Origin: a virus
Direction: 5' to 3' (one strand)
IMG/VR virus record: IMGVR_UViG_3300010939_000123
Span: 1 to 49,513 of that record
DNA: 49,513 nucleotides
Part shown: in pieces, positions 1 to 49,513 of the stretch
Numbering within the stretch: position 1 is the first letter of the stretch
Layout: each line of letters opens with the position of its first letter
Made by a program: the position numbers and the translations under genes
The notes under the pieces: generated by a model
What the model saw: the letters and a program-made list of their open reading frames with translations, nothing else
Told to the model about the DNA's origin: nothing
The model's database searches: none

Positions 1-443
1 TTGAGTCCCTTGGCGGATCGAAGGTCGGCGGATCGAAGGTCGGCGGATCGAAGGTCGGCGTATCGAAGGTCGGCGTATCCAAGGTCGGCGGATCCAAGGT
101 CGGCGTATCCAAGGTCGGCGTATCGAAGGTCGGCGGATCGAAGGTCGGCGGATCCAAGGTCGGCGTATCCAAGGTCGGCGTGTCGAAGGTCGGCGTATCC
201 AAGGTCGGCGGATCCAAGGTCGGCGTATCCAAGGTCGGCGTATCGAAGGTCGGCGGATCCAAGGTTGGCGTATCCAAGGTCGGCGTATCCAAGGTCGGCG
301 TGTCGAAGGTCGGCGTATCCAAGGTCGGCGTATCCAAGGTCGGCGTCGGTTTCCACCGCCGCTTCAACCGCCAGCCTTAGAGATCTCGCTTCTATCGAGA
401 ATAATATCGACCCGTTAAGTCTATGCTTTATTTCTATCTTCAA
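1..443 (-). CDS. pentapeptide-repeat protein, 5' part (cut by window edge)
   Basis: On the minus strand a frame open from just after a TAG at 459-461 reads KIEIKHRLNGSILFS, then SLRLAVEAAVETDADLGYADL, followed by about 22 tandem ADL(G/R)(Y/S/H) units and a final AKGL at the edge. This is the A(D/N)LXX pentapeptide pattern, which folds as a right-handed quadrilateral beta-helix, and the KIEIKHRxxGxxLF / LAVEAAV opening is typical of these proteins. The chosen start is TTG at 443, preceded by an excellent GGAGGAGGA ribosome site. The plus-strand reading of the same repeats is low-complexity and rejected. The function is unknown: some relatives bind gyrase, most are uncharacterised. The gene continues left of the window. 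Confidence 0.8.
   Translation of the reverse strand, partial: MKIEIKHRLNGSILFSIEARSLRLAVEAAVETDADLGYADLGYADLRHADLGYADLGYANLGSADLRYADLGYADLGSADLGYADLRHADLGYADLGSADLRSADLRYADLGYADLGSADLGYADLRYADLRSADLRSADLRSAKGL
9..345. repeat. 15-bp tandem repeat array (about 22 copies)
   Basis: The unit (G/T)ATC(C/G)AAGGTCGGCG recurs every 15 bp from about 9 to 345. Variation is limited almost entirely to the first and fifth positions, with one C-to-T change near 265. It encodes the pentapeptides of the minus-strand gene. The near-identity at DNA level suggests recent expansion or frequent copy-number change. Confidence 0.95.
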
Positions 444-512
444 CTTCCTCCTCCTCCCCTATCATGATAAAAATCCCTCCCAACACCCCAAAGATGAATT
501 GGGATCTTGTAT

Positions 513-704
513 TCATCTGAACCACCACCACAGCGCAAGAAGAAAAACGGTTGCCGGGATTAGAATGATAGCGACACCACGCCACGCCAATTGCTTGATC
601 TTCTCGATATGAACGCCCTCTGAGGCCTCCCACAGCCGTTCCAGTATTTCTTCATCCGTGAGGTTTTCGGAATGCTCGGCGCGTTTGTGGTCTTTAAGTG
701 TCAT
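513..704 (-). CDS. small membrane protein with C-terminal TM helix
   Basis: 63 aa. The N-terminal half is charged and helical (KDHKRAEHSENLTDEEILERL); the last 20 residues are a hydrophobic helix (VAIILIPATVFLLALWWW). ATG at 704 is chosen over the upstream in-frame start at 806 because GGGG sits 7 nt before it and its first bases overlap the stop of the preceding small ORF. It belongs to the leftward group of small genes. I do not recognise the family; a tail-anchored membrane protein is all that can be said. Confidence 0.6.
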   Translation of the reverse strand: MTLKDHKRAEHSENLTDEEILERLWEASEGVHIEKIKQLAWRGVAIILIPATVFLLALWWWFR

Positions 705-819
705 TTTTAACCCCATTGCATCCAGTGCGCTTGACGATCTCAATAGATATAAACGTCCATGACTCGACTTTATGGATGAAGCGGTCTCCGAATTTTGTGT
801 AGTCAACGATAACAGTCAC
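694..819 (-). CDS. small protein, 41 aa, GTG start
   Basis: This short frame starts at GTG 819, directly preceded by AAAGGAGATGTT, one of the best ribosome sites in the area. It runs to TAA at 694-696, overlapping the start of the next gene by 11 nt. It begins VTVIVDYTKFGDRFIHKVES. The strong ribosome site and overlap support translation and coupling. The product is unrecognised and no domain is visible. Confidence 0.5.
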   Translation of the reverse strand: MTVIVDYTKFGDRFIHKVESWTFISIEIVKRTGCNGVKNDT

Positions 820-906
820 AACATCTCCTTTGGGTATTTTAGTTCTGAATAACATCCAGATTGAGGTGGGCAATATCTTTTCCTATATTGCCTCCCTTGA
901 CATATC

Positions 907-1059
907 CTAAGAACAACACTTGCGGATATTCCAAGCATTTCCCCTGCCGATGTCGCCGAGGGATACCAGCTCACACTCCCCCCTATCATCTGACTTATGG
1001 TTTTTATATGTCCTCAGCACCAAAAGACGACCGGATCTTAGTCCGTTAATATTATCCAT
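907..1059 (-). CDS. small hypothetical protein, 50 aa
   Basis: ATG at 1059 overlaps the TAA of the ribbon-helix-helix gene (CATGGATAA), and a purine-rich GAGGGGGAG lies immediately upstream, so translational coupling is likely. The sequence contains LRSGRLLVLRTYKNHKSDD followed by LVSLGDIGRG. No family is recognised. The support is gene order and overlap, not homology. Confidence 0.45.
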   Translation of the reverse strand: MDNINGLRSGRLLVLRTYKNHKSDDRGECELVSLGDIGRGNAWNIRKCCS

Positions 1060-1237
1060 GCTCCCCCTCTTTTTTAACAACCCCCGGCCTATCCCTAAAA
1101 CATTTCAGATAGGATTCCAGGGCATGCCTGACGAAATCGGATCTATTCCAATCCTTTAAGGAAGACCGGCGCTTTATTACCCGATCAACCTCCGCCACCA
1201 GCGTCTGTTCTAACACAACAGAAATTCTTGTACTCAT
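1052..1237 (-). CDS. ribbon-helix-helix (CopG/Arc-type) regulator
   Basis: 61 aa. MSTRISVVLEQTLVAEVDRV, then NRSDFVRHALESYL, fits the beta-strand / helix A / helix B plan of CopG/MetJ/Arc DNA-binding proteins: alternating residues in a basic first strand and the NRSDFVRxAL signature before the second helix. Such proteins bind operators as dimers, usually as autoregulators or antitoxins. The ribosome site is GAGG 7-8 nt before ATG. The AT-rich upstream sequence contains TATATGA twice, possible operator or promoter material. A toxin partner is not evident; the overlapping 50-aa ORF downstream would be the candidate. Confidence 0.75.
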   Translation of the reverse strand: MSTRISVVLEQTLVAEVDRVIKRRSSLKDWNRSDFVRHALESYLKCFRDRPGVVKKEGEHG

Positions 1238-1296
1238 GTCGAATCCTCATATAAATATTAAGTTTTAATTAAAAAATCATATACGATAACACCCTG
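1238..1296 (-). promoter_or_regulatory. AT-rich promoter/operator region of the RHH gene
   Basis: A very AT-rich 59-bp gap lies between the HTH gene stop and the RHH start. TATATGA occurs near both ends of the AT tract on the minus strand, and TATAAT-like strings are present. It is the obvious place for a promoter and self-operator, but no single -35/-10 pair is clear. Confidence 0.35.
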
Positions 1297-1512
1297 TCAA
1301 GCGTTATTTCTATCCGATATCTCTATCATCCTTGCATAGATAGGGCTTATTGGATTGTGTCCGTTGACCCAACGCGAAACCGTTTTATGGCTCGTCCCTA
1401 ATGCCCTGGCCGCCCCTGATAACGACCCTTCCCTTTTTATTATTCTAATCAATGATCTCTTTGTTTTATTATCGGATCGGATATTTATTGACCATAACTT
1501 TAGGCTATCCAT
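1297..1512 (-). CDS. helix-turn-helix DNA-binding protein
   Basis: 71 aa from ATG 1512, which has GGAGGAGG 7 nt upstream; the longer in-frame reading lacks one. REGSLSGAARALGTSHKTVSRW is a classic helix-turn-helix (helix 2 SLSGAARALG, turn, recognition helix SHKTVSRWVNG), followed by a short helical tail. It probably acts as a phage or plasmid type transcriptional regulator. Its start overlaps the stop of the 53-aa gene upstream (ATGGATAG), so the two are co-translated. Confidence 0.7.
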   Translation of the reverse strand: MDSLKLWSINIRSDNKTKRSLIRIIKREGSLSGAARALGTSHKTVSRWVNGHNPISPIYARMIEISDRNNA

Positions 1513-1666
1513 CCTCGACCTCCTCCAACAGTTTCCGATAATACGCAAGCACAATATTGTGGATATTCGTATCACGCAATCTCATTGGGGGCTCGCCATC
1601 GGTATTGACAATCTCTAGCTCAATCCAAGCGATGGTATTTTCCAGCCATTGTTTAGTGTGTATCAT
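1505..1666 (-). CDS. small hypothetical protein, 53 aa
   Basis: The frame starts at ATG 1666 with AGGA about 10 nt upstream. It begins MIHTKQWLENTIAWIELEIV and ends with a helix YYRKLLEEVEDG. The stop overlaps the start of the HTH gene. Composition is normal for a soluble protein; no family is recognised. A separate 10-codon ORF with GGAGGG lies just upstream and may be a leader peptide. Confidence 0.55.
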   Translation of the reverse strand: MIHTKQWLENTIAWIELEIVNTDGEPPMRLRDTNIHNIVLAYYRKLLEEVEDG

Positions 1667-1839
1667 ATGGTTTGGTTCCTGCCATTTTCTCGCCCTCCTG
1701 TTTTAAAATTCCCTTATCCATACCCATATTATACCACCTATCATATGTAATGTCAAGGGTTATTTAGGGATAAAGCAATAAAAATGCATTATTTTTTAAT
1801 TATTTTTGAGGGAGGAAACGGGGTCCGGTTGAGCAGACC

Positions 1840-1857
1840 TTTCCCCACTTGTGGGGA
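1840..1857. other. stem-loop downstream of the holin-like gene
   Basis: TCCCCAC and GTGGGGA form a 7-bp perfect stem with a 2-nt spacer. It lies just past the stop of the leftward holin-like gene. No T-run follows on the minus strand, so an intrinsic terminator is uncertain. Confidence 0.4.
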
Positions 1858-1864
1858 GAGATTT

Positions 1865-2284
1865 CTAATCTTTTTTCATGGATCTTTGAAGGTGTATTCC
1901 AAAGAAAAATAAACTGACCCCGGCAACGAGACCTCCAAGAGAACCGCTTGTGGCAACCATCAAAATGACTTTTGACCATTCAGGATTGAAGGGGTAAACC
2001 AAACAGCCCCAAAATATTAATCCTAGAAAAAACTTAATGACAAGCAAGGCGATTTCCCTTCTTGCTTTTGATCTCTCGGTATTTTCCGACAACGTATCAA
2101 CGGCAAATTTCTGAACACCCTTCGCTATATCAACATTCATATTAGCTTTTTCTTGGTCCGTGAAATTCCAATTCCCGATCCATCCTCCAAGTTTAGCAAG
2201 ATGCCCGGTGTCCTTGTCGAAAATATCATCAAGCGTTTTTGGGGAGCCTAATATGAATTTTTTAGCTACACTAAACCAACTCAT
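1865..2284 (-). CDS. 3TM holin-like protein
   Basis: 139 aa. The N-terminal half is soluble (ILGSPKTLDDIFDKDTGHLAKL, then NVDIAKGVQKFAVDTLSENTERSKARREIA). Two strong hydrophobic segments follow (LLVIKFFLGLIFWGCLVY and VILMVATSGSLGGLVAGVSLFFFG) with a basic C-terminus. This resembles the 3TM holin family of gene transfer agents and phages, which releases endolysin through the inner membrane. The ribosome site is GGGGG before ATG. It is grouped with a lipoprotein and an M15 peptidase, consistent with lysis. Family assignment is by pattern only. Confidence 0.6.
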   Translation of the reverse strand: MSWFSVAKKFILGSPKTLDDIFDKDTGHLAKLGGWIGNWNFTDQEKANMNVDIAKGVQKFAVDTLSENTERSKARREIALLVIKFFLGLIFWGCLVYPFNPEWSKVILMVATSGSLGGLVAGVSLFFFGIHLQRSMKKD

Positions 2285-2293
2285 AGAATCCCC

Positions 2294-2512
2294 CTAAGAA
2301 TTACTACAAAATTCGGCAAGGTCGATCCCATTAACGCCTGCTCCCTCGATTTCAGTCTGGCTTAGAATAAGGGCTTCGAGTGGAGCCTTGCAGATAAATG
2401 TCCTGGCACGAAGAAGGGTCTCTGTTACCTTGTCCACACGCTCTCCCTCAAGCCCTAGGGTAGCACAGGATGCCATAATTACCATTGAAACGACCAAGAG
2501 TACCTTTTCCAT
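2294..2512 (-). CDS. small lipoprotein of lysis cassette
   Basis: 72 aa starting MEKVLLVVSMVIMASCATLG: a short positive N-terminus, a hydrophobic stretch and a lipobox ending at Cys16 (MASC). The mature part is about 55 aa. ATG 2512 is chosen because GGAGGATAAT precedes it. Its position between a holin-like gene and an M15 peptidase suggests an outer-membrane spanin-like role, but it lacks the proline-rich run of classic Rz1. The partner inner spanin would be the single-TM protein at 2839-3057. Confidence 0.5.
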   Translation of the reverse strand: MEKVLLVVSMVIMASCATLGLEGERVDKVTETLLRARTFICKAPLEALILSQTEIEGAGVNGIDLAEFCSNS

Positions 2513-2524
2513 ATTATCCTCCAT

Positions 2525-2842
2525 CTATTTCATGCCTCCGTGAGAAAATGAGAAATGATTGCCATCGTCGAATCTCCCACCCCAGCAACATCCTGGATCA
2601 AGAGACTCCCAATACTCCCCAATAGGAAGATAAGATTTAGTGCTTGTGAGATATTTCCCATCCTTAAACAGATTAATATCCGCCGCAAGCCGTTTTTTAT
2701 GCAGGCTGTTCTTATGACCGTATTTCACCTCCGAGCTTCGGTAAAAATCTGCAAACGTCATCTCATACCCCAGGTGGTAGGCTTGGAGAATAAGAAGAGC
2801 TATCATGTACGAAAACTTTGATTGTTTCTGTCTGAGTGTCAT
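2525..2842 (-). CDS. M15-family peptidase endolysin
   Basis: 105 aa. SLHKKRLAADINLFKDGKYL, then WESLDPGCCWGGRFDDGNHFSF, carries the metal-site pattern of T5-type L-alanyl-D-glutamate / VanY-like peptidases: His and Asp in HxxRLAxD, and the final D-x-x-H before FS. These Zn enzymes cut peptidoglycan cross-bridges during lysis. The start at 2842 is chosen because its ATG overlaps the TGA of the preceding gene (ATGA). A second, different M15 peptidase occurs at 19447-19869, so the window has two lysis modules. Confidence 0.8.
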   Translation of the reverse strand: MTLRQKQSKFSYMIALLILQAYHLGYEMTFADFYRSSEVKYGHKNSLHKKRLAADINLFKDGKYLTSTKSYLPIGEYWESLDPGCCWGGRFDDGNHFSFSHGGMK

Positions 2843-3057
2843 TTCGGTTTGACCTTCTTGCACTTTTCTAATTTTAATCCGGCCACTTCCTCATCGGCCA
2901 TGTCACGGAAAATGTCAACACGTTCCCATCCGATCGCCCTTTCACGTTCCACCATAAAAGACCCGGCGATAGAACTGAGAAGCAAAACGATTAAAGAAGG
3001 GGGAACGATCTTTTCTACAAGCCAATGGAAGTTGAAAATCTTTTTCTTTCGCATCAT
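2839..3057 (-). CDS. small single-TM protein of the left lysis cassette
   Basis: 72 aa. A basic N-terminus (MMRKKKIFNFHW) is followed by a hydrophobic helix (PPSLIVLLLSSIAGSF) and a charged C-terminal part (ERERAIGWERV ... LKLEKCKKVKPK). This is an inner-membrane protein with a cytoplasmic or periplasmic helical tail, possibly an inner spanin. GGGGG lies before two successive ATG codons; either could be the start. It overlaps the peptidase start by 4 nt. Confidence 0.5.
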   Translation of the reverse strand: MMRKKKIFNFHWLVEKIVPPSLIVLLLSSIAGSFMVERERAIGWERVDIFRDMADEEVAGLKLEKCKKVKPK

Positions 3058-3142
3058 GGCCCCCTAGAATTTAAACCTGTTATATCCAAAAACAATGCTC
3101 TTCCGACTGAATCCAAAAAGACTTCTTATCGGTGCGGAGGGC

Positions 3143-3162
3143 GGGTACTGTCCTAATTTGAT
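3143..3162. repeat. left terminal inverted repeat of IS-like element
   Basis: The 20-bp end matches the right end at 6115-6134 in inverse orientation at 19 of 20 positions (difference C/G at position 6). Confidence 0.85.
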
Positions 3163-3206
3163 TTTAGTGAGATTGGTTTGGATTATGCGGATGCATAATC
3201 AACAAA

Positions 3207-3764
3207 TCATTGTTCAGGGGGTGATTCTGAGGGAGACTCTTCCGATCCTCTAGTTAAAGATTTTTTCATTAGATGAAGCCAACTATTTAAAAGGTCTACA
3301 TCTTCTAGGGTAATAGGGAGGCTTTCGAGTGTAAAAATTGCATCTTCGCCACTAGGAAGAGGAATACGATATGATTTCATCCCTTTAGGTATGCTTTGCC
3401 TGCTTTCAAAGTTTCCTGTTTGTGTGGAATCCACATTTCGGAGATTTTCATTCGGCATTTTCATTGTAGAACTGACCTCTGTTTCAGTTTGCTGTTGCTC
3501 CCCACTTATAACTTCTGAGGTTTTCTTTTCGATACCAGAAAATTTAATTGTCTGCCGATAAGTCTCAATAAACTTATCAACCTTCCCTGCATTGAATTCA
3601 TAGTCTCTAATTAGTTTCGATTTTAATGCTTCATCTGAGATGGGATGTCCATTGTTATCATTATATATCTTGTTGTATATATTAGGTTTTATCGCTATTT
3701 TTCTGATAACACCACGGCGTGAAGGGTTGCCCCCCAACACGCCGTGTGAAACCAAACACCCCAA
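3207..3764 (-). CDS. unknown protein, probably 5'-truncated
   Basis: Up to 185 aa. NGHPISDEALKSKLIRDYEF and GKVDKFIETYRQTIKFSGI resemble the middle of long conserved bacterial proteins that carry an N-terminal winged-helix-like part, which is absent here. The C-terminal part (YRIPLPSGEDAIFTLESLPI, then DVDLLNSWLHLMKKSL) also looks genuinely coding. The first 20 residues (GNPSRRGV region) come from a hairpin sequence and are probably not protein. It is transcribed opposite to the transposase and lies within the IS boundaries. Function unknown. Confidence 0.45.
   Translation of the reverse strand: MGCLVSHGVLGGNPSRRGVIRKIAIKPNIYNKIYNDNNGHPISDEALKSKLIRDYEFNAGKVDKFIETYRQTIKFSGIEKKTSEVISGEQQQTETEVSSTMKMPNENLRNVDSTQTGNFESRQSIPKGMKSYRIPLPSGEDAIFTLESLPITLEDVDLLNSWLHLMKKSLTRGSEESPSESPPEQ
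3711..3744. other. 9-bp-stem palindromic element
   Basis: CACGGCGTG and CACGCCGTG are perfect inverted repeats separated by 16 nt. It is the first of three strong stem-loops between the truncated ORF and the transposase. Confidence 0.6.
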
Positions 3765-3793
3765 CGGAGATTGAGAATGTTTACCACAATAGT

Positions 3794-3881
3794 GGATAAT
3801 GGCTTCGTCATTATCCTACCACGTGGACCACCATCAATAAAAATAACGTAGTACGTCTGGATCGTTTGCGCGGTCCAGACG
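3794..3881. other. two stem-loops upstream of the transposase
   Basis: GGATAATG/CATTATCC (3794-3816, 7-nt loop) and CGTCTGGA/TCCAGACG (3854-3881, 12-nt loop) are both perfect 8-bp stems. Possible roles are blocking read-through transcription into the transposase or acting as transposase sites. No gene is seen between 3765 and 3974. Confidence 0.5.
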
Positions 3882-3974
3882 GGCATCACACCCAACAACC
3901 CGAAGGTCGTAGAGATGTGTCGGATAGCCATCTAGAATTATACGGCCTTCGCCAAAAGAAAGGCAAGGTCGAAA

Positions 3975-4802
3975 ATGAATGGATTGAAAATGGACAAACA
4001 GGTTTCGATATTAAAGGCTTTAGTCGAAGGAAACTCTGTACGTTCTACGGAGCGTATGACAGACGTACATCGGGATACAATCCTGCGCCTCTTGGTTCGC
4101 GTTGGAGAACGATGCCAAAAGATCATGGATCATGAAATGAAAGGGTTCCACTCTCATTTTTTGGAGGCAGATGAAATTTGGACATACGTCGGTAAAAAAG
4201 AAGGGCGACTTGATGAACAAGAAAAAGAGAACCCCGATATTGGAGACCAATATGTTTTCGTAGCTATAGATGCTCAGTCGAAATTGGTTCCTACATTTGT
4301 AGTTGGAAAGAGGGATGGGAAGACAGCATTAAAATTCATGAGGGACCTGAAATCGAAACTTAACGGGAACGGGAGGATTCAGCTTACGACAGACGGATTC
4401 AAACCCTATATAAATGCTGTAGAGTGGACTTTCGGAAGCGACATAGACTTTGCTCAACAAATAAAGTGTTATGACTCTGAGAACCCCGGACGTGGCCGAT
4501 ATTCCCCACCAAGAGTCTCAGAGGTGGTATCCAAGAAGATTAGTGGAAACCCTGATTCCGTTCATATCTCTACGTCTTTTGTTGAAAGGCAGAATCTTAC
4601 GATGAGAATGCAGATGAGAAGGTTTACACGGCTGACCAATGCTTTTAGCAAGAAGTTGGAAAATCTAAAGGCGGCCGTGGCGTTGCATTTCTACCACTAT
4701 AATTTCATGCGGGTACATCGAACATTAAGAGTGACCCCTGCTATGGAAGCTGGTATAACAAATCATATTTGGACGTGGAAAGAATTATTTGGCGACAGTT
4801 GA
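3975..4802 (+). CDS. IS1-family-type DDE transposase
   Basis: 275 aa. An N-terminal helix-turn-helix-like segment (ILKALVEGNSVRSTERMTDV) leads into the catalytic core. The acidic residues are D in LEADEIWTYVGKK (about residue 64), D in LTTDGFKPY (about 138) and E in SFVERQNLTMRM (about 204). The C-terminal LHFYHYNFMRVHRTLRVTPA is typical of the single-ORF IS1-like transposases. It cuts and joins the element ends. The same C-terminal TPAM-AG-(I/V) motif recurs as a remnant at 6546-6620. It is followed 17 nt later by the methyltransferase in the same direction. Confidence 0.85.
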   Translation: MNGLKMDKQVSILKALVEGNSVRSTERMTDVHRDTILRLLVRVGERCQKIMDHEMKGFHSHFLEADEIWTYVGKKEGRLDEQEKENPDIGDQYVFVAIDAQSKLVPTFVVGKRDGKTALKFMRDLKSKLNGNGRIQLTTDGFKPYINAVEWTFGSDIDFAQQIKCYDSENPGRGRYSPPRVSEVVSKKISGNPDSVHISTSFVERQNLTMRMQMRRFTRLTNAFSKKLENLKAAVALHFYHYNFMRVHRTLRVTPAMEAGITNHIWTWKELFGDS

Positions 4803-4819
4803 AGTATTGAGGGTAATAA

Positions 4820-6085
4820 ATGGGCCAAAAAAATAAACTTATTTGTGGTGATAATTTAGAAATACTGGCTACTCTAAAAAGTGAGAGTGTGGACTTAATT
4901 TATATAGATCCCCCATTTTTTAGTAATAGACATTATGAAATAATTTGGGGTGATGAGGCTGAAATAAGGAGTTTTGAAGATAGATGGGAAGGAGGGATGA
5001 ATGTTTATATTGACTGGATGAAACAAAGAATCATGGAACTACACCGAGTATTAAAACCTACTGGATCTTTTTATCTCCATTGTGACTGGCACGCCAGTCA
5101 TTATTTGAAGGTTATGTGTGATGAAATATTTGGCTATAATAATTTTAGAAATGAAATAATATGGAGTTACAAGAGATATACAGCTAAGAGTAATAAATTC
5201 CAGAGATTACATGATTCTATTCTTTTTTATGGACGAGGTAATAAGGCTACATTTAATGAGATCAGAGAAAAATATGGGGAAAAATCTGGCAAGGCCGATT
5301 CGCATTATAAACTAGACGAACATGGGGAATGGGTTCGGTGGCAAAAACGAAAAGGAAAAGAACCATATAAAATTCGTTTATCAAAGGGAAAAAGATTAGG
5401 AGATGTCTGGGAGATATCTCATATAAATGCTTCAGCAAAAGAGAGACTTGGATATCCTACACAGAAACCAGAACGGCTTTTAGAAAGAATAATAAACGCT
5501 TCTTCCAATAAAGATGATACTGTTTTAGACGTTTTTTGTGGGTGTGGAACGGCTCTAGCAGTTGCACAGGATCTAGGAAGGCGTTGGATCGGTATTGATA
5601 TCTCACCATCAGCCATTTCTTTAGTTAAAGCACGCCTTGCTAATATGGGGATGCGTGAAGAACATTTTGATATTATAGGAATGCCCAATAAGATAGATGA
5701 TTTAAAGAGATTTAAACCTTATGAATTTCAATATTGGGCAATAAATGAAATACATGGAATGCCAAACCCAAGAAAATCAGGTGATTTGGGAATAGATGGA
5801 TTCAGCTTTATAGATCATTATCCTATACAAGTTAAACAATCGTTTAGTGTCGGAAAGAACGTAATAGATAATTTTGAGACAGCTATAAGACGGTATTATA
5901 AAGAACAAAAAAAAGAAATGACTGGGTATGTTATTGCCTTTAGTTTTGGAAAAGGTGCCTATGAAGAGGTCGCAAGGATAAAAAAAGAAGGCATAAAAAT
6001 CAACCTAATAACTGTCCAGAATATCTTAGATAAAGAAATCGTAATAGAACAAAAGGTCAAAAACGAACAAACTAAATTTTTCTAA
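4820..6085 (+). CDS. beta-class DNA methyltransferase fused to a nuclease-like domain
   Basis: 421 aa. Motif IV DPPF at residues 30-33 precedes the AdoMet motif FCGCG near residue 238, the order of beta-class N6-adenine/N4-cytosine methyltransferases; YPTQKPERLLERII lies between. After about residue 290 a second domain carries GDLGIDG (about 322) and IQVKQS (about 336), the D...(Q)xK arrangement of Mrr-like PD-(D/E)XK nucleases. It may therefore both methylate and cut, or the domain may only bind DNA. GAGGG lies before ATG. It is probably co-transcribed with the transposase as a passenger gene. The recognition site is unknown. Confidence 0.85.
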   Translation: MGQKNKLICGDNLEILATLKSESVDLIYIDPPFFSNRHYEIIWGDEAEIRSFEDRWEGGMNVYIDWMKQRIMELHRVLKPTGSFYLHCDWHASHYLKVMCDEIFGYNNFRNEIIWSYKRYTAKSNKFQRLHDSILFYGRGNKATFNEIREKYGEKSGKADSHYKLDEHGEWVRWQKRKGKEPYKIRLSKGKRLGDVWEISHINASAKERLGYPTQKPERLLERIINASSNKDDTVLDVFCGCGTALAVAQDLGRRWIGIDISPSAISLVKARLANMGMREEHFDIIGMPNKIDDLKRFKPYEFQYWAINEIHGMPNPRKSGDLGIDGFSFIDHYPIQVKQSFSVGKNVIDNFETAIRRYYKEQKKEMTGYVIAFSFGKGAYEEVARIKKEGIKINLITVQNILDKEIVIEQKVKNEQTKFF

Positions 6086-6114
6086 TTCTATCTGAGTAAA
6101 GCCTCCTCTCTCAT

Positions 6115-6134
6115 ATCAAATTAGGACACTACCC
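6115..6134. repeat. right terminal inverted repeat of IS-like element
   Basis: Inverse copy of 3143-3162. It lies 30 bp past the methyltransferase stop and abuts the truncated P63C gene, so the element end coincides with that gene's break. Confidence 0.85.
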
Positions 6135-6546
6135 AAAAAGGCATGTTGCAAGCTCTAGAAATGAAGAAAGGTTCTGCAGGCAGAGGTCCTGGTGATCGAA
6201 TCACCAATTTCTTATCTACAAAAGCGATAAAACCATTTGCTATCAAATACTTAAAAGAGGTGATCATAGAACCGATTAAATTCCGTACCCCTGCGGGCCA
6301 AATAGCTCATGGATACGAAGCCACCATATTGACAGATATTTGTGACGCTGTGCTAGAAGCAAGACGAGTCGGCTATCAGAAAGAGATAATAAAGGCCGAA
6401 TCAAACATAAGTTATTCCGAAGATTGTCTGAAGGCATTGGACATCCAAAACTTAGGGAGCATCTTTCTGCGGTACTAGCTTTAATGAAGGCGGCAAACGA
6501 TTGGGAGGATTTTAAACGTATGTTACAACGAGCTCTTCCAGCCTAA
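6135..6546 (+). pseudogene. P63C-domain protein remnant
   Basis: The frame from 6143 begins MLQALEMKKGSAGRGPGD, then FLSTKAIKPF, PIKFRTPAGQIAHGYEATIL and ICDAVLEARR, as in P63C-domain proteins. The N-terminal roughly 50 residues are missing and the break lies exactly at the IS end. At about 6420 the frame changes and LSEGIGHPKLREHLSAV, LALMKAANDWEDFKRML and QRALPA complete the family's C-terminus, so about 100 central residues are also deleted. It is a doubly damaged, non-functional gene. Confidence 0.75.
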
Positions 6547-6620
6547 TGACCCCAGCAATGGCGGCAGGTGTTTCAGATCACCTCTGGAGTATTGAAGACA
6601 TTACAGGGCTTCTAAATTGA
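6546..6620 (+). pseudogene. IS1-type transposase C-terminal remnant
   Basis: MTPAMAAGVSDHLWSIEDI aligns with TPAMEAGITNHIWTWKEL at the end of the complete transposase at 3975-4802. Only the last 24 codons remain, joined directly to the P63C remnant by a TAATG overlap. This indicates an older, deleted insertion of a related element. Confidence 0.65.
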
Positions 6621-6677
6621 AAATGAGTCACCACCGATATTTCATATATTTTGTTCGCTAATTCATGTCTCTTCACG

Positions 6678-7184
6678 TTAAAACCTCACCGGAATAGTGC
6701 TATCCTGCATGTAAAGTGGGTGTCTTGGCTGGCCGGGCTTCGTCGTGCCCAGACACAGCATGGGGAGCTTCACCCCGATCATCCTTCTCACATCGGCACC
6801 CCTTGTGAGGTGGTCTCCGTGAATCCCCCACGCAGCGAGAATCATCCCGGCGCCTGCAGCCAGTTTGGCCAGCCATAGGTCGTTATGATCACCGATCGGG
6901 GACGTGTGAGACTTCATCCTCTTGGGATCCGTGGCTCGGAACGCAAAAATATTGGTCATATGAAGGCCTCCATACCCCCAATGGCGTGCGAATTTAATGC
7001 ATTTCCTGACGGTTTGATCATTCTTGACCTCATCGGCCGTCGAAGGGTTGAGCCCGATCACCATCAAATACCGTTCGCTCCGATTCCACAAACGCCAGAG
7101 GTCGTATGGATACACCCGGCACTTCGAGAAGGTGGCACCTGAGTCCAAGAACAAATCTCCTGCCTGGGTCACCACGGCATCCAT
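6678..7184 (-). CDS. DUF1643-family protein
   Basis: 168 aa. YRYPYDLWRLW-like opening (VYPYDLWRLWNRSERYLMVI), then GLNPSTADEVKNDQTVRKC, FARHWGYGGLHMTNIFAFRA, PKRMKSH and LCLGTTKPGQPRHPLYM, are the conserved blocks of DUF1643. The length is close to the family norm of roughly 150-180 aa. The biochemical role is unknown; members are frequent in phages and mobile islands. Its ATG overlaps the TAA of the preceding coiled-coil protein (TAATGG), so the two are co-translated. Confidence 0.85.
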   Translation of the reverse strand: MDAVVTQAGDLFLDSGATFSKCRVYPYDLWRLWNRSERYLMVIGLNPSTADEVKNDQTVRKCIKFARHWGYGGLHMTNIFAFRATDPKRMKSHTSPIGDHNDLWLAKLAAGAGMILAAWGIHGDHLTRGADVRRMIGVKLPMLCLGTTKPGQPRHPLYMQDSTIPVRF

Positions 7185-7420
7185 TACTTCACGATCTTTC
7201 TCTTCTCGAGTTCATCCAGTATTTTATTCTCTGCCTTTTTGATGTCTTCGGATTGATCCAGTAGGTGCTGAAACATCTTTTTGGATTCCGTGATTGAGTG
7301 ATTGAGGAGCTCAATCTTGTAATCTTTCACAAGTGAGGTGATTATTGACACCATCACAGAAAACAGGGCCCATCCGGCCATACCCATAAGAGTGGTCTTG
7401 AAGAACTCAGACAATGTCAT
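7184..7420 (-). CDS. membrane protein with coiled-coil tail
   Basis: 78 aa. An N-terminal hydrophobic helix (TLMGMAGWALFSVMVSIITSL) is followed by a charged heptad-rich helix (KKMFQHLLDQSEDIKKAENK, ending DELEKRKIVK). It resembles small phage Rz-like or tail/lysis accessory membrane proteins, but no family is certain. It overlaps its neighbours at both ends. Confidence 0.55.
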   Translation of the reverse strand: MTLSEFFKTTLMGMAGWALFSVMVSIITSLVKDYKIELLNHSITESKKMFQHLLDQSEDIKKAENKILDELEKRKIVK

Positions 7421-7709
7421 ACTCTGGTTCTCATCTGAGCCTCTTTCCTGAGTCCACCATAAATAAGAGGATCAACCACTCTGTTAAGGATGAAGACGTT
7501 GTCTTTCCCAGCACCCGGTCGATACTTGATCTTGGGGATATCCCGCTTCGAGTCCCCAACGGATGCCACCGATACTGCGTCAACTCTTGTTCTGGAATAC
7601 ATCCGAGCTCGCGATAACATTTGTCCATCTTGTTTTCGATTAACCGCCTCAACCACAACGGCATTTTATGGTGGATGATATTTCCCCGTGAATAAACGCC
7701 TACATCCAT
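7417..7709 (-). CDS. hypothetical protein with conflicting reading frames
   Basis: A frame starting at ATG 7709 has a perfect GGAGG 6 nt upstream and begins MDVGVYSRGNIIHHKMPLWL. Its second half, ending at 7431, looks unlike protein. A second frame, offset by -1, ends at 7417 with RDIPKIKYRPGAGKDNVFIL and its TGA overlaps the next start (ATGA), as expected in this operon. The simplest reading is one gene of about 95 aa whose frame is broken in the middle by an indel, an error or a frameshift. Function unknown. Confidence 0.4.
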
Positions 7710-7748
7710 AGGTCACCTCCAAATGAGATCATTCTGGCCCTTCGCCTT

Positions 7749-7937
7749 TTATGCCATCATTTCCTTGATGCCATGAATATGATCCAAGGCCCGTGAAGAT
7801 TGCGCGGACCTTACGCAAAAACCCATAAGTTGGTCGTCTTCAGGCAACATACTTTCACATATACGTGTTTTACTTAGCAGACTACCTTCCAAAAAAACAT
7901 CAATCTCGATCCCCGTCCTAAAACACCTCCAAAACAT
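7749..7937 (-). CDS. small hypothetical protein, 62 aa
   Basis: The frame begins MFWRCFRTGIEIDVFLEG and ends ALDHIHGIKEMMA. GGAGGTG lies inside it near the start without a suitable codon after it, so the start is unsure. It is kept because it lies between genes of the same strand and has normal composition. Nothing is recognisable. Confidence 0.3.
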   Translation of the reverse strand: MFWRCFRTGIEIDVFLEGSLLSKTRICESMLPEDDQLMGFCVRSAQSSRALDHIHGIKEMMA

Positions 7938-8041
7938 ATAAACCCGTCATAGCCCTTATTATATTTCTCCTTTTCATTTCCACCACTCCCCATAATATCT
8001 CCACACCGGTATTTCCCCCCCATAAAACGGTAATAATTTCC
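7938..8041. other. short intergenic region
   Basis: About 100 bp with pyrimidine-rich tracts on the plus strand; no ORF, stem-loop or promoter stands out. Confidence 0.4.
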
Positions 8042-8917
8042 CTACTCCTCGTCCCACCCAGGCGGCCGCACAATCTTGGGCCCCTCGAGCTCCACAATCC
8101 CCTCCTCGATCGACCCGTAAATCTTCAGCTTCGACTTCCTCTCGGCCTGAATGACCTCCAGCATCTTCAAAACCTCATCCTTCTGCCTCTTTCCCTGCGC
8201 CGAGGCCTTCGCGCTCCTCTCTTTCAGCGCCCCAATCACCTGTGCCGGAGAAAACAACGTGGCCAATACGCCATTATCCACGCCCAGGCTGTCTTCGTCA
8301 TACATCACTCCGTCCGGAACCTCCACCTCCACCGTCAACAAGAAACCCCTATCGAAGCTATGCGACAACAGGGACGTCCCCGTCATCTTCACCACTCCCC
8401 CGGAGTTCCTCGCCTTGTACCGACCAAAGATCGCCCTGGCCCGCACCGGCCTCCTCCCCAGCGTGGGAAGATGAATCGAACACTCCTCCTTGAAATACAA
8501 TCCCTTCTGAGGCACATAGATAGGAGACAGCAGCAACCACTTCAACGGCTTCCTGACCGCCAAAAAGCCGCGGCCGGACGTGATCTCCTCCCTGTACCCC
8601 CGATACACCTTCAAGGACATCATATCAAAGAGACGATTAGAACACCGCATCTCCTCCCTCACATCGTTCCTGAACACATTATCCATCCCCAGGTGGCTCC
8701 AGAGCCTCTTCCTGTGCGCAATCACTGACAGATAATTGGATCCCCGATTGACCAGCTTCATGAGATCGCTGATCTGCCGTTTGTCCTCATACTGCTGCTC
8801 CTCCGGGCCTGAAAGCCTGATATTGATGTAGAGAATGGCCTTCTTGAGCCTGGCCCTTGGGCCGCGCTTCTTCACCGTGGGTTCGCGGTTTTCATCGTCA
8901 GACGTGCTATTTGAAAT
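8042..8917 (-). CDS. unknown conserved-looking protein with probable ATT start
   Basis: The frame is 277 aa from GTG 8875 or 291 aa from ATT 8917. No ribosome site precedes the GTG, whereas AAGGAG sits 7 nt before the ATT and the extra residues (ISNSTSDDENREPTVKKRGP) are in frame. The body is mixed alpha/beta with a lysine-rich helix near the C-terminus (KERSAKASAQGKRQKDEVLK) and an acidic end (PPGWDEE). No family is recognised. Synonymous sites are G/C-rich. A role in phage DNA or RNA metabolism cannot be excluded but is not shown. Confidence 0.6.
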   Translation of the reverse strand: MSNSTSDDENREPTVKKRGPRARLKKAILYINIRLSGPEEQQYEDKRQISDLMKLVNRGSNYLSVIAHRKRLWSHLGMDNVFRNDVREEMRCSNRLFDMMSLKVYRGYREEITSGRGFLAVRKPLKWLLLSPIYVPQKGLYFKEECSIHLPTLGRRPVRARAIFGRYKARNSGGVVKMTGTSLLSHSFDRGFLLTVEVEVPDGVMYDEDSLGVDNGVLATLFSPAQVIGALKERSAKASAQGKRQKDEVLKMLEVIQAERKSKLKIYGSIEEGIVELEGPKIVRPPGWDEE

Positions 8918-9023
8918 TTGGATACTCCTTGGTCTTTAAGGATGTGTTTGAACAGATATTAGAGGATCGAAATTTGGGAGTCAAGGGTTTATGTGGAATG
9001 AGCTTATGCGTTGAAAAGAGGAC

Positions 9024-9278
9024 ATGTTAAAAATAGACCTTTGGGCGACAGATGAGGGGGCTATGGAGACATTAGAAGTCGGGGGCATCAGGTTTAATAA
9101 TGCTCTTTTTGATCCTGAATTTAAGGATATTCTTAAATTAATAGAAAATTTAGGGGGCATTACCCTTATTTTATCAATTGCTCCAGAAAATAGGATAGGT
9201 CATTTAAATGTGATTTTCTCCTCGCTGTATGTGCACCAGAGATTGATACTTTTCCTATGGCTACCTCAAATCAGGTAG
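9024..9278 (+). CDS. small hypothetical protein, 84 aa
   Basis: ATG 9024 follows AAAGAGGA closely. It begins MLKIDLWATDEGAMETLEVG and continues GGIRFNNALFDPEFKDIL. The last 20 codons overlap the strong hairpin at 9253-9286, so the C-terminus may be fortuitous. The region is AT-rich. It is the first gene of the rightward block, divergent from 8042-8917. Unknown function. Confidence 0.4.
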   Translation: MLKIDLWATDEGAMETLEVGGIRFNNALFDPEFKDILKLIENLGGITLILSIAPENRIGHLNVIFSSLYVHQRLILFLWLPQIR

Positions 9279-9388
9279 TCATAGGAGGTCTATCAATCCT
9301 GATAGATCACCCCGCCACTATATGGGGGCAACGACCCGATTAGATTATCGGGTATGGTATCCGATAACCCTGGTCGGGCAAAACCAGG
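9253..9388 (+). promoter_or_regulatory. structured RNA leader with five hairpins
   Basis: Successive stems precede the gene at 9401. 9253-9286 has 14 pairs including one G-U and a 6-nt loop. 9287-9308 has 9 pairs and a 4-nt loop. 9310-9327 is CCCC/GGGG. 9334-9353 is ACCCGAT/ATCGGGT. 9369-9388 is CCTGGT/ACCAGG. ATCGG at 9347-9351 can instead pair with CCGAT at 9361-9365, so the fourth stem has an alternative partner, as in switch-type leaders. No T-run terminator is present. A cis-regulatory RNA or small structured RNA is inferred. Confidence 0.55.
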
Positions 9389-9400
9389 AGTACCACTGAC

Positions 9401-10036
9401 ATGGAAAACAATCAAAACGGAAATGCAAAAACAATCGATCAACAAAAAAAGGAAGCCCGGAAGGGAGCGAGAGAAGAATTGGAGGCTTTAGAAAACCGTT
9501 ACCTTAAATGTGACTCCGTTTCCAGAATTAACAAATCAATGAGAGCATTAGCCGGAGGTATAAAAATTACGAATGATACCGCCAAAGATGCTTATTATTT
9601 TAAACATTTCAAACTTTGGGAATCCAGGGCCTATGGAGAGTTTGAGAGCTGTAAATCCTATGCCTGCGAGAAATTCGGGATTAGGGGCGAGGTGCAGGAA
9701 AAGGCTTTTATGAATGCCCTGGATTATCGCGCTCGTGCCGGTGCTGTTTTGTTGGGCAAAAAGACTGGCGGTAGTAAGGGCAGGTTCAAAACGTCATTCC
9801 AAAAAATTGAGACCCTGTTGCTTAAAACGGGCGGGGAATTGACAGCGGATGAGGCTGGAAAATCAGTCTCCATCCTTCTCAAAACGGTTTTATTGACGCA
9901 CGGTATCAATCTCCACACTTTTTGCGAGGGGATTATCGCAAGTGTCAATAAAATAATTGAAGACGCAGAATCTGCCGAGTCGGATGAGACATTGGAGAGT
10001 ATACCTGCATCCGATCATCAGGCTGTAAACGTTTAA
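9401..10036 (+). CDS. unknown early-region protein, 211 aa
   Basis: Starts MENNQNGNAKTIDQQKKEAR and is rich in Lys/Glu at the N-terminus. The middle part (YYFKHFKLWESRAYGEFESC) and the C-terminal helix (GIIASVNKIIEDAES) are amphipathic; the tail is acidic. The purine-rich site AACCAGGAG lies 11 nt before ATG at the edge of the last leader hairpin, so its translation could be controlled by that structure. No domain is recognised. Confidence 0.7.
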   Translation: MENNQNGNAKTIDQQKKEARKGAREELEALENRYLKCDSVSRINKSMRALAGGIKITNDTAKDAYYFKHFKLWESRAYGEFESCKSYACEKFGIRGEVQEKAFMNALDYRARAGAVLLGKKTGGSKGRFKTSFQKIETLLLKTGGELTADEAGKSVSILLKTVLLTHGINLHTFCEGIIASVNKIIEDAESAESDETLESIPASDHQAVNV

Positions 10037-10059
10037 ACATTACAGCACGTTTGTCTATC

Positions 10060-10093
10060 CTATCCCTCATAGACCATTGTGGGGGATAGTTTT
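10060..10093 (+). terminator. probable intrinsic terminator after 9401-10036
   Basis: CTATCCC (10060-10066) pairs with GGGATAG (10083-10089), followed by TTTT. It lies 24 bp past the stop. Confidence 0.6.
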
Positions 10094-10398
10094 AATCAAA
10101 TGATCTGTCAATGATCCGCTTTTTCTTTGTCGGGTTCTCTGTGTATTGGTACGTCATTTTTTGTGGTCATTCCAGTTAAGTCGTTGTTTTTATTCTTAAT
10201 TTAAGACTTTATCCTCCCTAGAACACTCATAATAATTGATAATGAAGGTTCAGGTCTTTTTTGGCCTGAAATACAGGGAAGGCGTCTATCCCCGCGAAAT
10301 GTCCCAAAATGGGTTCTCGTGAAGGGCCGGGCGGTTCTGTTTCTGGTGCATCTGAATTAAGTCAATGCTGAATTTAAGACTCTTTCACGGAGGTTCTT
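10094..10398 (+). promoter_or_regulatory. 300-bp regulatory gap with palindromes
   Basis: There is no convincing gene. It contains the palindrome TCTTAA-T-TTAAGA (10194-10206), a stem TTCAGGTC/GGCCTGAA with a T6 loop (10249-10270), and a degenerate copy AATTTAAGACT (10371-10381) just before the small-gene cluster. CATAATAAT at about 10228 could be a -10 region. Confidence 0.45.
10194..10206. promoter_or_regulatory. operator-like palindrome, copy 1
   Basis: TCTTAA-T-TTAAGA, a perfect 6-bp dyad about the central T. Related to the copy at 12196-12212. Confidence 0.55.
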
Positions 10399-10485
10399 AT
10401 GGGAATCACGAGTTACGAAGAAGAAATGACAGAAGAATGGATGTTCCTCCTGCTGACGGCCAGGTGGCCGGAACAAGTGATTTGA
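10399..10485 (+). CDS. very small protein, 28 aa
   Basis: ATG 10399 is placed ideally after GGAGG. The peptide is MGITSYEEEMTEEWMFLLLT followed by ARWPEQVI, acidic then hydrophobic. Its TGA overlaps a TTG start of the next ORF (TTTGATC). The palindrome half-site at 10371 lies just upstream. Confidence 0.5.
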   Translation: MGITSYEEEMTEEWMFLLLTARWPEQVI

Positions 10486-10598
10486 TCGCCGTCGACGTTG
10501 TTGTGTCCGGTTATGAGTGGGTTTGCCCTGGGTGCTACATGACGGTACGTGAATTTGATTGGAGTTCTTTGAGTGTTCCGGTTGCCATTTGTACGTAA
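10482..10598 (+). CDS. small Cys-containing protein, 38 aa, TTG start
   Basis: The frame from TTG 10482 begins MIAVDVVVSGYEWVCPGCYM and continues TVREFDWSSLSVPVAICT. The CPGC knuckle suggests half of a zinc-ribbon, although the second Cys pair is incomplete. The start is chosen for its overlap with the previous stop. Function unknown. Confidence 0.45.
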   Translation: MIAVDVVVSGYEWVCPGCYMTVREFDWSSLSVPVAICT

Positions 10599-10600
10599 GA

Positions 10601-10638
10601 AGAACCGGACCTGAAATGGTTCTCACTTAATTTAGACT
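10601..10638 (+). promoter_or_regulatory. hairpin plus palindrome copy 3
   Basis: AGAACC/GGTTCT brackets a hairpin (10600-10622), followed by ACTTAATTTAGACT at 10625-10638, a one-base-short version of the 17-bp palindrome. A further stem CCGAC/GTCGG follows at about 10640. Confidence 0.4.
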
Positions 10639-10685
10639 GCCGACACGAAGTCGGTCCATCTCAAACGTGGAAGGGGGTGATATCA

Positions 10686-10859
10686 ATGGATGACATCCAT
10701 GTTTACATCTCAAAAGGACTCCCCATAGACCTACGGGGCTGTGTTTTGGAGGTTTTGGTCAGGATTGCCTGGAATGACGGGTTTATGGCCGGCGCCAGGG
10801 CGAACGCTGACCTAAAACCGGAACGTATGCTTATTTTGGAGCCAAAACACACCACGTAA
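10686..10859 (+). CDS. small hypothetical protein, 57 aa
   Basis: MDDIHVYISKGLPIDLRGCV, then VRIAWNDGFMAGARANAD. ATG 10686 is preferred to GTG 10677 because GGGGGTG lies 7 nt upstream. It is one of a run of independently ribosome-site-equipped small genes in the early region. No family is recognised. Confidence 0.55.
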   Translation: MDDIHVYISKGLPIDLRGCVLEVLVRIAWNDGFMAGARANADLKPERMLILEPKHTT

Positions 10860-10955
10860 ACGCACAGAGGGGTCAAAAGGCCTCGTATTCAGCACAACCC
10901 TTCCATGTCCGATCTGGAGGGGTTTTTAATGTCCACTCACCTTGGAGGTATGGCT

Positions 10956-11138
10956 ATGTCTGAAAAACAAAACGTATTAAGGAAGGGAATGAGCAAGAAA
11001 AGGGCGGAGTTCAACCGCATCCGTCACCTGGTCTTTGGAACACAGCACAGCAAGAGGTCTGAAATTCAGACCGAGAAAAACACGGAACGTCTGAAGGTCT
11101 TGATGCGGGAGCTCAACCCCGGCATCACCATCGTCTGA
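10956..11138 (+). CDS. small basic protein, 60 aa
   Basis: MSEKQNVLRKGMSKKRAEFN, then RIRHLVFGTQHSKRSE and ERLKVLMRELNPGITIV; rich in Lys/Arg. Two good starts exist, each with its own ribosome site: ATG 10929 (GGAGGGG upstream) and ATG 10956 (GGAGG upstream). The shorter is listed. A nucleic-acid-binding role is possible from charge only. Confidence 0.55.
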   Translation: MSEKQNVLRKGMSKKRAEFNRIRHLVFGTQHSKRSEIQTEKNTERLKVLMRELNPGITIV

Positions 11139-11154
11139 CGCAGGGAGAAAAACC

Positions 11155-11265
11155 ATGGCAGTTGTTTGCATTTTTTGCGGAAGCAAAGACATCCAGAGCG
11201 AGTCCGTCCAGGTAGACGAAGGCGGTTGCTATCAGGATTTCTCTTGCAATCACTGCAATAATTAG
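11155..11265 (+). CDS. 36-aa zinc-ribbon-like microprotein
   Basis: ATG 11155 has AGGGAG 7 nt upstream. The peptide opens MAVVCIFCGSKDIQSESVQV and ends CYQDFSCNHCNN. CxxC (CIFC) at residues 5-8 and CxxC (CNHC) at 31-34 form a four-Cys zinc-ribbon layout. Such tiny ribbons often bind nucleic acid or modulate RNA polymerase; the role here is unknown. Confidence 0.65.
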   Translation: MAVVCIFCGSKDIQSESVQVDEGGCYQDFSCNHCNN

Positions 11266-11342
11266 TGGCAGGACATTTACCGCCTGGTAGACGTCCGGGA
11301 GTTTTAATCCGGAAGACCCTCAAATCAAGGGGAGTGGAGTAG

Positions 11343-11666
11343 GTGATAGACAGTTGTGCCTTAAAAGTATCAACAGAAGAGAAACTCCTTGTTCTTCCGG
11401 GCCCGGGGATGAAACAGCTCTCAAAGTCAGCATTCATGGCAAGGCTCAGGCCCATGAATTACGAGGTGGACGAGAACCAGAGCTCCAACGACATCAACCG
11501 CCTTAACAGGATCTCCTATAAGGCGAGGTCTATCCGGATCAAGGAGATCGACACGAAAAAGTCGTTCGCCCGTTTTACCGCGAGAAGGGATCTTAATTTC
11601 AGACTTCTTCAGGCGATGAGACGAGACTGCTTTGTGTTTCACGGGGGACGGATCCTGGGATTATGA
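11343..11666 (+). CDS. unknown early-region protein, 107 aa
   Basis: GTG 11343 follows GGGGAGTGGAG. It includes LVLPGPGMKQLSKSAFMARL and a strongly basic C-terminal half (NRLNRISYKARSIRIKEIDT, then FTARRDLNFRLLQAMRRD). It may bind nucleic acid. No known domain seen. The opposite-strand ORFs here are shadows. Confidence 0.5.
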   Translation: MIDSCALKVSTEEKLLVLPGPGMKQLSKSAFMARLRPMNYEVDENQSSNDINRLNRISYKARSIRIKEIDTKKSFARFTARRDLNFRLLQAMRRDCFVFHGGRILGL

Positions 11667-11689
11667 AACCCACCACGAGGAGGAAGTAA

Positions 11690-11914
11690 ATGGCACAGTA
11701 CAAGCTCACGGCGTATAAGAACGCAAGGTTTTTGAAGCCAGGATTTAGTCCGGCCTATGCCCGAAAAAGGCTTACGGTTTTTGCTCTGTGCCTGGTAGGG
11801 TCGAATGACGGGTTCCCGTTCTTTTCCAGACAGGACGCTCGCGACTTTGTGAAAGATACTGGATCTGACATCGTGATGGAGCTCGAAGACACCGAGACCG
11901 TCTTTATGATCTAA
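11690..11914 (+). CDS. small hypothetical protein, 74 aa
   Basis: MAQYKLTAYKNARFLKPGFS, then RKRLTVFALCLVGSNDGFPF and DARDFVKDTGSDIVM. The alpha/beta pattern and GAGGAGGAAG 6-7 nt before ATG support a real gene. Family unknown. Confidence 0.6.
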   Translation: MAQYKLTAYKNARFLKPGFSPAYARKRLTVFALCLVGSNDGFPFFSRQDARDFVKDTGSDIVMELEDTETVFMI

Positions 11915-11924
11915 GGAGGGGAAT

Positions 11925-12035
11925 ATGCTCACAACCGATGGAAAATGCAAGCAGTACGGGTACATTTTTGTCGAGGTAAGAGGTCACATCATGTGCAACG
12001 GACGCGCCATTACCGTGGTGCAGGCCCGACAGTAG
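11925..12035 (+). CDS. 36-aa microprotein
   Basis: ATG 11925 follows AAGGAGGGGA, a near-perfect ribosome site. The peptide is MLTTDGKCKQYGYIFVEVRG, then HIMCNGRAITVVQARQ. It has two cysteines and a predicted beta-rich fold. Function unknown. Confidence 0.55.
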   Translation: MLTTDGKCKQYGYIFVEVRGHIMCNGRAITVVQARQ

Positions 12036-12195
12036 GGCGTGGAGGAACGGCCGAGGAGTGTAAAACGGCCAATAGGCAGGCAGAAGCCGTACAGACTAAG
12101 TATGCGCTGTTTTTATGCCCAAACACGCCCTGAATGGGTGGTCTGGACTCAATAACATCGATCCACCAGAATAGAGTGGTGCGCATCAATTTTAC

Positions 12196-12212
12196 AGTCT
12201 TAATTTAAGACT
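12196..12212. promoter_or_regulatory. operator-like palindrome, best copy
   Basis: AGTCTTAA-T-TTAAGACT, perfect 8-bp arms. Related sites occur at 10194, 10371 and 10625, all before gene groups on the plus strand, as expected for a shared regulator. Confidence 0.6.
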
Positions 12213-12336
12213 TCAAGTGAGGGTAAACCAACAAAGACCTCGGCTTCATGGCCATCATCATGACGATGTGGGTAATACACACTTACAACCGATCCTGATG
12301 TTCCTCTTGGGCCCAGACCCATGGGATCGCTTTGTC

Positions 12337-12373
12337 TTTCGGTGGGGGCTTAACCTTTTGGTCCCCACCGAAA
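12337..12373. other. 11-bp stem-loop
   Basis: TTTCGGTGGGG pairs perfectly with CCCCACCGAAA, and the 15-nt loop contains an inner ACC-TTTT-GGT. No T-run follows on either strand, so it is more likely a protein site or RNA structure than a terminator. Confidence 0.6.
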
Positions 12374-12393
12374 ATGTAACGGCAATGTAACGG
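12373..12393. repeat. tandem 10-mer AATGTAACGG x2
   Basis: Two identical copies with an 11-bp period directly after the stem-loop, so they lie on the same face of the helix. Possible activator or iteron-like site. Confidence 0.5.
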
Positions 12394-12527
12394 TAAACAG
12401 CGAGGTGGTTGTGATTGATATAAGGGAAAACATTGTTGGGGTTCAAAAGAAAAAATGATGAATTGGGTGAAAGGAGGAAAGAACAAAAAGAAGTAAACAC
12501 ACAACCATCAAACAAGGGAGGAAAACC

Positions 12528-13571
12528 ATGGAGACAATAACGCTCGGGCCAAAACAACTGGCCGAGCTCTTAACAAAAACCATCCCGGCACGAATGCCGT
12601 TATTGATCACGGGGCCTCCGGGGGGAGGTAAAAGCGACATCATAGACCAGTCAAGGCTGGCGGTTGGAGCAGACCTCATCCTGTCCCATCCGGCCATATC
12701 TGACCCCACTGATGCAAAGGGGCTCCCCTGGCCAGAGAAGGGTGCTAAAACGGCAACCTTTCTCCCGTTCGGTGATCTGGCCAGGGCGCTGGCCGCGGAG
12801 AAGCTCACGGTCTGGGACCTTGATGACCTTGGACAGGCCACACCGGCCGTGCAGGCGAGCTTCATGCAGTTGCTCCTGGCCAGAAGTGTCAACGGTCATG
12901 TCCTTCCGGATTGTGTGACTTTTATCGCGGCCACTAACAGGCGTAGCGACCGTGCCTGGGTCTCAGGGATCCTGGAGCCAGTCAAATCTCGCTTTACCAT
13001 GATCGTAGAGCTTGAGACAAACCTGAACGACTGGTGTGAATGGGCCATCAAAAATGGCATGGCACCTGAGCTTATCGCGTTCTTAAGATTCAGACCCAAT
13101 CTGCTCCATAAGTTAGAAGCCACGGCGGACTTAACAAACTCACCCTGCCCAAGAACATGGGCGTCTGTCGGAAAAATACTTAAGCTCAAGCTCAGGGGTC
13201 ATTTGGAGCTTGCCGCGATTTCAGGCGCGGTTGGAGAAGGCGCGGCCAGCGAGTTCATCGCTTTTTTAAGGGTCTACAGGGAAATGCCGTCCATTGACGG
13301 TATCCTCCTCACGCCGGATACTGCCCCGATACCTAAAGAACCATCTGCGCTCTACGCGGTATCGTCTGCGCTCGGAGATCGGGCCAATGCGAAGAACTTC
13401 CCACAGATTTCCAGATACTGCGAGAGGTTGGTATCTAAAAATCATGCGGAATTTGCGGTCCTCACGGTGAGAGACGCAATCAGAAGGGATTCAAAAATAA
13501 CACGGACCCCAGAATTTATTAAGATGGGAAACTCTGAAATTGGGAGGCTCGTATCAGGAGAGGAGGAATAA
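12528..13571 (+). CDS. MoxR-type AAA+ ATPase
   Basis: 347 aa. Walker A GPPGGGKS at residues 29-36, Walker B VWDLDD at 95-100 and sensor-1 AATN at 134-137 identify a MoxR-group AAA+ ATPase. GGGAGGAAAACC precedes ATG. These ATPases act with VWA proteins as chaperones that insert metals or remodel complexes. The partner gene follows after a 24-codon HNH remnant, 75 bp away, so the pair is an operon. In a phage it may remodel a host or virion complex. The substrate is unknown. Confidence 0.85.
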   Translation: METITLGPKQLAELLTKTIPARMPLLITGPPGGGKSDIIDQSRLAVGADLILSHPAISDPTDAKGLPWPEKGAKTATFLPFGDLARALAAEKLTVWDLDDLGQATPAVQASFMQLLLARSVNGHVLPDCVTFIAATNRRSDRAWVSGILEPVKSRFTMIVELETNLNDWCEWAIKNGMAPELIAFLRFRPNLLHKLEATADLTNSPCPRTWASVGKILKLKLRGHLELAAISGAVGEGAASEFIAFLRVYREMPSIDGILLTPDTAPIPKEPSALYAVSSALGDRANAKNFPQISRYCERLVSKNHAEFAVLTVRDAIRRDSKITRTPEFIKMGNSEIGRLVSGEEE

Positions 13572-13572
13572 G

Positions 13573-13647
13573 GTGCCTAAAGCATTGAAATTAACCGGAA
13601 GAAAATTTCACAGGTTGACAGTTATATGCAAAATGGGAGCATCGTAA
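13573..13647 (+). pseudogene. HNH homing-endonuclease N-terminal remnant
   Basis: GTG 13573, 1 nt after the MoxR stop and after GGAGGA, encodes VPKALKLTGRKFHRLTVICK MGAS, then TAA. LTGxxFxRLTV is the standard opening of phage HNH/AP2-type endonucleases (usually LTGQRFGRLTVL). Only 24 codons remain. The final A of its TAA is the first base of the next gene's ATG (TAATG), so it may now serve as a coupling leader. A similar fragment opens at 15817. Confidence 0.6.
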
Positions 13648-15814
13648 TGAAGCACACTAAGGCGATGAAGAAGCTGGTAAGCGCCAGGGTGGCTTTAGTT
13701 TTAGACTCACCTTTCTTCGGAAGCCTGTCGCTGAGGCTGAATATGCGGGAGGATTTGTCCTGCCCTACCATGTATACGGACGGGTCGATCATTGGGTACA
13801 ACCCCGATGTTGTGGAAAAATGGTCGCCTGCAGAGATTCAGGGCGTGCTCTGCCACGAGATATTACACGTTGCCAGCGGACATGTGTGGCGAAGAGATTG
13901 TCGGGACATGAAAAAATGGAATATGGCATGTGTAAAGCCTGGAACGATCATACCTGGAGATTACGAGACTATAGACACGCTGAATACAGCAAGATGTATG
14001 TTGTCCCATTTAAAATGAAGTCAATTAAAAACAAGACATGGGGGACCGGAAAAAAGATCTTTGGTGAGCCAGTGTGGGTTGCAGCGAAAGACATTGGAAG
14101 GTTTCACATGATGGTAATTCCGAAGTTAAAAGGGCGGTTCGATATCACAGAGTTACCACTGACCGGGTTTATAAAGAAAGTAGTAGATAGGACTGGTAGA
14201 AACCAAGGCATGGCACACAATGCCCGCATTAAGACGTTGCCGTTAAATACAGAGACCGCTTGGATGATGGGCGTCTATGTGGCCGAGGGTTCTGCTGGTA
14301 GTTACGATAAAAACTTCAAGTTCTCACTTGGTAGAGACAAGGACGAGGCCGTCAGGGACAGACTGGTAGAGCTATTCCGTAACCTCGGATATTCCCCCGG
14401 CGTGGTCGAAACTGATTGTGATTCGCGTATAAGCGTAATCATACCTAGTTCAATACTTATGCGTGCATTTAAGCAATGGTTCGGTAGAGGAGCTCACAAC
14501 AAGAAGATTCCAGATTGGATTCTTCTGCATAATGACGAGGAGATTATAAGATCGTTTCTATGGGGATATCTCGCTGGAGATGGATGTGTTTACAACAACA
14601 AGAGTGACTCTATTTCTTTTGACACGGTAAGCGAGAAACTCGCACTTCAGGTCCAGATCATGATTGCAAGGTTCGCAGGAATGGTGACCTTCCAGAAGAA
14701 ACTTCAGCCTGAGAGGGCCATCAGAGGCCAAAAGTTATGTCCTAGCTGGATTTTCAAGATGCAGTCTAGGAATCGCAGGGTTTTAGAGTTTCTTGGCGTG
14801 ACAAGCCGCTCCAATGACAGACGTGTGTTTGCTCATGACATGGGGGGCTGTTGGCTTGTACGTGTACGTAATGTCAAAGCCGTGCCTTACGAAGGGATGG
14901 TCTACAATGTGGAAACAGAAGACCACTCCTATTTGGTTGGAAATTCCGTGGTTCACAACTGCGACTACGCAATCAACCCCATTATTATCGATGCCGACAT
15001 GGTCCTCCCTAAAGGAACACTCATGGACTCAAAATACAAAGGCCTGCCTGCCGAGAGAATATACACCATGCTTCCGGACGATACGGAAGGTGAAAAGGAC
15101 AACAATAAGGACGGCTCATCTCCTGCAGAAGGAGATTTCGGTCCCGGGTCGGTACGAGACAACCCCGGGTCTGAAGAAAAAATAACTCAATCTCGATGCG
15201 ATTGGGTTGTCGCGGTAAGACAGGCCGCTCAATCCGCAAAGGCCATGGGGAAACTTCCGGGATCCCTTGAAGGCATGGTACAGGAGATGTTAAGACCCAA
15301 AGGTGACTGGCGCGCGCTCTTGAGGCGGTTTGTTCAGGAGACGGCCAGAGCGGACTATTCGTGGAAGATCCCGAACCGGCGCTATGTCGCGGCCGGACTT
15401 TACCTTCCAAGCCTACGCTCGGAACAGATGCCCCCGATCGTGGTCGCGGTAGACAGCTCTGGGTCTATTATCCAAGGAGAGATGGACCGATTTGCTTCCG
15501 AGATCAACGCCATCGTCCGTGAAACACGGCCTGAGACAACCCATGTGGTCTATTGCGATTCCAGGATCCAAAATAATGAGGAGTTCCTTCCCAACGAAGA
15601 CATTGTCCTGAAACCAAAAGGAGGTGGGGGAACTGCGTTTTCTCCGGTCTTTTCCTGGGTCGACAAAGAAGGCATCGAACCTGCGTGCCTGATCTATTTG
15701 ACTGACGGTTATGGGCAGTTTGAAGGTGTACCACCAGATTATCCTGTTCTGTGGGCACTGACATCAGATATAAAACCACCTTTTGGTGAATTTGTAAATA
15801 TAAATGAGACCTGA
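13647..15814 (+). CDS. VWA-domain / metallopeptidase-like protein interrupted by an intein; frame broken
   Basis: N-extein: 94 aa with HEILH at residues 70-74 (zinc peptidase-like motif). C-extein: 284 aa with CDYAINPIIIDADMVLP, a VWA domain with MIDAS VAVDSSGSI, and YLTDGYG. This is the DUF2201-type architecture (metallopeptidase-like plus VWA), the usual partner of MoxR ATPases. Joined exteins give about 378 aa. An intein (13929-14959) sits between WNMA and CDYAINP. As sequenced, the N-terminal frame stops at TGA 14016-14018 and the rest is in the -1 frame, so a full product needs a frameshift, or the gene is dead, or a base is missing from the sequence. ATG 13647 has GGGAG 7 nt upstream. 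Confidence 0.8.
13929..14959 (+). other. intein with LAGLIDADG-type homing endonuclease
   Basis: It begins at Cys (CVKPGTIIPGDYETIDTLN, a block-A-like start) and ends YLVGNSVVHN before Cys of the C-extein: a canonical Cys1, His-Asn end and Cys+1. WMMGVYVAEGSAG and FLWGYLAGDGCVYN are the two dodecapeptide motifs of DOD homing endonucleases. The length of 1031 nt is one short of 344 codons. The frame changes near 14009-14018, at T_TTA_AAA followed by TGA. Block B (TxxH) is not evident in the N-terminal splicing part, so a small deletion there is possible. It inserts at the conserved xACDYAINP site beside the active-site region. Confidence 0.85.
14009..14018 (+). other. slippery heptamer T_TTA_AAA before TGA
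   Basis: In the zero frame the codons are CAT TTA AAA TGA. The heptamer TTTAAAA has X_XXY_YYZ form, and a -1 slip would continue MKSIKNKTWG, the frame of the rest of the intein. No clear downstream pseudoknot was found. This could be chance at an indel. Confidence 0.4.
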
Positions 15815-15816
15815 AA

Positions 15817-16263
15817 ATGGGAACATTCATTGAGTTAACCGGGAAAACTTTCAATAGGCTGTTGGTGCTTCAATTATAACATAAGACATCTCCGGGAAAG
15901 TACTTCTGGGCGTGTCTATGTAATTGTGGAATCAGTGCGTGGTTGAAGGAATGCGCCTACGATCAGGAAACACGAAGTCTTGTGGATGCCGTAAGGCTGA
16001 GACTCGACAGGAACTACACCGTAAAACGTATAAACGGCGACTATTCACCTCATAATTGTAGGTGGGCAACGCTGGAACAACAGTCTAGAAACAAACGCAG
16101 TAACAGATTAATAACGTGGCGGGGATACACGAGAATTCTGACAGACTGGGCAGATATGCTAGGCAAACAAGCGTCATGGTTACATAAAAGACTATCCAAA
16201 TATTCGTTGGACAAAGCAATGTCCCCTTTCGATCAGATTATAAACTCAGATAGGGAAAATTAG
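15817..16263 (+). pseudogene. degraded HNH homing endonuclease
   Basis: One frame from ATG 15817 reads MGTFIELTGKTFNRLLVLQL, an in-frame TAA (15877-15879), then KYFWACLCNCG, WLKECAYDQ, KRINGDYSPHNCRWATLEQQ and RLITWRGYTRILTDWADMLG. These are the N-terminal LTGxxFxRL, the WxCxCxCG knuckle, the xNGNYSPxNCRWAT core and the DNA-binding tail of phage HNH endonucleases. The central W..M..RC..YGGRGI part is missing. With the stop and deletion it is inactive. Confidence 0.75.
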
Positions 16264-16286
16264 GAGTCTTAATGTTAATAAAATGT

Positions 16287-16407
16287 CAACGTAGGTCGTT
16301 GTGTCGAAAGACGGTGCGCCGTGATCGGCGCAGGGAGCAAGGACGGTATTCATCTATCTTCGGATCATGGCCCCTAACCTATGGTGAGGTGCCCTGACGC
16401 TACGTTG
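16287..16407 (+). ncRNA. second msr-like module (possible duplicate or relic retron RNA)
   Basis: Hairpin TGCGCC-GTGATC-GGCGCA (16315-16332) has the same loop and following GGGA as the msr hairpin at 16576-16593 (TGTGCT-GTGATC-GGCACA); the stems differ by paired changes. Upstream, ACGTAGGTC-TTG-TCG resembles ACGTAATAGGTCTTTTCG of the retron RNA. CAACGTAG (16287-16294) pairs with CTACGTTG (16400-16407), a possible short a1/a2. A competing pair TGTGTCGA/TCGACACA (16300-16307/16457-16464) also exists. No long msd hairpin is seen, so it may be a relic. Confidence 0.5.
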
Positions 16408-16490
16408 CAACACAGATGAAGTAGGTCAAGACGCCATATAAGCGTGTGTTCTGATATCGACACAGAGTGAGACAGTATTGAGCACCAGGT

Positions 16491-16509
16491 TTTTATCAAG
16501 GGGATAAAA
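16491..16509 (+). other. stem-loop upstream of retron RNA
   Basis: TTTTATC/GATAAAA, 7 bp with a 5-nt loop, 28 nt before a1. It may be part of the promoter or an insulating structure. A weak TTGAGC...GATAAA promoter-like pair (16478-16508) overlaps it. Confidence 0.3.
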
Positions 16510-16537
16510 GGGCTACGGCATCCAACAACAGAACCAT

Positions 16538-16736
16538 CTCACGTAATAGGTCTTTTCGCAGTTCAATCTGCGATGTGTGCTGTGATCGGCACAGGGAAAA
16601 AAGATATCCATACCGAAGAATCGGGTAGATTCCAAAAAAGTCCCCCCTTGCTTGGTAAAAAGGGGGGAAAAAAAAAGATGTTTTACCAAACAAGCTAGAC
16701 TTTTTATGGAAGCTACAAAAGAAGCTATTACGTGAG
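16538..16736 (+). ncRNA. retron msr-msd non-coding RNA
   Basis: a1 CTCACGTAATAG (16538-16549) is perfectly complementary to a2 CTATTACGTGAG (16725-16736). After a1 comes G-rich TAGGTC (candidate branching G at 16549/16550), then msr hairpins TCGCA/TGCGA (16556-16573) and TGTGCT/GGCACA (16576-16593), and a small stem 16611-16627. The msd forms one long hairpin: 17 pairs between 16625-16642 and 16698-16716 (one mismatch, one bulged A), a small internal loop, and 13 pairs between 16647-16660 and 16681-16694, with a 20-nt loop. This is the standard retron layout directly before its RT. The a2 end overlaps the GTG upstream of the RT start. Confidence 0.85.
16641..16668 (+). other. alternative C6/G6 hairpin within msd
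   Basis: TCCCCCCTT/AAGGGGGGA, 9 bp with a 10-nt loop. It is mutually exclusive with the upper half of the long msd hairpin and could form in the RNA or in the cDNA. Confidence 0.5.
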
Positions 16737-16758
16737 TTTTATAAACAGGGAGGAAGTG

Positions 16759-17574
16759 ATGTACCACGTCTTTAAGATACCGAAACGGGACGGATCCATG
16801 CGGACCATTGAAGCGCCTGACGATAAACTTAAGGTCAAACAAAGGAAGACCCTGAAGGTCCTTCATAAGACCTTCAGGGTCTCGCCCTTCGCCCATGCCT
16901 TCCAACCCTACAAGAACACCGTGACCTGTGCACTCTCTCATGTGGGGAAGCGATGGGTGGGATGCATCGACATTAAAGATTTCTTCCCGTCGATAAAGCT
17001 GATTATGTTTAACCGTCATGTTCATGCAGAACCATTCCAATCCCCATTAGATTACCTTTTTTGCTTCCACAACTTTAAGGACAGAAAGGGAGAAAGGCTC
17101 CCCCAGGGCGCACCCACCTCCCCGTTTCTGTCAAATGCCTACCTCTTCAAGCTGGATTGGAGGATGGCGTGGATGTCCTATAACAGAGGCGTGACCTATT
17201 CCCGTTACGCCGACGACCTCATCTTCTCCGGAGACTCGGCCTCAAACATCAGGGCCATGTTCAAGATTGCACAAGTCATTCTAGAAAAAGATTACTTCCT
17301 GACGATCAACCACAAGAAGACGAAGATGATGCATCGCCGGCATAGGCAACTTGTCTGTGGTGTCGTCGTCAATGAAAAGATCAATCTTCCACGGAAGTGG
17401 CGCAAGAACTTAAGGGCGGAGGTTTTTCAGAAAAAACGCACGGGGTTTGTTCCGGAAGAAACGGCGGGAAGGCTTGCCTACCTGAATATGGTCGTCGGTC
17501 ACAAGAAGACATCTTTCTCAAGCATCCATATGTGCAACAGCATCGTATTCAAAAGGAAGCTGGCCGGGAAGTGA
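16759..17574 (+). CDS. retron-type reverse transcriptase
   Basis: 271 aa from ATG 16759, chosen over GTG 16732 because GGGAGG lies 5 nt upstream. YHVFKIPKRDGSMRTIEAP, DIKDFFPSI (catalytic Asp), QGAPTSPFLSNAY (116-128), YSRYADDLIFSG (YADD 150-153) and KINLPRKWRKNLRAEVF are retron RT blocks. Two retron signatures deviate: NAxxH reads CALSH (57-61) and VTG reads VCG (199-201). The usual N-terminal helical extension is absent. It copies part of the upstream ncRNA into branched msDNA. Group II intron and DGR RTs are excluded: no maturase domain X, and QG rather than the DGR motif. It is followed by overlapping small ORF and recombinase genes. Confidence 0.9.
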   Translation: MYHVFKIPKRDGSMRTIEAPDDKLKVKQRKTLKVLHKTFRVSPFAHAFQPYKNTVTCALSHVGKRWVGCIDIKDFFPSIKLIMFNRHVHAEPFQSPLDYLFCFHNFKDRKGERLPQGAPTSPFLSNAYLFKLDWRMAWMSYNRGVTYSRYADDLIFSGDSASNIRAMFKIAQVILEKDYFLTINHKKTKMMHRRHRQLVCGVVVNEKINLPRKWRKNLRAEVFQKKRTGFVPEETAGRLAYLNMVVGHKKTSFSSIHMCNSIVFKRKLAGK

Positions 17575-17575
17575 G

Positions 17576-17692
17576 ATGACGGAAAACCAAATGATTATCT
17601 TGAAGATAATTCCCTCTGACCGTAGTTTGCGGGGAAAACCATTCTTCATTAATCTATGGAACCAGCGGGATTCAAGTGAGGTAAAACCATGA
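17576..17692 (+). CDS. 38-aa protein between RT and recombinase
   Basis: ATG 17576 is 1 nt after the RT stop with GGGAAG upstream; its TGA overlaps the recombinase ATG (CCATGA). It begins MTENQMIILKIIPSDRSLRG and continues KPFFINLWNQRDSSE. Its length and overlaps suggest a coupling peptide or a small partner. Function unknown. Confidence 0.55.
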   Translation: MTENQMIILKIIPSDRSLRGKPFFINLWNQRDSSEVKP

Positions 17693-18651
17693 CACCGGAA
17701 GAAGAAAGACAGCAACAAGCCGTGCACCGGACGTTGATGCTGGCCATTCTTAATAAGTTGACTTCCCTGGAAAACAAGATGGATGGACCACAGGCTGACC
17801 TGTCCATTGGTGAGGCGGTCGAAGGGTTCAGGGCCTATCTGGATAAAGAGACAAAGCGTCCGGAGAACTATAACTATATCCTCGGTAAATTCTTAAACCA
17901 CTTCACTTCAGAACGCAACATCTGCGGCATCAACGCAGAAGAGATCGAGGGCTTTCTCATGCACCACTGGTCTTCGAAGAACACCCTAAAGCATAGGCTT
18001 ATTCAGCTCAACGGGCTGTTCAAGTGGTCGGTCCTTCACCAACGCAGGCGCAACCTCCCGATCTTCAGTAACCCGTGCGAGCTCATCAGGTTCAAAGGGA
18101 CCCGAGCTAAATCCCCTCAATATGTGCCTCAGCACTCCCTCTCAGGCATCTTTAGGGCCGCACCCGACCGGGACATCCTGATATTCAGCATCCTCCTGTC
18201 ATCGGGCTTGCGTGTCTCTGAGATGCTTAAATTAAGACTCTGTGATATCAACGGCCGCGTCCTCACGCTTCACGACCCAAAGTCAGGGCAAGATATAGAA
18301 TACGCCGTGATCCCACAGCGCGTCTCGGACAAACTTAAAAGGTATGGGATGGTGTGCTGTGAATCACACCATGAAAGGATATTCAAGATATCTCGCCAAG
18401 GGGTAGGGAACATCGTCTACAGGTGGTCGCGTGCGTCCAACCTATCCCTCTCCGTCCACGCCCTTAGAAAGTGGTGTGCCACCTTTTGGAACCGGGCCGG
18501 TGATCAAGAGATGGAGGCGTTTGTACTGAGACACCATCCTGGATTAAGGGAGCGTTACGTGGCGACACTTGATACGGATGAGGCAATGGAAAGGCAGGAT
18601 AAACACTTAACTCCACTATTTGAGAAAGGGGGTGAACTTTGCGGGAAGTAG
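17689..18651 (+). CDS. tyrosine recombinase / integrase
   Basis: 320 aa. A SAM-like core-binding domain (about 40-130) precedes the catalytic domain. Visible residues are R175 in SSGLRVSEM, K198 in DPKSGQ, H257 and R260 in VHALRKW, H282/H283 in RHHPGL and Tyr290 in RERYVATL, a complete R-K-H-R-H-Y set. It would cut and rejoin DNA for phage integration/excision or dimer resolution. It is the only recombinase candidate for this phage in the window, and it is translationally coupled to the retron genes. No attachment site was identified. Confidence 0.85.
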   Translation: MTPEEERQQQAVHRTLMLAILNKLTSLENKMDGPQADLSIGEAVEGFRAYLDKETKRPENYNYILGKFLNHFTSERNICGINAEEIEGFLMHHWSSKNTLKHRLIQLNGLFKWSVLHQRRRNLPIFSNPCELIRFKGTRAKSPQYVPQHSLSGIFRAAPDRDILIFSILLSSGLRVSEMLKLRLCDINGRVLTLHDPKSGQDIEYAVIPQRVSDKLKRYGMVCCESHHERIFKISRQGVGNIVYRWSRASNLSLSVHALRKWCATFWNRAGDQEMEAFVLRHHPGLRERYVATLDTDEAMERQDKHLTPLFEKGGELCGK

Positions 18652-18737
18652 GGGAGTTTGTTGGGGGGATCTTCTGGATCCTGGGGGTGGGCTGGATAAT
18701 CTTAAGTGTTCTCATGTATATTTACCGAGATTTGTGA
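18639..18737 (+). CDS. 32-aa single-TM membrane peptide, TTG start
   Basis: TTG 18639 follows GGGGGTGA, giving MREVGEFVGGIFWILGVGWI then ILSVLMYIYRDL: one hydrophobic helix with charged ends. It overlaps the recombinase end by 13 nt. Tiny membrane peptides can be toxins, lysis regulators or retron effectors; none is demonstrated. It ends 17 bp from the convergent late operon. Confidence 0.5.
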   Translation: MREVGEFVGGIFWILGVGWIILSVLMYIYRDL

Positions 18738-18754
18738 GATCTCATAAATGACAT

Positions 18755-19027
18755 TCATTCCGATGCGTTTATTCCTTGGATCGTCACCATGGCACGTTCT
18801 ATTTCAGTCTCAAGATTGAAGACGTGACCGAACAACGATTTCATGTCGGTGTTGGAAGCACAGACCTTGGCGTCCGGATGGTTGGGGGAGACAAAGGAAA
18901 CAGGCGGTCTCTCGGGGACGACGGGGACCGGCCAGTTAATCCTTTTTGTCTTTCCCCCGCACCCCGTTCCATAGCCGAGATAGAGCACCAGGACTATCAG
19001 CATGATCCAATTTCTTTTTCTTCTCAC
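18755..19027 (-). CDS. outer-membrane spanin lipoprotein (Rz1-like)
   Basis: 90 aa: basic N-terminus MRRKRNWIML, hydrophobic stretch, and a Cys in GYGTGC (residue 23) as probable lipidation site, followed by proline-rich PVPVVPERPPV. Its start lies inside the i-spanin gene in another frame, the classic overlapped Rz/Rz1 arrangement. It fuses outer and inner membranes at lysis with its partner. The -3 residue of the lipobox is unusual (Gly). Confidence 0.7.
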   Translation of the reverse strand: MRRKRNWIMLIVLVLYLGYGTGCGGKTKRINWPVPVVPERPPVSFVSPNHPDAKVCASNTDMKSLFGHVFNLETEIERAMVTIQGINASE

Positions 19028-19202
19028 GGCTTGCCTCCTCTATCTTCTTGTGCTTGTCCATGATCCGGATAAGGGCACGCAACTCCTTGACCTCGTTTAC
19101 CCTTTGGGCCAGTTTCTTTTTCTTGCGGTTGTAAGCAGCGAAGAAGAATATCCCGATGATCCACTTCCACGACCTGACAAGAAATTCCACCACGAAGCTC
19201 AC
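18936..19202 (-). CDS. inner-membrane spanin (Rz-like)
   Basis: 88 aa. N-terminal TM helix (FLVRSWKWIIGIFFFAAY) then a Lys-rich periplasmic helix (KKKKLAQRVNEVKELRALIR) with heptad character. The start overlaps the holin-like gene stop (ATGA) and the o-spanin gene begins within it. Role: inner half of the spanin complex. Confidence 0.7.
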   Translation of the reverse strand: MSFVVEFLVRSWKWIIGIFFFAAYNRKKKKLAQRVNEVKELRALIRIMDKHKKIEEASREKKKKLDHADSPGALSRLWNGVRGKDKKD

Positions 19203-19411
19203 GGGTTTATTTTCTTTAGCTGATCGGCGACCGCAAGGAGAGCCTCAGCACTTGCTCTTGCTCCCTTTTCAATCTTATGTGCGATTCCAACACCCATCAT
19301 TGGAACGCCAAATCCAACAGCGGTGATTGCTATTTCCGTCATGCCTAAGAAGAAGGCAACTGTCCCGCCTAAAACAGAGGCGAACCCTAACCAGGTTTTC
19401 CAACCCTTCAT
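19199..19411 (-). CDS. holin-like small membrane protein
   Basis: 70 aa. MKGWKTWLGFASVLGGTVAF, then GMTEIAITAVGFGVPMMGVG gives two hydrophobic segments, followed by an amphipathic helix KGARASAEALLAVADQLK. Lies between endolysin and spanins, so a holin role is likely. AAAGGAGGAAAC precedes ATG. Confidence 0.6.
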   Translation of the reverse strand: MKGWKTWLGFASVLGGTVAFFLGMTEIAITAVGFGVPMMGVGIAHKIEKGARASAEALLAVADQLKKINP

Positions 19412-19446
19412 GGTGTTTCCTCCTTTGTTAAAATTAACTTCTCAGC

Positions 19447-19869
19447 CTACCGATAAGGCGCATACCTTTCCCCGTTATAGGAAAGGCATTGCATGTTCTT
19501 CCCATTAAGTCTTGGCAAGCTGATATGAATCCATTTCCGATCTCCAACGCTTTCAAAAATGGCCTGACCGAATGTGAGGGTGTCAATAATCCATTCGTAG
19601 ACATCGACGGTTTCTGCTTTTATGGGAATCACATCCAATGCCTCGCCCCTGCAGTGTTGAGAGGTTGTTGCCCCCCCCACGGCCATATTTAGATGAGGCG
19701 AACGGTAGCCGGAGGTGATCCTGATCGGCCCCCATCGATCCCGCGTGGGCTGGAACAGGTATTGGGCCAGGTAAAATAGCCGAATTTCGTGATCCATCCC
19801 CGGAGTGTTGTCAAATCCAGCCTGTGTAATAATCGCCTCGTCAAGCGTGAGATTCTTTGATAGATTCAT
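19447..19869 (-). CDS. M15-family peptidase (endolysin)
   Basis: 140 aa. SGYRSPHLN, then TSQHCRGEALDV (HxxGxAxD zinc motif) and WIHISL (third His) match the M15A/M15_3 peptidases that cut peptidoglycan stem peptides. The N-terminal LSKNLTLDEAIITQAG block is typical of the same proteins in phages. It heads the right-hand lysis cassette. It is distinct from the shorter M15 protein at 2525-2842. Confidence 0.85.
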   Translation of the reverse strand: MNLSKNLTLDEAIITQAGFDNTPGMDHEIRLFYLAQYLFQPTRDRWGPIRITSGYRSPHLNMAVGGATTSQHCRGEALDVIPIKAETVDVYEWIIDTLTFGQAIFESVGDRKWIHISLPRLNGKNMQCLSYNGERYAPYR

Positions 19870-19972
19870 TCAGCACTCCCTCCATATGCCATAACTGACG
19901 CTGAACGGCCTCCTCTCTGAGTTCCAGAATCTTCAATTCCTGAAAATTGTCCTGCCGGTCCTGCTTGTCCAT
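19841..19972 (-). CDS. 43-aa coiled-coil protein
   Basis: MDKQDRQDNFQELKILELRE, then EAVQRQLWHMEGVLNESIKE. ATG 19972 follows TTGAGG. It overlaps the endolysin start by 29 nt in another frame. An alternative frame from ATG near 20009 with AGGAG upstream overlaps it, but its composition is less protein-like. Possibly a lysis or tail accessory. Confidence 0.45.
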   Translation of the reverse strand: MDKQDRQDNFQELKILELREEAVQRQLWHMEGVLNESIKESHA

Positions 19973-20027
19973 GATCCTCAAGGTCCATGATGCCTTTTAG
20001 AATGTCCATAGGACTTCTCCTCTGCTC

Positions 20028-20366
20028 CTACAGCTTTGGCCCAACCGGGATGATAAAAGGTTCTAGTTGGGAGATGATCTTACCCCCGGAATCAGTGATA
20101 ACAGCACGTGCGTGCATATTCCCCTGCCCAGGGAGTTCCACTCCGAGAAAGACATATTTAGCAATGCCATTTGTGGGCGCACCCACAATGGTCATCGTCT
20201 GTTCCGTAACTCCAAGAACGACAACGGCATCTTTCAAAATCTTAAATCGGAGCTTTACCGTCGCTCCCGTCAGGTCGATGATCGTTTGTGCGGCATCGTT
20301 CTCTTTGCAGGTCACCTCAAGCTCAGACCCCGTATCGCCTTCAACCAACTCATTTTTATCTGACAC
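20028..20366 (-). CDS. BppU-N-like baseplate/tail protein
   Basis: 112 aa from GTG 20366 (GGAG 6 nt upstream). LVEGDTGSELEVTCKEND, then IIDLTGATVKLRFKI and NGIAKYVFLGVELPGQGNMH, fits the N-terminal domain of phage baseplate upper proteins (BppU-N): EGDT...DLTGATV...Y..R. Such domains attach fibres to the tail. A related small protein occurs at 48112-48492. Confidence 0.6.
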   Translation of the reverse strand: MSDKNELVEGDTGSELEVTCKENDAAQTIIDLTGATVKLRFKILKDAVVVLGVTEQTMTIVGAPTNGIAKYVFLGVELPGQGNMHARAVITDSGGKIISQLEPFIIPVGPKL

Positions 20367-20486
20367 AGAGAACTCCTGCCTACGAACAAAAAACGCCCGT
20401 AATCCCCTCCTCAGCCATGCAATGGCAATGAAGAATTGACCCGGGCGTCGCAATGCGGTGATCCCGTTTCTTTTTAAAAAATCATA

Positions 20487-20645
20487 CTAAAACAGGGCAT
20501 CTTTGTCTATCTTCTTCCCAAACAAAGCCGTCTCTTTTCTGGACTTCGCAAACAACCCGTCCCTGATCATCGTCTTGGAAAACACGGCCTGCTTAGAGGC
20601 CTTCTTCGTAAAAACAGCCGTTAATTTTATTGTGTTCACCCCCAT
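20487..20645 (-). CDS. 52-aa protein made of decapeptide repeats
   Basis: After MGVNTIKLTAV come four 10-residue units: FTKKASKQAV, FSKTMIRDGL, FAKSRKETAL, FGKKIDKDAL, then a final F. Each has F at position 1, K at 3 and V/L at 10. Its ATG overlaps the TGA of the preceding 38-aa gene (TGATG). Family unknown; a basic structural or virion-associated peptide is possible. Confidence 0.6.
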   Translation of the reverse strand: MGVNTIKLTAVFTKKASKQAVFSKTMIRDGLFAKSRKETALFGKKIDKDALF

Positions 20646-20761
20646 CAGAACTTGGCCTCAACCTTTTTTGTCTTCGCAAAGAAAGCAACGAGCTTGACCC
20701 TGTTTCTAATCTCGTTCGGGGGCTTTCTTCGCTTGATCAGAAATCTAAGAAGAAGGCTCAT
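20645..20761 (-). CDS. 38-aa basic protein, related to the decapeptide-repeat protein
   Basis: MSLLLRFLIKRRKPPNEIRN, then RVKLVAFFAKTKKVEAKF. KLVAFFAKTKK resembles KLTAVFTKKAS of the next gene, giving one degenerate repeat. ATG 20761 overlaps the upstream stop (ATGA), consistent with operonic translation. Confidence 0.5.
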   Translation of the reverse strand: MSLLLRFLIKRRKPPNEIRNRVKLVAFFAKTKKVEAKF

Positions 20762-21438
20762 CGATTCACGAGCTCAAATTCATCCCCCGGTTGCGGAATC
20801 ACCGTATAAGGCGTTTCCACAGTTATAAAAAAGGTCGTTCCGTTATATGCTCCACTCGCCGGTGTCAAGGCCACCTGGCTCCGAAGCGCGGCCGTCAAGG
20901 TGTTGTCCTTCCACCTGACCAGACAATTTTTCCAATGATCGTCATCCGTCTCCGTCCTGTCCGTCTTGAAACTCAAGACCGTGTTCCCGTTATCAGCAAC
21001 TACCTTTCCCACTGGAAACGTGATTCCGAGCTGTGCCGCCGAGACATCAGCCTCGTTTTGGAAATTCGTAAAAGATGATTCTGCAATAGCTTCGATCGCA
21101 TCTCCGTTCAGATCAACCGCGATCAAATTCCCATCAACAACCTTCTTTCTTATGAATGAGGGACCGGATTGATTCGGAAACCTGATCTGTATAAAAAGCA
21201 TCGTCAGGGTAATACCCGATGTTTTCGTGGGAGACAAAACATTCTTACCCCCAGACAAATCACGCCGTATGAGGGGCTTGTAATAAAGACTGGCACTCTT
21301 CGCCGCCTCTGCCGAAAGGGTATCCCAAATATCCTGGACCTTCACGTCTCCCGCCGCGTCAGGGATATTCAATGACCTTGGAAGCAAAGGCGTCACATAG
21401 TCTGTGTATGTTATGGTCGCACCTGGAATTTCAGCCAT
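20758..21438 (-). CDS. unknown virion/tail protein, 226 aa
   Basis: MAEIPGATITYTDYVTPLLP, a central part with IQDIWDTLS-like helix (VQDIWDTLSAEAAKSASLYY), and a beta-rich C-terminus. It lies in the fibre module and overlaps the next small gene. Family unrecognised. Confidence 0.65.
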   Translation of the reverse strand: MAEIPGATITYTDYVTPLLPRSLNIPDAAGDVKVQDIWDTLSAEAAKSASLYYKPLIRRDLSGGKNVLSPTKTSGITLTMLFIQIRFPNQSGPSFIRKKVVDGNLIAVDLNGDAIEAIAESSFTNFQNEADVSAAQLGITFPVGKVVADNGNTVLSFKTDRTETDDDHWKNCLVRWKDNTLTAALRSQVALTPASGAYNGTTFFITVETPYTVIPQPGDEFELVNR

Positions 21439-21444
21439 GATCTC

Positions 21445-24400
21445 CTACGGCAAATTAACCACGCCGTCTGGGGTTCTATTGATCGCAAAGATGACCCCCG
21501 TAGATGTAAATTGCTGCGCCAGGGTCACATCGTCAAATCCTTTCCTACGCGCGGTCATTACCAGATCGACCACACCGATAAACTGAATTGAATTGGAAAG
21601 CGTGGACCCCGTTGAGTCCGTATGGATCCAACTGACATGGGCATCATCCCCCGTTGTCAACGCTGAACCCCCCGTGACATCCCCAATGGTTCCAGATGTC
21701 AGCGTAAAGGTGTTTGTGGCCCTATTCACGGCGTTATACGGAAATTCAAGGAATATTCCTGGATTACTGGGGTCCTCGACCTCAACGCTCCCGGTATCGG
21801 GGATATCGGTAGGCAACGGACTGACTGATCTCGTCCCTGCGGCCAGGACGATCACAGAGTTCCCCGCCGCGTTGCCCGCCGCCGCCGTAAACTCAGTGGT
21901 GAGAATGTCCTTGGAGTCGACACCTAAAGATCGATTCATCAAGACTTCCCACGCGGCCTGGAGGTTAGCCACCTGAGCCGACTGAAGGTTTGGAGGCGTC
22001 AATTCAGATCCACCGATAGGTGTGACCCTGATGTTTTGAAGGTCCGCCGGCAGGAGGGTTTCTTTTTGAATGAAGTGACCCTCGGCCCCGAACATGACCG
22101 CGCCACCTTTTGAACCGTAGGGCGCCTCATTGACCTCCGCGAACGTCGGATCAAAGCCTCGGTACAATCGGCCCTGCCGGCCGGACAGACTTCCCCGGCC
22201 GCCCTGCACGGTGAGGTTCTTCTCGTTGTTTAAGAACTTATCCCATTCATACAGTTTCAGGACGTTTTGTGCGGACGCGCCCGTGATGTCCGCAGAAGAC
22301 ACGCCGGCGTAGTTGTTGCCCCCTGTCCCCTCTCCTAAATCTTTAGGCACGGTTGTCTGTGCCGCATAGTTCGTGGTCACCCCGGGGTTCCAAGACGCGG
22401 CGCTGGTATCCCCTGTGATGTTATTGTCTCCAGAGAATGTTCCGGTATTGACCTCGATATAAAGTTCGTCGTTCACGGTATCGTGGTGAAGAATAAACCC
22501 GGTTGCCACCGTCACAGCCTGGGTGCAGGGCTCTCCGACAAAGAAAGTCCCTGTCACCACGGCTTGGAGGGAAGAGGACGCTTTAATATCCACGACCATG
22601 GTTCGGATATTCGTTCCGTATCCCGCAACGAGATTACTTAAGCCCGCCACATTCAGGGTCGCGGTCTTCCCGCTTATGGCCCCGGTGATGACGTTTGTAT
22701 CTGCGAATTGGGCTGTTGACAACAAAGCGTAATCAACCGTACCCGTCGCACCGGATCCAGAAGCAAAGACAATGCCCACCTTCGTTCCATCTGCGGTCGT
22801 AATCTCCTCTCCAACCGTGAAGGCTCCAGCCCCACCCGTATTAAATGCATAGCGGTACTGACCAGTGTTGTTGTTGGTGTCATCCTTATTGTCCAGGACC
22901 GGTCCCGCCACCTTTCCCACGTCGGACAGATCAAAGTGAGCGTACCTCCTCCCGTATGGCCTCGAGAGCCACGTCACCTTTCCATTATTGATGAGTTGCC
23001 CCAAGGCTGGGGTGGCGGGCTTGATGAGGGTCACATCGGTTGTCGTCTTTACTTTCAAGATGACGCTAAAAGGGCCCTCAATCCAAAACGGATCAACAAC
23101 CACCCCGCCTTGCTCAAGATAGGCGTTCGGCATGGGCCGTGGGCTTGTAGAGGTCTGCAACCATCCGCTGTTCGTGATGTCCTTGCCGGTGAAAATGTTC
23201 TGTCCCGAGTCATAACTCGTATAGATGTTATTTTTACCGTCATCTTTCCAGGCTCCCCGTTCAAGAGATCGAAAAGAAAGTGTCGGGACCTGCCATGCAT
23301 TGTCTGTCTTCACGGTATAGAGACCGTCCCGGACATTACCGTCAAGGGCGGGCTTATCATCCAACTGAGCCGGTTTAGAAAACTCTGTCTTAATATAGGA
23401 CAGGAAGGCATTGGACCACCTTCTGATATTCAGGGACACCGTGGGCCCGTAAATACCGCCCTGTGAAATCCCGGCCTCGGCACGTTGCTCTTTCCGTGTT
23501 CCGCTTGGAAGGTTCAGGATCGCCGCTGAAAGTACCGTCGTCGTGTTTTCAACACCTGCAATCACAGGACCGTCAATATCTCCCGGGAGGATCCTTCGAA
23601 GCTCTTCGTTCAAGGTCATTACGCCCTGTCCACCCCGAGTCACCAGTTTCCCGGTGCTGTCCCCATCGTCTATGATTCCGCCGGGAAGAACACGGAATTC
23701 CTTCAGGCTCGTCACGCCCCTGATGAGATCCCCCTCAAGAAAAACTTCCCCCGCAACCTGGTTGTTGTAAAAAACGACCTCCTCAAGTTCGAGACCATTG
23801 TTGTCTGTCCATGCCCCACCGCTTGTGTCGCTGTCAATCAGCCTTAAAGATCCGGTTACCACATCCCCAATTTTTTGCGCGACGATCCCATTGGCCGACG
23901 TGACAGAGCTTCCGACATGGGCGTCCTCCGGAATCTCAATCGTTCCCGCATCGTAGTGGACGATCTCGCTGTTGTTTGTGTTTGCGGCCCCAGGGACGGC
24001 CAGGGTTCCATTGGCCAGGGCGCTTGAAAAGAGGGCTGAATTGTCATCCTCGGATCCCTTGACTAAGGCCTTTTGATTTGCAGAAACACTCATGGCCTCA
24101 TTGTCGGCGAACCCAATCGTCAGAGCGTTTCCATAAATCACGCCCTGGCCAAGACCGATGGCAACCTTCGGTCCTTCGTTAAATTCAATGGCTTTAACGG
24201 TGAGGGATTCCGTGGTGGGTCCGGTGACAACATCGTCCAGCTTAAATCCTTGAGGAGTCCCACTGACCGTATCAAACGGAACTGCGCTCAAAACCTCCAA
24301 AGGCTCATTGTCATCAAACCGTCCGACAACATTGGTAAGCGTCAGAGTCCCTGTTGCAGAGATTCCGCCAAGGTCCGATCCGGCAATGACACGGGCAACC

Positions 24401-24555
24401 GCTCCGGTCGTTGTCCCCCTGATGTAATCGTTTAAAGAGGGGGCCGTTCCCAGGTTCCCGTCATAAGAGAGAATCCCGTCAATGTGAATAATCTCTTTGA
24501 TAAATTCGGGTGTCACCCCGACATACTCAATTTTCCAATCGTCTACAATCGGCAT
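21445..24555 (-). CDS. large tail fibre/structural protein, 1036 aa
   Basis: Gly/Thr/Asp-rich beta protein. It contains several copies of a module like DDNEPLEVLS and SGATGTVDYALL, shared with the 721-aa protein downstream. Central positions carry FYTSYDSGQNIF-like aromatic blocks (NIYTSYDSGQNIFTGKDI). Start at ATG 24555 after GAGGAGG. Probably a host-facing tail fibre or appendage. No catalytic motif recognised. Confidence 0.7.
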   Translation of the reverse strand: MPIVDDWKIEYVGVTPEFIKEIIHIDGILSYDGNLGTAPSLNDYIRGTTTGAVARVIAGSDLGGISATGTLTLTNVVGRFDDNEPLEVLSAVPFDTVSGTPQGFKLDDVVTGPTTESLTVKAIEFNEGPKVAIGLGQGVIYGNALTIGFADNEAMSVSANQKALVKGSEDDNSALFSSALANGTLAVPGAANTNNSEIVHYDAGTIEIPEDAHVGSSVTSANGIVAQKIGDVVTGSLRLIDSDTSGGAWTDNNGLELEEVVFYNNQVAGEVFLEGDLIRGVTSLKEFRVLPGGIIDDGDSTGKLVTRGGQGVMTLNEELRRILPGDIDGPVIAGVENTTTVLSAAILNLPSGTRKEQRAEAGISQGGIYGPTVSLNIRRWSNAFLSYIKTEFSKPAQLDDKPALDGNVRDGLYTVKTDNAWQVPTLSFRSLERGAWKDDGKNNIYTSYDSGQNIFTGKDITNSGWLQTSTSPRPMPNAYLEQGGVVVDPFWIEGPFSVILKVKTTTDVTLIKPATPALGQLINNGKVTWLSRPYGRRYAHFDLSDVGKVAGPVLDNKDDTNNNTGQYRYAFNTGGAGAFTVGEEITTADGTKVGIVFASGSGATGTVDYALLSTAQFADTNVITGAISGKTATLNVAGLSNLVAGYGTNIRTMVVDIKASSSLQAVVTGTFFVGEPCTQAVTVATGFILHHDTVNDELYIEVNTGTFSGDNNITGDTSAASWNPGVTTNYAAQTTVPKDLGEGTGGNNYAGVSSADITGASAQNVLKLYEWDKFLNNEKNLTVQGGRGSLSGRQGRLYRGFDPTFAEVNEAPYGSKGGAVMFGAEGHFIQKETLLPADLQNIRVTPIGGSELTPPNLQSAQVANLQAAWEVLMNRSLGVDSKDILTTEFTAAAGNAAGNSVIVLAAGTRSVSPLPTDIPDTGSVEVEDPSNPGIFLEFPYNAVNRATNTFTLTSGTIGDVTGGSALTTGDDAHVSWIHTDSTGSTLSNSIQFIGVVDLVMTARRKGFDDVTLAQQFTSTGVIFAINRTPDGVVNLP

Positions 24556-24566
24556 TTTTACCTCCT

Positions 24567-26732
24567 CTATACTCGGTACGCACTATCTTCTGGAATCATC
24601 CCAATCGGAATATCAAAACCGTTTACTGTGATCAACTTCTGGGCCGTCTTGTCTTCAAAGGCCGCTCCCCTGACAATGATATCCGAGAGAACGTCTCCGG
24701 TATGAACAAAGGATGCCGTGAAGACCCCGTTGACATCCGTTGTGCCTGTAGCGATCAAGCTCTTGTCGGTCTTCTGAAACCGAACATTCAGGCCTTCCTG
24801 AACTTTATTGATCTGATTGGTGGCCGTTACTTTCAGGGTTACGGTTGTCGGAGGCGTAAACGTCCCCCCGGAATTGTCTCCCATCCCCGTCACTTTTCCA
24901 GCACCTCTGTTAATCAGAAGAACACCTTCTCCCTCAATCGTCGCCGTTGAGTAGTCTGTACCGACAAGATCAATCAGTCTCATTCTTGTCAACAGCATCG
25001 TCAAAAAGATTGCCGTCGGAGAATCCTTCGCCGCCCGGCTGTCGAGGTTGTGGAAGGTATCCGAAAGACTGTTACTTGCAAGTTCTACCTCCCAAGTGAA
25101 GCGTTGCTCCGGACTGACCAGATGCGCAACCGCCGCGCCGCCGAGGGGGTCCGTTATCGCCTCATTATCTGAAAAGGAAATGGCATTTCGACCCGTCAAG
25201 ATAAGCTTCCCCGTCACGGCATCCCCGGTATCCTCTGATAGCGTCCCCGTTGCCCCGGAAGTGCCGCCTGTGACGACCTGGCCCACCGTGAAGGCCGTTG
25301 TGCCTCCGTCATAATCAAACACGCTGTCGGGGTTCGTCGGCTTCGTGACAACCACCCCAGCCACGGTATCCGCCGCCGCCTCTGAAAGCGTAATCCCGGC
25401 ATCATTAATCAAGGTCACGCCCAGGACTTGCGCCGCCGTCACCACGCCGAGGTCGGTTTCAAAAGGCGTCTTGGTGTATTCCATCACCCTAAGTTTGAAT
25501 GCGCCGAAGGTCTCGGTTGTAAACGATCCCGAGACCGGGAAGGTAAACCGCCGCTTCTTGATGTCCGAACTGGCAAGCCCGTTGGCATCGGTCCCGACCT
25601 TGTTTTCGGTCGGAAGAAGGTTATTCGTTTCATCGTCGATATAGGTTCGGACGTTTTGAATGGCGACACCGGCCGGATCTTTCACCGTAATATCGAGGCT
25701 GAATTTCTCCAGGACTTCTCCGGTATTTCCGGTCCCGAAATCAAGCCGCGCCGAGGTCGGGTTCCAGGGATTCGGGTCAACGATGATCCATGTTTTGTCG
25801 GCGGAGACGACGATCTCTTTTACGTTGCCAATCGAGAGAAAACCACGGATTGTAATGGTCTCAACCCCCGCCGCCGCGTTGATCATGGCCTCGCATGAGA
25901 TCATCGCCATGTCTTTGTAGGTTGGCAGGCTATCCATTAAGATTGTATCGTTTGCGTTCCTTCGGCCTTCAACCGTGAACCCGTCCAAGGTAAGACCGGC
26001 GCTTCCGCTAAGATCCATATTCCAGGCCGAGAAAATACCAACCGACCGAAAGGCTCCTTTCGCACCCGGATCGAGTTGGATCATTACGTCACGGGAAGCC
26101 TGAATAAATAGGTTGTTGAATTGGATCTCGCCCCCGGACTGGACATCGAGGCCAAGAAACCCGTCTAATTGTGAGCTTTCCCCTGTTTGTAGGTTTAATT
26201 GACCTCCGGATATAGATTTTCCGCTCGCCCTGACCCCGATACCGAACCGCCCCTGGTTGCGAACCTGGATGTCTCCAGTCGTCGTGAGGTCCTGGGCATT
26301 GCTCTGCATCCCGTAGCCCTCAACGATGCAAAAGTACGCGAAGGCCGTGTCGTCGCTGATCTGAAGGATTTGATTTGCATTGAAGAAATGCGCTCCCGGG
26401 CTGACCGGGCCGAAGGCATCGAAGAGAAAATAGGCCACATCGTAAGTGTCGCCGCTTACCGGGGCCACGACCCAATCCTTGTGGACCGTACACTTTAAAT
26501 CATCGACTTCAACCTTCGTGATGAGCGCCGTTTCTTCATCGGGAAGACCGCGACGGAGGATAACCGTTCTGCCAACAAACACATCATGTCCGGCCTCGCC
26601 CGTTGAGAGATTGCCATTATTAACAGCGATGAGCGTGGTGTCGAAAATGATCTGGTCGGCATTGGCCCCGGCCTGACTCCCAAGCGTTCCGTTTTTGGCA
26701 GGAGTCGTAACCACACCATTAATCAGGCTCAT
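24567..26732 (-). CDS. tail fibre/spike-like protein, 721 aa
   Basis: The middle third alternates short beta repeats (GDIQVRNQGRFGIGVRASGK, FLGLDVQSGGEIQFNNLFI) suggesting a beta-helix. Later come an Ig-like region (FSLDITVKDPAGVAIQNVRT) and the module FTVGQVVTGGTSGATGTLSE shared with the neighbouring 1036-aa protein. It ends with a second Ig-like part (GLNVRFQKTDKSLIATGTTD). Likely adsorption apparatus. Confidence 0.7.
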   Translation of the reverse strand: MSLINGVVTTPAKNGTLGSQAGANADQIIFDTTLIAVNNGNLSTGEAGHDVFVGRTVILRRGLPDEETALITKVEVDDLKCTVHKDWVVAPVSGDTYDVAYFLFDAFGPVSPGAHFFNANQILQISDDTAFAYFCIVEGYGMQSNAQDLTTTGDIQVRNQGRFGIGVRASGKSISGGQLNLQTGESSQLDGFLGLDVQSGGEIQFNNLFIQASRDVMIQLDPGAKGAFRSVGIFSAWNMDLSGSAGLTLDGFTVEGRRNANDTILMDSLPTYKDMAMISCEAMINAAAGVETITIRGFLSIGNVKEIVVSADKTWIIVDPNPWNPTSARLDFGTGNTGEVLEKFSLDITVKDPAGVAIQNVRTYIDDETNNLLPTENKVGTDANGLASSDIKKRRFTFPVSGSFTTETFGAFKLRVMEYTKTPFETDLGVVTAAQVLGVTLINDAGITLSEAAADTVAGVVVTKPTNPDSVFDYDGGTTAFTVGQVVTGGTSGATGTLSEDTGDAVTGKLILTGRNAISFSDNEAITDPLGGAAVAHLVSPEQRFTWEVELASNSLSDTFHNLDSRAAKDSPTAIFLTMLLTRMRLIDLVGTDYSTATIEGEGVLLINRGAGKVTGMGDNSGGTFTPPTTVTLKVTATNQINKVQEGLNVRFQKTDKSLIATGTTDVNGVFTASFVHTGDVLSDIIVRGAAFEDKTAQKLITVNGFDIPIGMIPEDSAYRV

Positions 26733-26778
26733 AACGAAAACCTATGTGAAAAATAGTTTTTGCACACACGCTACCCCG

Positions 26779-27006
26779 TTAATTCTTATGACTTACTTCC
26801 TGATGTGTTCTCATCCGACCATGAAGGCTATCATTTCGTTCCTTACAAATTTGTTCTTGTGAATCCTGCCGGGTCTCTATTTTGCCCACCCTATTATTTA
26901 TTTTTGTCACCTGTTTTTTAATACCGAAGATACCTTTTACACCGCCAAGAACCGTTAAAAGGATTCCGGAACTGATAATCGTATTCAGGTCAAATTCAAA
27001 TGTCAT
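26779..27006 (-). CDS. small membrane/coiled-coil protein, 75 aa
   Basis: MTFEFDLNTIISSGILLTVL, GGVKGIFGIKKQ, then a helix VTKINNRVGKIETRQDSQEQ. One TM helix plus coiled coil. Start ATG 27006 overlaps the TGA of the 35-aa ORF upstream. Role unknown, perhaps tail or lysis accessory. Confidence 0.55.
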   Translation of the reverse strand: MTFEFDLNTIISSGILLTVLGGVKGIFGIKKQVTKINNRVGKIETRQDSQEQICKERNDSLHGRMRTHQEVSHKN

Positions 27007-27110
27007 TCCTTCCCCCAATCCCTGACGATGACCATATTCCTTAAAGAATGGATCGCAAAGGCATCTTTTAAGACGTCAATCGATGGTTCTTTTTTATTTT
27101 TTTTACTCAT
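27003..27110 (-). CDS. 35-aa microprotein
   Basis: ATG 27110 with AAGGAGGTGG upstream: MSKKNKKEPSIDVLKDAFAI, then HSLRNMVIVRDWGKE. It is overlapped by its neighbours at both ends, supporting real translation. Function unknown. Confidence 0.55.
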   Translation of the reverse strand: MSKKNKKEPSIDVLKDAFAIHSLRNMVIVRDWGKE

Positions 27111-28582
27111 ACCACCTCCTTAAATTCAAATTCCCAGTCGTCCAGAACGCCAAAGTTTCGTGTCAGACGGAACCGTGTCGTGTCTACCTTGGCCAAGAGC
27201 GGTCTGTCCTGTGGATCGAAGCGGTAGCCGAAGGGGTGTCTCTCTGAATCGATATGGTGGGGGAAGAAGCTGTTCATGAGGATGTCTCGGTCAACGGCCG
27301 GAATCTGGGAGTAGATGCCCGGACCCAACAACCTGGTCTCGCTGTGCCGGGCAATCCTCTCAACCCCGGAGCGTGACCGCTGCGTCGTCTCGTCATATTC
27401 CTTCGACTCGAGGGCAAAAGGAGGATCGGGGTTGAACTGCCATGCCCACTTCTCGGCCAGGAGGATCTCTGAGGCTTGAATAAGGTCTGTGCTTTCGATG
27501 GTGTAGATAGGGTGAACTCCCGCCGTGAACTCGACAATCCCAACATCTCCTCCGGTCACGGTTGCGGCCCCGGTTAAAGTCACGTCATCTACCCCCGCAG
27601 TCTGGTTTGTTCTGTCCTTCGCACAATTCCTTCCGACTACTTTGGTCAAAGAGAAGGGTACGGTGTGATCGAAGGTCAAGAGGGAATCAACGGCGACCTT
27701 TTCGTGAATATAAACCTCATCAATGAAGACATCGAAGGCTCCGGTGATGTTTAACTCAAGTGATGCCCCGACCACATCCCATTTCGGTGTCGTAATATCG
27801 ACCGTGTACCAGACCTCCGAGGTGGTGAGTATTGGCCTGAATGCGGTCCCCGATACTGTTCCAGTAGAGGGAACGGATAGTGTGACATCAAGACCCGTCC
27901 CGACCAACTTCGCCTCAAACTGATCGGCGGCGAAAGTCCCGGTATGAAGTGCCTTAAATAAGAGCCTGTACGTCCTATCCTTTTTAAGATCCCGAAACGT
28001 TTGAGAAACCTTTACGGAAGTTCTGTCCCCTCGGTCTAGCTGTAAGTCTTGTGTGCCTATCATGGGGGCGGTGGTGTTGATTCCGGTGACATCTGCGATT
28101 CCTCCGACCTCCGTTTTAACCCAAGGCAAAATATCTGGTGACTCAAAGCCCCCGTTCGTGACTGCATTTTCGAGATAAACTTCAATGACTGCATTGGCCG
28201 CCGACTTCCAATCCGCAAACCTCTGACCGTCTGCCATATTTTTTACAGGGTTTGCGGCAAGGGCTTTGACATCGACAAGGGCTCGGCGTATCTCACAAGC
28301 CCCTATGTCGGCAAGGTCAGGGGTTCTTTCTACGGTGGCGGTGTCGGTTCCGGCAACCCAATCGACGATCAGGTAGCGATTGTCTGAAGCGGGGAAATAT
28401 AAAATATGGGAGTTTGCCTTGTCATCGGAGTCGGCACCCACGTCAGTTATCCATGAGAATCCAGTCAACACGAACGTCTTTCCAACTTGAACTGGGGTTG
28501 CCCCTATAGCGGAGGCGTATACCGTACCATCACCCAAGCCGAGATGAGCCAAGCGTAAGGCATTTTTAATAAAGAGTTCCAT
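27107..28582 (-). CDS. tail protein with carbohydrate-binding-like module, 491 aa
   Basis: N-terminal beta part (FIKNALRLAHLGLGDGTVYA). At about 140-290 VTNGGFESPDILPWVKTEVG opens a jelly-roll, carbohydrate-binding-like module of the kind common in tail fibres. The C-terminal part (YRFDPQDRPLLAKVDTTRFR) is conserved-looking. Probably host-surface binding. Confidence 0.65.
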   Translation of the reverse strand: MELFIKNALRLAHLGLGDGTVYASAIGATPVQVGKTFVLTGFSWITDVGADSDDKANSHILYFPASDNRYLIVDWVAGTDTATVERTPDLADIGACEIRRALVDVKALAANPVKNMADGQRFADWKSAANAVIEVYLENAVTNGGFESPDILPWVKTEVGGIADVTGINTTAPMIGTQDLQLDRGDRTSVKVSQTFRDLKKDRTYRLLFKALHTGTFAADQFEAKLVGTGLDVTLSVPSTGTVSGTAFRPILTTSEVWYTVDITTPKWDVVGASLELNITGAFDVFIDEVYIHEKVAVDSLLTFDHTVPFSLTKVVGRNCAKDRTNQTAGVDDVTLTGAATVTGGDVGIVEFTAGVHPIYTIESTDLIQASEILLAEKWAWQFNPDPPFALESKEYDETTQRSRSGVERIARHSETRLLGPGIYSQIPAVDRDILMNSFFPHHIDSERHPFGYRFDPQDRPLLAKVDTTRFRLTRNFGVLDDWEFEFKEVV

Positions 28583-28603
28583 TAAGTTAAAACCCTTATT
28601 ATT

Positions 28604-28990
28604 TCAGACAGCATCGGGCTTTACCTTTATTTTTCTTTTCCCTTGTGCATTTTTCGGCCCCATCTCGTGATTATCTAGTAACCACCCAAGTTTATTGTCT
28701 GCGTGTTCTACTGGAATAGTCGGCATATCTACGCCTAAAACCTCATTGGCTTCTTCTCCTGCCATTAAATCCATGCAATGAGCCCTTCCTTCGACTTCTA
28801 CTGCATATGAGAAATTTACCTCCGTTACAGACTTGATATTACCAACAGAATCACACACACAGAATATCTTTTTCGGGATAACCTCATCCCGGTATTGCAT
28901 TACCCCATCAATAAATCCATCTTCAAACCGTTTTGCATATTGGCCAGTTGGCCTTCTTGTCTTCTCATCTAGATACTCGACAATTTCCAT
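28604..28990 (-). CDS. hypothetical protein, 128 aa
   Basis: MEIVEYLDEKTRRPTGQYAK, then MDLMAGEEANEVLGVDMP and a basic tail GKRKIKVKPDAV. AT-richer than its neighbours. Placed in the tail-fibre module; unrecognised, possibly a recent acquisition. Confidence 0.55.
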   Translation of the reverse strand: MEIVEYLDEKTRRPTGQYAKRFEDGFIDGVMQYRDEVIPKKIFCVCDSVGNIKSVTEVNFSYAVEVEGRAHCMDLMAGEEANEVLGVDMPTIPVEHADNKLGWLLDNHEMGPKNAQGKRKIKVKPDAV

Positions 28991-28991
28991 A

Positions 28992-29915
28992 TTAAAACTC
29001 CGTTAATTGATAAACTTTATAGATCGCTGTTGTTGAGCTAGTTGTTCCATTTATAAGAGACAGACGGTCTGCGTTTGTTGTTGATGATCGAAGAATAACA
29101 GAATGAAAACTAGCAACGACAGCTTCGGTATGAGTTACCTCTGCACCGGAATATACAGTACTTGAACCCAAACCGCGTATGGACGTACTGTAAAACCTAT
29201 CACTATTTGATGCAGATTGTATGGTTGCAAAGGTTGTCGTATTACCAACAACAGCAGTGCTTGAATCAAGAAGGGCTATTCCAGCCATCCTAGCCAGCGG
29301 GACTACTCCGTCGGTCATCCTACCGTCTAACATGTTAAATCTGATGCGCTGGACTCCATCGACATCTGCAATAATAAACTTTGGTTCCGTGTTTGACACA
29401 CGAAGTTGCCATTGCAAAGAACTGGCGTGTAACGCTCTAAGTATTGGCCCCGAAGTTATCATATCAATTTCTTGGTAGGTTGAAAAAGTATTCACCACAG
29501 ATTTAATCGCCACATCTGTCGAGAGCATGGCATCGGTGATCTGGGAAGGGTTTAGGAGGATGAACGCGGTCAAGCCCTCATTAATAAGAATAAACGCCGG
29601 CACACCGTTTACCAGATCGTCATTTTCCAGCGCGACCAAGGCAGCTCTGGACCATTTTTGAATGGGTAGGACCGCGAGCGCATCCACTTTATGGGTTGCG
29701 CCTCCGACGTTATTGCTATTCGGTGTGAAGACAAACCTCATTGCTTTACTGTAGGCGCCGAATGCAGGCGTAAAGGTGGCGGTGTAGTCGTCTCCTGCCC
29801 CCCCTTGCACGCCGGAGATCGCCGAGCCGTCGCGGAGGGCGAGGACAGAATTGGCCGTCTTGGTCAGGAGGTTGTTTGCGACCGATACGCCTGAAACGGG
29901 TGGATCAAATGGCAT
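28992..29915 (-). CDS. tail-module protein, 307 aa
   Basis: MPFDPPVSGVSVANNLLTKT, GDDYTATFTPAFGAYSKAMR, and a beta-rich C-terminus. Directly follows the tail-tip gene; likely fibre or tip accessory. Family unknown. Confidence 0.6.
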   Translation of the reverse strand: MPFDPPVSGVSVANNLLTKTANSVLALRDGSAISGVQGGAGDDYTATFTPAFGAYSKAMRFVFTPNSNNVGGATHKVDALAVLPIQKWSRAALVALENDDLVNGVPAFILINEGLTAFILLNPSQITDAMLSTDVAIKSVVNTFSTYQEIDMITSGPILRALHASSLQWQLRVSNTEPKFIIADVDGVQRIRFNMLDGRMTDGVVPLARMAGIALLDSSTAVVGNTTTFATIQSASNSDRFYSTSIRGLGSSTVYSGAEVTHTEAVVASFHSVILRSSTTNADRLSLINGTTSSTTAIYKVYQLTEF

Positions 29916-29927
29916 TTTATTCCCTCT

Positions 29928-32900
29928 CTAATATCCTTGTAGGCCAAAATCCAATGTGCCACCGACATCGGCATCGTTCGTCATTCTTCTTACCACCACG
30001 GTCATCTGTGTTTTCGATCTCGCCGTGATGTCAAGCCATACCCCGACATTCCCCGTCCCGACCAGCATGTAGCCTGTCACGGTAGGTGCCACGTTAAAGA
30101 CCTTTTTGAACACGATGATCGTCCCGCCCACGGCAATGACCACGTTCTCCTGCCGCTCGAAGATATCAATCGCGTCCAGTGTCAACACGCTCTGCGTGAG
30201 GGCGATGTTACTGCTTCCATCGTCGTTTGTGAGCGTGATTTTTTCCTTCCAGAACCGGCCCGATCGTTCCCCCTGGCGGATCTGAGCAAAGGTCGTATAG
30301 CTTGAACCGTCGTCGCTCTGTGCGTATTCGACCTTCATTGTGGTTCCTAGCGGGTCCGGAACGATCTCGGATTCGGTCTGGATGTCAAACTTTGCCGCGT
30401 CGATGATTGATCCGGCATCGACCGGGGGGCCTTCATAACTTCCCGTCACCCGCGTTCCTCTGAGTTCGGGGTTGACCAGGGCGTTCTCTGTCAACTCCGT
30501 GGCGTCCTCGGTCAAATCATCTGTAGCATCGATCCAAAGTTTGTCCGTGAAGACCTCGTGAACCAGACCGGTCTTCACGCCGTTGGGGAAGTGGGCTGCC
30601 TTCCGGTCCGCCGTGACAACGATATTCCTGTCCTTAGTATCGAAGGTCGTGATCATCACCGACGCGGCATTGGTGGAGGCCACGCCCCTTCCAAGAGTAT
30701 CTTTAGAGGTGTTATAGGCTTTGATGAGGTAGGTGTGCGATCCTACTTTCAAGGGCGCTTGTGTCATGAAATGATTGGCGAGGATGTCCTGTTCAATAGA
30801 GACCGAGTTATTCCAGGTCAGGCCCTTCCTGATTTCATAGCCGAAGATATCGATGTCGAGGTTGGGGTTCCAGTTAAAGACCAGGCGGTCCCTGGCTTGA
30901 TCCACAAAGAACCCAATGACATCGGCAGGGGCGATGGTCTTTCCGTTGAAGGTCAAATCGGATATATTGGTCAAGCTATTCTCGTCTGTCACCCGCAGGG
31001 CTACCCGGATTGTTTGATGAGCGGTATTGATAGAGGTTATTCCCCCGACAACCTCCAAATTAAACGTCACCCCATCATAAGAAAGATCCCATTCGCTCTT
31101 GACGATTAAACCAGTCACGCCATACGAGGCCGATGAGAGGAGCAAGAAAAGAGGTTGATCCGGGGCCGACAGCGCGTAATTGATAACTGAAACAGGGGGA
31201 GCCAAGACCTTTATAGTCTTAGTTGAGATGTCAACAGCACCATTATCATCTGTCACTCTGAAGGCAATCGTTTTGGGCCCTGTAGATGTTGAATCGTAGG
31301 ATAAAGCCGCCGGGGTCGCCCCCGTTGCATCGACCTGAAAATTCACACCGTCATAATCTTTATCCCATTCATAAAGGATAATTATTCCGTCCGGGTCAAC
31401 CGATCCAGTTCCATTGACCGTGACGTTTAAGGTAGGTAGTCCCTTGATCGGCGTGGCGGTAAAAATGGCCGTAGGTTTGCGGTTGAATTGGATGACTTCG
31501 ATAAGTACCCAATCGATAAATCCGTTATCGAACTTGGGATCTTTGGATATCACCATGAACTGACGGGCTGTCGAGCCGAGTTTGAATTTCCTTAAGAAGA
31601 CCGGACTCGTGACATCCTTAAAATCCCCGATCTGAATGGCGAATTGATCAAGACCGGTCCTGCACTTATAAGGCACCATCCCGTTCTTATGTGCGTCCAC
31701 CGTTCGCTTGGAAATCCGTCCCGAAACAGTGAGACCGTTGAACTGTGCCTCCGGACCCAACCATCTGGTCTCGATTGTTCTATCGAACACGGCTCTTTCA
31801 GATCCCGGAGACCAGGCATCTTGAGCATCGGCATCGACAAAGACGTCGACCCCTCGATTCTTTCCGTCTCCGTCTTTGTCGTAGAGGACAAGGGACTGAT
31901 TGACGATGCTTTTATCAAACCCTCCGGGCTGAGAATCATCGACCGAAAGAATGTCTTCATCCCAGGGGTCTCCGACCGATGCTCCCGACCTTGGGAACTG
32001 AATGAGACGTAACTTCCCGTCTTCCAGGGGAACTAGGAAAGCTCCGACTAATTGGAGGATTTCATTAACTAACTTCTTCGCCTCGGTCGGCTTATCAATC
32101 ACACGATGCGTCAACCATAGGCTTACGGTATCCGATCCCTTCAAAAAGGTACTGAGGGACGAGAACGAACCCGTATCAATCCACCGCCTTGAAATTAAGG
32201 CTTGGTTGGCCAGGAGATCCTCAAGGACCGTGACAATCTCCTGGTTCTGATAGTCCAGGCGTTCGATATTATCGTTCTGAGGCTTTGGGATCTTTACATC
32301 TAACTGCTTCGTGCGATCCTCTATCTTCAACGTTAAGACACCTTTGACATAAGAATAATCCCGGATGCGTCCGGTAGCGACCAAGGCTAGATCGTTCTTC
32401 GATGTGGCGGTCGGCCTATGGCCTAGCCTTATTTCAACAGGAAGATTCAATAGATTTTCCTCGGTGGCGATTTGAGTCACAATGCCATCAAGATCGGCCA
32501 GTTTTAACGAGAAAGATCCTCGTGCGGTAAGGTGGTTCCGAGGGTCGAGTTTCGTAGCAATAGAAGGGGAATTTTGAATCGCAGGGGCAAGCGTGAAGGG
32601 GAGGGGATGAGATGAAAACTCATAAACCTTTGACGCACCTGCTAGGACTAAGGGAAAGATTGCATTGACACGCTTGACGTTCGGGGTTCTCATCAAGGTT
32701 GATGTGGTCGCAGTCCTGAGCGTGGCCCGGACGACATAGAACTGTGAAAGTGTCGTGATGGTATCTCCGTCTTTTACAACTCCTAGTGATGTGGTCTTAG
32801 CTCCAAGGCTTGCTCCTGACCATGCCGTATATTCGATGTCTGTTTTCTTGGGCGTTCCTGAAACCGGGTCGAAAAAAGCGGGTCGCTGATCCCGGAACGA

Positions 32901-33719
32901 CCAGTTCCCGTTCGAGAGAGGAGTCACGGTCATATCAAGTTGATATTCGGCCCAAGGATCTATTGTGCCGTTGTAGGAATAAGCGGCCATATCGACTTTC
33001 AGGGAAAGTTCGCCTTCGGATATAGTATTTATTAAAGCAAGGCTGACAGACTCCTCCTCCAAGTTGGTCTTTTTACTTGAGCCGTGCCAGATAATATCTT
33101 CATGATGTGCGAAATCAAATGTTTGGGGACGGATCCTTGTAATAAAAAATGCGTATATTCCACCGGGGATAAGAACATCATCAAAAGTAAAAGTAAAATC
33201 GGAAGGGGTAGGGGTTACACTGCTCAAAGGTATTATTGATGATGGAACTGAACCACCTCTTCCAGAAATTGTTCTGTCCTTATTTATTCTTAAAAGGCTT
33301 CCTGAAATCATCCATCCCGCTGTCTTAAAAGCTCCCGTTGATAATGTGATCGTGATTGATTTTAATCTAAACCCTTGGTTTTCAGAGTCCCCCATAGCGA
33401 ATGTTTGATATGTCTCTCCTTTAAGAGGAATCCCCCAAACCGGGTTGGCCGTGAGAGAAATTACACCGATCTGATTAATAAATCCTTGCCGAATTAATGT
33501 CTCCGTTTGTGTTGGATCCCCAACCGCCGCAGGATAGTTTAGGATAACGTTCTTTGTATCGGTAATGTTCGTGTTTCCAACACCCGATCCGTTGACCACG
33601 ATAGCGGGATTTGCAACCGGGTCCACATCTTGGACGGCGGTGATGATCTCAGCATAGGTGACAGGCTCAAAGTTTCCGTCGTCAAGGGCCTTCTGCATTT
33701 TTACGGGGAGCGCGAGCAT
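29928..33719 (-). CDS. tail tip / central fibre protein with PKD-like and Fn3-like domains, 1263 aa
   Basis: Largest gene of the window. A PKD-like domain is visible (FTATPIKGLPTLNVTVNGTG, then SVDPDGIIILYEWDKDYDG), with a second related domain after it. An Fn3-like segment NWNPNLDIDIFGYEIRKGL follows. The N-terminal 600 residues have tail-tip character (NLPVEIRLGHRPTA, LVNEILQLVGAFLVPLEDGK). It starts right at the tape-measure stop, the expected position for a J-like host-recognition protein. Confidence 0.75.
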   Translation of the reverse strand: MLALPVKMQKALDDGNFEPVTYAEIITAVQDVDPVANPAIVVNGSGVGNTNITDTKNVILNYPAAVGDPTQTETLIRQGFINQIGVISLTANPVWGIPLKGETYQTFAMGDSENQGFRLKSITITLSTGAFKTAGWMISGSLLRINKDRTISGRGGSVPSSIIPLSSVTPTPSDFTFTFDDVLIPGGIYAFFITRIRPQTFDFAHHEDIIWHGSSKKTNLEEESVSLALINTISEGELSLKVDMAAYSYNGTIDPWAEYQLDMTVTPLSNGNWSFRDQRPAFFDPVSGTPKKTDIEYTAWSGASLGAKTTSLGVVKDGDTITTLSQFYVVRATLRTATTSTLMRTPNVKRVNAIFPLVLAGASKVYEFSSHPLPFTLAPAIQNSPSIATKLDPRNHLTARGSFSLKLADLDGIVTQIATEENLLNLPVEIRLGHRPTATSKNDLALVATGRIRDYSYVKGVLTLKIEDRTKQLDVKIPKPQNDNIERLDYQNQEIVTVLEDLLANQALISRRWIDTGSFSSLSTFLKGSDTVSLWLTHRVIDKPTEAKKLVNEILQLVGAFLVPLEDGKLRLIQFPRSGASVGDPWDEDILSVDDSQPGGFDKSIVNQSLVLYDKDGDGKNRGVDVFVDADAQDAWSPGSERAVFDRTIETRWLGPEAQFNGLTVSGRISKRTVDAHKNGMVPYKCRTGLDQFAIQIGDFKDVTSPVFLRKFKLGSTARQFMVISKDPKFDNGFIDWVLIEVIQFNRKPTAIFTATPIKGLPTLNVTVNGTGSVDPDGIIILYEWDKDYDGVNFQVDATGATPAALSYDSTSTGPKTIAFRVTDDNGAVDISTKTIKVLAPPVSVINYALSAPDQPLFLLLSSASYGVTGLIVKSEWDLSYDGVTFNLEVVGGITSINTAHQTIRVALRVTDENSLTNISDLTFNGKTIAPADVIGFFVDQARDRLVFNWNPNLDIDIFGYEIRKGLTWNNSVSIEQDILANHFMTQAPLKVGSHTYLIKAYNTSKDTLGRGVASTNAASVMITTFDTKDRNIVVTADRKAAHFPNGVKTGLVHEVFTDKLWIDATDDLTEDATELTENALVNPELRGTRVTGSYEGPPVDAGSIIDAAKFDIQTESEIVPDPLGTTMKVEYAQSDDGSSYTTFAQIRQGERSGRFWKEKITLTNDDGSSNIALTQSVLTLDAIDIFERQENVVIAVGGTIIVFKKVFNVAPTVTGYMLVGTGNVGVWLDITARSKTQMTVVVRRMTNDADVGGTLDFGLQGY

Positions 33720-35851
33720 TAGTTCCTTTCGACGTTAAACGTGACGGGTCCGGTTGAACCGCCCCGGTTGATATGGTTTCCGGCGGACTCCATCACATCC
33801 GCAATGACCCTGTCCCAATTCACACTTTCAGGGTCCAGGGCTTGAACGATGAGATTGATTTCTACGGGCTGGTTTTGACTATTCGGCTGAGATGTGGAAA
33901 GCCCCACACCTGATGGATTCGCCCCGACGCTCGGAATGCTTGCGGACCCTCCGCCAGTTGAGGCGGTTAGGGCCTGTGCTGCTATGCTCGCAGCATTTGC
34001 AAGCCCAGATATAAGCACGGCCTTGGCAAGCGGTATTGTGGCAGGAGGTCCAGGCGGATTAGCAAGGGCAAGAGCTGATGCCACCTTTGCTGAATTCACG
34101 GCGAGAGCGACGCTAAGCGCACGGGACGCTAGAAATATTGCCTTACTTTTTTTCCCCGTGAATGCAACCAAGGCGTTCCCAATGGATACGGCAGCTGTTA
34201 GTTCTGCATTCCGCGTTGCCTGTCTTAAAGAAGCTGTCTGCCTTTCAAGTGCCTGTACGTCCGCCGCAAGTGTTTCTCTTATCTCAAGTTCCCGTAAGGC
34301 CGCTTCTGCCGTCTGCTCAACCCCTACTTCCTCTAGTCTTTGGATCTCGGCAAGCTGGCCCTGCCGCATTTCGATCACTTCAGACAGGGAGAATTTAGAG
34401 ATTTGGATCTCCCTGATTCTATCTGCGAGATCTTGTTCGGCCTCTATATCTCTTATCATCGCTTTCGTCTTTGTGGCATCGGCTTCTGCCTCGATCTGGA
34501 TTAAGAGCGCTTCATTGGATTTTATCTGTGCCAATACGTCTTCTTCCGGACCGTGGAGTCGCGGTGATATCAAGACTGGTTCAGGCGCTGTGCTTGTAAC
34601 TCCTCCTGCACTAGAGGTTGTGGCCTTTGCAATTACCTGTAAGCTTTTGACCCTTGACTCCAATTTTTTGAATATTGAATCGATATCTCCCGTTCCTGAA
34701 AAGATACTAGAGGTCAATTGACTTATTTCTTTATCTAATTTCTGAACCTCGATCCCGGTCCCCTGGATCTCATTCTTTGTTCTATTTATGATCTGTTTTA
34801 ATGTGATTATGCCTTCATCTTTGACGCCCCCAAAATTAAAAGCTTCCAATACTACGAGATTAAACTCTCTTATTTTGAGATTCATCAAATCTATAGTGTC
34901 GCCCCACAATAAAACGCCTCGCCTTGCGCCCTTGAAGGTCAACACCACTCTTTTAACCCACTCGATTGATGTCTTAGCAAAGAGGACTACGCTTTTCGTC
35001 GCACTCAGCAAGGTAAGACCGAGTCCCTGCCCCCATTTAGATAAATCTCCCTGTCTTCTAAACTCCTGAAATTTCTCAATGCCAAAACCTATCCCCACTT
35101 TCACGAAATCAAATAAACCCTCCTTTGCCCTGGTAAATTCATCCTTTGCCTGGCTGACCTGATCTTTGAAGTTTGACCATAGACCAGTAAAGGTCTTCAT
35201 GTTGGCCAGTGCGGCACCGTCTCCGAATTCACCGATGGCATCGATGAGCAGGAGCACCTCTTTTCTTCCGAGTTTACCTTTAGCAGACATGTCCTGCAAT
35301 ACCGAAATATTTTTACCCATTTTCTTTGATAATAGGTCCCACGCCGGGACACCGACCTCGGTCAACTGCCGGTTCATTTCTTCCGCTTGGATTTTGCCCT
35401 TCGTAAACATCTGCCCGACAGCACGGACGATGCTGGTCAGCCTCTCAGCACCGCCGCCTAGTTTTGAGGAAGCGTCTACTAATTTCAGCATCTGCCCGCT
35501 CATCGGATCAAGGCCGAAGGCGCGCATGGTGACAAAACTCCGTGTCACGTCCTGAAGCGATAAAGGCGTGGTCTCGGCAAATACCTTCACCCACTCCAGG
35601 GCTTCCTTCCCGGCGGCTGCCGACCCTTGCAAGGCATTCAACTGAATTCTTAGGTTTTCGAACTCAGACGAGGTCTTCACTAGAGATCTCACTAGCAGCC
35701 CCAGCCCAAGGCCCACAAACGCCGTCTTAAGATTAAAGATGGCCCCCTTCAGTCTTACGGCTGCGGATCGCATCCTGCCTAAGCCCGCGGTGACGCCCTT
35801 GAACGCCGAAGAGGTCAGGTCTCTTGCCCGGATGACGATTTTAGTTTCCAT
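33719..35851 (-). CDS. tail tape measure protein
   Basis: 710 aa. FENLRIQLNALQGSAAAGKE, FAETTPLSLQDVTRSFVTMR and GKIQAEEMNRQLTEVGVPAW are the conserved N-terminal blocks of lambda/TP901-type tape measures; the middle is helical and the C-terminus ends GSTGPVTFNVERN. The length would set tail length. Preceded by G/GT chaperones, as in lambda. Confidence 0.9.
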   Translation of the reverse strand: METKIVIRARDLTSSAFKGVTAGLGRMRSAAVRLKGAIFNLKTAFVGLGLGLLVRSLVKTSSEFENLRIQLNALQGSAAAGKEALEWVKVFAETTPLSLQDVTRSFVTMRAFGLDPMSGQMLKLVDASSKLGGGAERLTSIVRAVGQMFTKGKIQAEEMNRQLTEVGVPAWDLLSKKMGKNISVLQDMSAKGKLGRKEVLLLIDAIGEFGDGAALANMKTFTGLWSNFKDQVSQAKDEFTRAKEGLFDFVKVGIGFGIEKFQEFRRQGDLSKWGQGLGLTLLSATKSVVLFAKTSIEWVKRVVLTFKGARRGVLLWGDTIDLMNLKIREFNLVVLEAFNFGGVKDEGIITLKQIINRTKNEIQGTGIEVQKLDKEISQLTSSIFSGTGDIDSIFKKLESRVKSLQVIAKATTSSAGGVTSTAPEPVLISPRLHGPEEDVLAQIKSNEALLIQIEAEADATKTKAMIRDIEAEQDLADRIREIQISKFSLSEVIEMRQGQLAEIQRLEEVGVEQTAEAALRELEIRETLAADVQALERQTASLRQATRNAELTAAVSIGNALVAFTGKKSKAIFLASRALSVALAVNSAKVASALALANPPGPPATIPLAKAVLISGLANAASIAAQALTASTGGGSASIPSVGANPSGVGLSTSQPNSQNQPVEINLIVQALDPESVNWDRVIADVMESAGNHINRGGSTGPVTFNVERN

Positions 35852-36586
35852 CTTTACCTTTTTTGCCCTTCGGCGGCTTTTGTTCGAAGCACTTCAGGGC
35901 CTCGGATCTGATCACCTGGAAGGCGTCCATGGTCTTGTTGTCCTGGTCCAACACGGCTCCGGCCTCCGGAAGGGCGTGGCACAGGATCCCGACACCGAAG
36001 CCTGAAACGGTGCTGTGACAGTCCCAGAACAGATTGAGGGTGTCATTTGATTCCTGATCGATGTAGGAGACCGGACATTCACGCAGGACAATGCCTCCAC
36101 CCAGATTTTTGAGGAACTTCTTACTTCCTTCTCCGCCGCAGTTCCGCTTTTCGACCTTCCCTTCTAACTGGCAGCTTTCGCAGTCCCATCGCTTGACTTT
36201 TGGCCTGAGACTCCAGCGGACTGCGGCGCGGAGTTTTTTATTTCATCTTCCGTCAACCCGGAGGCATCTTCCATCGTGTCGATGATCTCTGTCACGAGTG
36301 TGGTGCATCCGGGGGCGTCATACAACTCCTGTGCATTGGTGACCGGGACCTTGATGAGCGGATGGCTGAAACCCTCAATCCGGCCGACGTTCTCCAAAAA
36401 CTGACGCTCCTGAACCTCTGCCGAGTTGTCGGAAAACTCTTCTCGAAAACCTTTCCGGCGCTTGTGCTTGATCTGCTTTCCTAAAGCCTGGATCTCCCTG
36501 CGCGTTAAGAGATGAATCTCGACCGTGAAGGGATTTTCCTTCTCCCGGTTCCCGCCCCAGGCGGGTGTGTATATCATGAACTCCAT
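35841..36586 (-). CDS. tail assembly chaperone GT (frameshifted product, 248 aa)
   Basis: Reading the G frame to AAC at 36233, slipping back one base at A_AAA_AAC, gives LRAAVRWSLRPKVKRWDCES, then CQLEGKVEKRNCGGEG and LRECPVSYIDQESNDTLNLF, ending KPPKGKKGKDGN at TAA 35841-35843. This downstream frame has no good start of its own, is open throughout, and overlaps the tape-measure start. It mirrors lambda gpG-T. Four closely spaced Cys suggest a metal knuckle in the T part. Confidence 0.8.
36164..36586 (-). CDS. tail assembly chaperone G, 140 aa
   Basis: Unshifted product: MEFMIYTPAWGGNREKENPF, TVEIHLLTRREIQALGKQI, and VTNAQELYDAPGCTTLVTEI. It lies between tail tube and tape measure. Coats the tape measure during tail assembly together with GT. 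Confidence 0.75.
   Translation of the reverse strand: MEFMIYTPAWGGNREKENPFTVEIHLLTRREIQALGKQIKHKRRKGFREEFSDNSAEVQERQFLENVGRIEGFSHPLIKVPVTNAQELYDAPGCTTLVTEIIDTMEDASGLTEDEIKNSAPQSAGVSGQKSSDGTAKAAS
36233..36239 (-). other. -1 frameshift site A_AAA_AAC
   Basis: On the minus strand the zero-frame codons ATA AAA AAC contain the heptamer AAAAAAC in X_XXY_YYZ phase. It is 70 nt before the G stop, and slipping enters exactly the open T frame. Confidence 0.85.
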
Positions 36587-36625
36587 GGTGTCTCCTCTTG
36601 TCCGCTGCCTCTTTAAAGAAGCGCT

Positions 36626-37768
36626 TCAGTTAAATAACAACGTTGCCTCGTCTTCATTCGCGGTCGGCTTGGCGACCCCCGACAGCGATATCACCGCCTC
36701 GTCACTCTCCGGGCTATCGAGGGGAAACGGATTGAACTCGAACTTGTTCATGTCGATCACGCAGCGCTTTCCTGGCACATCTCCCAGCTTGATCTGGAGG
36801 TCTTTCTGATTGTTCAGGATGGCGTCTCCTGCATATTTGAAATTGGGCTTGGTCAGGTAAAGCTCCAACTCCGCCATGACTTCCCGCGCCTCCGGAGAGC
36901 GAAATCCGTTGGCGACTGCCGAGCCGCAAAGATTGTTTCTTAAGGTCGACTTGTTGGACATCTTGAATTGACCGGAGATCATCTCGACGGCAGCCGCATC
37001 CACCTGGAGATTGCAGCTCACGCCGGAGATCGCATCCCCCGTGGTCGTTCCGGCCGGTTCGTCCGGGACAACAGTTTGCCCGACCGTCTGGGCTGCCGTG
37101 ACGACTGGAGCAACCGTCAGGGTGTCGCCCACAACGTCTGTGACCACACGACCCCCTTCGACATCGACTTTGACCTGAGATCCGATTGAATACTTTGGCC
37201 CGTCTCCGGAGGCGACCACGACGCTGGCATTCCCTGCGGTTTGGGCGGTGGCCACCGTCGAGGATCCGGTGCGGACCACGTCGGCCGCCTCACCCGAGGC
37301 CTCGAACTCCACCTCGCCTTCGCCCGACCACTTGATCGTCAGGTCGTTCACGATCGCGCCCAAAACCGACACGGCAAAGTGATTTGCGAAGAGATGCATC
37401 GACAGGCCTTTCATCGCCGTCTCCAGATCCTTAATGAATGAATAGAGCACGGAGACACCGCCCGTGACCGTCTCGATCCCCATACAGGCCTTGATCAATT
37501 CTCCAATGTCGGGTGCGACCCCCAAGGATCCGGAGGGAACATAGAGCCCTGAAAGGGTGTAGCTTCCGGATCTCTTGCCCAGAATGGTCGCCCCGACGGA
37601 ACGTGTCCCTCTATGGTCCGACCGAGGCTTTTTCTCTTGATTCGGGGTGATGCTGATCTTGTTGAAACTGATGGCGTCTCCCGCGACCGGCCAGAGCAGA
37701 GTATTAAACGCGGTCTGAGGCTTGATGAATCCCTGTCCTTCATAGGGAACTGCATAATCACCTGGCAT
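36626..37768 (-). CDS. major tail tube protein
   Basis: 380 aa. GYTLSGLYVPSGSL-like beta segments (SGSYTLSGLYVPSGSLGVAP), LTIKWSGEGEVEFEASGEAA and QVKVDVEGGRVVTDVVGDTL fit tail tube proteins with an inserted Ig-like domain. It stands between terminator-like and chaperone genes. GGAGAAC precedes ATG. Confidence 0.7.
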   Translation of the reverse strand: MPGDYAVPYEGQGFIKPQTAFNTLLWPVAGDAISFNKISITPNQEKKPRSDHRGTRSVGATILGKRSGSYTLSGLYVPSGSLGVAPDIGELIKACMGIETVTGGVSVLYSFIKDLETAMKGLSMHLFANHFAVSVLGAIVNDLTIKWSGEGEVEFEASGEAADVVRTGSSTVATAQTAGNASVVVASGDGPKYSIGSQVKVDVEGGRVVTDVVGDTLTVAPVVTAAQTVGQTVVPDEPAGTTTGDAISGVSCNLQVDAAAVEMISGQFKMSNKSTLRNNLCGSAVANGFRSPEAREVMAELELYLTKPNFKYAGDAILNNQKDLQIKLGDVPGKRCVIDMNKFEFNPFPLDSPESDEAVISLSGVAKPTANEDEATLLFN

Positions 37769-37811
37769 AGCGTTCTCCTTTCATTCAATGTTGAGGTGGC
37801 GGGACCTTTGA

Positions 37812-38129
37812 TCAGCGTCCCGGTCTTGCCTTCACCCCAGCCTTCGTCGTCTTTACCTCTTCCTGTGGGATAGTAGGGGAAGAGGGGTATCGATGAATTT
37901 TAAAGTTCTCATCTTTTTCAAATTGCTTTGCGATTTCCTCTGTGCAGGGGAGTTTTGTCACACGTTTCGGTTTCGGCATCTCAGGAGGTTCAGCCTTATT
38001 CTTGGCCGCCGCCATCTTCTTTTTATGGTAGGCGACCATCTGCTTCCGATCGAACTGCCGTACCCCAAACGTCCCGATGTCGCGCACCTGCACCAAACCT
38101 TTTCCTAGATATTCCAGTAAACATCTCAT
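37812..38129 (-). CDS. hypothetical tail-module protein, 105 aa
   Basis: MRCLLEYLGKGLVQVRDIGT, FGVRQFDRKQMVAYHKKKM and a basic, proline-rich tail ending GVKARPGR. Position equals small connector genes in other siphophages. Unrecognised. Confidence 0.6.
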   Translation of the reverse strand: MRCLLEYLGKGLVQVRDIGTFGVRQFDRKQMVAYHKKKMAAAKNKAEPPEMPKPKRVTKLPCTEEIAKQFEKDENFKIHRYPSSPTIPQEEVKTTKAGVKARPGR

Positions 38130-38139
38130 CTGCTTCCTC

Positions 38140-38586
38140 CTATAGTCGTGCCTTGTATCGAAAAATGATGGTCTTCTTTGCCGCCAGAAGGTTGGCTAGG
38201 GGGACCACTGTGGAGGCTTCTACCGAGACCGACCGGGCGATGGTGTAGCCCGGAAGGTTCAGAAGGTTATGTTCTAGGACGGCCTGGGCGTCTTTTATTA
38301 TTTTAATGACACCACGGTTGACATCGTCTCCGACGATGGCCCGCTCCGGGCGCATGATTTCTTCGTAGCCCGATATCCGTACCTCCCGGAAGGTCTCTTT
38401 CTTCTTTCCGGGAAGGTGTTCAATCGATTCCGCCCCGTCGGTGATCCCGACCAGAGGGAATTTTGCCTCGGAAGGGAGGACATCATCGTCCGGCCCTTCC
38501 GGGATGATCTCCACCGAGCCCTTCAAGTAATCCATCGTTGGAGCCGTTTTAATCGCCGTTTGAATGGCCTTTAAAAGGGTGTCCAT
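38140..38586 (-). CDS. tail terminator-like protein, 148 aa
   Basis: MDTLLKAIQTAIKTAPTMDY, then FPLVGITDGAESIEHLPGKK and IIKDAQAVLEHNLLNLPGYT, ending KKTIIFRYKARL. The alternating helix/strand pattern and gene position (after gp36-like and before tube) suggest the tail completion/terminator protein. Family assignment is by context. Confidence 0.6.
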   Translation of the reverse strand: MDTLLKAIQTAIKTAPTMDYLKGSVEIIPEGPDDDVLPSEAKFPLVGITDGAESIEHLPGKKKETFREVRISGYEEIMRPERAIVGDDVNRGVIKIIKDAQAVLEHNLLNLPGYTIARSVSVEASTVVPLANLLAAKKTIIFRYKARL

Positions 38587-38588
38587 GT

Positions 38589-38795
38589 TTACAGCCTCGC
38601 GACATCAACCGCAGAGAGGCCCTTCGGAGTCTCTTCAACCCCGCACTCCACCCGCTGTCCTTCCTCAAGCGTTCGCCGACCGCCCATCTGGATGGCGCTG
38701 TGATGGCAGAAGACGTCCCGGACGTCTTCTGATGTGATAAAGCCAAAGCCCTTCGCGTCGTTGAACCACTTTACGTTTCCGCTGTGCCTGGTCAT
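38589..38795 (-). CDS. cold-shock-domain protein
   Basis: 68 aa. SGNVKWFNDAKGFGFITSED holds RNP-1 (KGFGFI) and VFCHHSAI is the RNP-2 block (usually VFVHFSAI). EEGQRVECGVEETPKGLSAV completes the fold. Binds single-stranded nucleic acid. It is embedded between gp36-like and terminator genes with normal spacing, an unusual location for such a gene. Confidence 0.9.
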   Translation of the reverse strand: MTRHSGNVKWFNDAKGFGFITSEDVRDVFCHHSAIQMGGRRTLEEGQRVECGVEETPKGLSAVDVARL

Positions 38796-38810
38796 TTCAT
38801 CTCCTTCGAA

Positions 38811-39251
38811 TTAAAAATTATCCAGCGTTCCCCCCGTTGTCCCTTTCTTCCCCGTAATCCTCCGGTCCGCACCAGAGGCCTTCGCCCCACCGGCTTGATC
38901 CTGCGCCCGCTGCGGGGTCTCTCCCAGGGTCGTCTTTCTATCTGCCAACATCTTGAGCAGCCTGACCCCGTTGTCCCGCCGATCTTTGCGCTGATCCGGG
39001 ACTGCCATCCTCCGTGAATACAGGTTGTAGATCGCCAGGTCAGCCGAGAATCGTGCCACCAGGGGCGGGATCGGCGAGAGCGGCACCGTGTACCGCCCCG
39101 CCAGGTAAGAATCGATCTCCGCGTCGGCATCGACAATCGCCTTGTCGATGACCGCCTGATTCACCACGCCCAGATTCTCGTCGTCGGTCAACTGGATTAG
39201 TTGATCCTCCGAAAGCTGGTTCTTGAGGTCAGCAAGCGTGCTGTACGGCAT
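38811..39251 (-). CDS. Mu gp36-like protein (DUF1320)
   Basis: 146 aa. MPYSTLADLKNQLSEDQLIQ, LTDDENLGVVNQAVIDKAIV, DADAEIDSYLAGRYTVPLSP and LVARFSADLAIYNLYSRRM are the full DUF1320 signature. Head-completion/connector protein of Mu-like phages. Confidence 0.9.
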   Translation of the reverse strand: MPYSTLADLKNQLSEDQLIQLTDDENLGVVNQAVIDKAIVDADAEIDSYLAGRYTVPLSPIPPLVARFSADLAIYNLYSRRMAVPDQRKDRRDNGVRLLKMLADRKTTLGETPQRAQDQAGGAKASGADRRITGKKGTTGGTLDNF

Positions 39252-39254
39252 GGG

Positions 39255-39410
39255 TTATTTCTCTTCCTTTTTTTGTTTCTTTTCTTTAATCTCCTGCACG
39301 GCGCCGGATGCAAGCAATTGCTTGTGTTTCTTTTTGTTGAGATCCACGATCTCGCCCTCTTCAAAAGACTCATCGTCAATGCGAATGGCTGAAACCACTA
39401 AACAGTTCAT
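39255..39410 (-). CDS. small head-module protein, 51 aa
   Basis: ATG 39410 with AAAGGAGGAAAC upstream: MNCLVVSAIRIDDESFEEGE, IVDLNKKKHKQLLASGAV, then a Lys/Glu tail. EGE.V.L...HKQLLASGAV resembles the Mu gp35-like small proteins next to gp36. The overlapping minus-strand frame 39197-39379 is a shadow. Confidence 0.65.
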   Translation of the reverse strand: MNCLVVSAIRIDDESFEEGEIVDLNKKKHKQLLASGAVQEIKEKKQKKEEK

Positions 39411-39508
39411 GTTTCCTCCTTTTTAATGAGCATTCCATCCAGTTTGCCAAAAAGGTCGATTTCCCGATTCCACCTTCAAGGGGGGGCTTTCGCCCCCCGA
39501 TCACGAGG

Positions 39509-40423
39509 TTAAGCGACCGCGTTTTGAACGAAGTATCCGGCCTCAGAGGTCGTGATGAGGACCTGGTACACATCCTCGGCGTAGATGATCTCCAGCTTCG
39601 GCTCCTCGCGGTAGCGAAAGACCTGCGGCTTACCCACTAAGCGCGGGGTATAACCGAAGGAGGGGATCTCCTTTCCGACGCCGGGCGGCACCCAGGCGAG
39701 GATGGCGTGTTTGCCCCAGATGTCTGTGAAGACCCCGGCCTGATCGGACCAGACGGCCTTTCCGACCACAACACGATCGACCGAGAAGAGCGCGGCCAGA
39801 AGATCGGCTGTCACAATCCCCCGCTGGGTGTACTTGATCTTGTCGATGATGCTTGCGTGTTCTCCCAGACGATTGAAGACGATCGGCCCGATCATGAGGG
39901 TATTGGGGTAACGTCCGATCTTGCTCCGGACCGCTTCCCTTCCCGTGTTGATATCGCTGATCGGAGTCGACGCGGCATCATTCCATTGGGCTGCCCCGGC
40001 AAGCGTCACCTTGTTCCCGGCCGGATAGTTCGCAAGATCCTGGGCTAGGTCGGCCGCTGTCTTCTCCCTCTCCAGCTGGATCGCCTCAGTCACAGTATTC
40101 AGCGTCCGGATCTGGAGATCGATCGGGTTGGACTGCTCGGTGAGTTCTTCATCATCGATGGGCCCCTCCAGGGTATGGTCCTCCAGGGCGAGGGTAATCA
40201 TGGGGATGTTATCCCAATCGATCCTCTTCGACTTGGCCCGCATGGCTCGAAGCGTGGTGTAGAGCTTGAAGGCCTCCTTCCCGAACTTGACGATCTTCCC
40301 GCCCCGTTTCTGGTTGGGAAGGATCGGGAAGAGGGCATCGGCAATGAACTCGGCATTGGTATAACCCAGTGCGACGTTCGTTAAAACCGGGTCAACGACC
40401 CGTAGTTGATTGAGTGGCGGCAT
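39509..40423 (-). CDS. major capsid protein
   Basis: 304 aa. MPPLNQLRVVDPVLTNVALG, YTNAEFIADALFPILPNQKR, ALEDHTLEGPIDDEELTEQS and TLMIGPIVFNRLGEHASIID, ending with LEIIYAEDVYQVLITTSEAG. The pattern is that of capsid proteins of Mu-like siphophages (HK97 fold). Gene order after protease/scaffold and decoration genes supports it. Confidence 0.85.
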   Translation of the reverse strand: MPPLNQLRVVDPVLTNVALGYTNAEFIADALFPILPNQKRGGKIVKFGKEAFKLYTTLRAMRAKSKRIDWDNIPMITLALEDHTLEGPIDDEELTEQSNPIDLQIRTLNTVTEAIQLEREKTAADLAQDLANYPAGNKVTLAGAAQWNDAASTPISDINTGREAVRSKIGRYPNTLMIGPIVFNRLGEHASIIDKIKYTQRGIVTADLLAALFSVDRVVVGKAVWSDQAGVFTDIWGKHAILAWVPPGVGKEIPSFGYTPRLVGKPQVFRYREEPKLEIIYAEDVYQVLITTSEAGYFVQNAVA

Positions 40424-40482
40424 CTTTTATTCCTCCTTTATTTGATAATGTTAAGATGCTATTAACATCTTTACATTCAGAC

Positions 40483-40911
40483 TTATTTCACCAACAGTAC
40501 TTCGATCATGTCGCCTGCGGCCCCTGCCGCTTCCATTGCGATCGCGTTGATCTTCTCCGGCCTGACCGATCCGGCGAGGGTGATAATCGCGCCGTTGACG
40601 GCGGACGATGTCACGGCGGTCACGCCGGCATCCACCGTTGCCACCAAGTTGGCCGCGACCACGGCGCGCCCCTGGGCGTCGGCCGCTAGAGAATCCCCGA
40701 CGGCGATCACGCCACCGGCTTCAATGATGGCCGAGCCGAGCACAGTCACCGGCAAGAGATCATCCAGTACGGCATCCTGCTGTGCCACGCCAAACGCTTG
40801 CTTTCCGGCGACGGCCACCTGAATTTTGTCAAACCCGACAAAGCGCCTTCTTGTGATGACACCGCCGGACTTCACCGTCAGTGCCAGCGTGGGTGTGTAT
40901 TGTTCTCCCAT
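40483..40911 (-). CDS. capsid decoration-like protein (DUF2190-like)
   Basis: 142 aa, Ala/Val/Gly-rich beta protein: FVGFDKIQVAVAGKQAFGVA, GGVIAVGDSLAADAQGRAVV, then AIAMEAAGAAGDMIEVLLVK. This is the DUF2190/decoration pattern (AVGDxL..DA.GR...A). Lies between protease/scaffold and capsid genes. Confidence 0.75.
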   Translation of the reverse strand: MGEQYTPTLALTVKSGGVITRRRFVGFDKIQVAVAGKQAFGVAQQDAVLDDLLPVTVLGSAIIEAGGVIAVGDSLAADAQGRAVVAANLVATVDAGVTAVTSSAVNGAIITLAGSVRPEKINAIAMEAAGAAGDMIEVLLVK

Positions 40912-40970
40912 TTCAGTTCCTCCTTTTTAGAAAGTTCGTAAGTTTCGCGTTTTCAGTTCAAAACTTTGGC

Positions 40971-41999
40971 TTAAGAGACCGCCTTCACCGCGTCCGTGTA
41001 GGTCACATCTTTGTGAGCCTGCTGATATGCGGTCACCTTGTTGTGCAGCTCCAGGCGGTCCTCATCGACGGGGATCTTCCCGTCAGTACTGAATTCCGAA
41101 CCCTTCTTTAGATTCTCGTGCGGCGCAACCTCCTTAAAGGTCACTACCTTGGGAAGCTCTAACAGGAACCTCCTGAAGAACGCGCCCGGCGTCTCCTTCT
41201 TTCCTTCAGCGAATTCGATCTCAGTCGGCATCTCCTCGATCTGCTGCATGAAAGTAGAAAGCCCCATCTTCTTCCAGGCCGGGAGGAAATGACCGTCCTT
41301 CTTTAACAACTCGCCAAAGGAGGTGACGTTCTGCTTCCGGACTTCTTGCCGCTCCGCCTTTCGCTCAGACTCCATTTTGGCAATCTTTTCATCCCGCTTC
41401 TTCCTCTCATCTTCGAGAGAGGCGATCTTACTTGCGTATTCCGTCTTCTGGGAATTGAGCTTTTCCTTGACTTCTGCATTCAACTCTTCCTGTGTAAATG
41501 TCTTTGTCATGGGTTCCTCCTTGTTTTTGTGTTTGTTCTCTTCCGAGATAAAAAATGCCTTCATTCGGTTGAACACCCGGTCTAGAAGGTCGGCTTCTTC
41601 CGAAAACTCGATCACGACCATGGGTTCCACATCAGTGAACTTGATTCTTTCCAGGCCCTTAACGGCTGGAGGAACGGCACCGAGAAAGCCGATATGCCTG
41701 ATCGATAAATCCGGATTAAGTGCAATAGAACGGTTTGGGAACATCTTCTTCTTCACCATCTCGGCAAATTCCGGAACAAGATCTGAAAACCGAACCCAGA
41801 TCCGCCCGGCCTCTTTTTTGACTTCATCGACCCATCCCCAGGCCGGGGCGTCGATCTTCGGGTGTCCGATGACGGCCGGTGCCGCCAGGTCCTGAGATGC
41901 GGCAACGATCTTGTCGAGATCGGCCTCCGTCCAGGTACGGGTCACGCCCGCCATGTCGGTATGCGTTCCTGTTTTGAATACGTCGATCCAATCCTTCAT
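40971..41999 (-). CDS. prohead protease/scaffold (Mu I/Z-like)
   Basis: 342 aa from ATG 41999, which has AAAGGAGTGAGG upstream and overlaps the gpG stop. N-terminal DWIDVFKTGTHTDMAGV, then APAVIGHPKIDAPAWGWVDE and FPNRSIALNPDLSIRHIGFL, match the Mu gp32 protease domain. The C-terminal part is a long charged helix (KEKLNSQKTEYASKIASLED), the scaffold. Processing of scaffold and capsid is expected. Confidence 0.85.
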   Translation of the reverse strand: MKDWIDVFKTGTHTDMAGVTRTWTEADLDKIVAASQDLAAPAVIGHPKIDAPAWGWVDEVKKEAGRIWVRFSDLVPEFAEMVKKKMFPNRSIALNPDLSIRHIGFLGAVPPAVKGLERIKFTDVEPMVVIEFSEEADLLDRVFNRMKAFFISEENKHKNKEEPMTKTFTQEELNAEVKEKLNSQKTEYASKIASLEDERKKRDEKIAKMESERKAERQEVRKQNVTSFGELLKKDGHFLPAWKKMGLSTFMQQIEEMPTEIEFAEGKKETPGAFFRRFLLELPKVVTFKEVAPHENLKKGSEFSTDGKIPVDEDRLELHNKVTAYQQAHKDVTYTDAVKAVS

Positions 42000-42457
42000 C
42001 CCCTCACTCCTTTCTTTAAGTGCCGATCGATGGCCTTGATCATCTCGGTCTTGTCCTCCTGCTGAATCACGAGGTAGGGCCGGGCCGGTATCGTCACTTT
42101 TTTGCCTCTTCCGGCCTTGCCGCCCAACTGATGGATCGCGCCATAAACGACATTGTCCGGACCGATCTTCACCGAATCCGAAGAGGGCCGAGCGTTGATC
42201 GATCCCATCAGACGACCGGATTGAATCAGTATCCGCTGCGGCCTGGATTTCTTTCGAGGCCGCCAACGCTTCGCTCCTCCCTCAATGCTTCCTTTCGCCT
42301 TGTACCGTCCGCCGACCTCGAAGTTTTTAATCACGGATGTCCGGACGATCCCGCCGATCTCCCGCATCACCGGGGTCATATCACTCACCCGCCGACTCAG
42401 ACGCTTCAGCATCCTTCGGACTTTCCGGTCGTCGTACTTGATTTCTATGTTCGCCAT
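41996..42457 (-). CDS. phage virion morphogenesis protein (Mu gpG-like)
   Basis: 153 aa. KVRRMLKRLSRRVSDMTPVM, IGGIVRTSVIKNFEVGG, YGAIHQLGGKAGRGKKVTIP and RPYLVIQQEDKTEMIKAIDR are the typical blocks of the gpG/tail-completion S family. Confidence 0.9.
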   Translation of the reverse strand: MANIEIKYDDRKVRRMLKRLSRRVSDMTPVMREIGGIVRTSVIKNFEVGGRYKAKGSIEGGAKRWRPRKKSRPQRILIQSGRLMGSINARPSSDSVKIGPDNVVYGAIHQLGGKAGRGKKVTIPARPYLVIQQEDKTEMIKAIDRHLKKGVRG

Positions 42458-42558
42458 TGTTATAATTTCCTTATCGCTGGCAGAGAGGGAGCCTTGCCCT
42501 CAATGCTCTCTGTTACGCGCTGCGGCCGGTTTGGGGTTGAGAGCTATTTCCAAGAAAG

Positions 42559-43770
42559 TCACTTTCCATAAAGCAGCCTTCCCTTCCTTAAATTTCCTGC
42601 ACCGGTAACGCCTCCTCGAAAGAAACTCAAATTCTGCCAGGCCCCATCTTTGACCTCCAAGACCAGGCCGATCACCACGTTGCCCTTGACCCTTATCCCC
42701 TTCACATATTTTTTCCGCAGGCCGACCTTGCCCGTGGCCTCATTTCGGGAAAAGTTTCCCCAGATCTCGTAGGGATCTTCGATCAACTCCCGGATCAGCG
42801 GGAAGAACTGTTCCCTGCCATCCAGGCGTGCCGTCTTTGCCAGCATATGATCGACAATCGCCTGATTGACCAACGTCTGTTCTCCGAGCGGATCGATAAA
42901 CACCATCTCATCTCCACCGATGCTCTTTTTCAGGCCACGCCGCAGGCCCGACTCTGATTGTGACCGCCTGAAGAGTGCTGTGGTGGTGGTGACCACCGGA
43001 AGAATTTCGGGCCGACCAAAAGCCGTCGGACCCATCGGATCGAGATCCACCCAGGGACCCTCCGCCTCATCGAGCACCCGCTTCGCATGGTCGCTTCCCC
43101 AGGCCGTACGGCCGGGGTCGTAGTCCCAGCCCGGATCAATCCCCTTCGGGATCGTGTGAACTTCTCCGGTCCTGGGGTTCGTCCATGGATAAGTCCCATC
43201 GTCTGGGCCTTTTTTAGAAACGGTGTGCCCGTCGCGTTTCAATTCGCTCTTTGAATGGCTCACGATCTGGCACTTACAGCCCCATCCATTTGGAGGCCTG
43301 TGCGTATTCCACCAAGGATCATCGAAGGGCAGCACCATCCCGCTCCATTCGAGATGCAGCGGCCTTGGGTTTTCCGAAAGACCGCCGATGTAGCGAAGGA
43401 AGGGCCGTTCCTTCTTCCCGGCCTGCATCTGGGCATACTGCCCGGCAGCGTAGGCGGTTCGCATGTTCGTATGAAAGATCACCCCGGTGCGCCAACCGCG
43501 CTTTCCCTTGTAGCTCCAGCCGTGACGGGTAACGATGTCATCGAAGCGCTTTCTAAAATCCGTGATGGTCTCGCCATCGGAAATCGCCTTATTAATCGTG
43601 TCATGAAAATCAGAGAGCAGCTCCTGCTTCATCGCCCCGGCGACCACAAAGGCCCGGCTGTGCATCCCCTGCCAAAGATCGTCCCAGGTCTCCGTCGGGA
43701 CATTCACCTTTTCCCGCAGGAAAGTAATCGCCTCTTCAAAAGGAACCGTCTTGAAATCAACTTCCGGCAT
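42559..43770 (-). CDS. Mu gp30-like minor head protein with nuclease-like C-terminus
   Basis: 403 aa from ATG 43770 (GAGGAAG upstream), overlapping the portal end. Mu-F domain: HTNMRTAYAAGQYAQMQA, FLRYIGGLSENPRPLHLEWS, FDDPWWNTHRPPNGWGCKCQ. The last 100 residues (FFPLIRELIEDPYEIWGNFS, YVKGIRVKGNVVIGLVLEV, ending GAGNLRKGRLLYGK) resemble the PBECR2-type barnase/EndoU/RelE-like domain often fused to this protein. It may be an ejected ribonuclease toxin; the activity is inferred. Confidence 0.8.
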   Translation of the reverse strand: MPEVDFKTVPFEEAITFLREKVNVPTETWDDLWQGMHSRAFVVAGAMKQELLSDFHDTINKAISDGETITDFRKRFDDIVTRHGWSYKGKRGWRTGVIFHTNMRTAYAAGQYAQMQAGKKERPFLRYIGGLSENPRPLHLEWSGMVLPFDDPWWNTHRPPNGWGCKCQIVSHSKSELKRDGHTVSKKGPDDGTYPWTNPRTGEVHTIPKGIDPGWDYDPGRTAWGSDHAKRVLDEAEGPWVDLDPMGPTAFGRPEILPVVTTTTALFRRSQSESGLRRGLKKSIGGDEMVFIDPLGEQTLVNQAIVDHMLAKTARLDGREQFFPLIRELIEDPYEIWGNFSRNEATGKVGLRKKYVKGIRVKGNVVIGLVLEVKDGAWQNLSFFRGGVTGAGNLRKGRLLYGK

Positions 43771-45286
43771 TATCTTCCTCTGTTGCCTCAAACCGGCCCG
43801 CCAGCTCCGCCGTGGCCAGGGCCTGCTGCAGGAGATCGCCCAGGTGAACCGGGTCCATCTCTTTATATCTATCCAGCAGGCGATCCTTTAAATCCTCCAG
43901 GCTATCTGCCTCGGCCACCAGCTTGGCAATCGGATCGATCATGGGATTTAAGTCCGCTTCCAGCATCAGCCGGTCGACAAGGGGATCAACGCTGTCGGAG
44001 GATTGGTTTATCGCGCGGGCGAAGGCACTCGTCTCGATCCCCCCTTTTGTTTCGTTCCCCGTATCGGGGGGTGAGGGGGAAACCAGCTCCTCATCCTCCG
44101 CAGGCTCCGGGATATCGTAGGTATCGTAGAAATATTTCTTCGCGATCGGCAGGCCGATCTTTGTCACCAGGCGCTCGTCCCGTTCGGCCAGATCCAGGAG
44201 GTTTTTCTCCGGTTCTGTCCGGATCCAGAACTTCGGATATTCGGTCACGCCTGGAAAGTTGAAATCCACCAGCCAGGGGATCAACTGGCAGTTCAGGGCC
44301 TCGGCAATGTCGTCGGCATCGTCTTTGACCAGATCGAGCCGGACCTCGTTGTGGACATCGCCCAGGGCACGGGATCCGGAGTCGCCGACATCGGTGGTTA
44401 AGCTCTGCCCCAGGGTGACGATGGCAATCGATTTGTCCCAATACGCCATGAAGCTTTTGTAGGAATCGGTTGTTCCCCGGCGCTGGCTCTCCAGTAGCTC
44501 TATGATGATGTTATCGGGGATCGTGACCGCCGCCTCCTGCTGGATCGCCTCGATGGCTTTAAGAAGCGCGTCCCGTTGAGGCTTCTCTGTTCCGGGCGGG
44601 TACTTCCCCACTACGGTCGGTGAGCCGAACTTCTCCAGATAGATCGACCAGAAGCGGATCCCGTTTTTCTTGAACCAGACCGGCCAGTACAACCTGCTGC
44701 CTAAGCCGGAGCCGAAAGGATTTCCGATCTTGCTCCCGGAGGACAGCACGATGAACTTCCGGTCCGGGACTTCTTCTCCCTCCAGGAGGTGCTGGGGCGT
44801 CAATAGACGCAGGCTTCGATCGAGGGCGAAAGTGAAGCGGCGTTGATCACGGCCAATAATCTCGTGGATTCCGATCTTCCCATCATGAGAGACCTTCCAG
44901 AGGACCTCCGCCACGGCGAAGCCTTTTAATTTGGCATCCAAAAGCGACTTAATGATATCCCCGAAAGGCAACGCCAGAAGCGTCTTCTCGATAAACGCGG
45001 CGATGTCGACGTCTGCGCCCTCTTCGGATGCGGGCGTGACCTGCCATTCTTTTCCGGAGACGGCGGTTTTACGCGTCTGAAGCGCGGCATAAACTTTGTC
45101 GTCCCGCTCCAGGTCTTCATAAATTTTAAGACCGGCCCCTCGGCCCTCGGTCGCTAAGACCGTATCGGGATTAAGGAGGATGTTTCCGATGTACCCGATC
45201 GTGATATCCCGGATCCCGACCGAAGCAATCTCATCCTTGATCGGTTTCGGCGGTTTCCCCTCGTCGGAGGGCTTCAAATCGGCCAT
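43757..45286 (-). CDS. portal protein (Mu gp29-like, DUF935)
   Basis: 509 aa. DKVYAALQTRKTAVSGKEWQ, KGFAVAEVLWKVSHDGKIGI, RSLRLLTPQHLLEGEEVPDR, KKNGIRFWSIYLEKFGSPTV and ALGDVHNEVRLDLVKDDADD are the classic DUF935 blocks. Forms the dodecameric DNA channel of the head. Confidence 0.95.
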   Translation of the reverse strand: MADLKPSDEGKPPKPIKDEIASVGIRDITIGYIGNILLNPDTVLATEGRGAGLKIYEDLERDDKVYAALQTRKTAVSGKEWQVTPASEEGADVDIAAFIEKTLLALPFGDIIKSLLDAKLKGFAVAEVLWKVSHDGKIGIHEIIGRDQRRFTFALDRSLRLLTPQHLLEGEEVPDRKFIVLSSGSKIGNPFGSGLGSRLYWPVWFKKNGIRFWSIYLEKFGSPTVVGKYPPGTEKPQRDALLKAIEAIQQEAAVTIPDNIIIELLESQRRGTTDSYKSFMAYWDKSIAIVTLGQSLTTDVGDSGSRALGDVHNEVRLDLVKDDADDIAEALNCQLIPWLVDFNFPGVTEYPKFWIRTEPEKNLLDLAERDERLVTKIGLPIAKKYFYDTYDIPEPAEDEELVSPSPPDTGNETKGGIETSAFARAINQSSDSVDPLVDRLMLEADLNPMIDPIAKLVAEADSLEDLKDRLLDRYKEMDPVHLGDLLQQALATAELAGRFEATEEDNAGS

Positions 45287-45457
45287 TTAGACGCCTTTTT
45301 TAACTGAATCGCTCATATTGGCTTTCAGACCCGTTTCAAAAATCGTTTAATACCCGTTTAAATTCGTTTAATTTGCGTTTAATAATTTTCAAGGTCTCTG
45401 TATAAGTCAGTCCCTGAGATCGTCGATCGTGGGGCATCCTGGGCGGTTTTTATTTTT
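45287..45457. other. gap between terminase and portal with phased repeats
   Basis: 170 bp without a supported gene. It holds five CGTTTAA-type heptamers (45332-45382). Confidence 0.6.
45332..45382. repeat. five helically phased CGTTTAA repeats
   Basis: CGTTTCA at 45332 and CGTTTAA at 45344, 45355, 45365 and 45376; spacings 12, 11, 10 and 11 bp. All are on one face of the helix. Possible binding array for a phage protein, or a packaging-related site next to the terminase gene. Confidence 0.6.
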
Positions 45458-46939
45458 CTAAAATCCCCCCATCTTCGAAAATTCACGACTTCCCGGATTT
45501 GCGCAGTCAAATTCGGGATGCCATTCGGCATCATTTTCGATTGCGTGGACCAGCATCGCGCCGGCAATCGCCCCGTCTCCATGACGCTGTCCGCCGTCTG
45601 CGCCCTTGGTGTGTACGTCGTCCGGAACCTTGGCAATACCCTTGGTCATTCGGACGAGTCGATTATCAGCCAGCAAGTCAGAGTCTTTCGGGAGCAGGAT
45701 CGTCTGATCTTCGAGGTGGCTTTTATATTTCGGCATGGCATCCTGATACCACGGCCTTGAAGGCATGACCTGTCGGATGCGACTTGCCCCATAGCGCTGC
45801 ATGGCAACCTCGGCCAGGTATTGTCCGTTTCCGCGTGCGTCCATCGCACCCCCGGAGAAGCGGGGAAGACGATCCACGACATAAAAAAGAATTTGCTCCT
45901 GCTGCCGGAAGGGAACATCCCGCAATTCAATGGCACAAATTGATCGGTAGTGTAGCTTCTGATCTTCCTGTGCCGGAAGAATGTAGGTTAGATCTCCGGA
46001 ACGACCAAAATCCTCGCCAAAATAAGTTTTTCTGTTTGGATCAATTTGATCCAATATCGGGTCCAGATAGTCTTTGATCCATGCGAGGGCGATGGCTTCC
46101 CGCTCGGCGTCCGGCTTCTGGGCAAATCCATCCTCACACTTCCAACGGACCACGGAGATTTCTTCATCCATGCAGCTTAAGATGAGGGCGCGAGAAAGAA
46201 AGACGCCACTCCCGCCTGAAGGGATGCAGAAAAGCTCTTCGTCAGCATCTTCTCCGTAGAATTCAACAAGCTGCTGACGCCAGGCGGCTTCGGCTTCGGG
46301 TGACCACTCCCGTTTTAAGGAGAGACAGATTTGTTTGTACAAGCCTTCCTCCAATGCCTCGTCAAAAGTAACGCGATGTAGAGAGAAGGGTTTTTTACCC
46401 GTCCGGATATCCTCGACGAGATCGTTGAAAGGGTTGTCGTCTCCAAAGTGTGTGGACATGATACGGACATCACCGCCCCACATGGTCAGCGCGATCGCTG
46501 CCTTAATCAGACCTGACAGGTCGGAGTGGAACGCAGCCTCGTCAATAACAACCCGTCCACGCTTACCGCGAAGGTTACTGGGCCGGGATGAAAGCGCAGT
46601 GATCCGGTGACCCGAAGCAAACGTAATCCGATATGAAAGGATGCCCTCTTCTTTCTTGTCGTCGTCTAATACCAGTTCCTGCATTTCGGAGGCCGCTTCG
46701 TGAAAGTGCCTGGCCCAAAAGGCGCAGTCCCGGATGAATTCTTGTGCCATATCCTGGTTGTACCCGATATACCAAACGTCCCTGCCGGATGTGCTGGCGG
46801 CATAGAGTGTGTCGTCAGCTGCTTCGGACCATGAAAACCCGATCTGGCGGGATTTTTCAGCAACCTTCACTGTGGCCTTATCTCTCGTCCACCTCGTCTG
46901 AAAAGGCAGTAAAACCCCTTTTTGAGATATTGCCGTCAT
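45458..46939 (-). CDS. terminase large subunit (Mu gp28-like)
   Basis: 493 aa. Walker-A-like AEKSRQIGFSW (27-37), Walker B VVIDEAAF (130-137), and the nuclease-domain FGEDFGRSGDLTYI later. MSTHFGDDNPFNDLVEDI and SRPSNLRGKRGRVVIDEAAF are typical of Mu-like terminases. Drives DNA packaging. Confidence 0.95.
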   Translation of the reverse strand: MTAISQKGVLLPFQTRWTRDKATVKVAEKSRQIGFSWSEAADDTLYAASTSGRDVWYIGYNQDMAQEFIRDCAFWARHFHEAASEMQELVLDDDKKEEGILSYRITFASGHRITALSSRPSNLRGKRGRVVIDEAAFHSDLSGLIKAAIALTMWGGDVRIMSTHFGDDNPFNDLVEDIRTGKKPFSLHRVTFDEALEEGLYKQICLSLKREWSPEAEAAWRQQLVEFYGEDADEELFCIPSGGSGVFLSRALILSCMDEEISVVRWKCEDGFAQKPDAEREAIALAWIKDYLDPILDQIDPNRKTYFGEDFGRSGDLTYILPAQEDQKLHYRSICAIELRDVPFRQQEQILFYVVDRLPRFSGGAMDARGNGQYLAEVAMQRYGASRIRQVMPSRPWYQDAMPKYKSHLEDQTILLPKDSDLLADNRLVRMTKGIAKVPDDVHTKGADGGQRHGDGAIAGAMLVHAIENDAEWHPEFDCANPGSREFSKMGGF

Positions 46940-47460
46940 GTAGAAATCCCCATGATTTTATTTCTGATATCCTCAGCCTTGTCATCGGACAGCCCATGGG
47001 CTTTCGCAACCGAGACCACTTGGTCCGCCGTCTTTTGAACTTTTTCCTTCAATACCATCTTGAGTTTCTCCCGCTGGACGCCGGAGGATTGCAGGCGGGC
47101 GATGGTCTTCATGACCTCGGTCGCCTTTTCTCCTTGCATGCTGTCCAACTCCAAGAGATAGGTCAGCGCCTTCTGAAGTGCGATGATGGCCGCAGCTTCT
47201 TCCAGATCCAGCGCCCCCTTACCTCCCGCCTCAGCGACAATCGCCTTTGCCTGGCCGATTGAGATGTTGACGCGATCCAGATCTGCTAAATGGTCCTTTC
47301 CGTAACGGCCAACTGAAGACTTCCCGATCGGATGGCCCATCTCGTTTAACCGGGCGGTGATCGCATCGTAGGTCCAACCGTTGACCAGGAGCTTATTGGT
47401 CAGATCGACAATCTCCTGCGGAAACTGTGTGACCTTATGGTGCTTGCGGCGTCCCATCAC
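46936..47460 (-). CDS. terminase small subunit-like (Mu gp27, DUF3486)
   Basis: 174 aa. MGRRKHHKVTQFPQEIVDLT, GWTYDAITARLNEMGHPIGK and SSVGRYGKDHLADLDRV match DUF3486 with an N-terminal HTH. ATG overlap with the large subunit (ATGA). Confidence 0.9.
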   Translation of the reverse strand: MMGRRKHHKVTQFPQEIVDLTNKLLVNGWTYDAITARLNEMGHPIGKSSVGRYGKDHLADLDRVNISIGQAKAIVAEAGGKGALDLEEAAAIIALQKALTYLLELDSMQGEKATEVMKTIARLQSSGVQREKLKMVLKEKVQKTADQVVSVAKAHGLSDDKAEDIRNKIMGIST

Positions 47461-47759
47461 CCAGGCTCCGGAAGGTCAATTGCCGGGTCGGGCGGACTCG
47501 TACCCTCCAGGAGTTTGATTCCTTTATTTGTGATGCCATGAACCCACATCTCCTCGCCCATGGCCTTGACCAACTTGGAAGACAGATATGGATCTTGCTG
47601 CAGATAAACGATCTCGGCCGTAATATCCGATTGAAGCACACCAGGGAAAAGGGGCATGATATCGAGGCAGAGATTGCGCTCGTTCAGCGGGACAGGAAAG
47701 CTCAGGTGGAGTGTCCTCAAGATGCGATAACGGACAGTCCTGTGAAGGTTTCGTATCAT
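47457..47759 (-). CDS. Mu gp26-region protein (VpaChn25_0724-like)
   Basis: 100 aa. RYRILRTLHLSFPVPLNERN, LQSDITAEIVYLQQDPYLSS and WVHGITNKGIKLLEGTSPPD fit the small winged-helix-like proteins before gp27 in Mu-like phages. The role is unclear; DNA-binding likely. Confidence 0.7.
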   Translation of the reverse strand: MIRNLHRTVRYRILRTLHLSFPVPLNERNLCLDIMPLFPGVLQSDITAEIVYLQQDPYLSSKLVKAMGEEMWVHGITNKGIKLLEGTSPPDPAIDLPEPG

Positions 47760-48112
47760 AATTTCTCCCTTATACTGGCTTGAATTTTGTTCAACGCTTC
47801 TACCTGTGCATCGAGTTTATGATCGAAACTGGTCAGTATCCGAATGAAGTCATCCCGCAAAACATATTGATGCGGCAGCTTTGTCTTAAACTGGGTCAGA
47901 TCGTCCGCCAGCTTTTCATCCTTCGCCCTTAGCTCTTTAGCAAGTTTTTCATCGCTGTCCTTCAACTCTTTAAACTGATCCCGATCCGAGTCCCGCTTCC
48001 CCCGCATAAAGAAGATGATGACCGCGACCCCAATGGTCATGATCAAGTTCATGCCGAGCAACACGATTGGAAAAACAATCTGGATTAAAATGTCCGGCTG
48101 CGTATTTCCCAT
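47756..48112 (-). CDS. DUF2730-like membrane/coiled-coil protein (Mu gp25 region)
   Basis: 118 aa from ATG 48112, overlapping the previous stop (TAATG). One TM helix (IQIVFPIVLLGMNLIMTIGV) then a long charged helix (KELKDSDEKLAKELRAKDEK). Position and plan as DUF2730 of Mu-like phages. Confidence 0.7.
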   Translation of the reverse strand: MGNTQPDILIQIVFPIVLLGMNLIMTIGVAVIIFFMRGKRDSDRDQFKELKDSDEKLAKELRAKDEKLADDLTQFKTKLPHQYVLRDDFIRILTSFDHKLDAQVEALNKIQASIREKL

Positions 48113-48492
48113 TAGGGCACCTTCGTTAAGTTTTTCACGATGAATACAATTTCGTTTGCCCCGGATTTTGTCCCGGCGGACCAGGTCCACTTAAATAGAG
48201 CAACATGGGATTCCTTTATGAGGGTTCCGACCATCACGTTATCGAGTATCCGCATCGGAAATACGAAGTTCCCGCTCACATCAACCGTTCCGCCGTTGGC
48301 GTTTAATACATCCAGGCCGCTCACCGAATTAATGGTATTGCCCGTTGTATTGTCATAGAGCGTCATAGTCAGCATGGTCAGCGACGCTGCGGGAAGGCCA
48401 ACGCCGTCTTGGTCTTGTACCTGGAACTTAATCGACGGAGTCGTCTCTTCCGCGACCTCATCGTTTGGACCATTTAGGATGGTTCTGATCAA
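48112..48492 (-). CDS. BppU/Ig-like small virion protein, 126 aa
   Basis: IKFQVQDQDGVGLPAASLTM, LTMTLYDNTTGNTINSVSGL and HVALFKWTWSAGTKSGANEI give a beta-sandwich plan like BppU-N or Ig-like domains. Between the repeat protein and gp25-like gene. Role inferred structural. Confidence 0.5.
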   Translation of the reverse strand: MIRTILNGPNDEVAEETTPSIKFQVQDQDGVGLPAASLTMLTMTLYDNTTGNTINSVSGLDVLNANGGTVDVSGNFVFPMRILDNVMVGTLIKESHVALFKWTWSAGTKSGANEIVFIVKNLTKVP

Positions 48493-48501
48493 AAGATTCT
48501 C

Positions 48502-49513
48502 CTACTTTTCTATTCGTACATTCCCAAGGCCCGGCGAATTCACCGAAATATTGACCAGTCCCGGAACGGCCAGTGCGATATTGGCCAGCTTCGGCTGTGC
48601 AATTGAAATGTTCGCCAGACGAATGACATCCGGGGCGATAAACGTGCCGGTGGCTTCCAGCACCCCGGCCTCGCTGTCCTCGACGATCCCAAGGGCTTCA
48701 ACCGATCCGGCCTCTATAACCGATGCGCCGGAGAGGGATTCTGTTGCCCCGGCTTCAATGACTTCCGCGCCTGTTAAAGATTCGAGTCCTCCACCCTCTA
48801 TCAATTCGACCAGGCCGGAAGATTCAACCGCTCCAAAGACAACCAAAGACGTGCTCTCTAAAGCCTCTACCAGGCCCGCCGCAACTGCCGATGCTGTTTC
48901 CCCGGCTTCGATAGCTCCTGAGTTCGTCAATGTGATCAATCCAGCAGACTCGACGGCCCCCTGGTTGATGACCGATATCAACCCTCTCGCCTCCAACACG
49001 CCGGAGACGGTGACGCTGACCGGGGTTTCTTCCGAGGAAAGAGACTCTAAGGCCCCGGCCTCCGCCTGGTCGATCCCTTGCAGAGATTCGACCGTCCCCG
49101 CCTCGATCACGGATGCGGCTTCCAGAGATTCTACTGCTCCGGCCTCTACCGTAGAAGGTGATTCGAGAGACTCTATTGAACCTGTGTCGGTGGTGGACAA
49201 ACCCTCCAATGATTCAACCGCACCGGATGCCGTCTGTGATGCGGACTCGCCGGACTCAATGGACCCCGCTTCGGTCTGTTCAGTGGATTCAAGTGATTCA
49301 ACCGTCCCGGCTTCAATCACCGAAAGTAGCCCTGCGGCCTCAATCGCGCCGGCATCCGGAGCTTCAACGATGCCCAGAGCTTCATGCGCCCCGGCTTCGA
49401 TCACGGACGCGGCTTCCAGAGATTCTACTGCTCCGGCCTCTACCGTAGAAGGTGATTCGAGAGACTCTATTGAACCTGTGTCGGTGGTGGACAAACCCTC
49501 CAATGATTCAACC
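48502..49513 (-). CDS. repetitive protein (14-residue repeats), 3' part; start outside window
   Basis: At least 336 aa. Repeats of 14 residues such as VEAGAVESLEAASV and IEAGTVESLQGIDQ run for most of its length; the end is LANISIAQPKLANIALAVPG, NISVNSPGLGNVRIEK. The frame is open to the right edge, so the TTG at 49503 is probably internal. Highly acidic, low-complexity; likely beta-roll or fibre-like. A 105-bp segment is duplicated at 294-bp spacing. Confidence 0.75.
   Translation of the reverse strand, partial: VESLEGLSTTDTGSIESLESPSTVEAGAVESLEAASVIEAGAHEALGIVEAPDAGAIEAAGLLSVIEAGTVESLESTEQTEAGSIESGESASQTASGAVESLEGLSTTDTGSIESLESPSTVEAGAVESLEAASVIEAGTVESLQGIDQAEAGALESLSSEETPVSVTVSGVLEARGLISVINQGAVESAGLITLTNSGAIEAGETASAVAAGLVEALESTSLVVFGAVESSGLVELIEGGGLESLTGAEVIEAGATESLSGASVIEAGSVEALGIVEDSEAGVLEATGTFIAPDVIRLANISIAQPKLANIALAVPGLVNISVNSPGLGNVRIEK
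49115..49513. repeat. 294-bp-period direct repeat
   Basis: 49115-49219 and 49409-49513 are identical over 105 bp. 294 bp equals 98 codons, seven 14-residue units, so whole blocks of repeats were duplicated in frame. Confidence 0.9.

Follow-up and report, generated by a model that had tools for sequence, protein, structure and literature searches.

The phage DNA analysed here (the window, 49,513 nt) carries a retron in which a tandem array of about three ncRNAs stands before a single reverse transcriptase (RT), and from sequence we lean slightly towards a system in which this one RT would produce several different msDNAs and would be coupled to an upstream MoxR AAA ATPase and VWA protein. Retrons, in which a reverse transcriptase turns a folded RNA into small RNA-linked DNA, have been described as one RT, one ncRNA and one effector. 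A sequence-only reading of the window had reported one ncRNA with its RT inside a phage; the setting is indeed that of a tailed phage, with portal, terminase, head protease and tape measure genes, and that ncRNA is real, but it proved to be the last of a tandem series that starts at about 16284, with a MoxR-VWA gene pair upstream. Elsewhere the phage contig holds a DDE transposase-like gene (3975-4802) and an N6/N4 DNA methylase gene (4820-6085). The features of the retron region, in window coordinates, are:

12528..13571, + strand: MoxR-like AAA ATPase, 347 aa, probable partner (PHROG 1297 ATPase, 6e-69)
13626..15814, + strand: DUF2201 metallopeptidase/VWA gene (DUF2201_N 4.4e-28, DUF2201 2.9e-25)
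16284..16412, + strand: ncRNA copy 1; a1 16287-16294, G 16295, recognition hairpin 16315-16332, msd ~16333-16399, a2 16400-16407; a1/a2 of 8 bp, then GTC as in copy 3
16415..16522, + strand: ncRNA copy 2, degenerate or divergent; a1 16415-16424, G 16425, hairpin 16445-16464, a2 16513-16522; a1/a2 8/10 paired
16538..16736, + strand: ncRNA copy 3; a1 16538-16549, G 16550, msd ~16594-16724, a2 16725-16736
16759..17574, + strand: retron reverse transcriptase, 271 aa; SD GGGAGG at 16748-16753
17689-18651: tyrosine recombinase, directly downstream of the RT (Phage_integrase 2.5e-8)

Copy 3, the ncRNA first described, has the anatomy claimed for it in all but one detail. Its a1 (CTCACGTAATAG, 16538-16549) and a2 (CTATTACGTGAG, 16725-16736) are perfect complements over 12 bp, as had been reported, and the two msr hairpins are present, the first with a CGCAG/CTGCG stem (16557-16572) and the second reading UGUGCUG-UGAU-CGGCACA (16576-16593). 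The msd had been described as a 30-bp hairpin with a 20-nt loop; 20 nt do lie between the arms, but the description is only roughly right because the arms are 36 nt long and 75% complementary. This stem has two alternative apical pairings, and at its tip a rival CCCCCCTT/AAGGGGGG hairpin is used in the minimum-energy fold. The 216-nt region of copy 3 folds at -75.4 kcal/mol (z = -7.5), a value equalled by 0/200 dinucleotide shuffles. The priming context is TAGGTC in the window units and NNN-GTC in relatives, as against a conserved TAGC-like context of which several variants have been listed (PMC6868368). A covariance search, proposed as a check on the RNA, returned no match to Rfam msr or other RNA families at gathering and chance-level matches only below it; a1/a2 and the msr hairpin are conserved in homologous loci, and a lack of any such locus had been named as grounds for refutation. 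A sigma-70 promoter scan of the retron region found nothing on the + strand, and the terminator-like sites there all lie on the - strand; within the RT gene, a strong inverted repeat (16846-16883, 17 pairs, loop 4) is likewise terminator-like on the - strand.

The RT belongs among retron RTs; a place outside them had been named as grounds for refutation. The ORF matches RVT_1 (Pfam, 1.4e-24), its best matches are the PADLOC retron RT models (RT_XIII 216 bits, RT_III-A 194), with RT_XIII also the top PADLOC model in 4/5 relatives, and the closest solved structures are the retron RTs Ec86, Ec78 and Ec67. The a1/a2 stem, the hairpins of the msr and the stem of the msd are all in place next to an RT of the retron family, and the description of the locus as a complete retron stands. 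YADD is present as stated, but the retron C-terminal motifs credited to the protein are altered: region X has CALSH in place of NAxxH, and region Y opens with VCG rather than VTG, VCG being common to the close RT clade. Substitutions in both motifs are listed among validated retrons (PMC6868368). The listed start, GTG 16732, falls within a2 of copy 3, and the RTs of the close relatives L127, L128, L129 and L207 begin at the point that corresponds to ATG 16759; the gene probably starts at this ATG, behind GGGAGG (16748), rather than at the GTG. The closest RT relatives are all from phages (L127/L287, 51% identity over 270 columns; L128/L288; L129/L289), with L207 and L130/L290 as more distant relatives, and the first four form a supported group (98) on the RT tree. 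Viral contigs scanned with the window RT as a single protein gave no matches. PADLOC found no known retron effector adjoining the window RT and had no match for the neighbours scanned (tyrosine recombinase, small upstream ORF, AAA and VWA).

Upstream of copy 3, its recognition hairpin (16575-16596) recurs at 16314-16335 with 3 mismatches, a likeness seen in 0/100 shuffles. Between copies 1 and 3 a hairpin pair that is C-G versus U-A shows full compensation and a second changes from C-G to U-G; the structure is therefore conserved. A descriptor made of a1, G/GTC, the recognition hairpin and a2, which gave 0.001 matches per kb in Markov shuffles, found exactly two units in 99 kb (both window strands), copies 1 and 3, both before the RT. 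In copy 2 the pair that should close the hairpin is a C-C mismatch, and the strict descriptor missed this copy. Alignment of the msr parts gave z of 4.4 for copies 1/3 and 4.0 for copies 2/3 (the copy 2 boundaries are about 4 nt off), and msd alignments were around or under zero overall (-0.6 for copies 1/3). By this anatomy the window ncRNAs are an array of about three, with copy 3 the last before the RT. Fold z is -1.4 for copy 1 and -1.7 for copy 2, values reached by about 1 in 10-20 shuffles, and it is possible that one or both copies are decaying, because the folds are weak and the copy 2 closing pair is broken. Even so, more than one window copy is likely to be reverse transcribed, copy 2 being a less likely template. 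Just before the array, 15817-16263 looks by eye like an HNH/AP2-type homing-endonuclease-like remnant with an in-frame stop; Pfam gave no match for a 106-aa part of it, and an HNH-like gene occupies the same place, again by eye, in L128 and L129.

We have high confidence in the array anatomy and in its recurrence at other loci. In the 194-kb phage of L127/L287 the descriptor found 4 units genome-wide (fold z -3.4 to -5.5), 3 of them just upstream of the RT, and the fourth stands alone (L287 16273-16414, fold z -4.9), on the strand of the RT and 8 kb downstream of it, which suggests that ncRNA units can act in trans. Two further candidate units there, D (5491-5703) and E (5560-5721, both L127 coordinates), are uncertain. 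Clear arrays comprise six units in L318, three in L319, three in its relative L308, two in L322 and three, with nearly identical msr, in L292, while L288 and L289, among the closest RT relatives, have one ncRNA each. Nor are arrays confined to phages: in a Pyrinomonadaceae MAG (L272 3792-4374) two tandem ncRNAs have msd stems that differ and still pair, and an alignment comparison finds these two units also alike in msd. A strict survey upstream of 186 RT loci revealed two or more units on the sense strand at 13 and on the antisense strand at none, with at least one unit at 86 sense versus 23 antisense. After removal of near-copies, arrays stood at 6/93 phage RT loci versus 1/79 others, and the array label changes 5-7 times on the RT tree, so arrays are not one lineage.

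Six loci with two strict matches (L145, L208, L241, L251, L253, L259) had wide spacing or high GC and were not counted as arrays, and we claim no ncRNA for L130/L290, where GC is high and false descriptor matches are many; GC-rich descriptor matches on both strands at 141-145 kb of the L290 contig (G004 record, 194-kb phage) are held to be false positives. A 14-base msr pattern lacked specificity, matching 119 viral loci of which 0 had an RT. Two distant phages have a small ORF of about 75 aa, coiled in appearance, between array and RT (L127 5763-5993, L318 7718-7942).

Comparison between copies reveals a conserved msr and a divergent msd. The L292 copies share msr identity of 0.89-0.96 (z 14-17), against msd z of 0.5-3.9, and each array unit retains its own matching a1/a2. 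Hairpin pairing holds in 95/95 units, a count that is partly circular because the descriptor, by which most units were chosen, selects paired hairpins. The recognition hairpin matches that of Ec86 (stem, UUU loop), whose sequence was confirmed in E. coli genomes, and the Ec86 msr stem with its UUU loop is bound by RT region Y (PMC6868368). Cultured phages extend the pattern. Staphylococcus phage MarsHill has 4-5 units in the 1.2-kb gap before its RT, with 0 minus-strand matches, and the Staphylococcus jumbo phages MarsHill, S6, PALS_2, LY01 and Madawaska all have 4-5 units with their slots kept. Same-slot identity across these five is mostly 0.93-1.00 in msr and 0.72-1.00 in msd (boundaries of slots 1 and 5 vary), and slots 3 and 4 of MarsHill compare at 0.96 in msr and 0.56 in msd; individual msd sequences are therefore kept. 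In Listeria phage LPJP1, three units that resemble one another lie downstream of the RT. The RT of the staphylococcal phages has been reported as of unconfirmed role, without DGR regions (PMC10638138). That several copies are reverse transcribed seems likelier still in L318, L292 and the staphylococcal phages than in the window.

The MoxR-VWA pair recurs beside RTs as well. Pfam gave no match for the window MoxR-like protein itself; PHROG 1297, which it matches, also covers the L292 protein assigned to AAA_5 by Pfam, and homologues of the window protein occupy the same relative place in L287, L290 and L292. The window DUF2201 gene is interrupted by an intein-like insert (LAGLIDADG_3 2.5e-8) inside which the frame changes, by a real break or an assembly error, so that it spans two frames; a DUF2201/VWA gene is kept upstream of the RT in L287 and L290, and the window VWA, used by itself as query, retrieved no viral relatives. 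Among 175 RT loci, 20 (19 of them phage) have MoxR AAA and VWA genes close to the RT and in its orientation; L217 is the one locus where they are not upstream. The pair occurs in 7/9 array loci versus 13/163 others (Fisher p = 3e-6), a comparison in which related phages are not independent and the array list includes L292 and L294, judged partly by eye. It falls into two subfamilies, bpMoxR + VWA_2 (L318) and AAA_5 + DUF2201 (L292, which the window resembles). From the MoxR side, of 80 viral MoxR loci retrieved with the L318-type AAA, 13 had an RT, essentially the closest relatives (the twelve best-listed and L426); control viral loci had an RT in 0/119. On the RT tree the pair label changes 9 times, at least 4 of them forced, and 13/16 rows of one phage clade carry it. 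The pair also occurs in phages without an RT (Moorella phage MTATph1), the staphylococcal arrays have no adjacent MoxR annotation, and no pair was found in the records of L288 and L289, close RT relatives. On balance, functional coupling of the retron to MoxR-VWA is probable.

We propose that one RT would recognise several tandem ncRNAs through the shared msr hairpin (a stem, a wobble U-G or C-G, G-C and a 3-4 nt loop), would prime at the G just after a1 and would copy each ncRNA's own msd, giving a panel of different msDNAs from one enzyme. Where the cassette sits behind the MoxR AAA ATPase and VWA protein, as in many phages, RT-msDNA complexes may act with these two chaperone proteins, every msDNA answering to or mimicking a different partner, with competing phages or host defences as the target. 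This one-enzyme, many-templates layout suggests a multi-target molecular sensor or decoy. For the biological role, competitor exclusion is quite possible, as against a counter-defence decoy, which seems somewhat unlikely. We would venture only tentatively that this is a new phage system, in which an msDNA panel from a modular array governs a MoxR-VWA machine, the msr being the constant handle, the msd the swappable recognition part and the array a small evolving bait library against rival phages or host defences.

Some of this evidence could be read otherwise. Arrays are mostly phage-borne by the near-copy-filtered count given above, some have no MoxR-VWA nearby, and the window RT adjoins no effector found by PADLOC, as might be expected if phage-made msDNA-RT complexes were counter-defence decoys that mimic host retron antitoxin complexes or titrate host sensors, with MoxR-VWA a separate virion-assembly chaperone; virion assembly is the function proposed for jumbo-phage MoxR-vWA-metallopeptidase pairs (PMC7824862). 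A chance neighbour, however, would not adjoin the RT across several of its lineages (at least 4 forced changes), linkage to the RT marks one MoxR subgroup, and none of the msds was matched to a host retron, all of which makes this account rather unlikely. Plain tandem duplication, in which the unit nearest the RT would be the sole working one and the others redundant or in decay, we regard as unlikely: five staphylococcal phages conserve their slots one by one, the msr is kept as the msd diverges, each unit has its own matching a1/a2, and L287 has a unit 8 kb from the RT, even though the folds of window copies 1 and 2 are weak, a single unit is kept in each of L288 and L289, the L272 units resemble each other in msd too, and RT-less duplicated msr-msd repeats are known for Retron-Nex1 (PMC6868368). 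That copy 3 is by itself a complete retron ncRNA and that copies 1 and 2 are weak would also suit an ordinary single-ncRNA retron of known type, with the upstream likeness due to chance or to a regulatory hairpin; yet that hairpin, unmatched by shuffles, lies within its own a1-GTC...a2 frame, and related loci have clear arrays, so that this last account is very improbable.

If several msDNAs do come from one RT, slot-kept arrays with constant msr and varied msd would mean one enzyme serving many msDNAs, and the arrays would show directly which msDNA part carries specificity. They would offer a possible answer for the role of the RT in staphylococcal jumbo phages and could be useful for multiplexed ssDNA production, and the MoxR-VWA link would supply a testable partner where the usual effector was not found.

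The system shares with classical retrons (Ec86/Retron-Eco1, PADLOC types) the family of its RT, the a1/a2 stem with a priming G behind a1, the recognition hairpin in the msr, the stem in the msd and the placement of an ncRNA just upstream of the RT. It differs from them in having several ncRNAs with different msds per RT, a MoxR-VWA pair upstream where no known effector gene was found, and an RT with a short N-terminus besides its CALSH and VCG motifs. A literature search that took in few subscription papers and no preprints returned no description of ncRNA arrays next to a single retron RT, nor of a retron-MoxR-VWA link. The same MoxR AAA + VWA couple appears in MoxR-vWA ternary conflict systems (PMC7159879) and in jumbo-phage pairs (PMC7824862), where the accessible text connects it to neither a retron RT nor an ncRNA array; the L318 AAA matches Pfam bpMoxR, and the L292 and window VWA proteins match DUF2201. 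The nearest literature precedent is the RT-less repeats of Retron-Nex1 (Ne160), which likewise has more than one msr-msd sequence per locus (PMC6868368); those repeats have no RT within a kilobase, whereas here the array stands beside one RT, its msds are divergent and it is found in phages.
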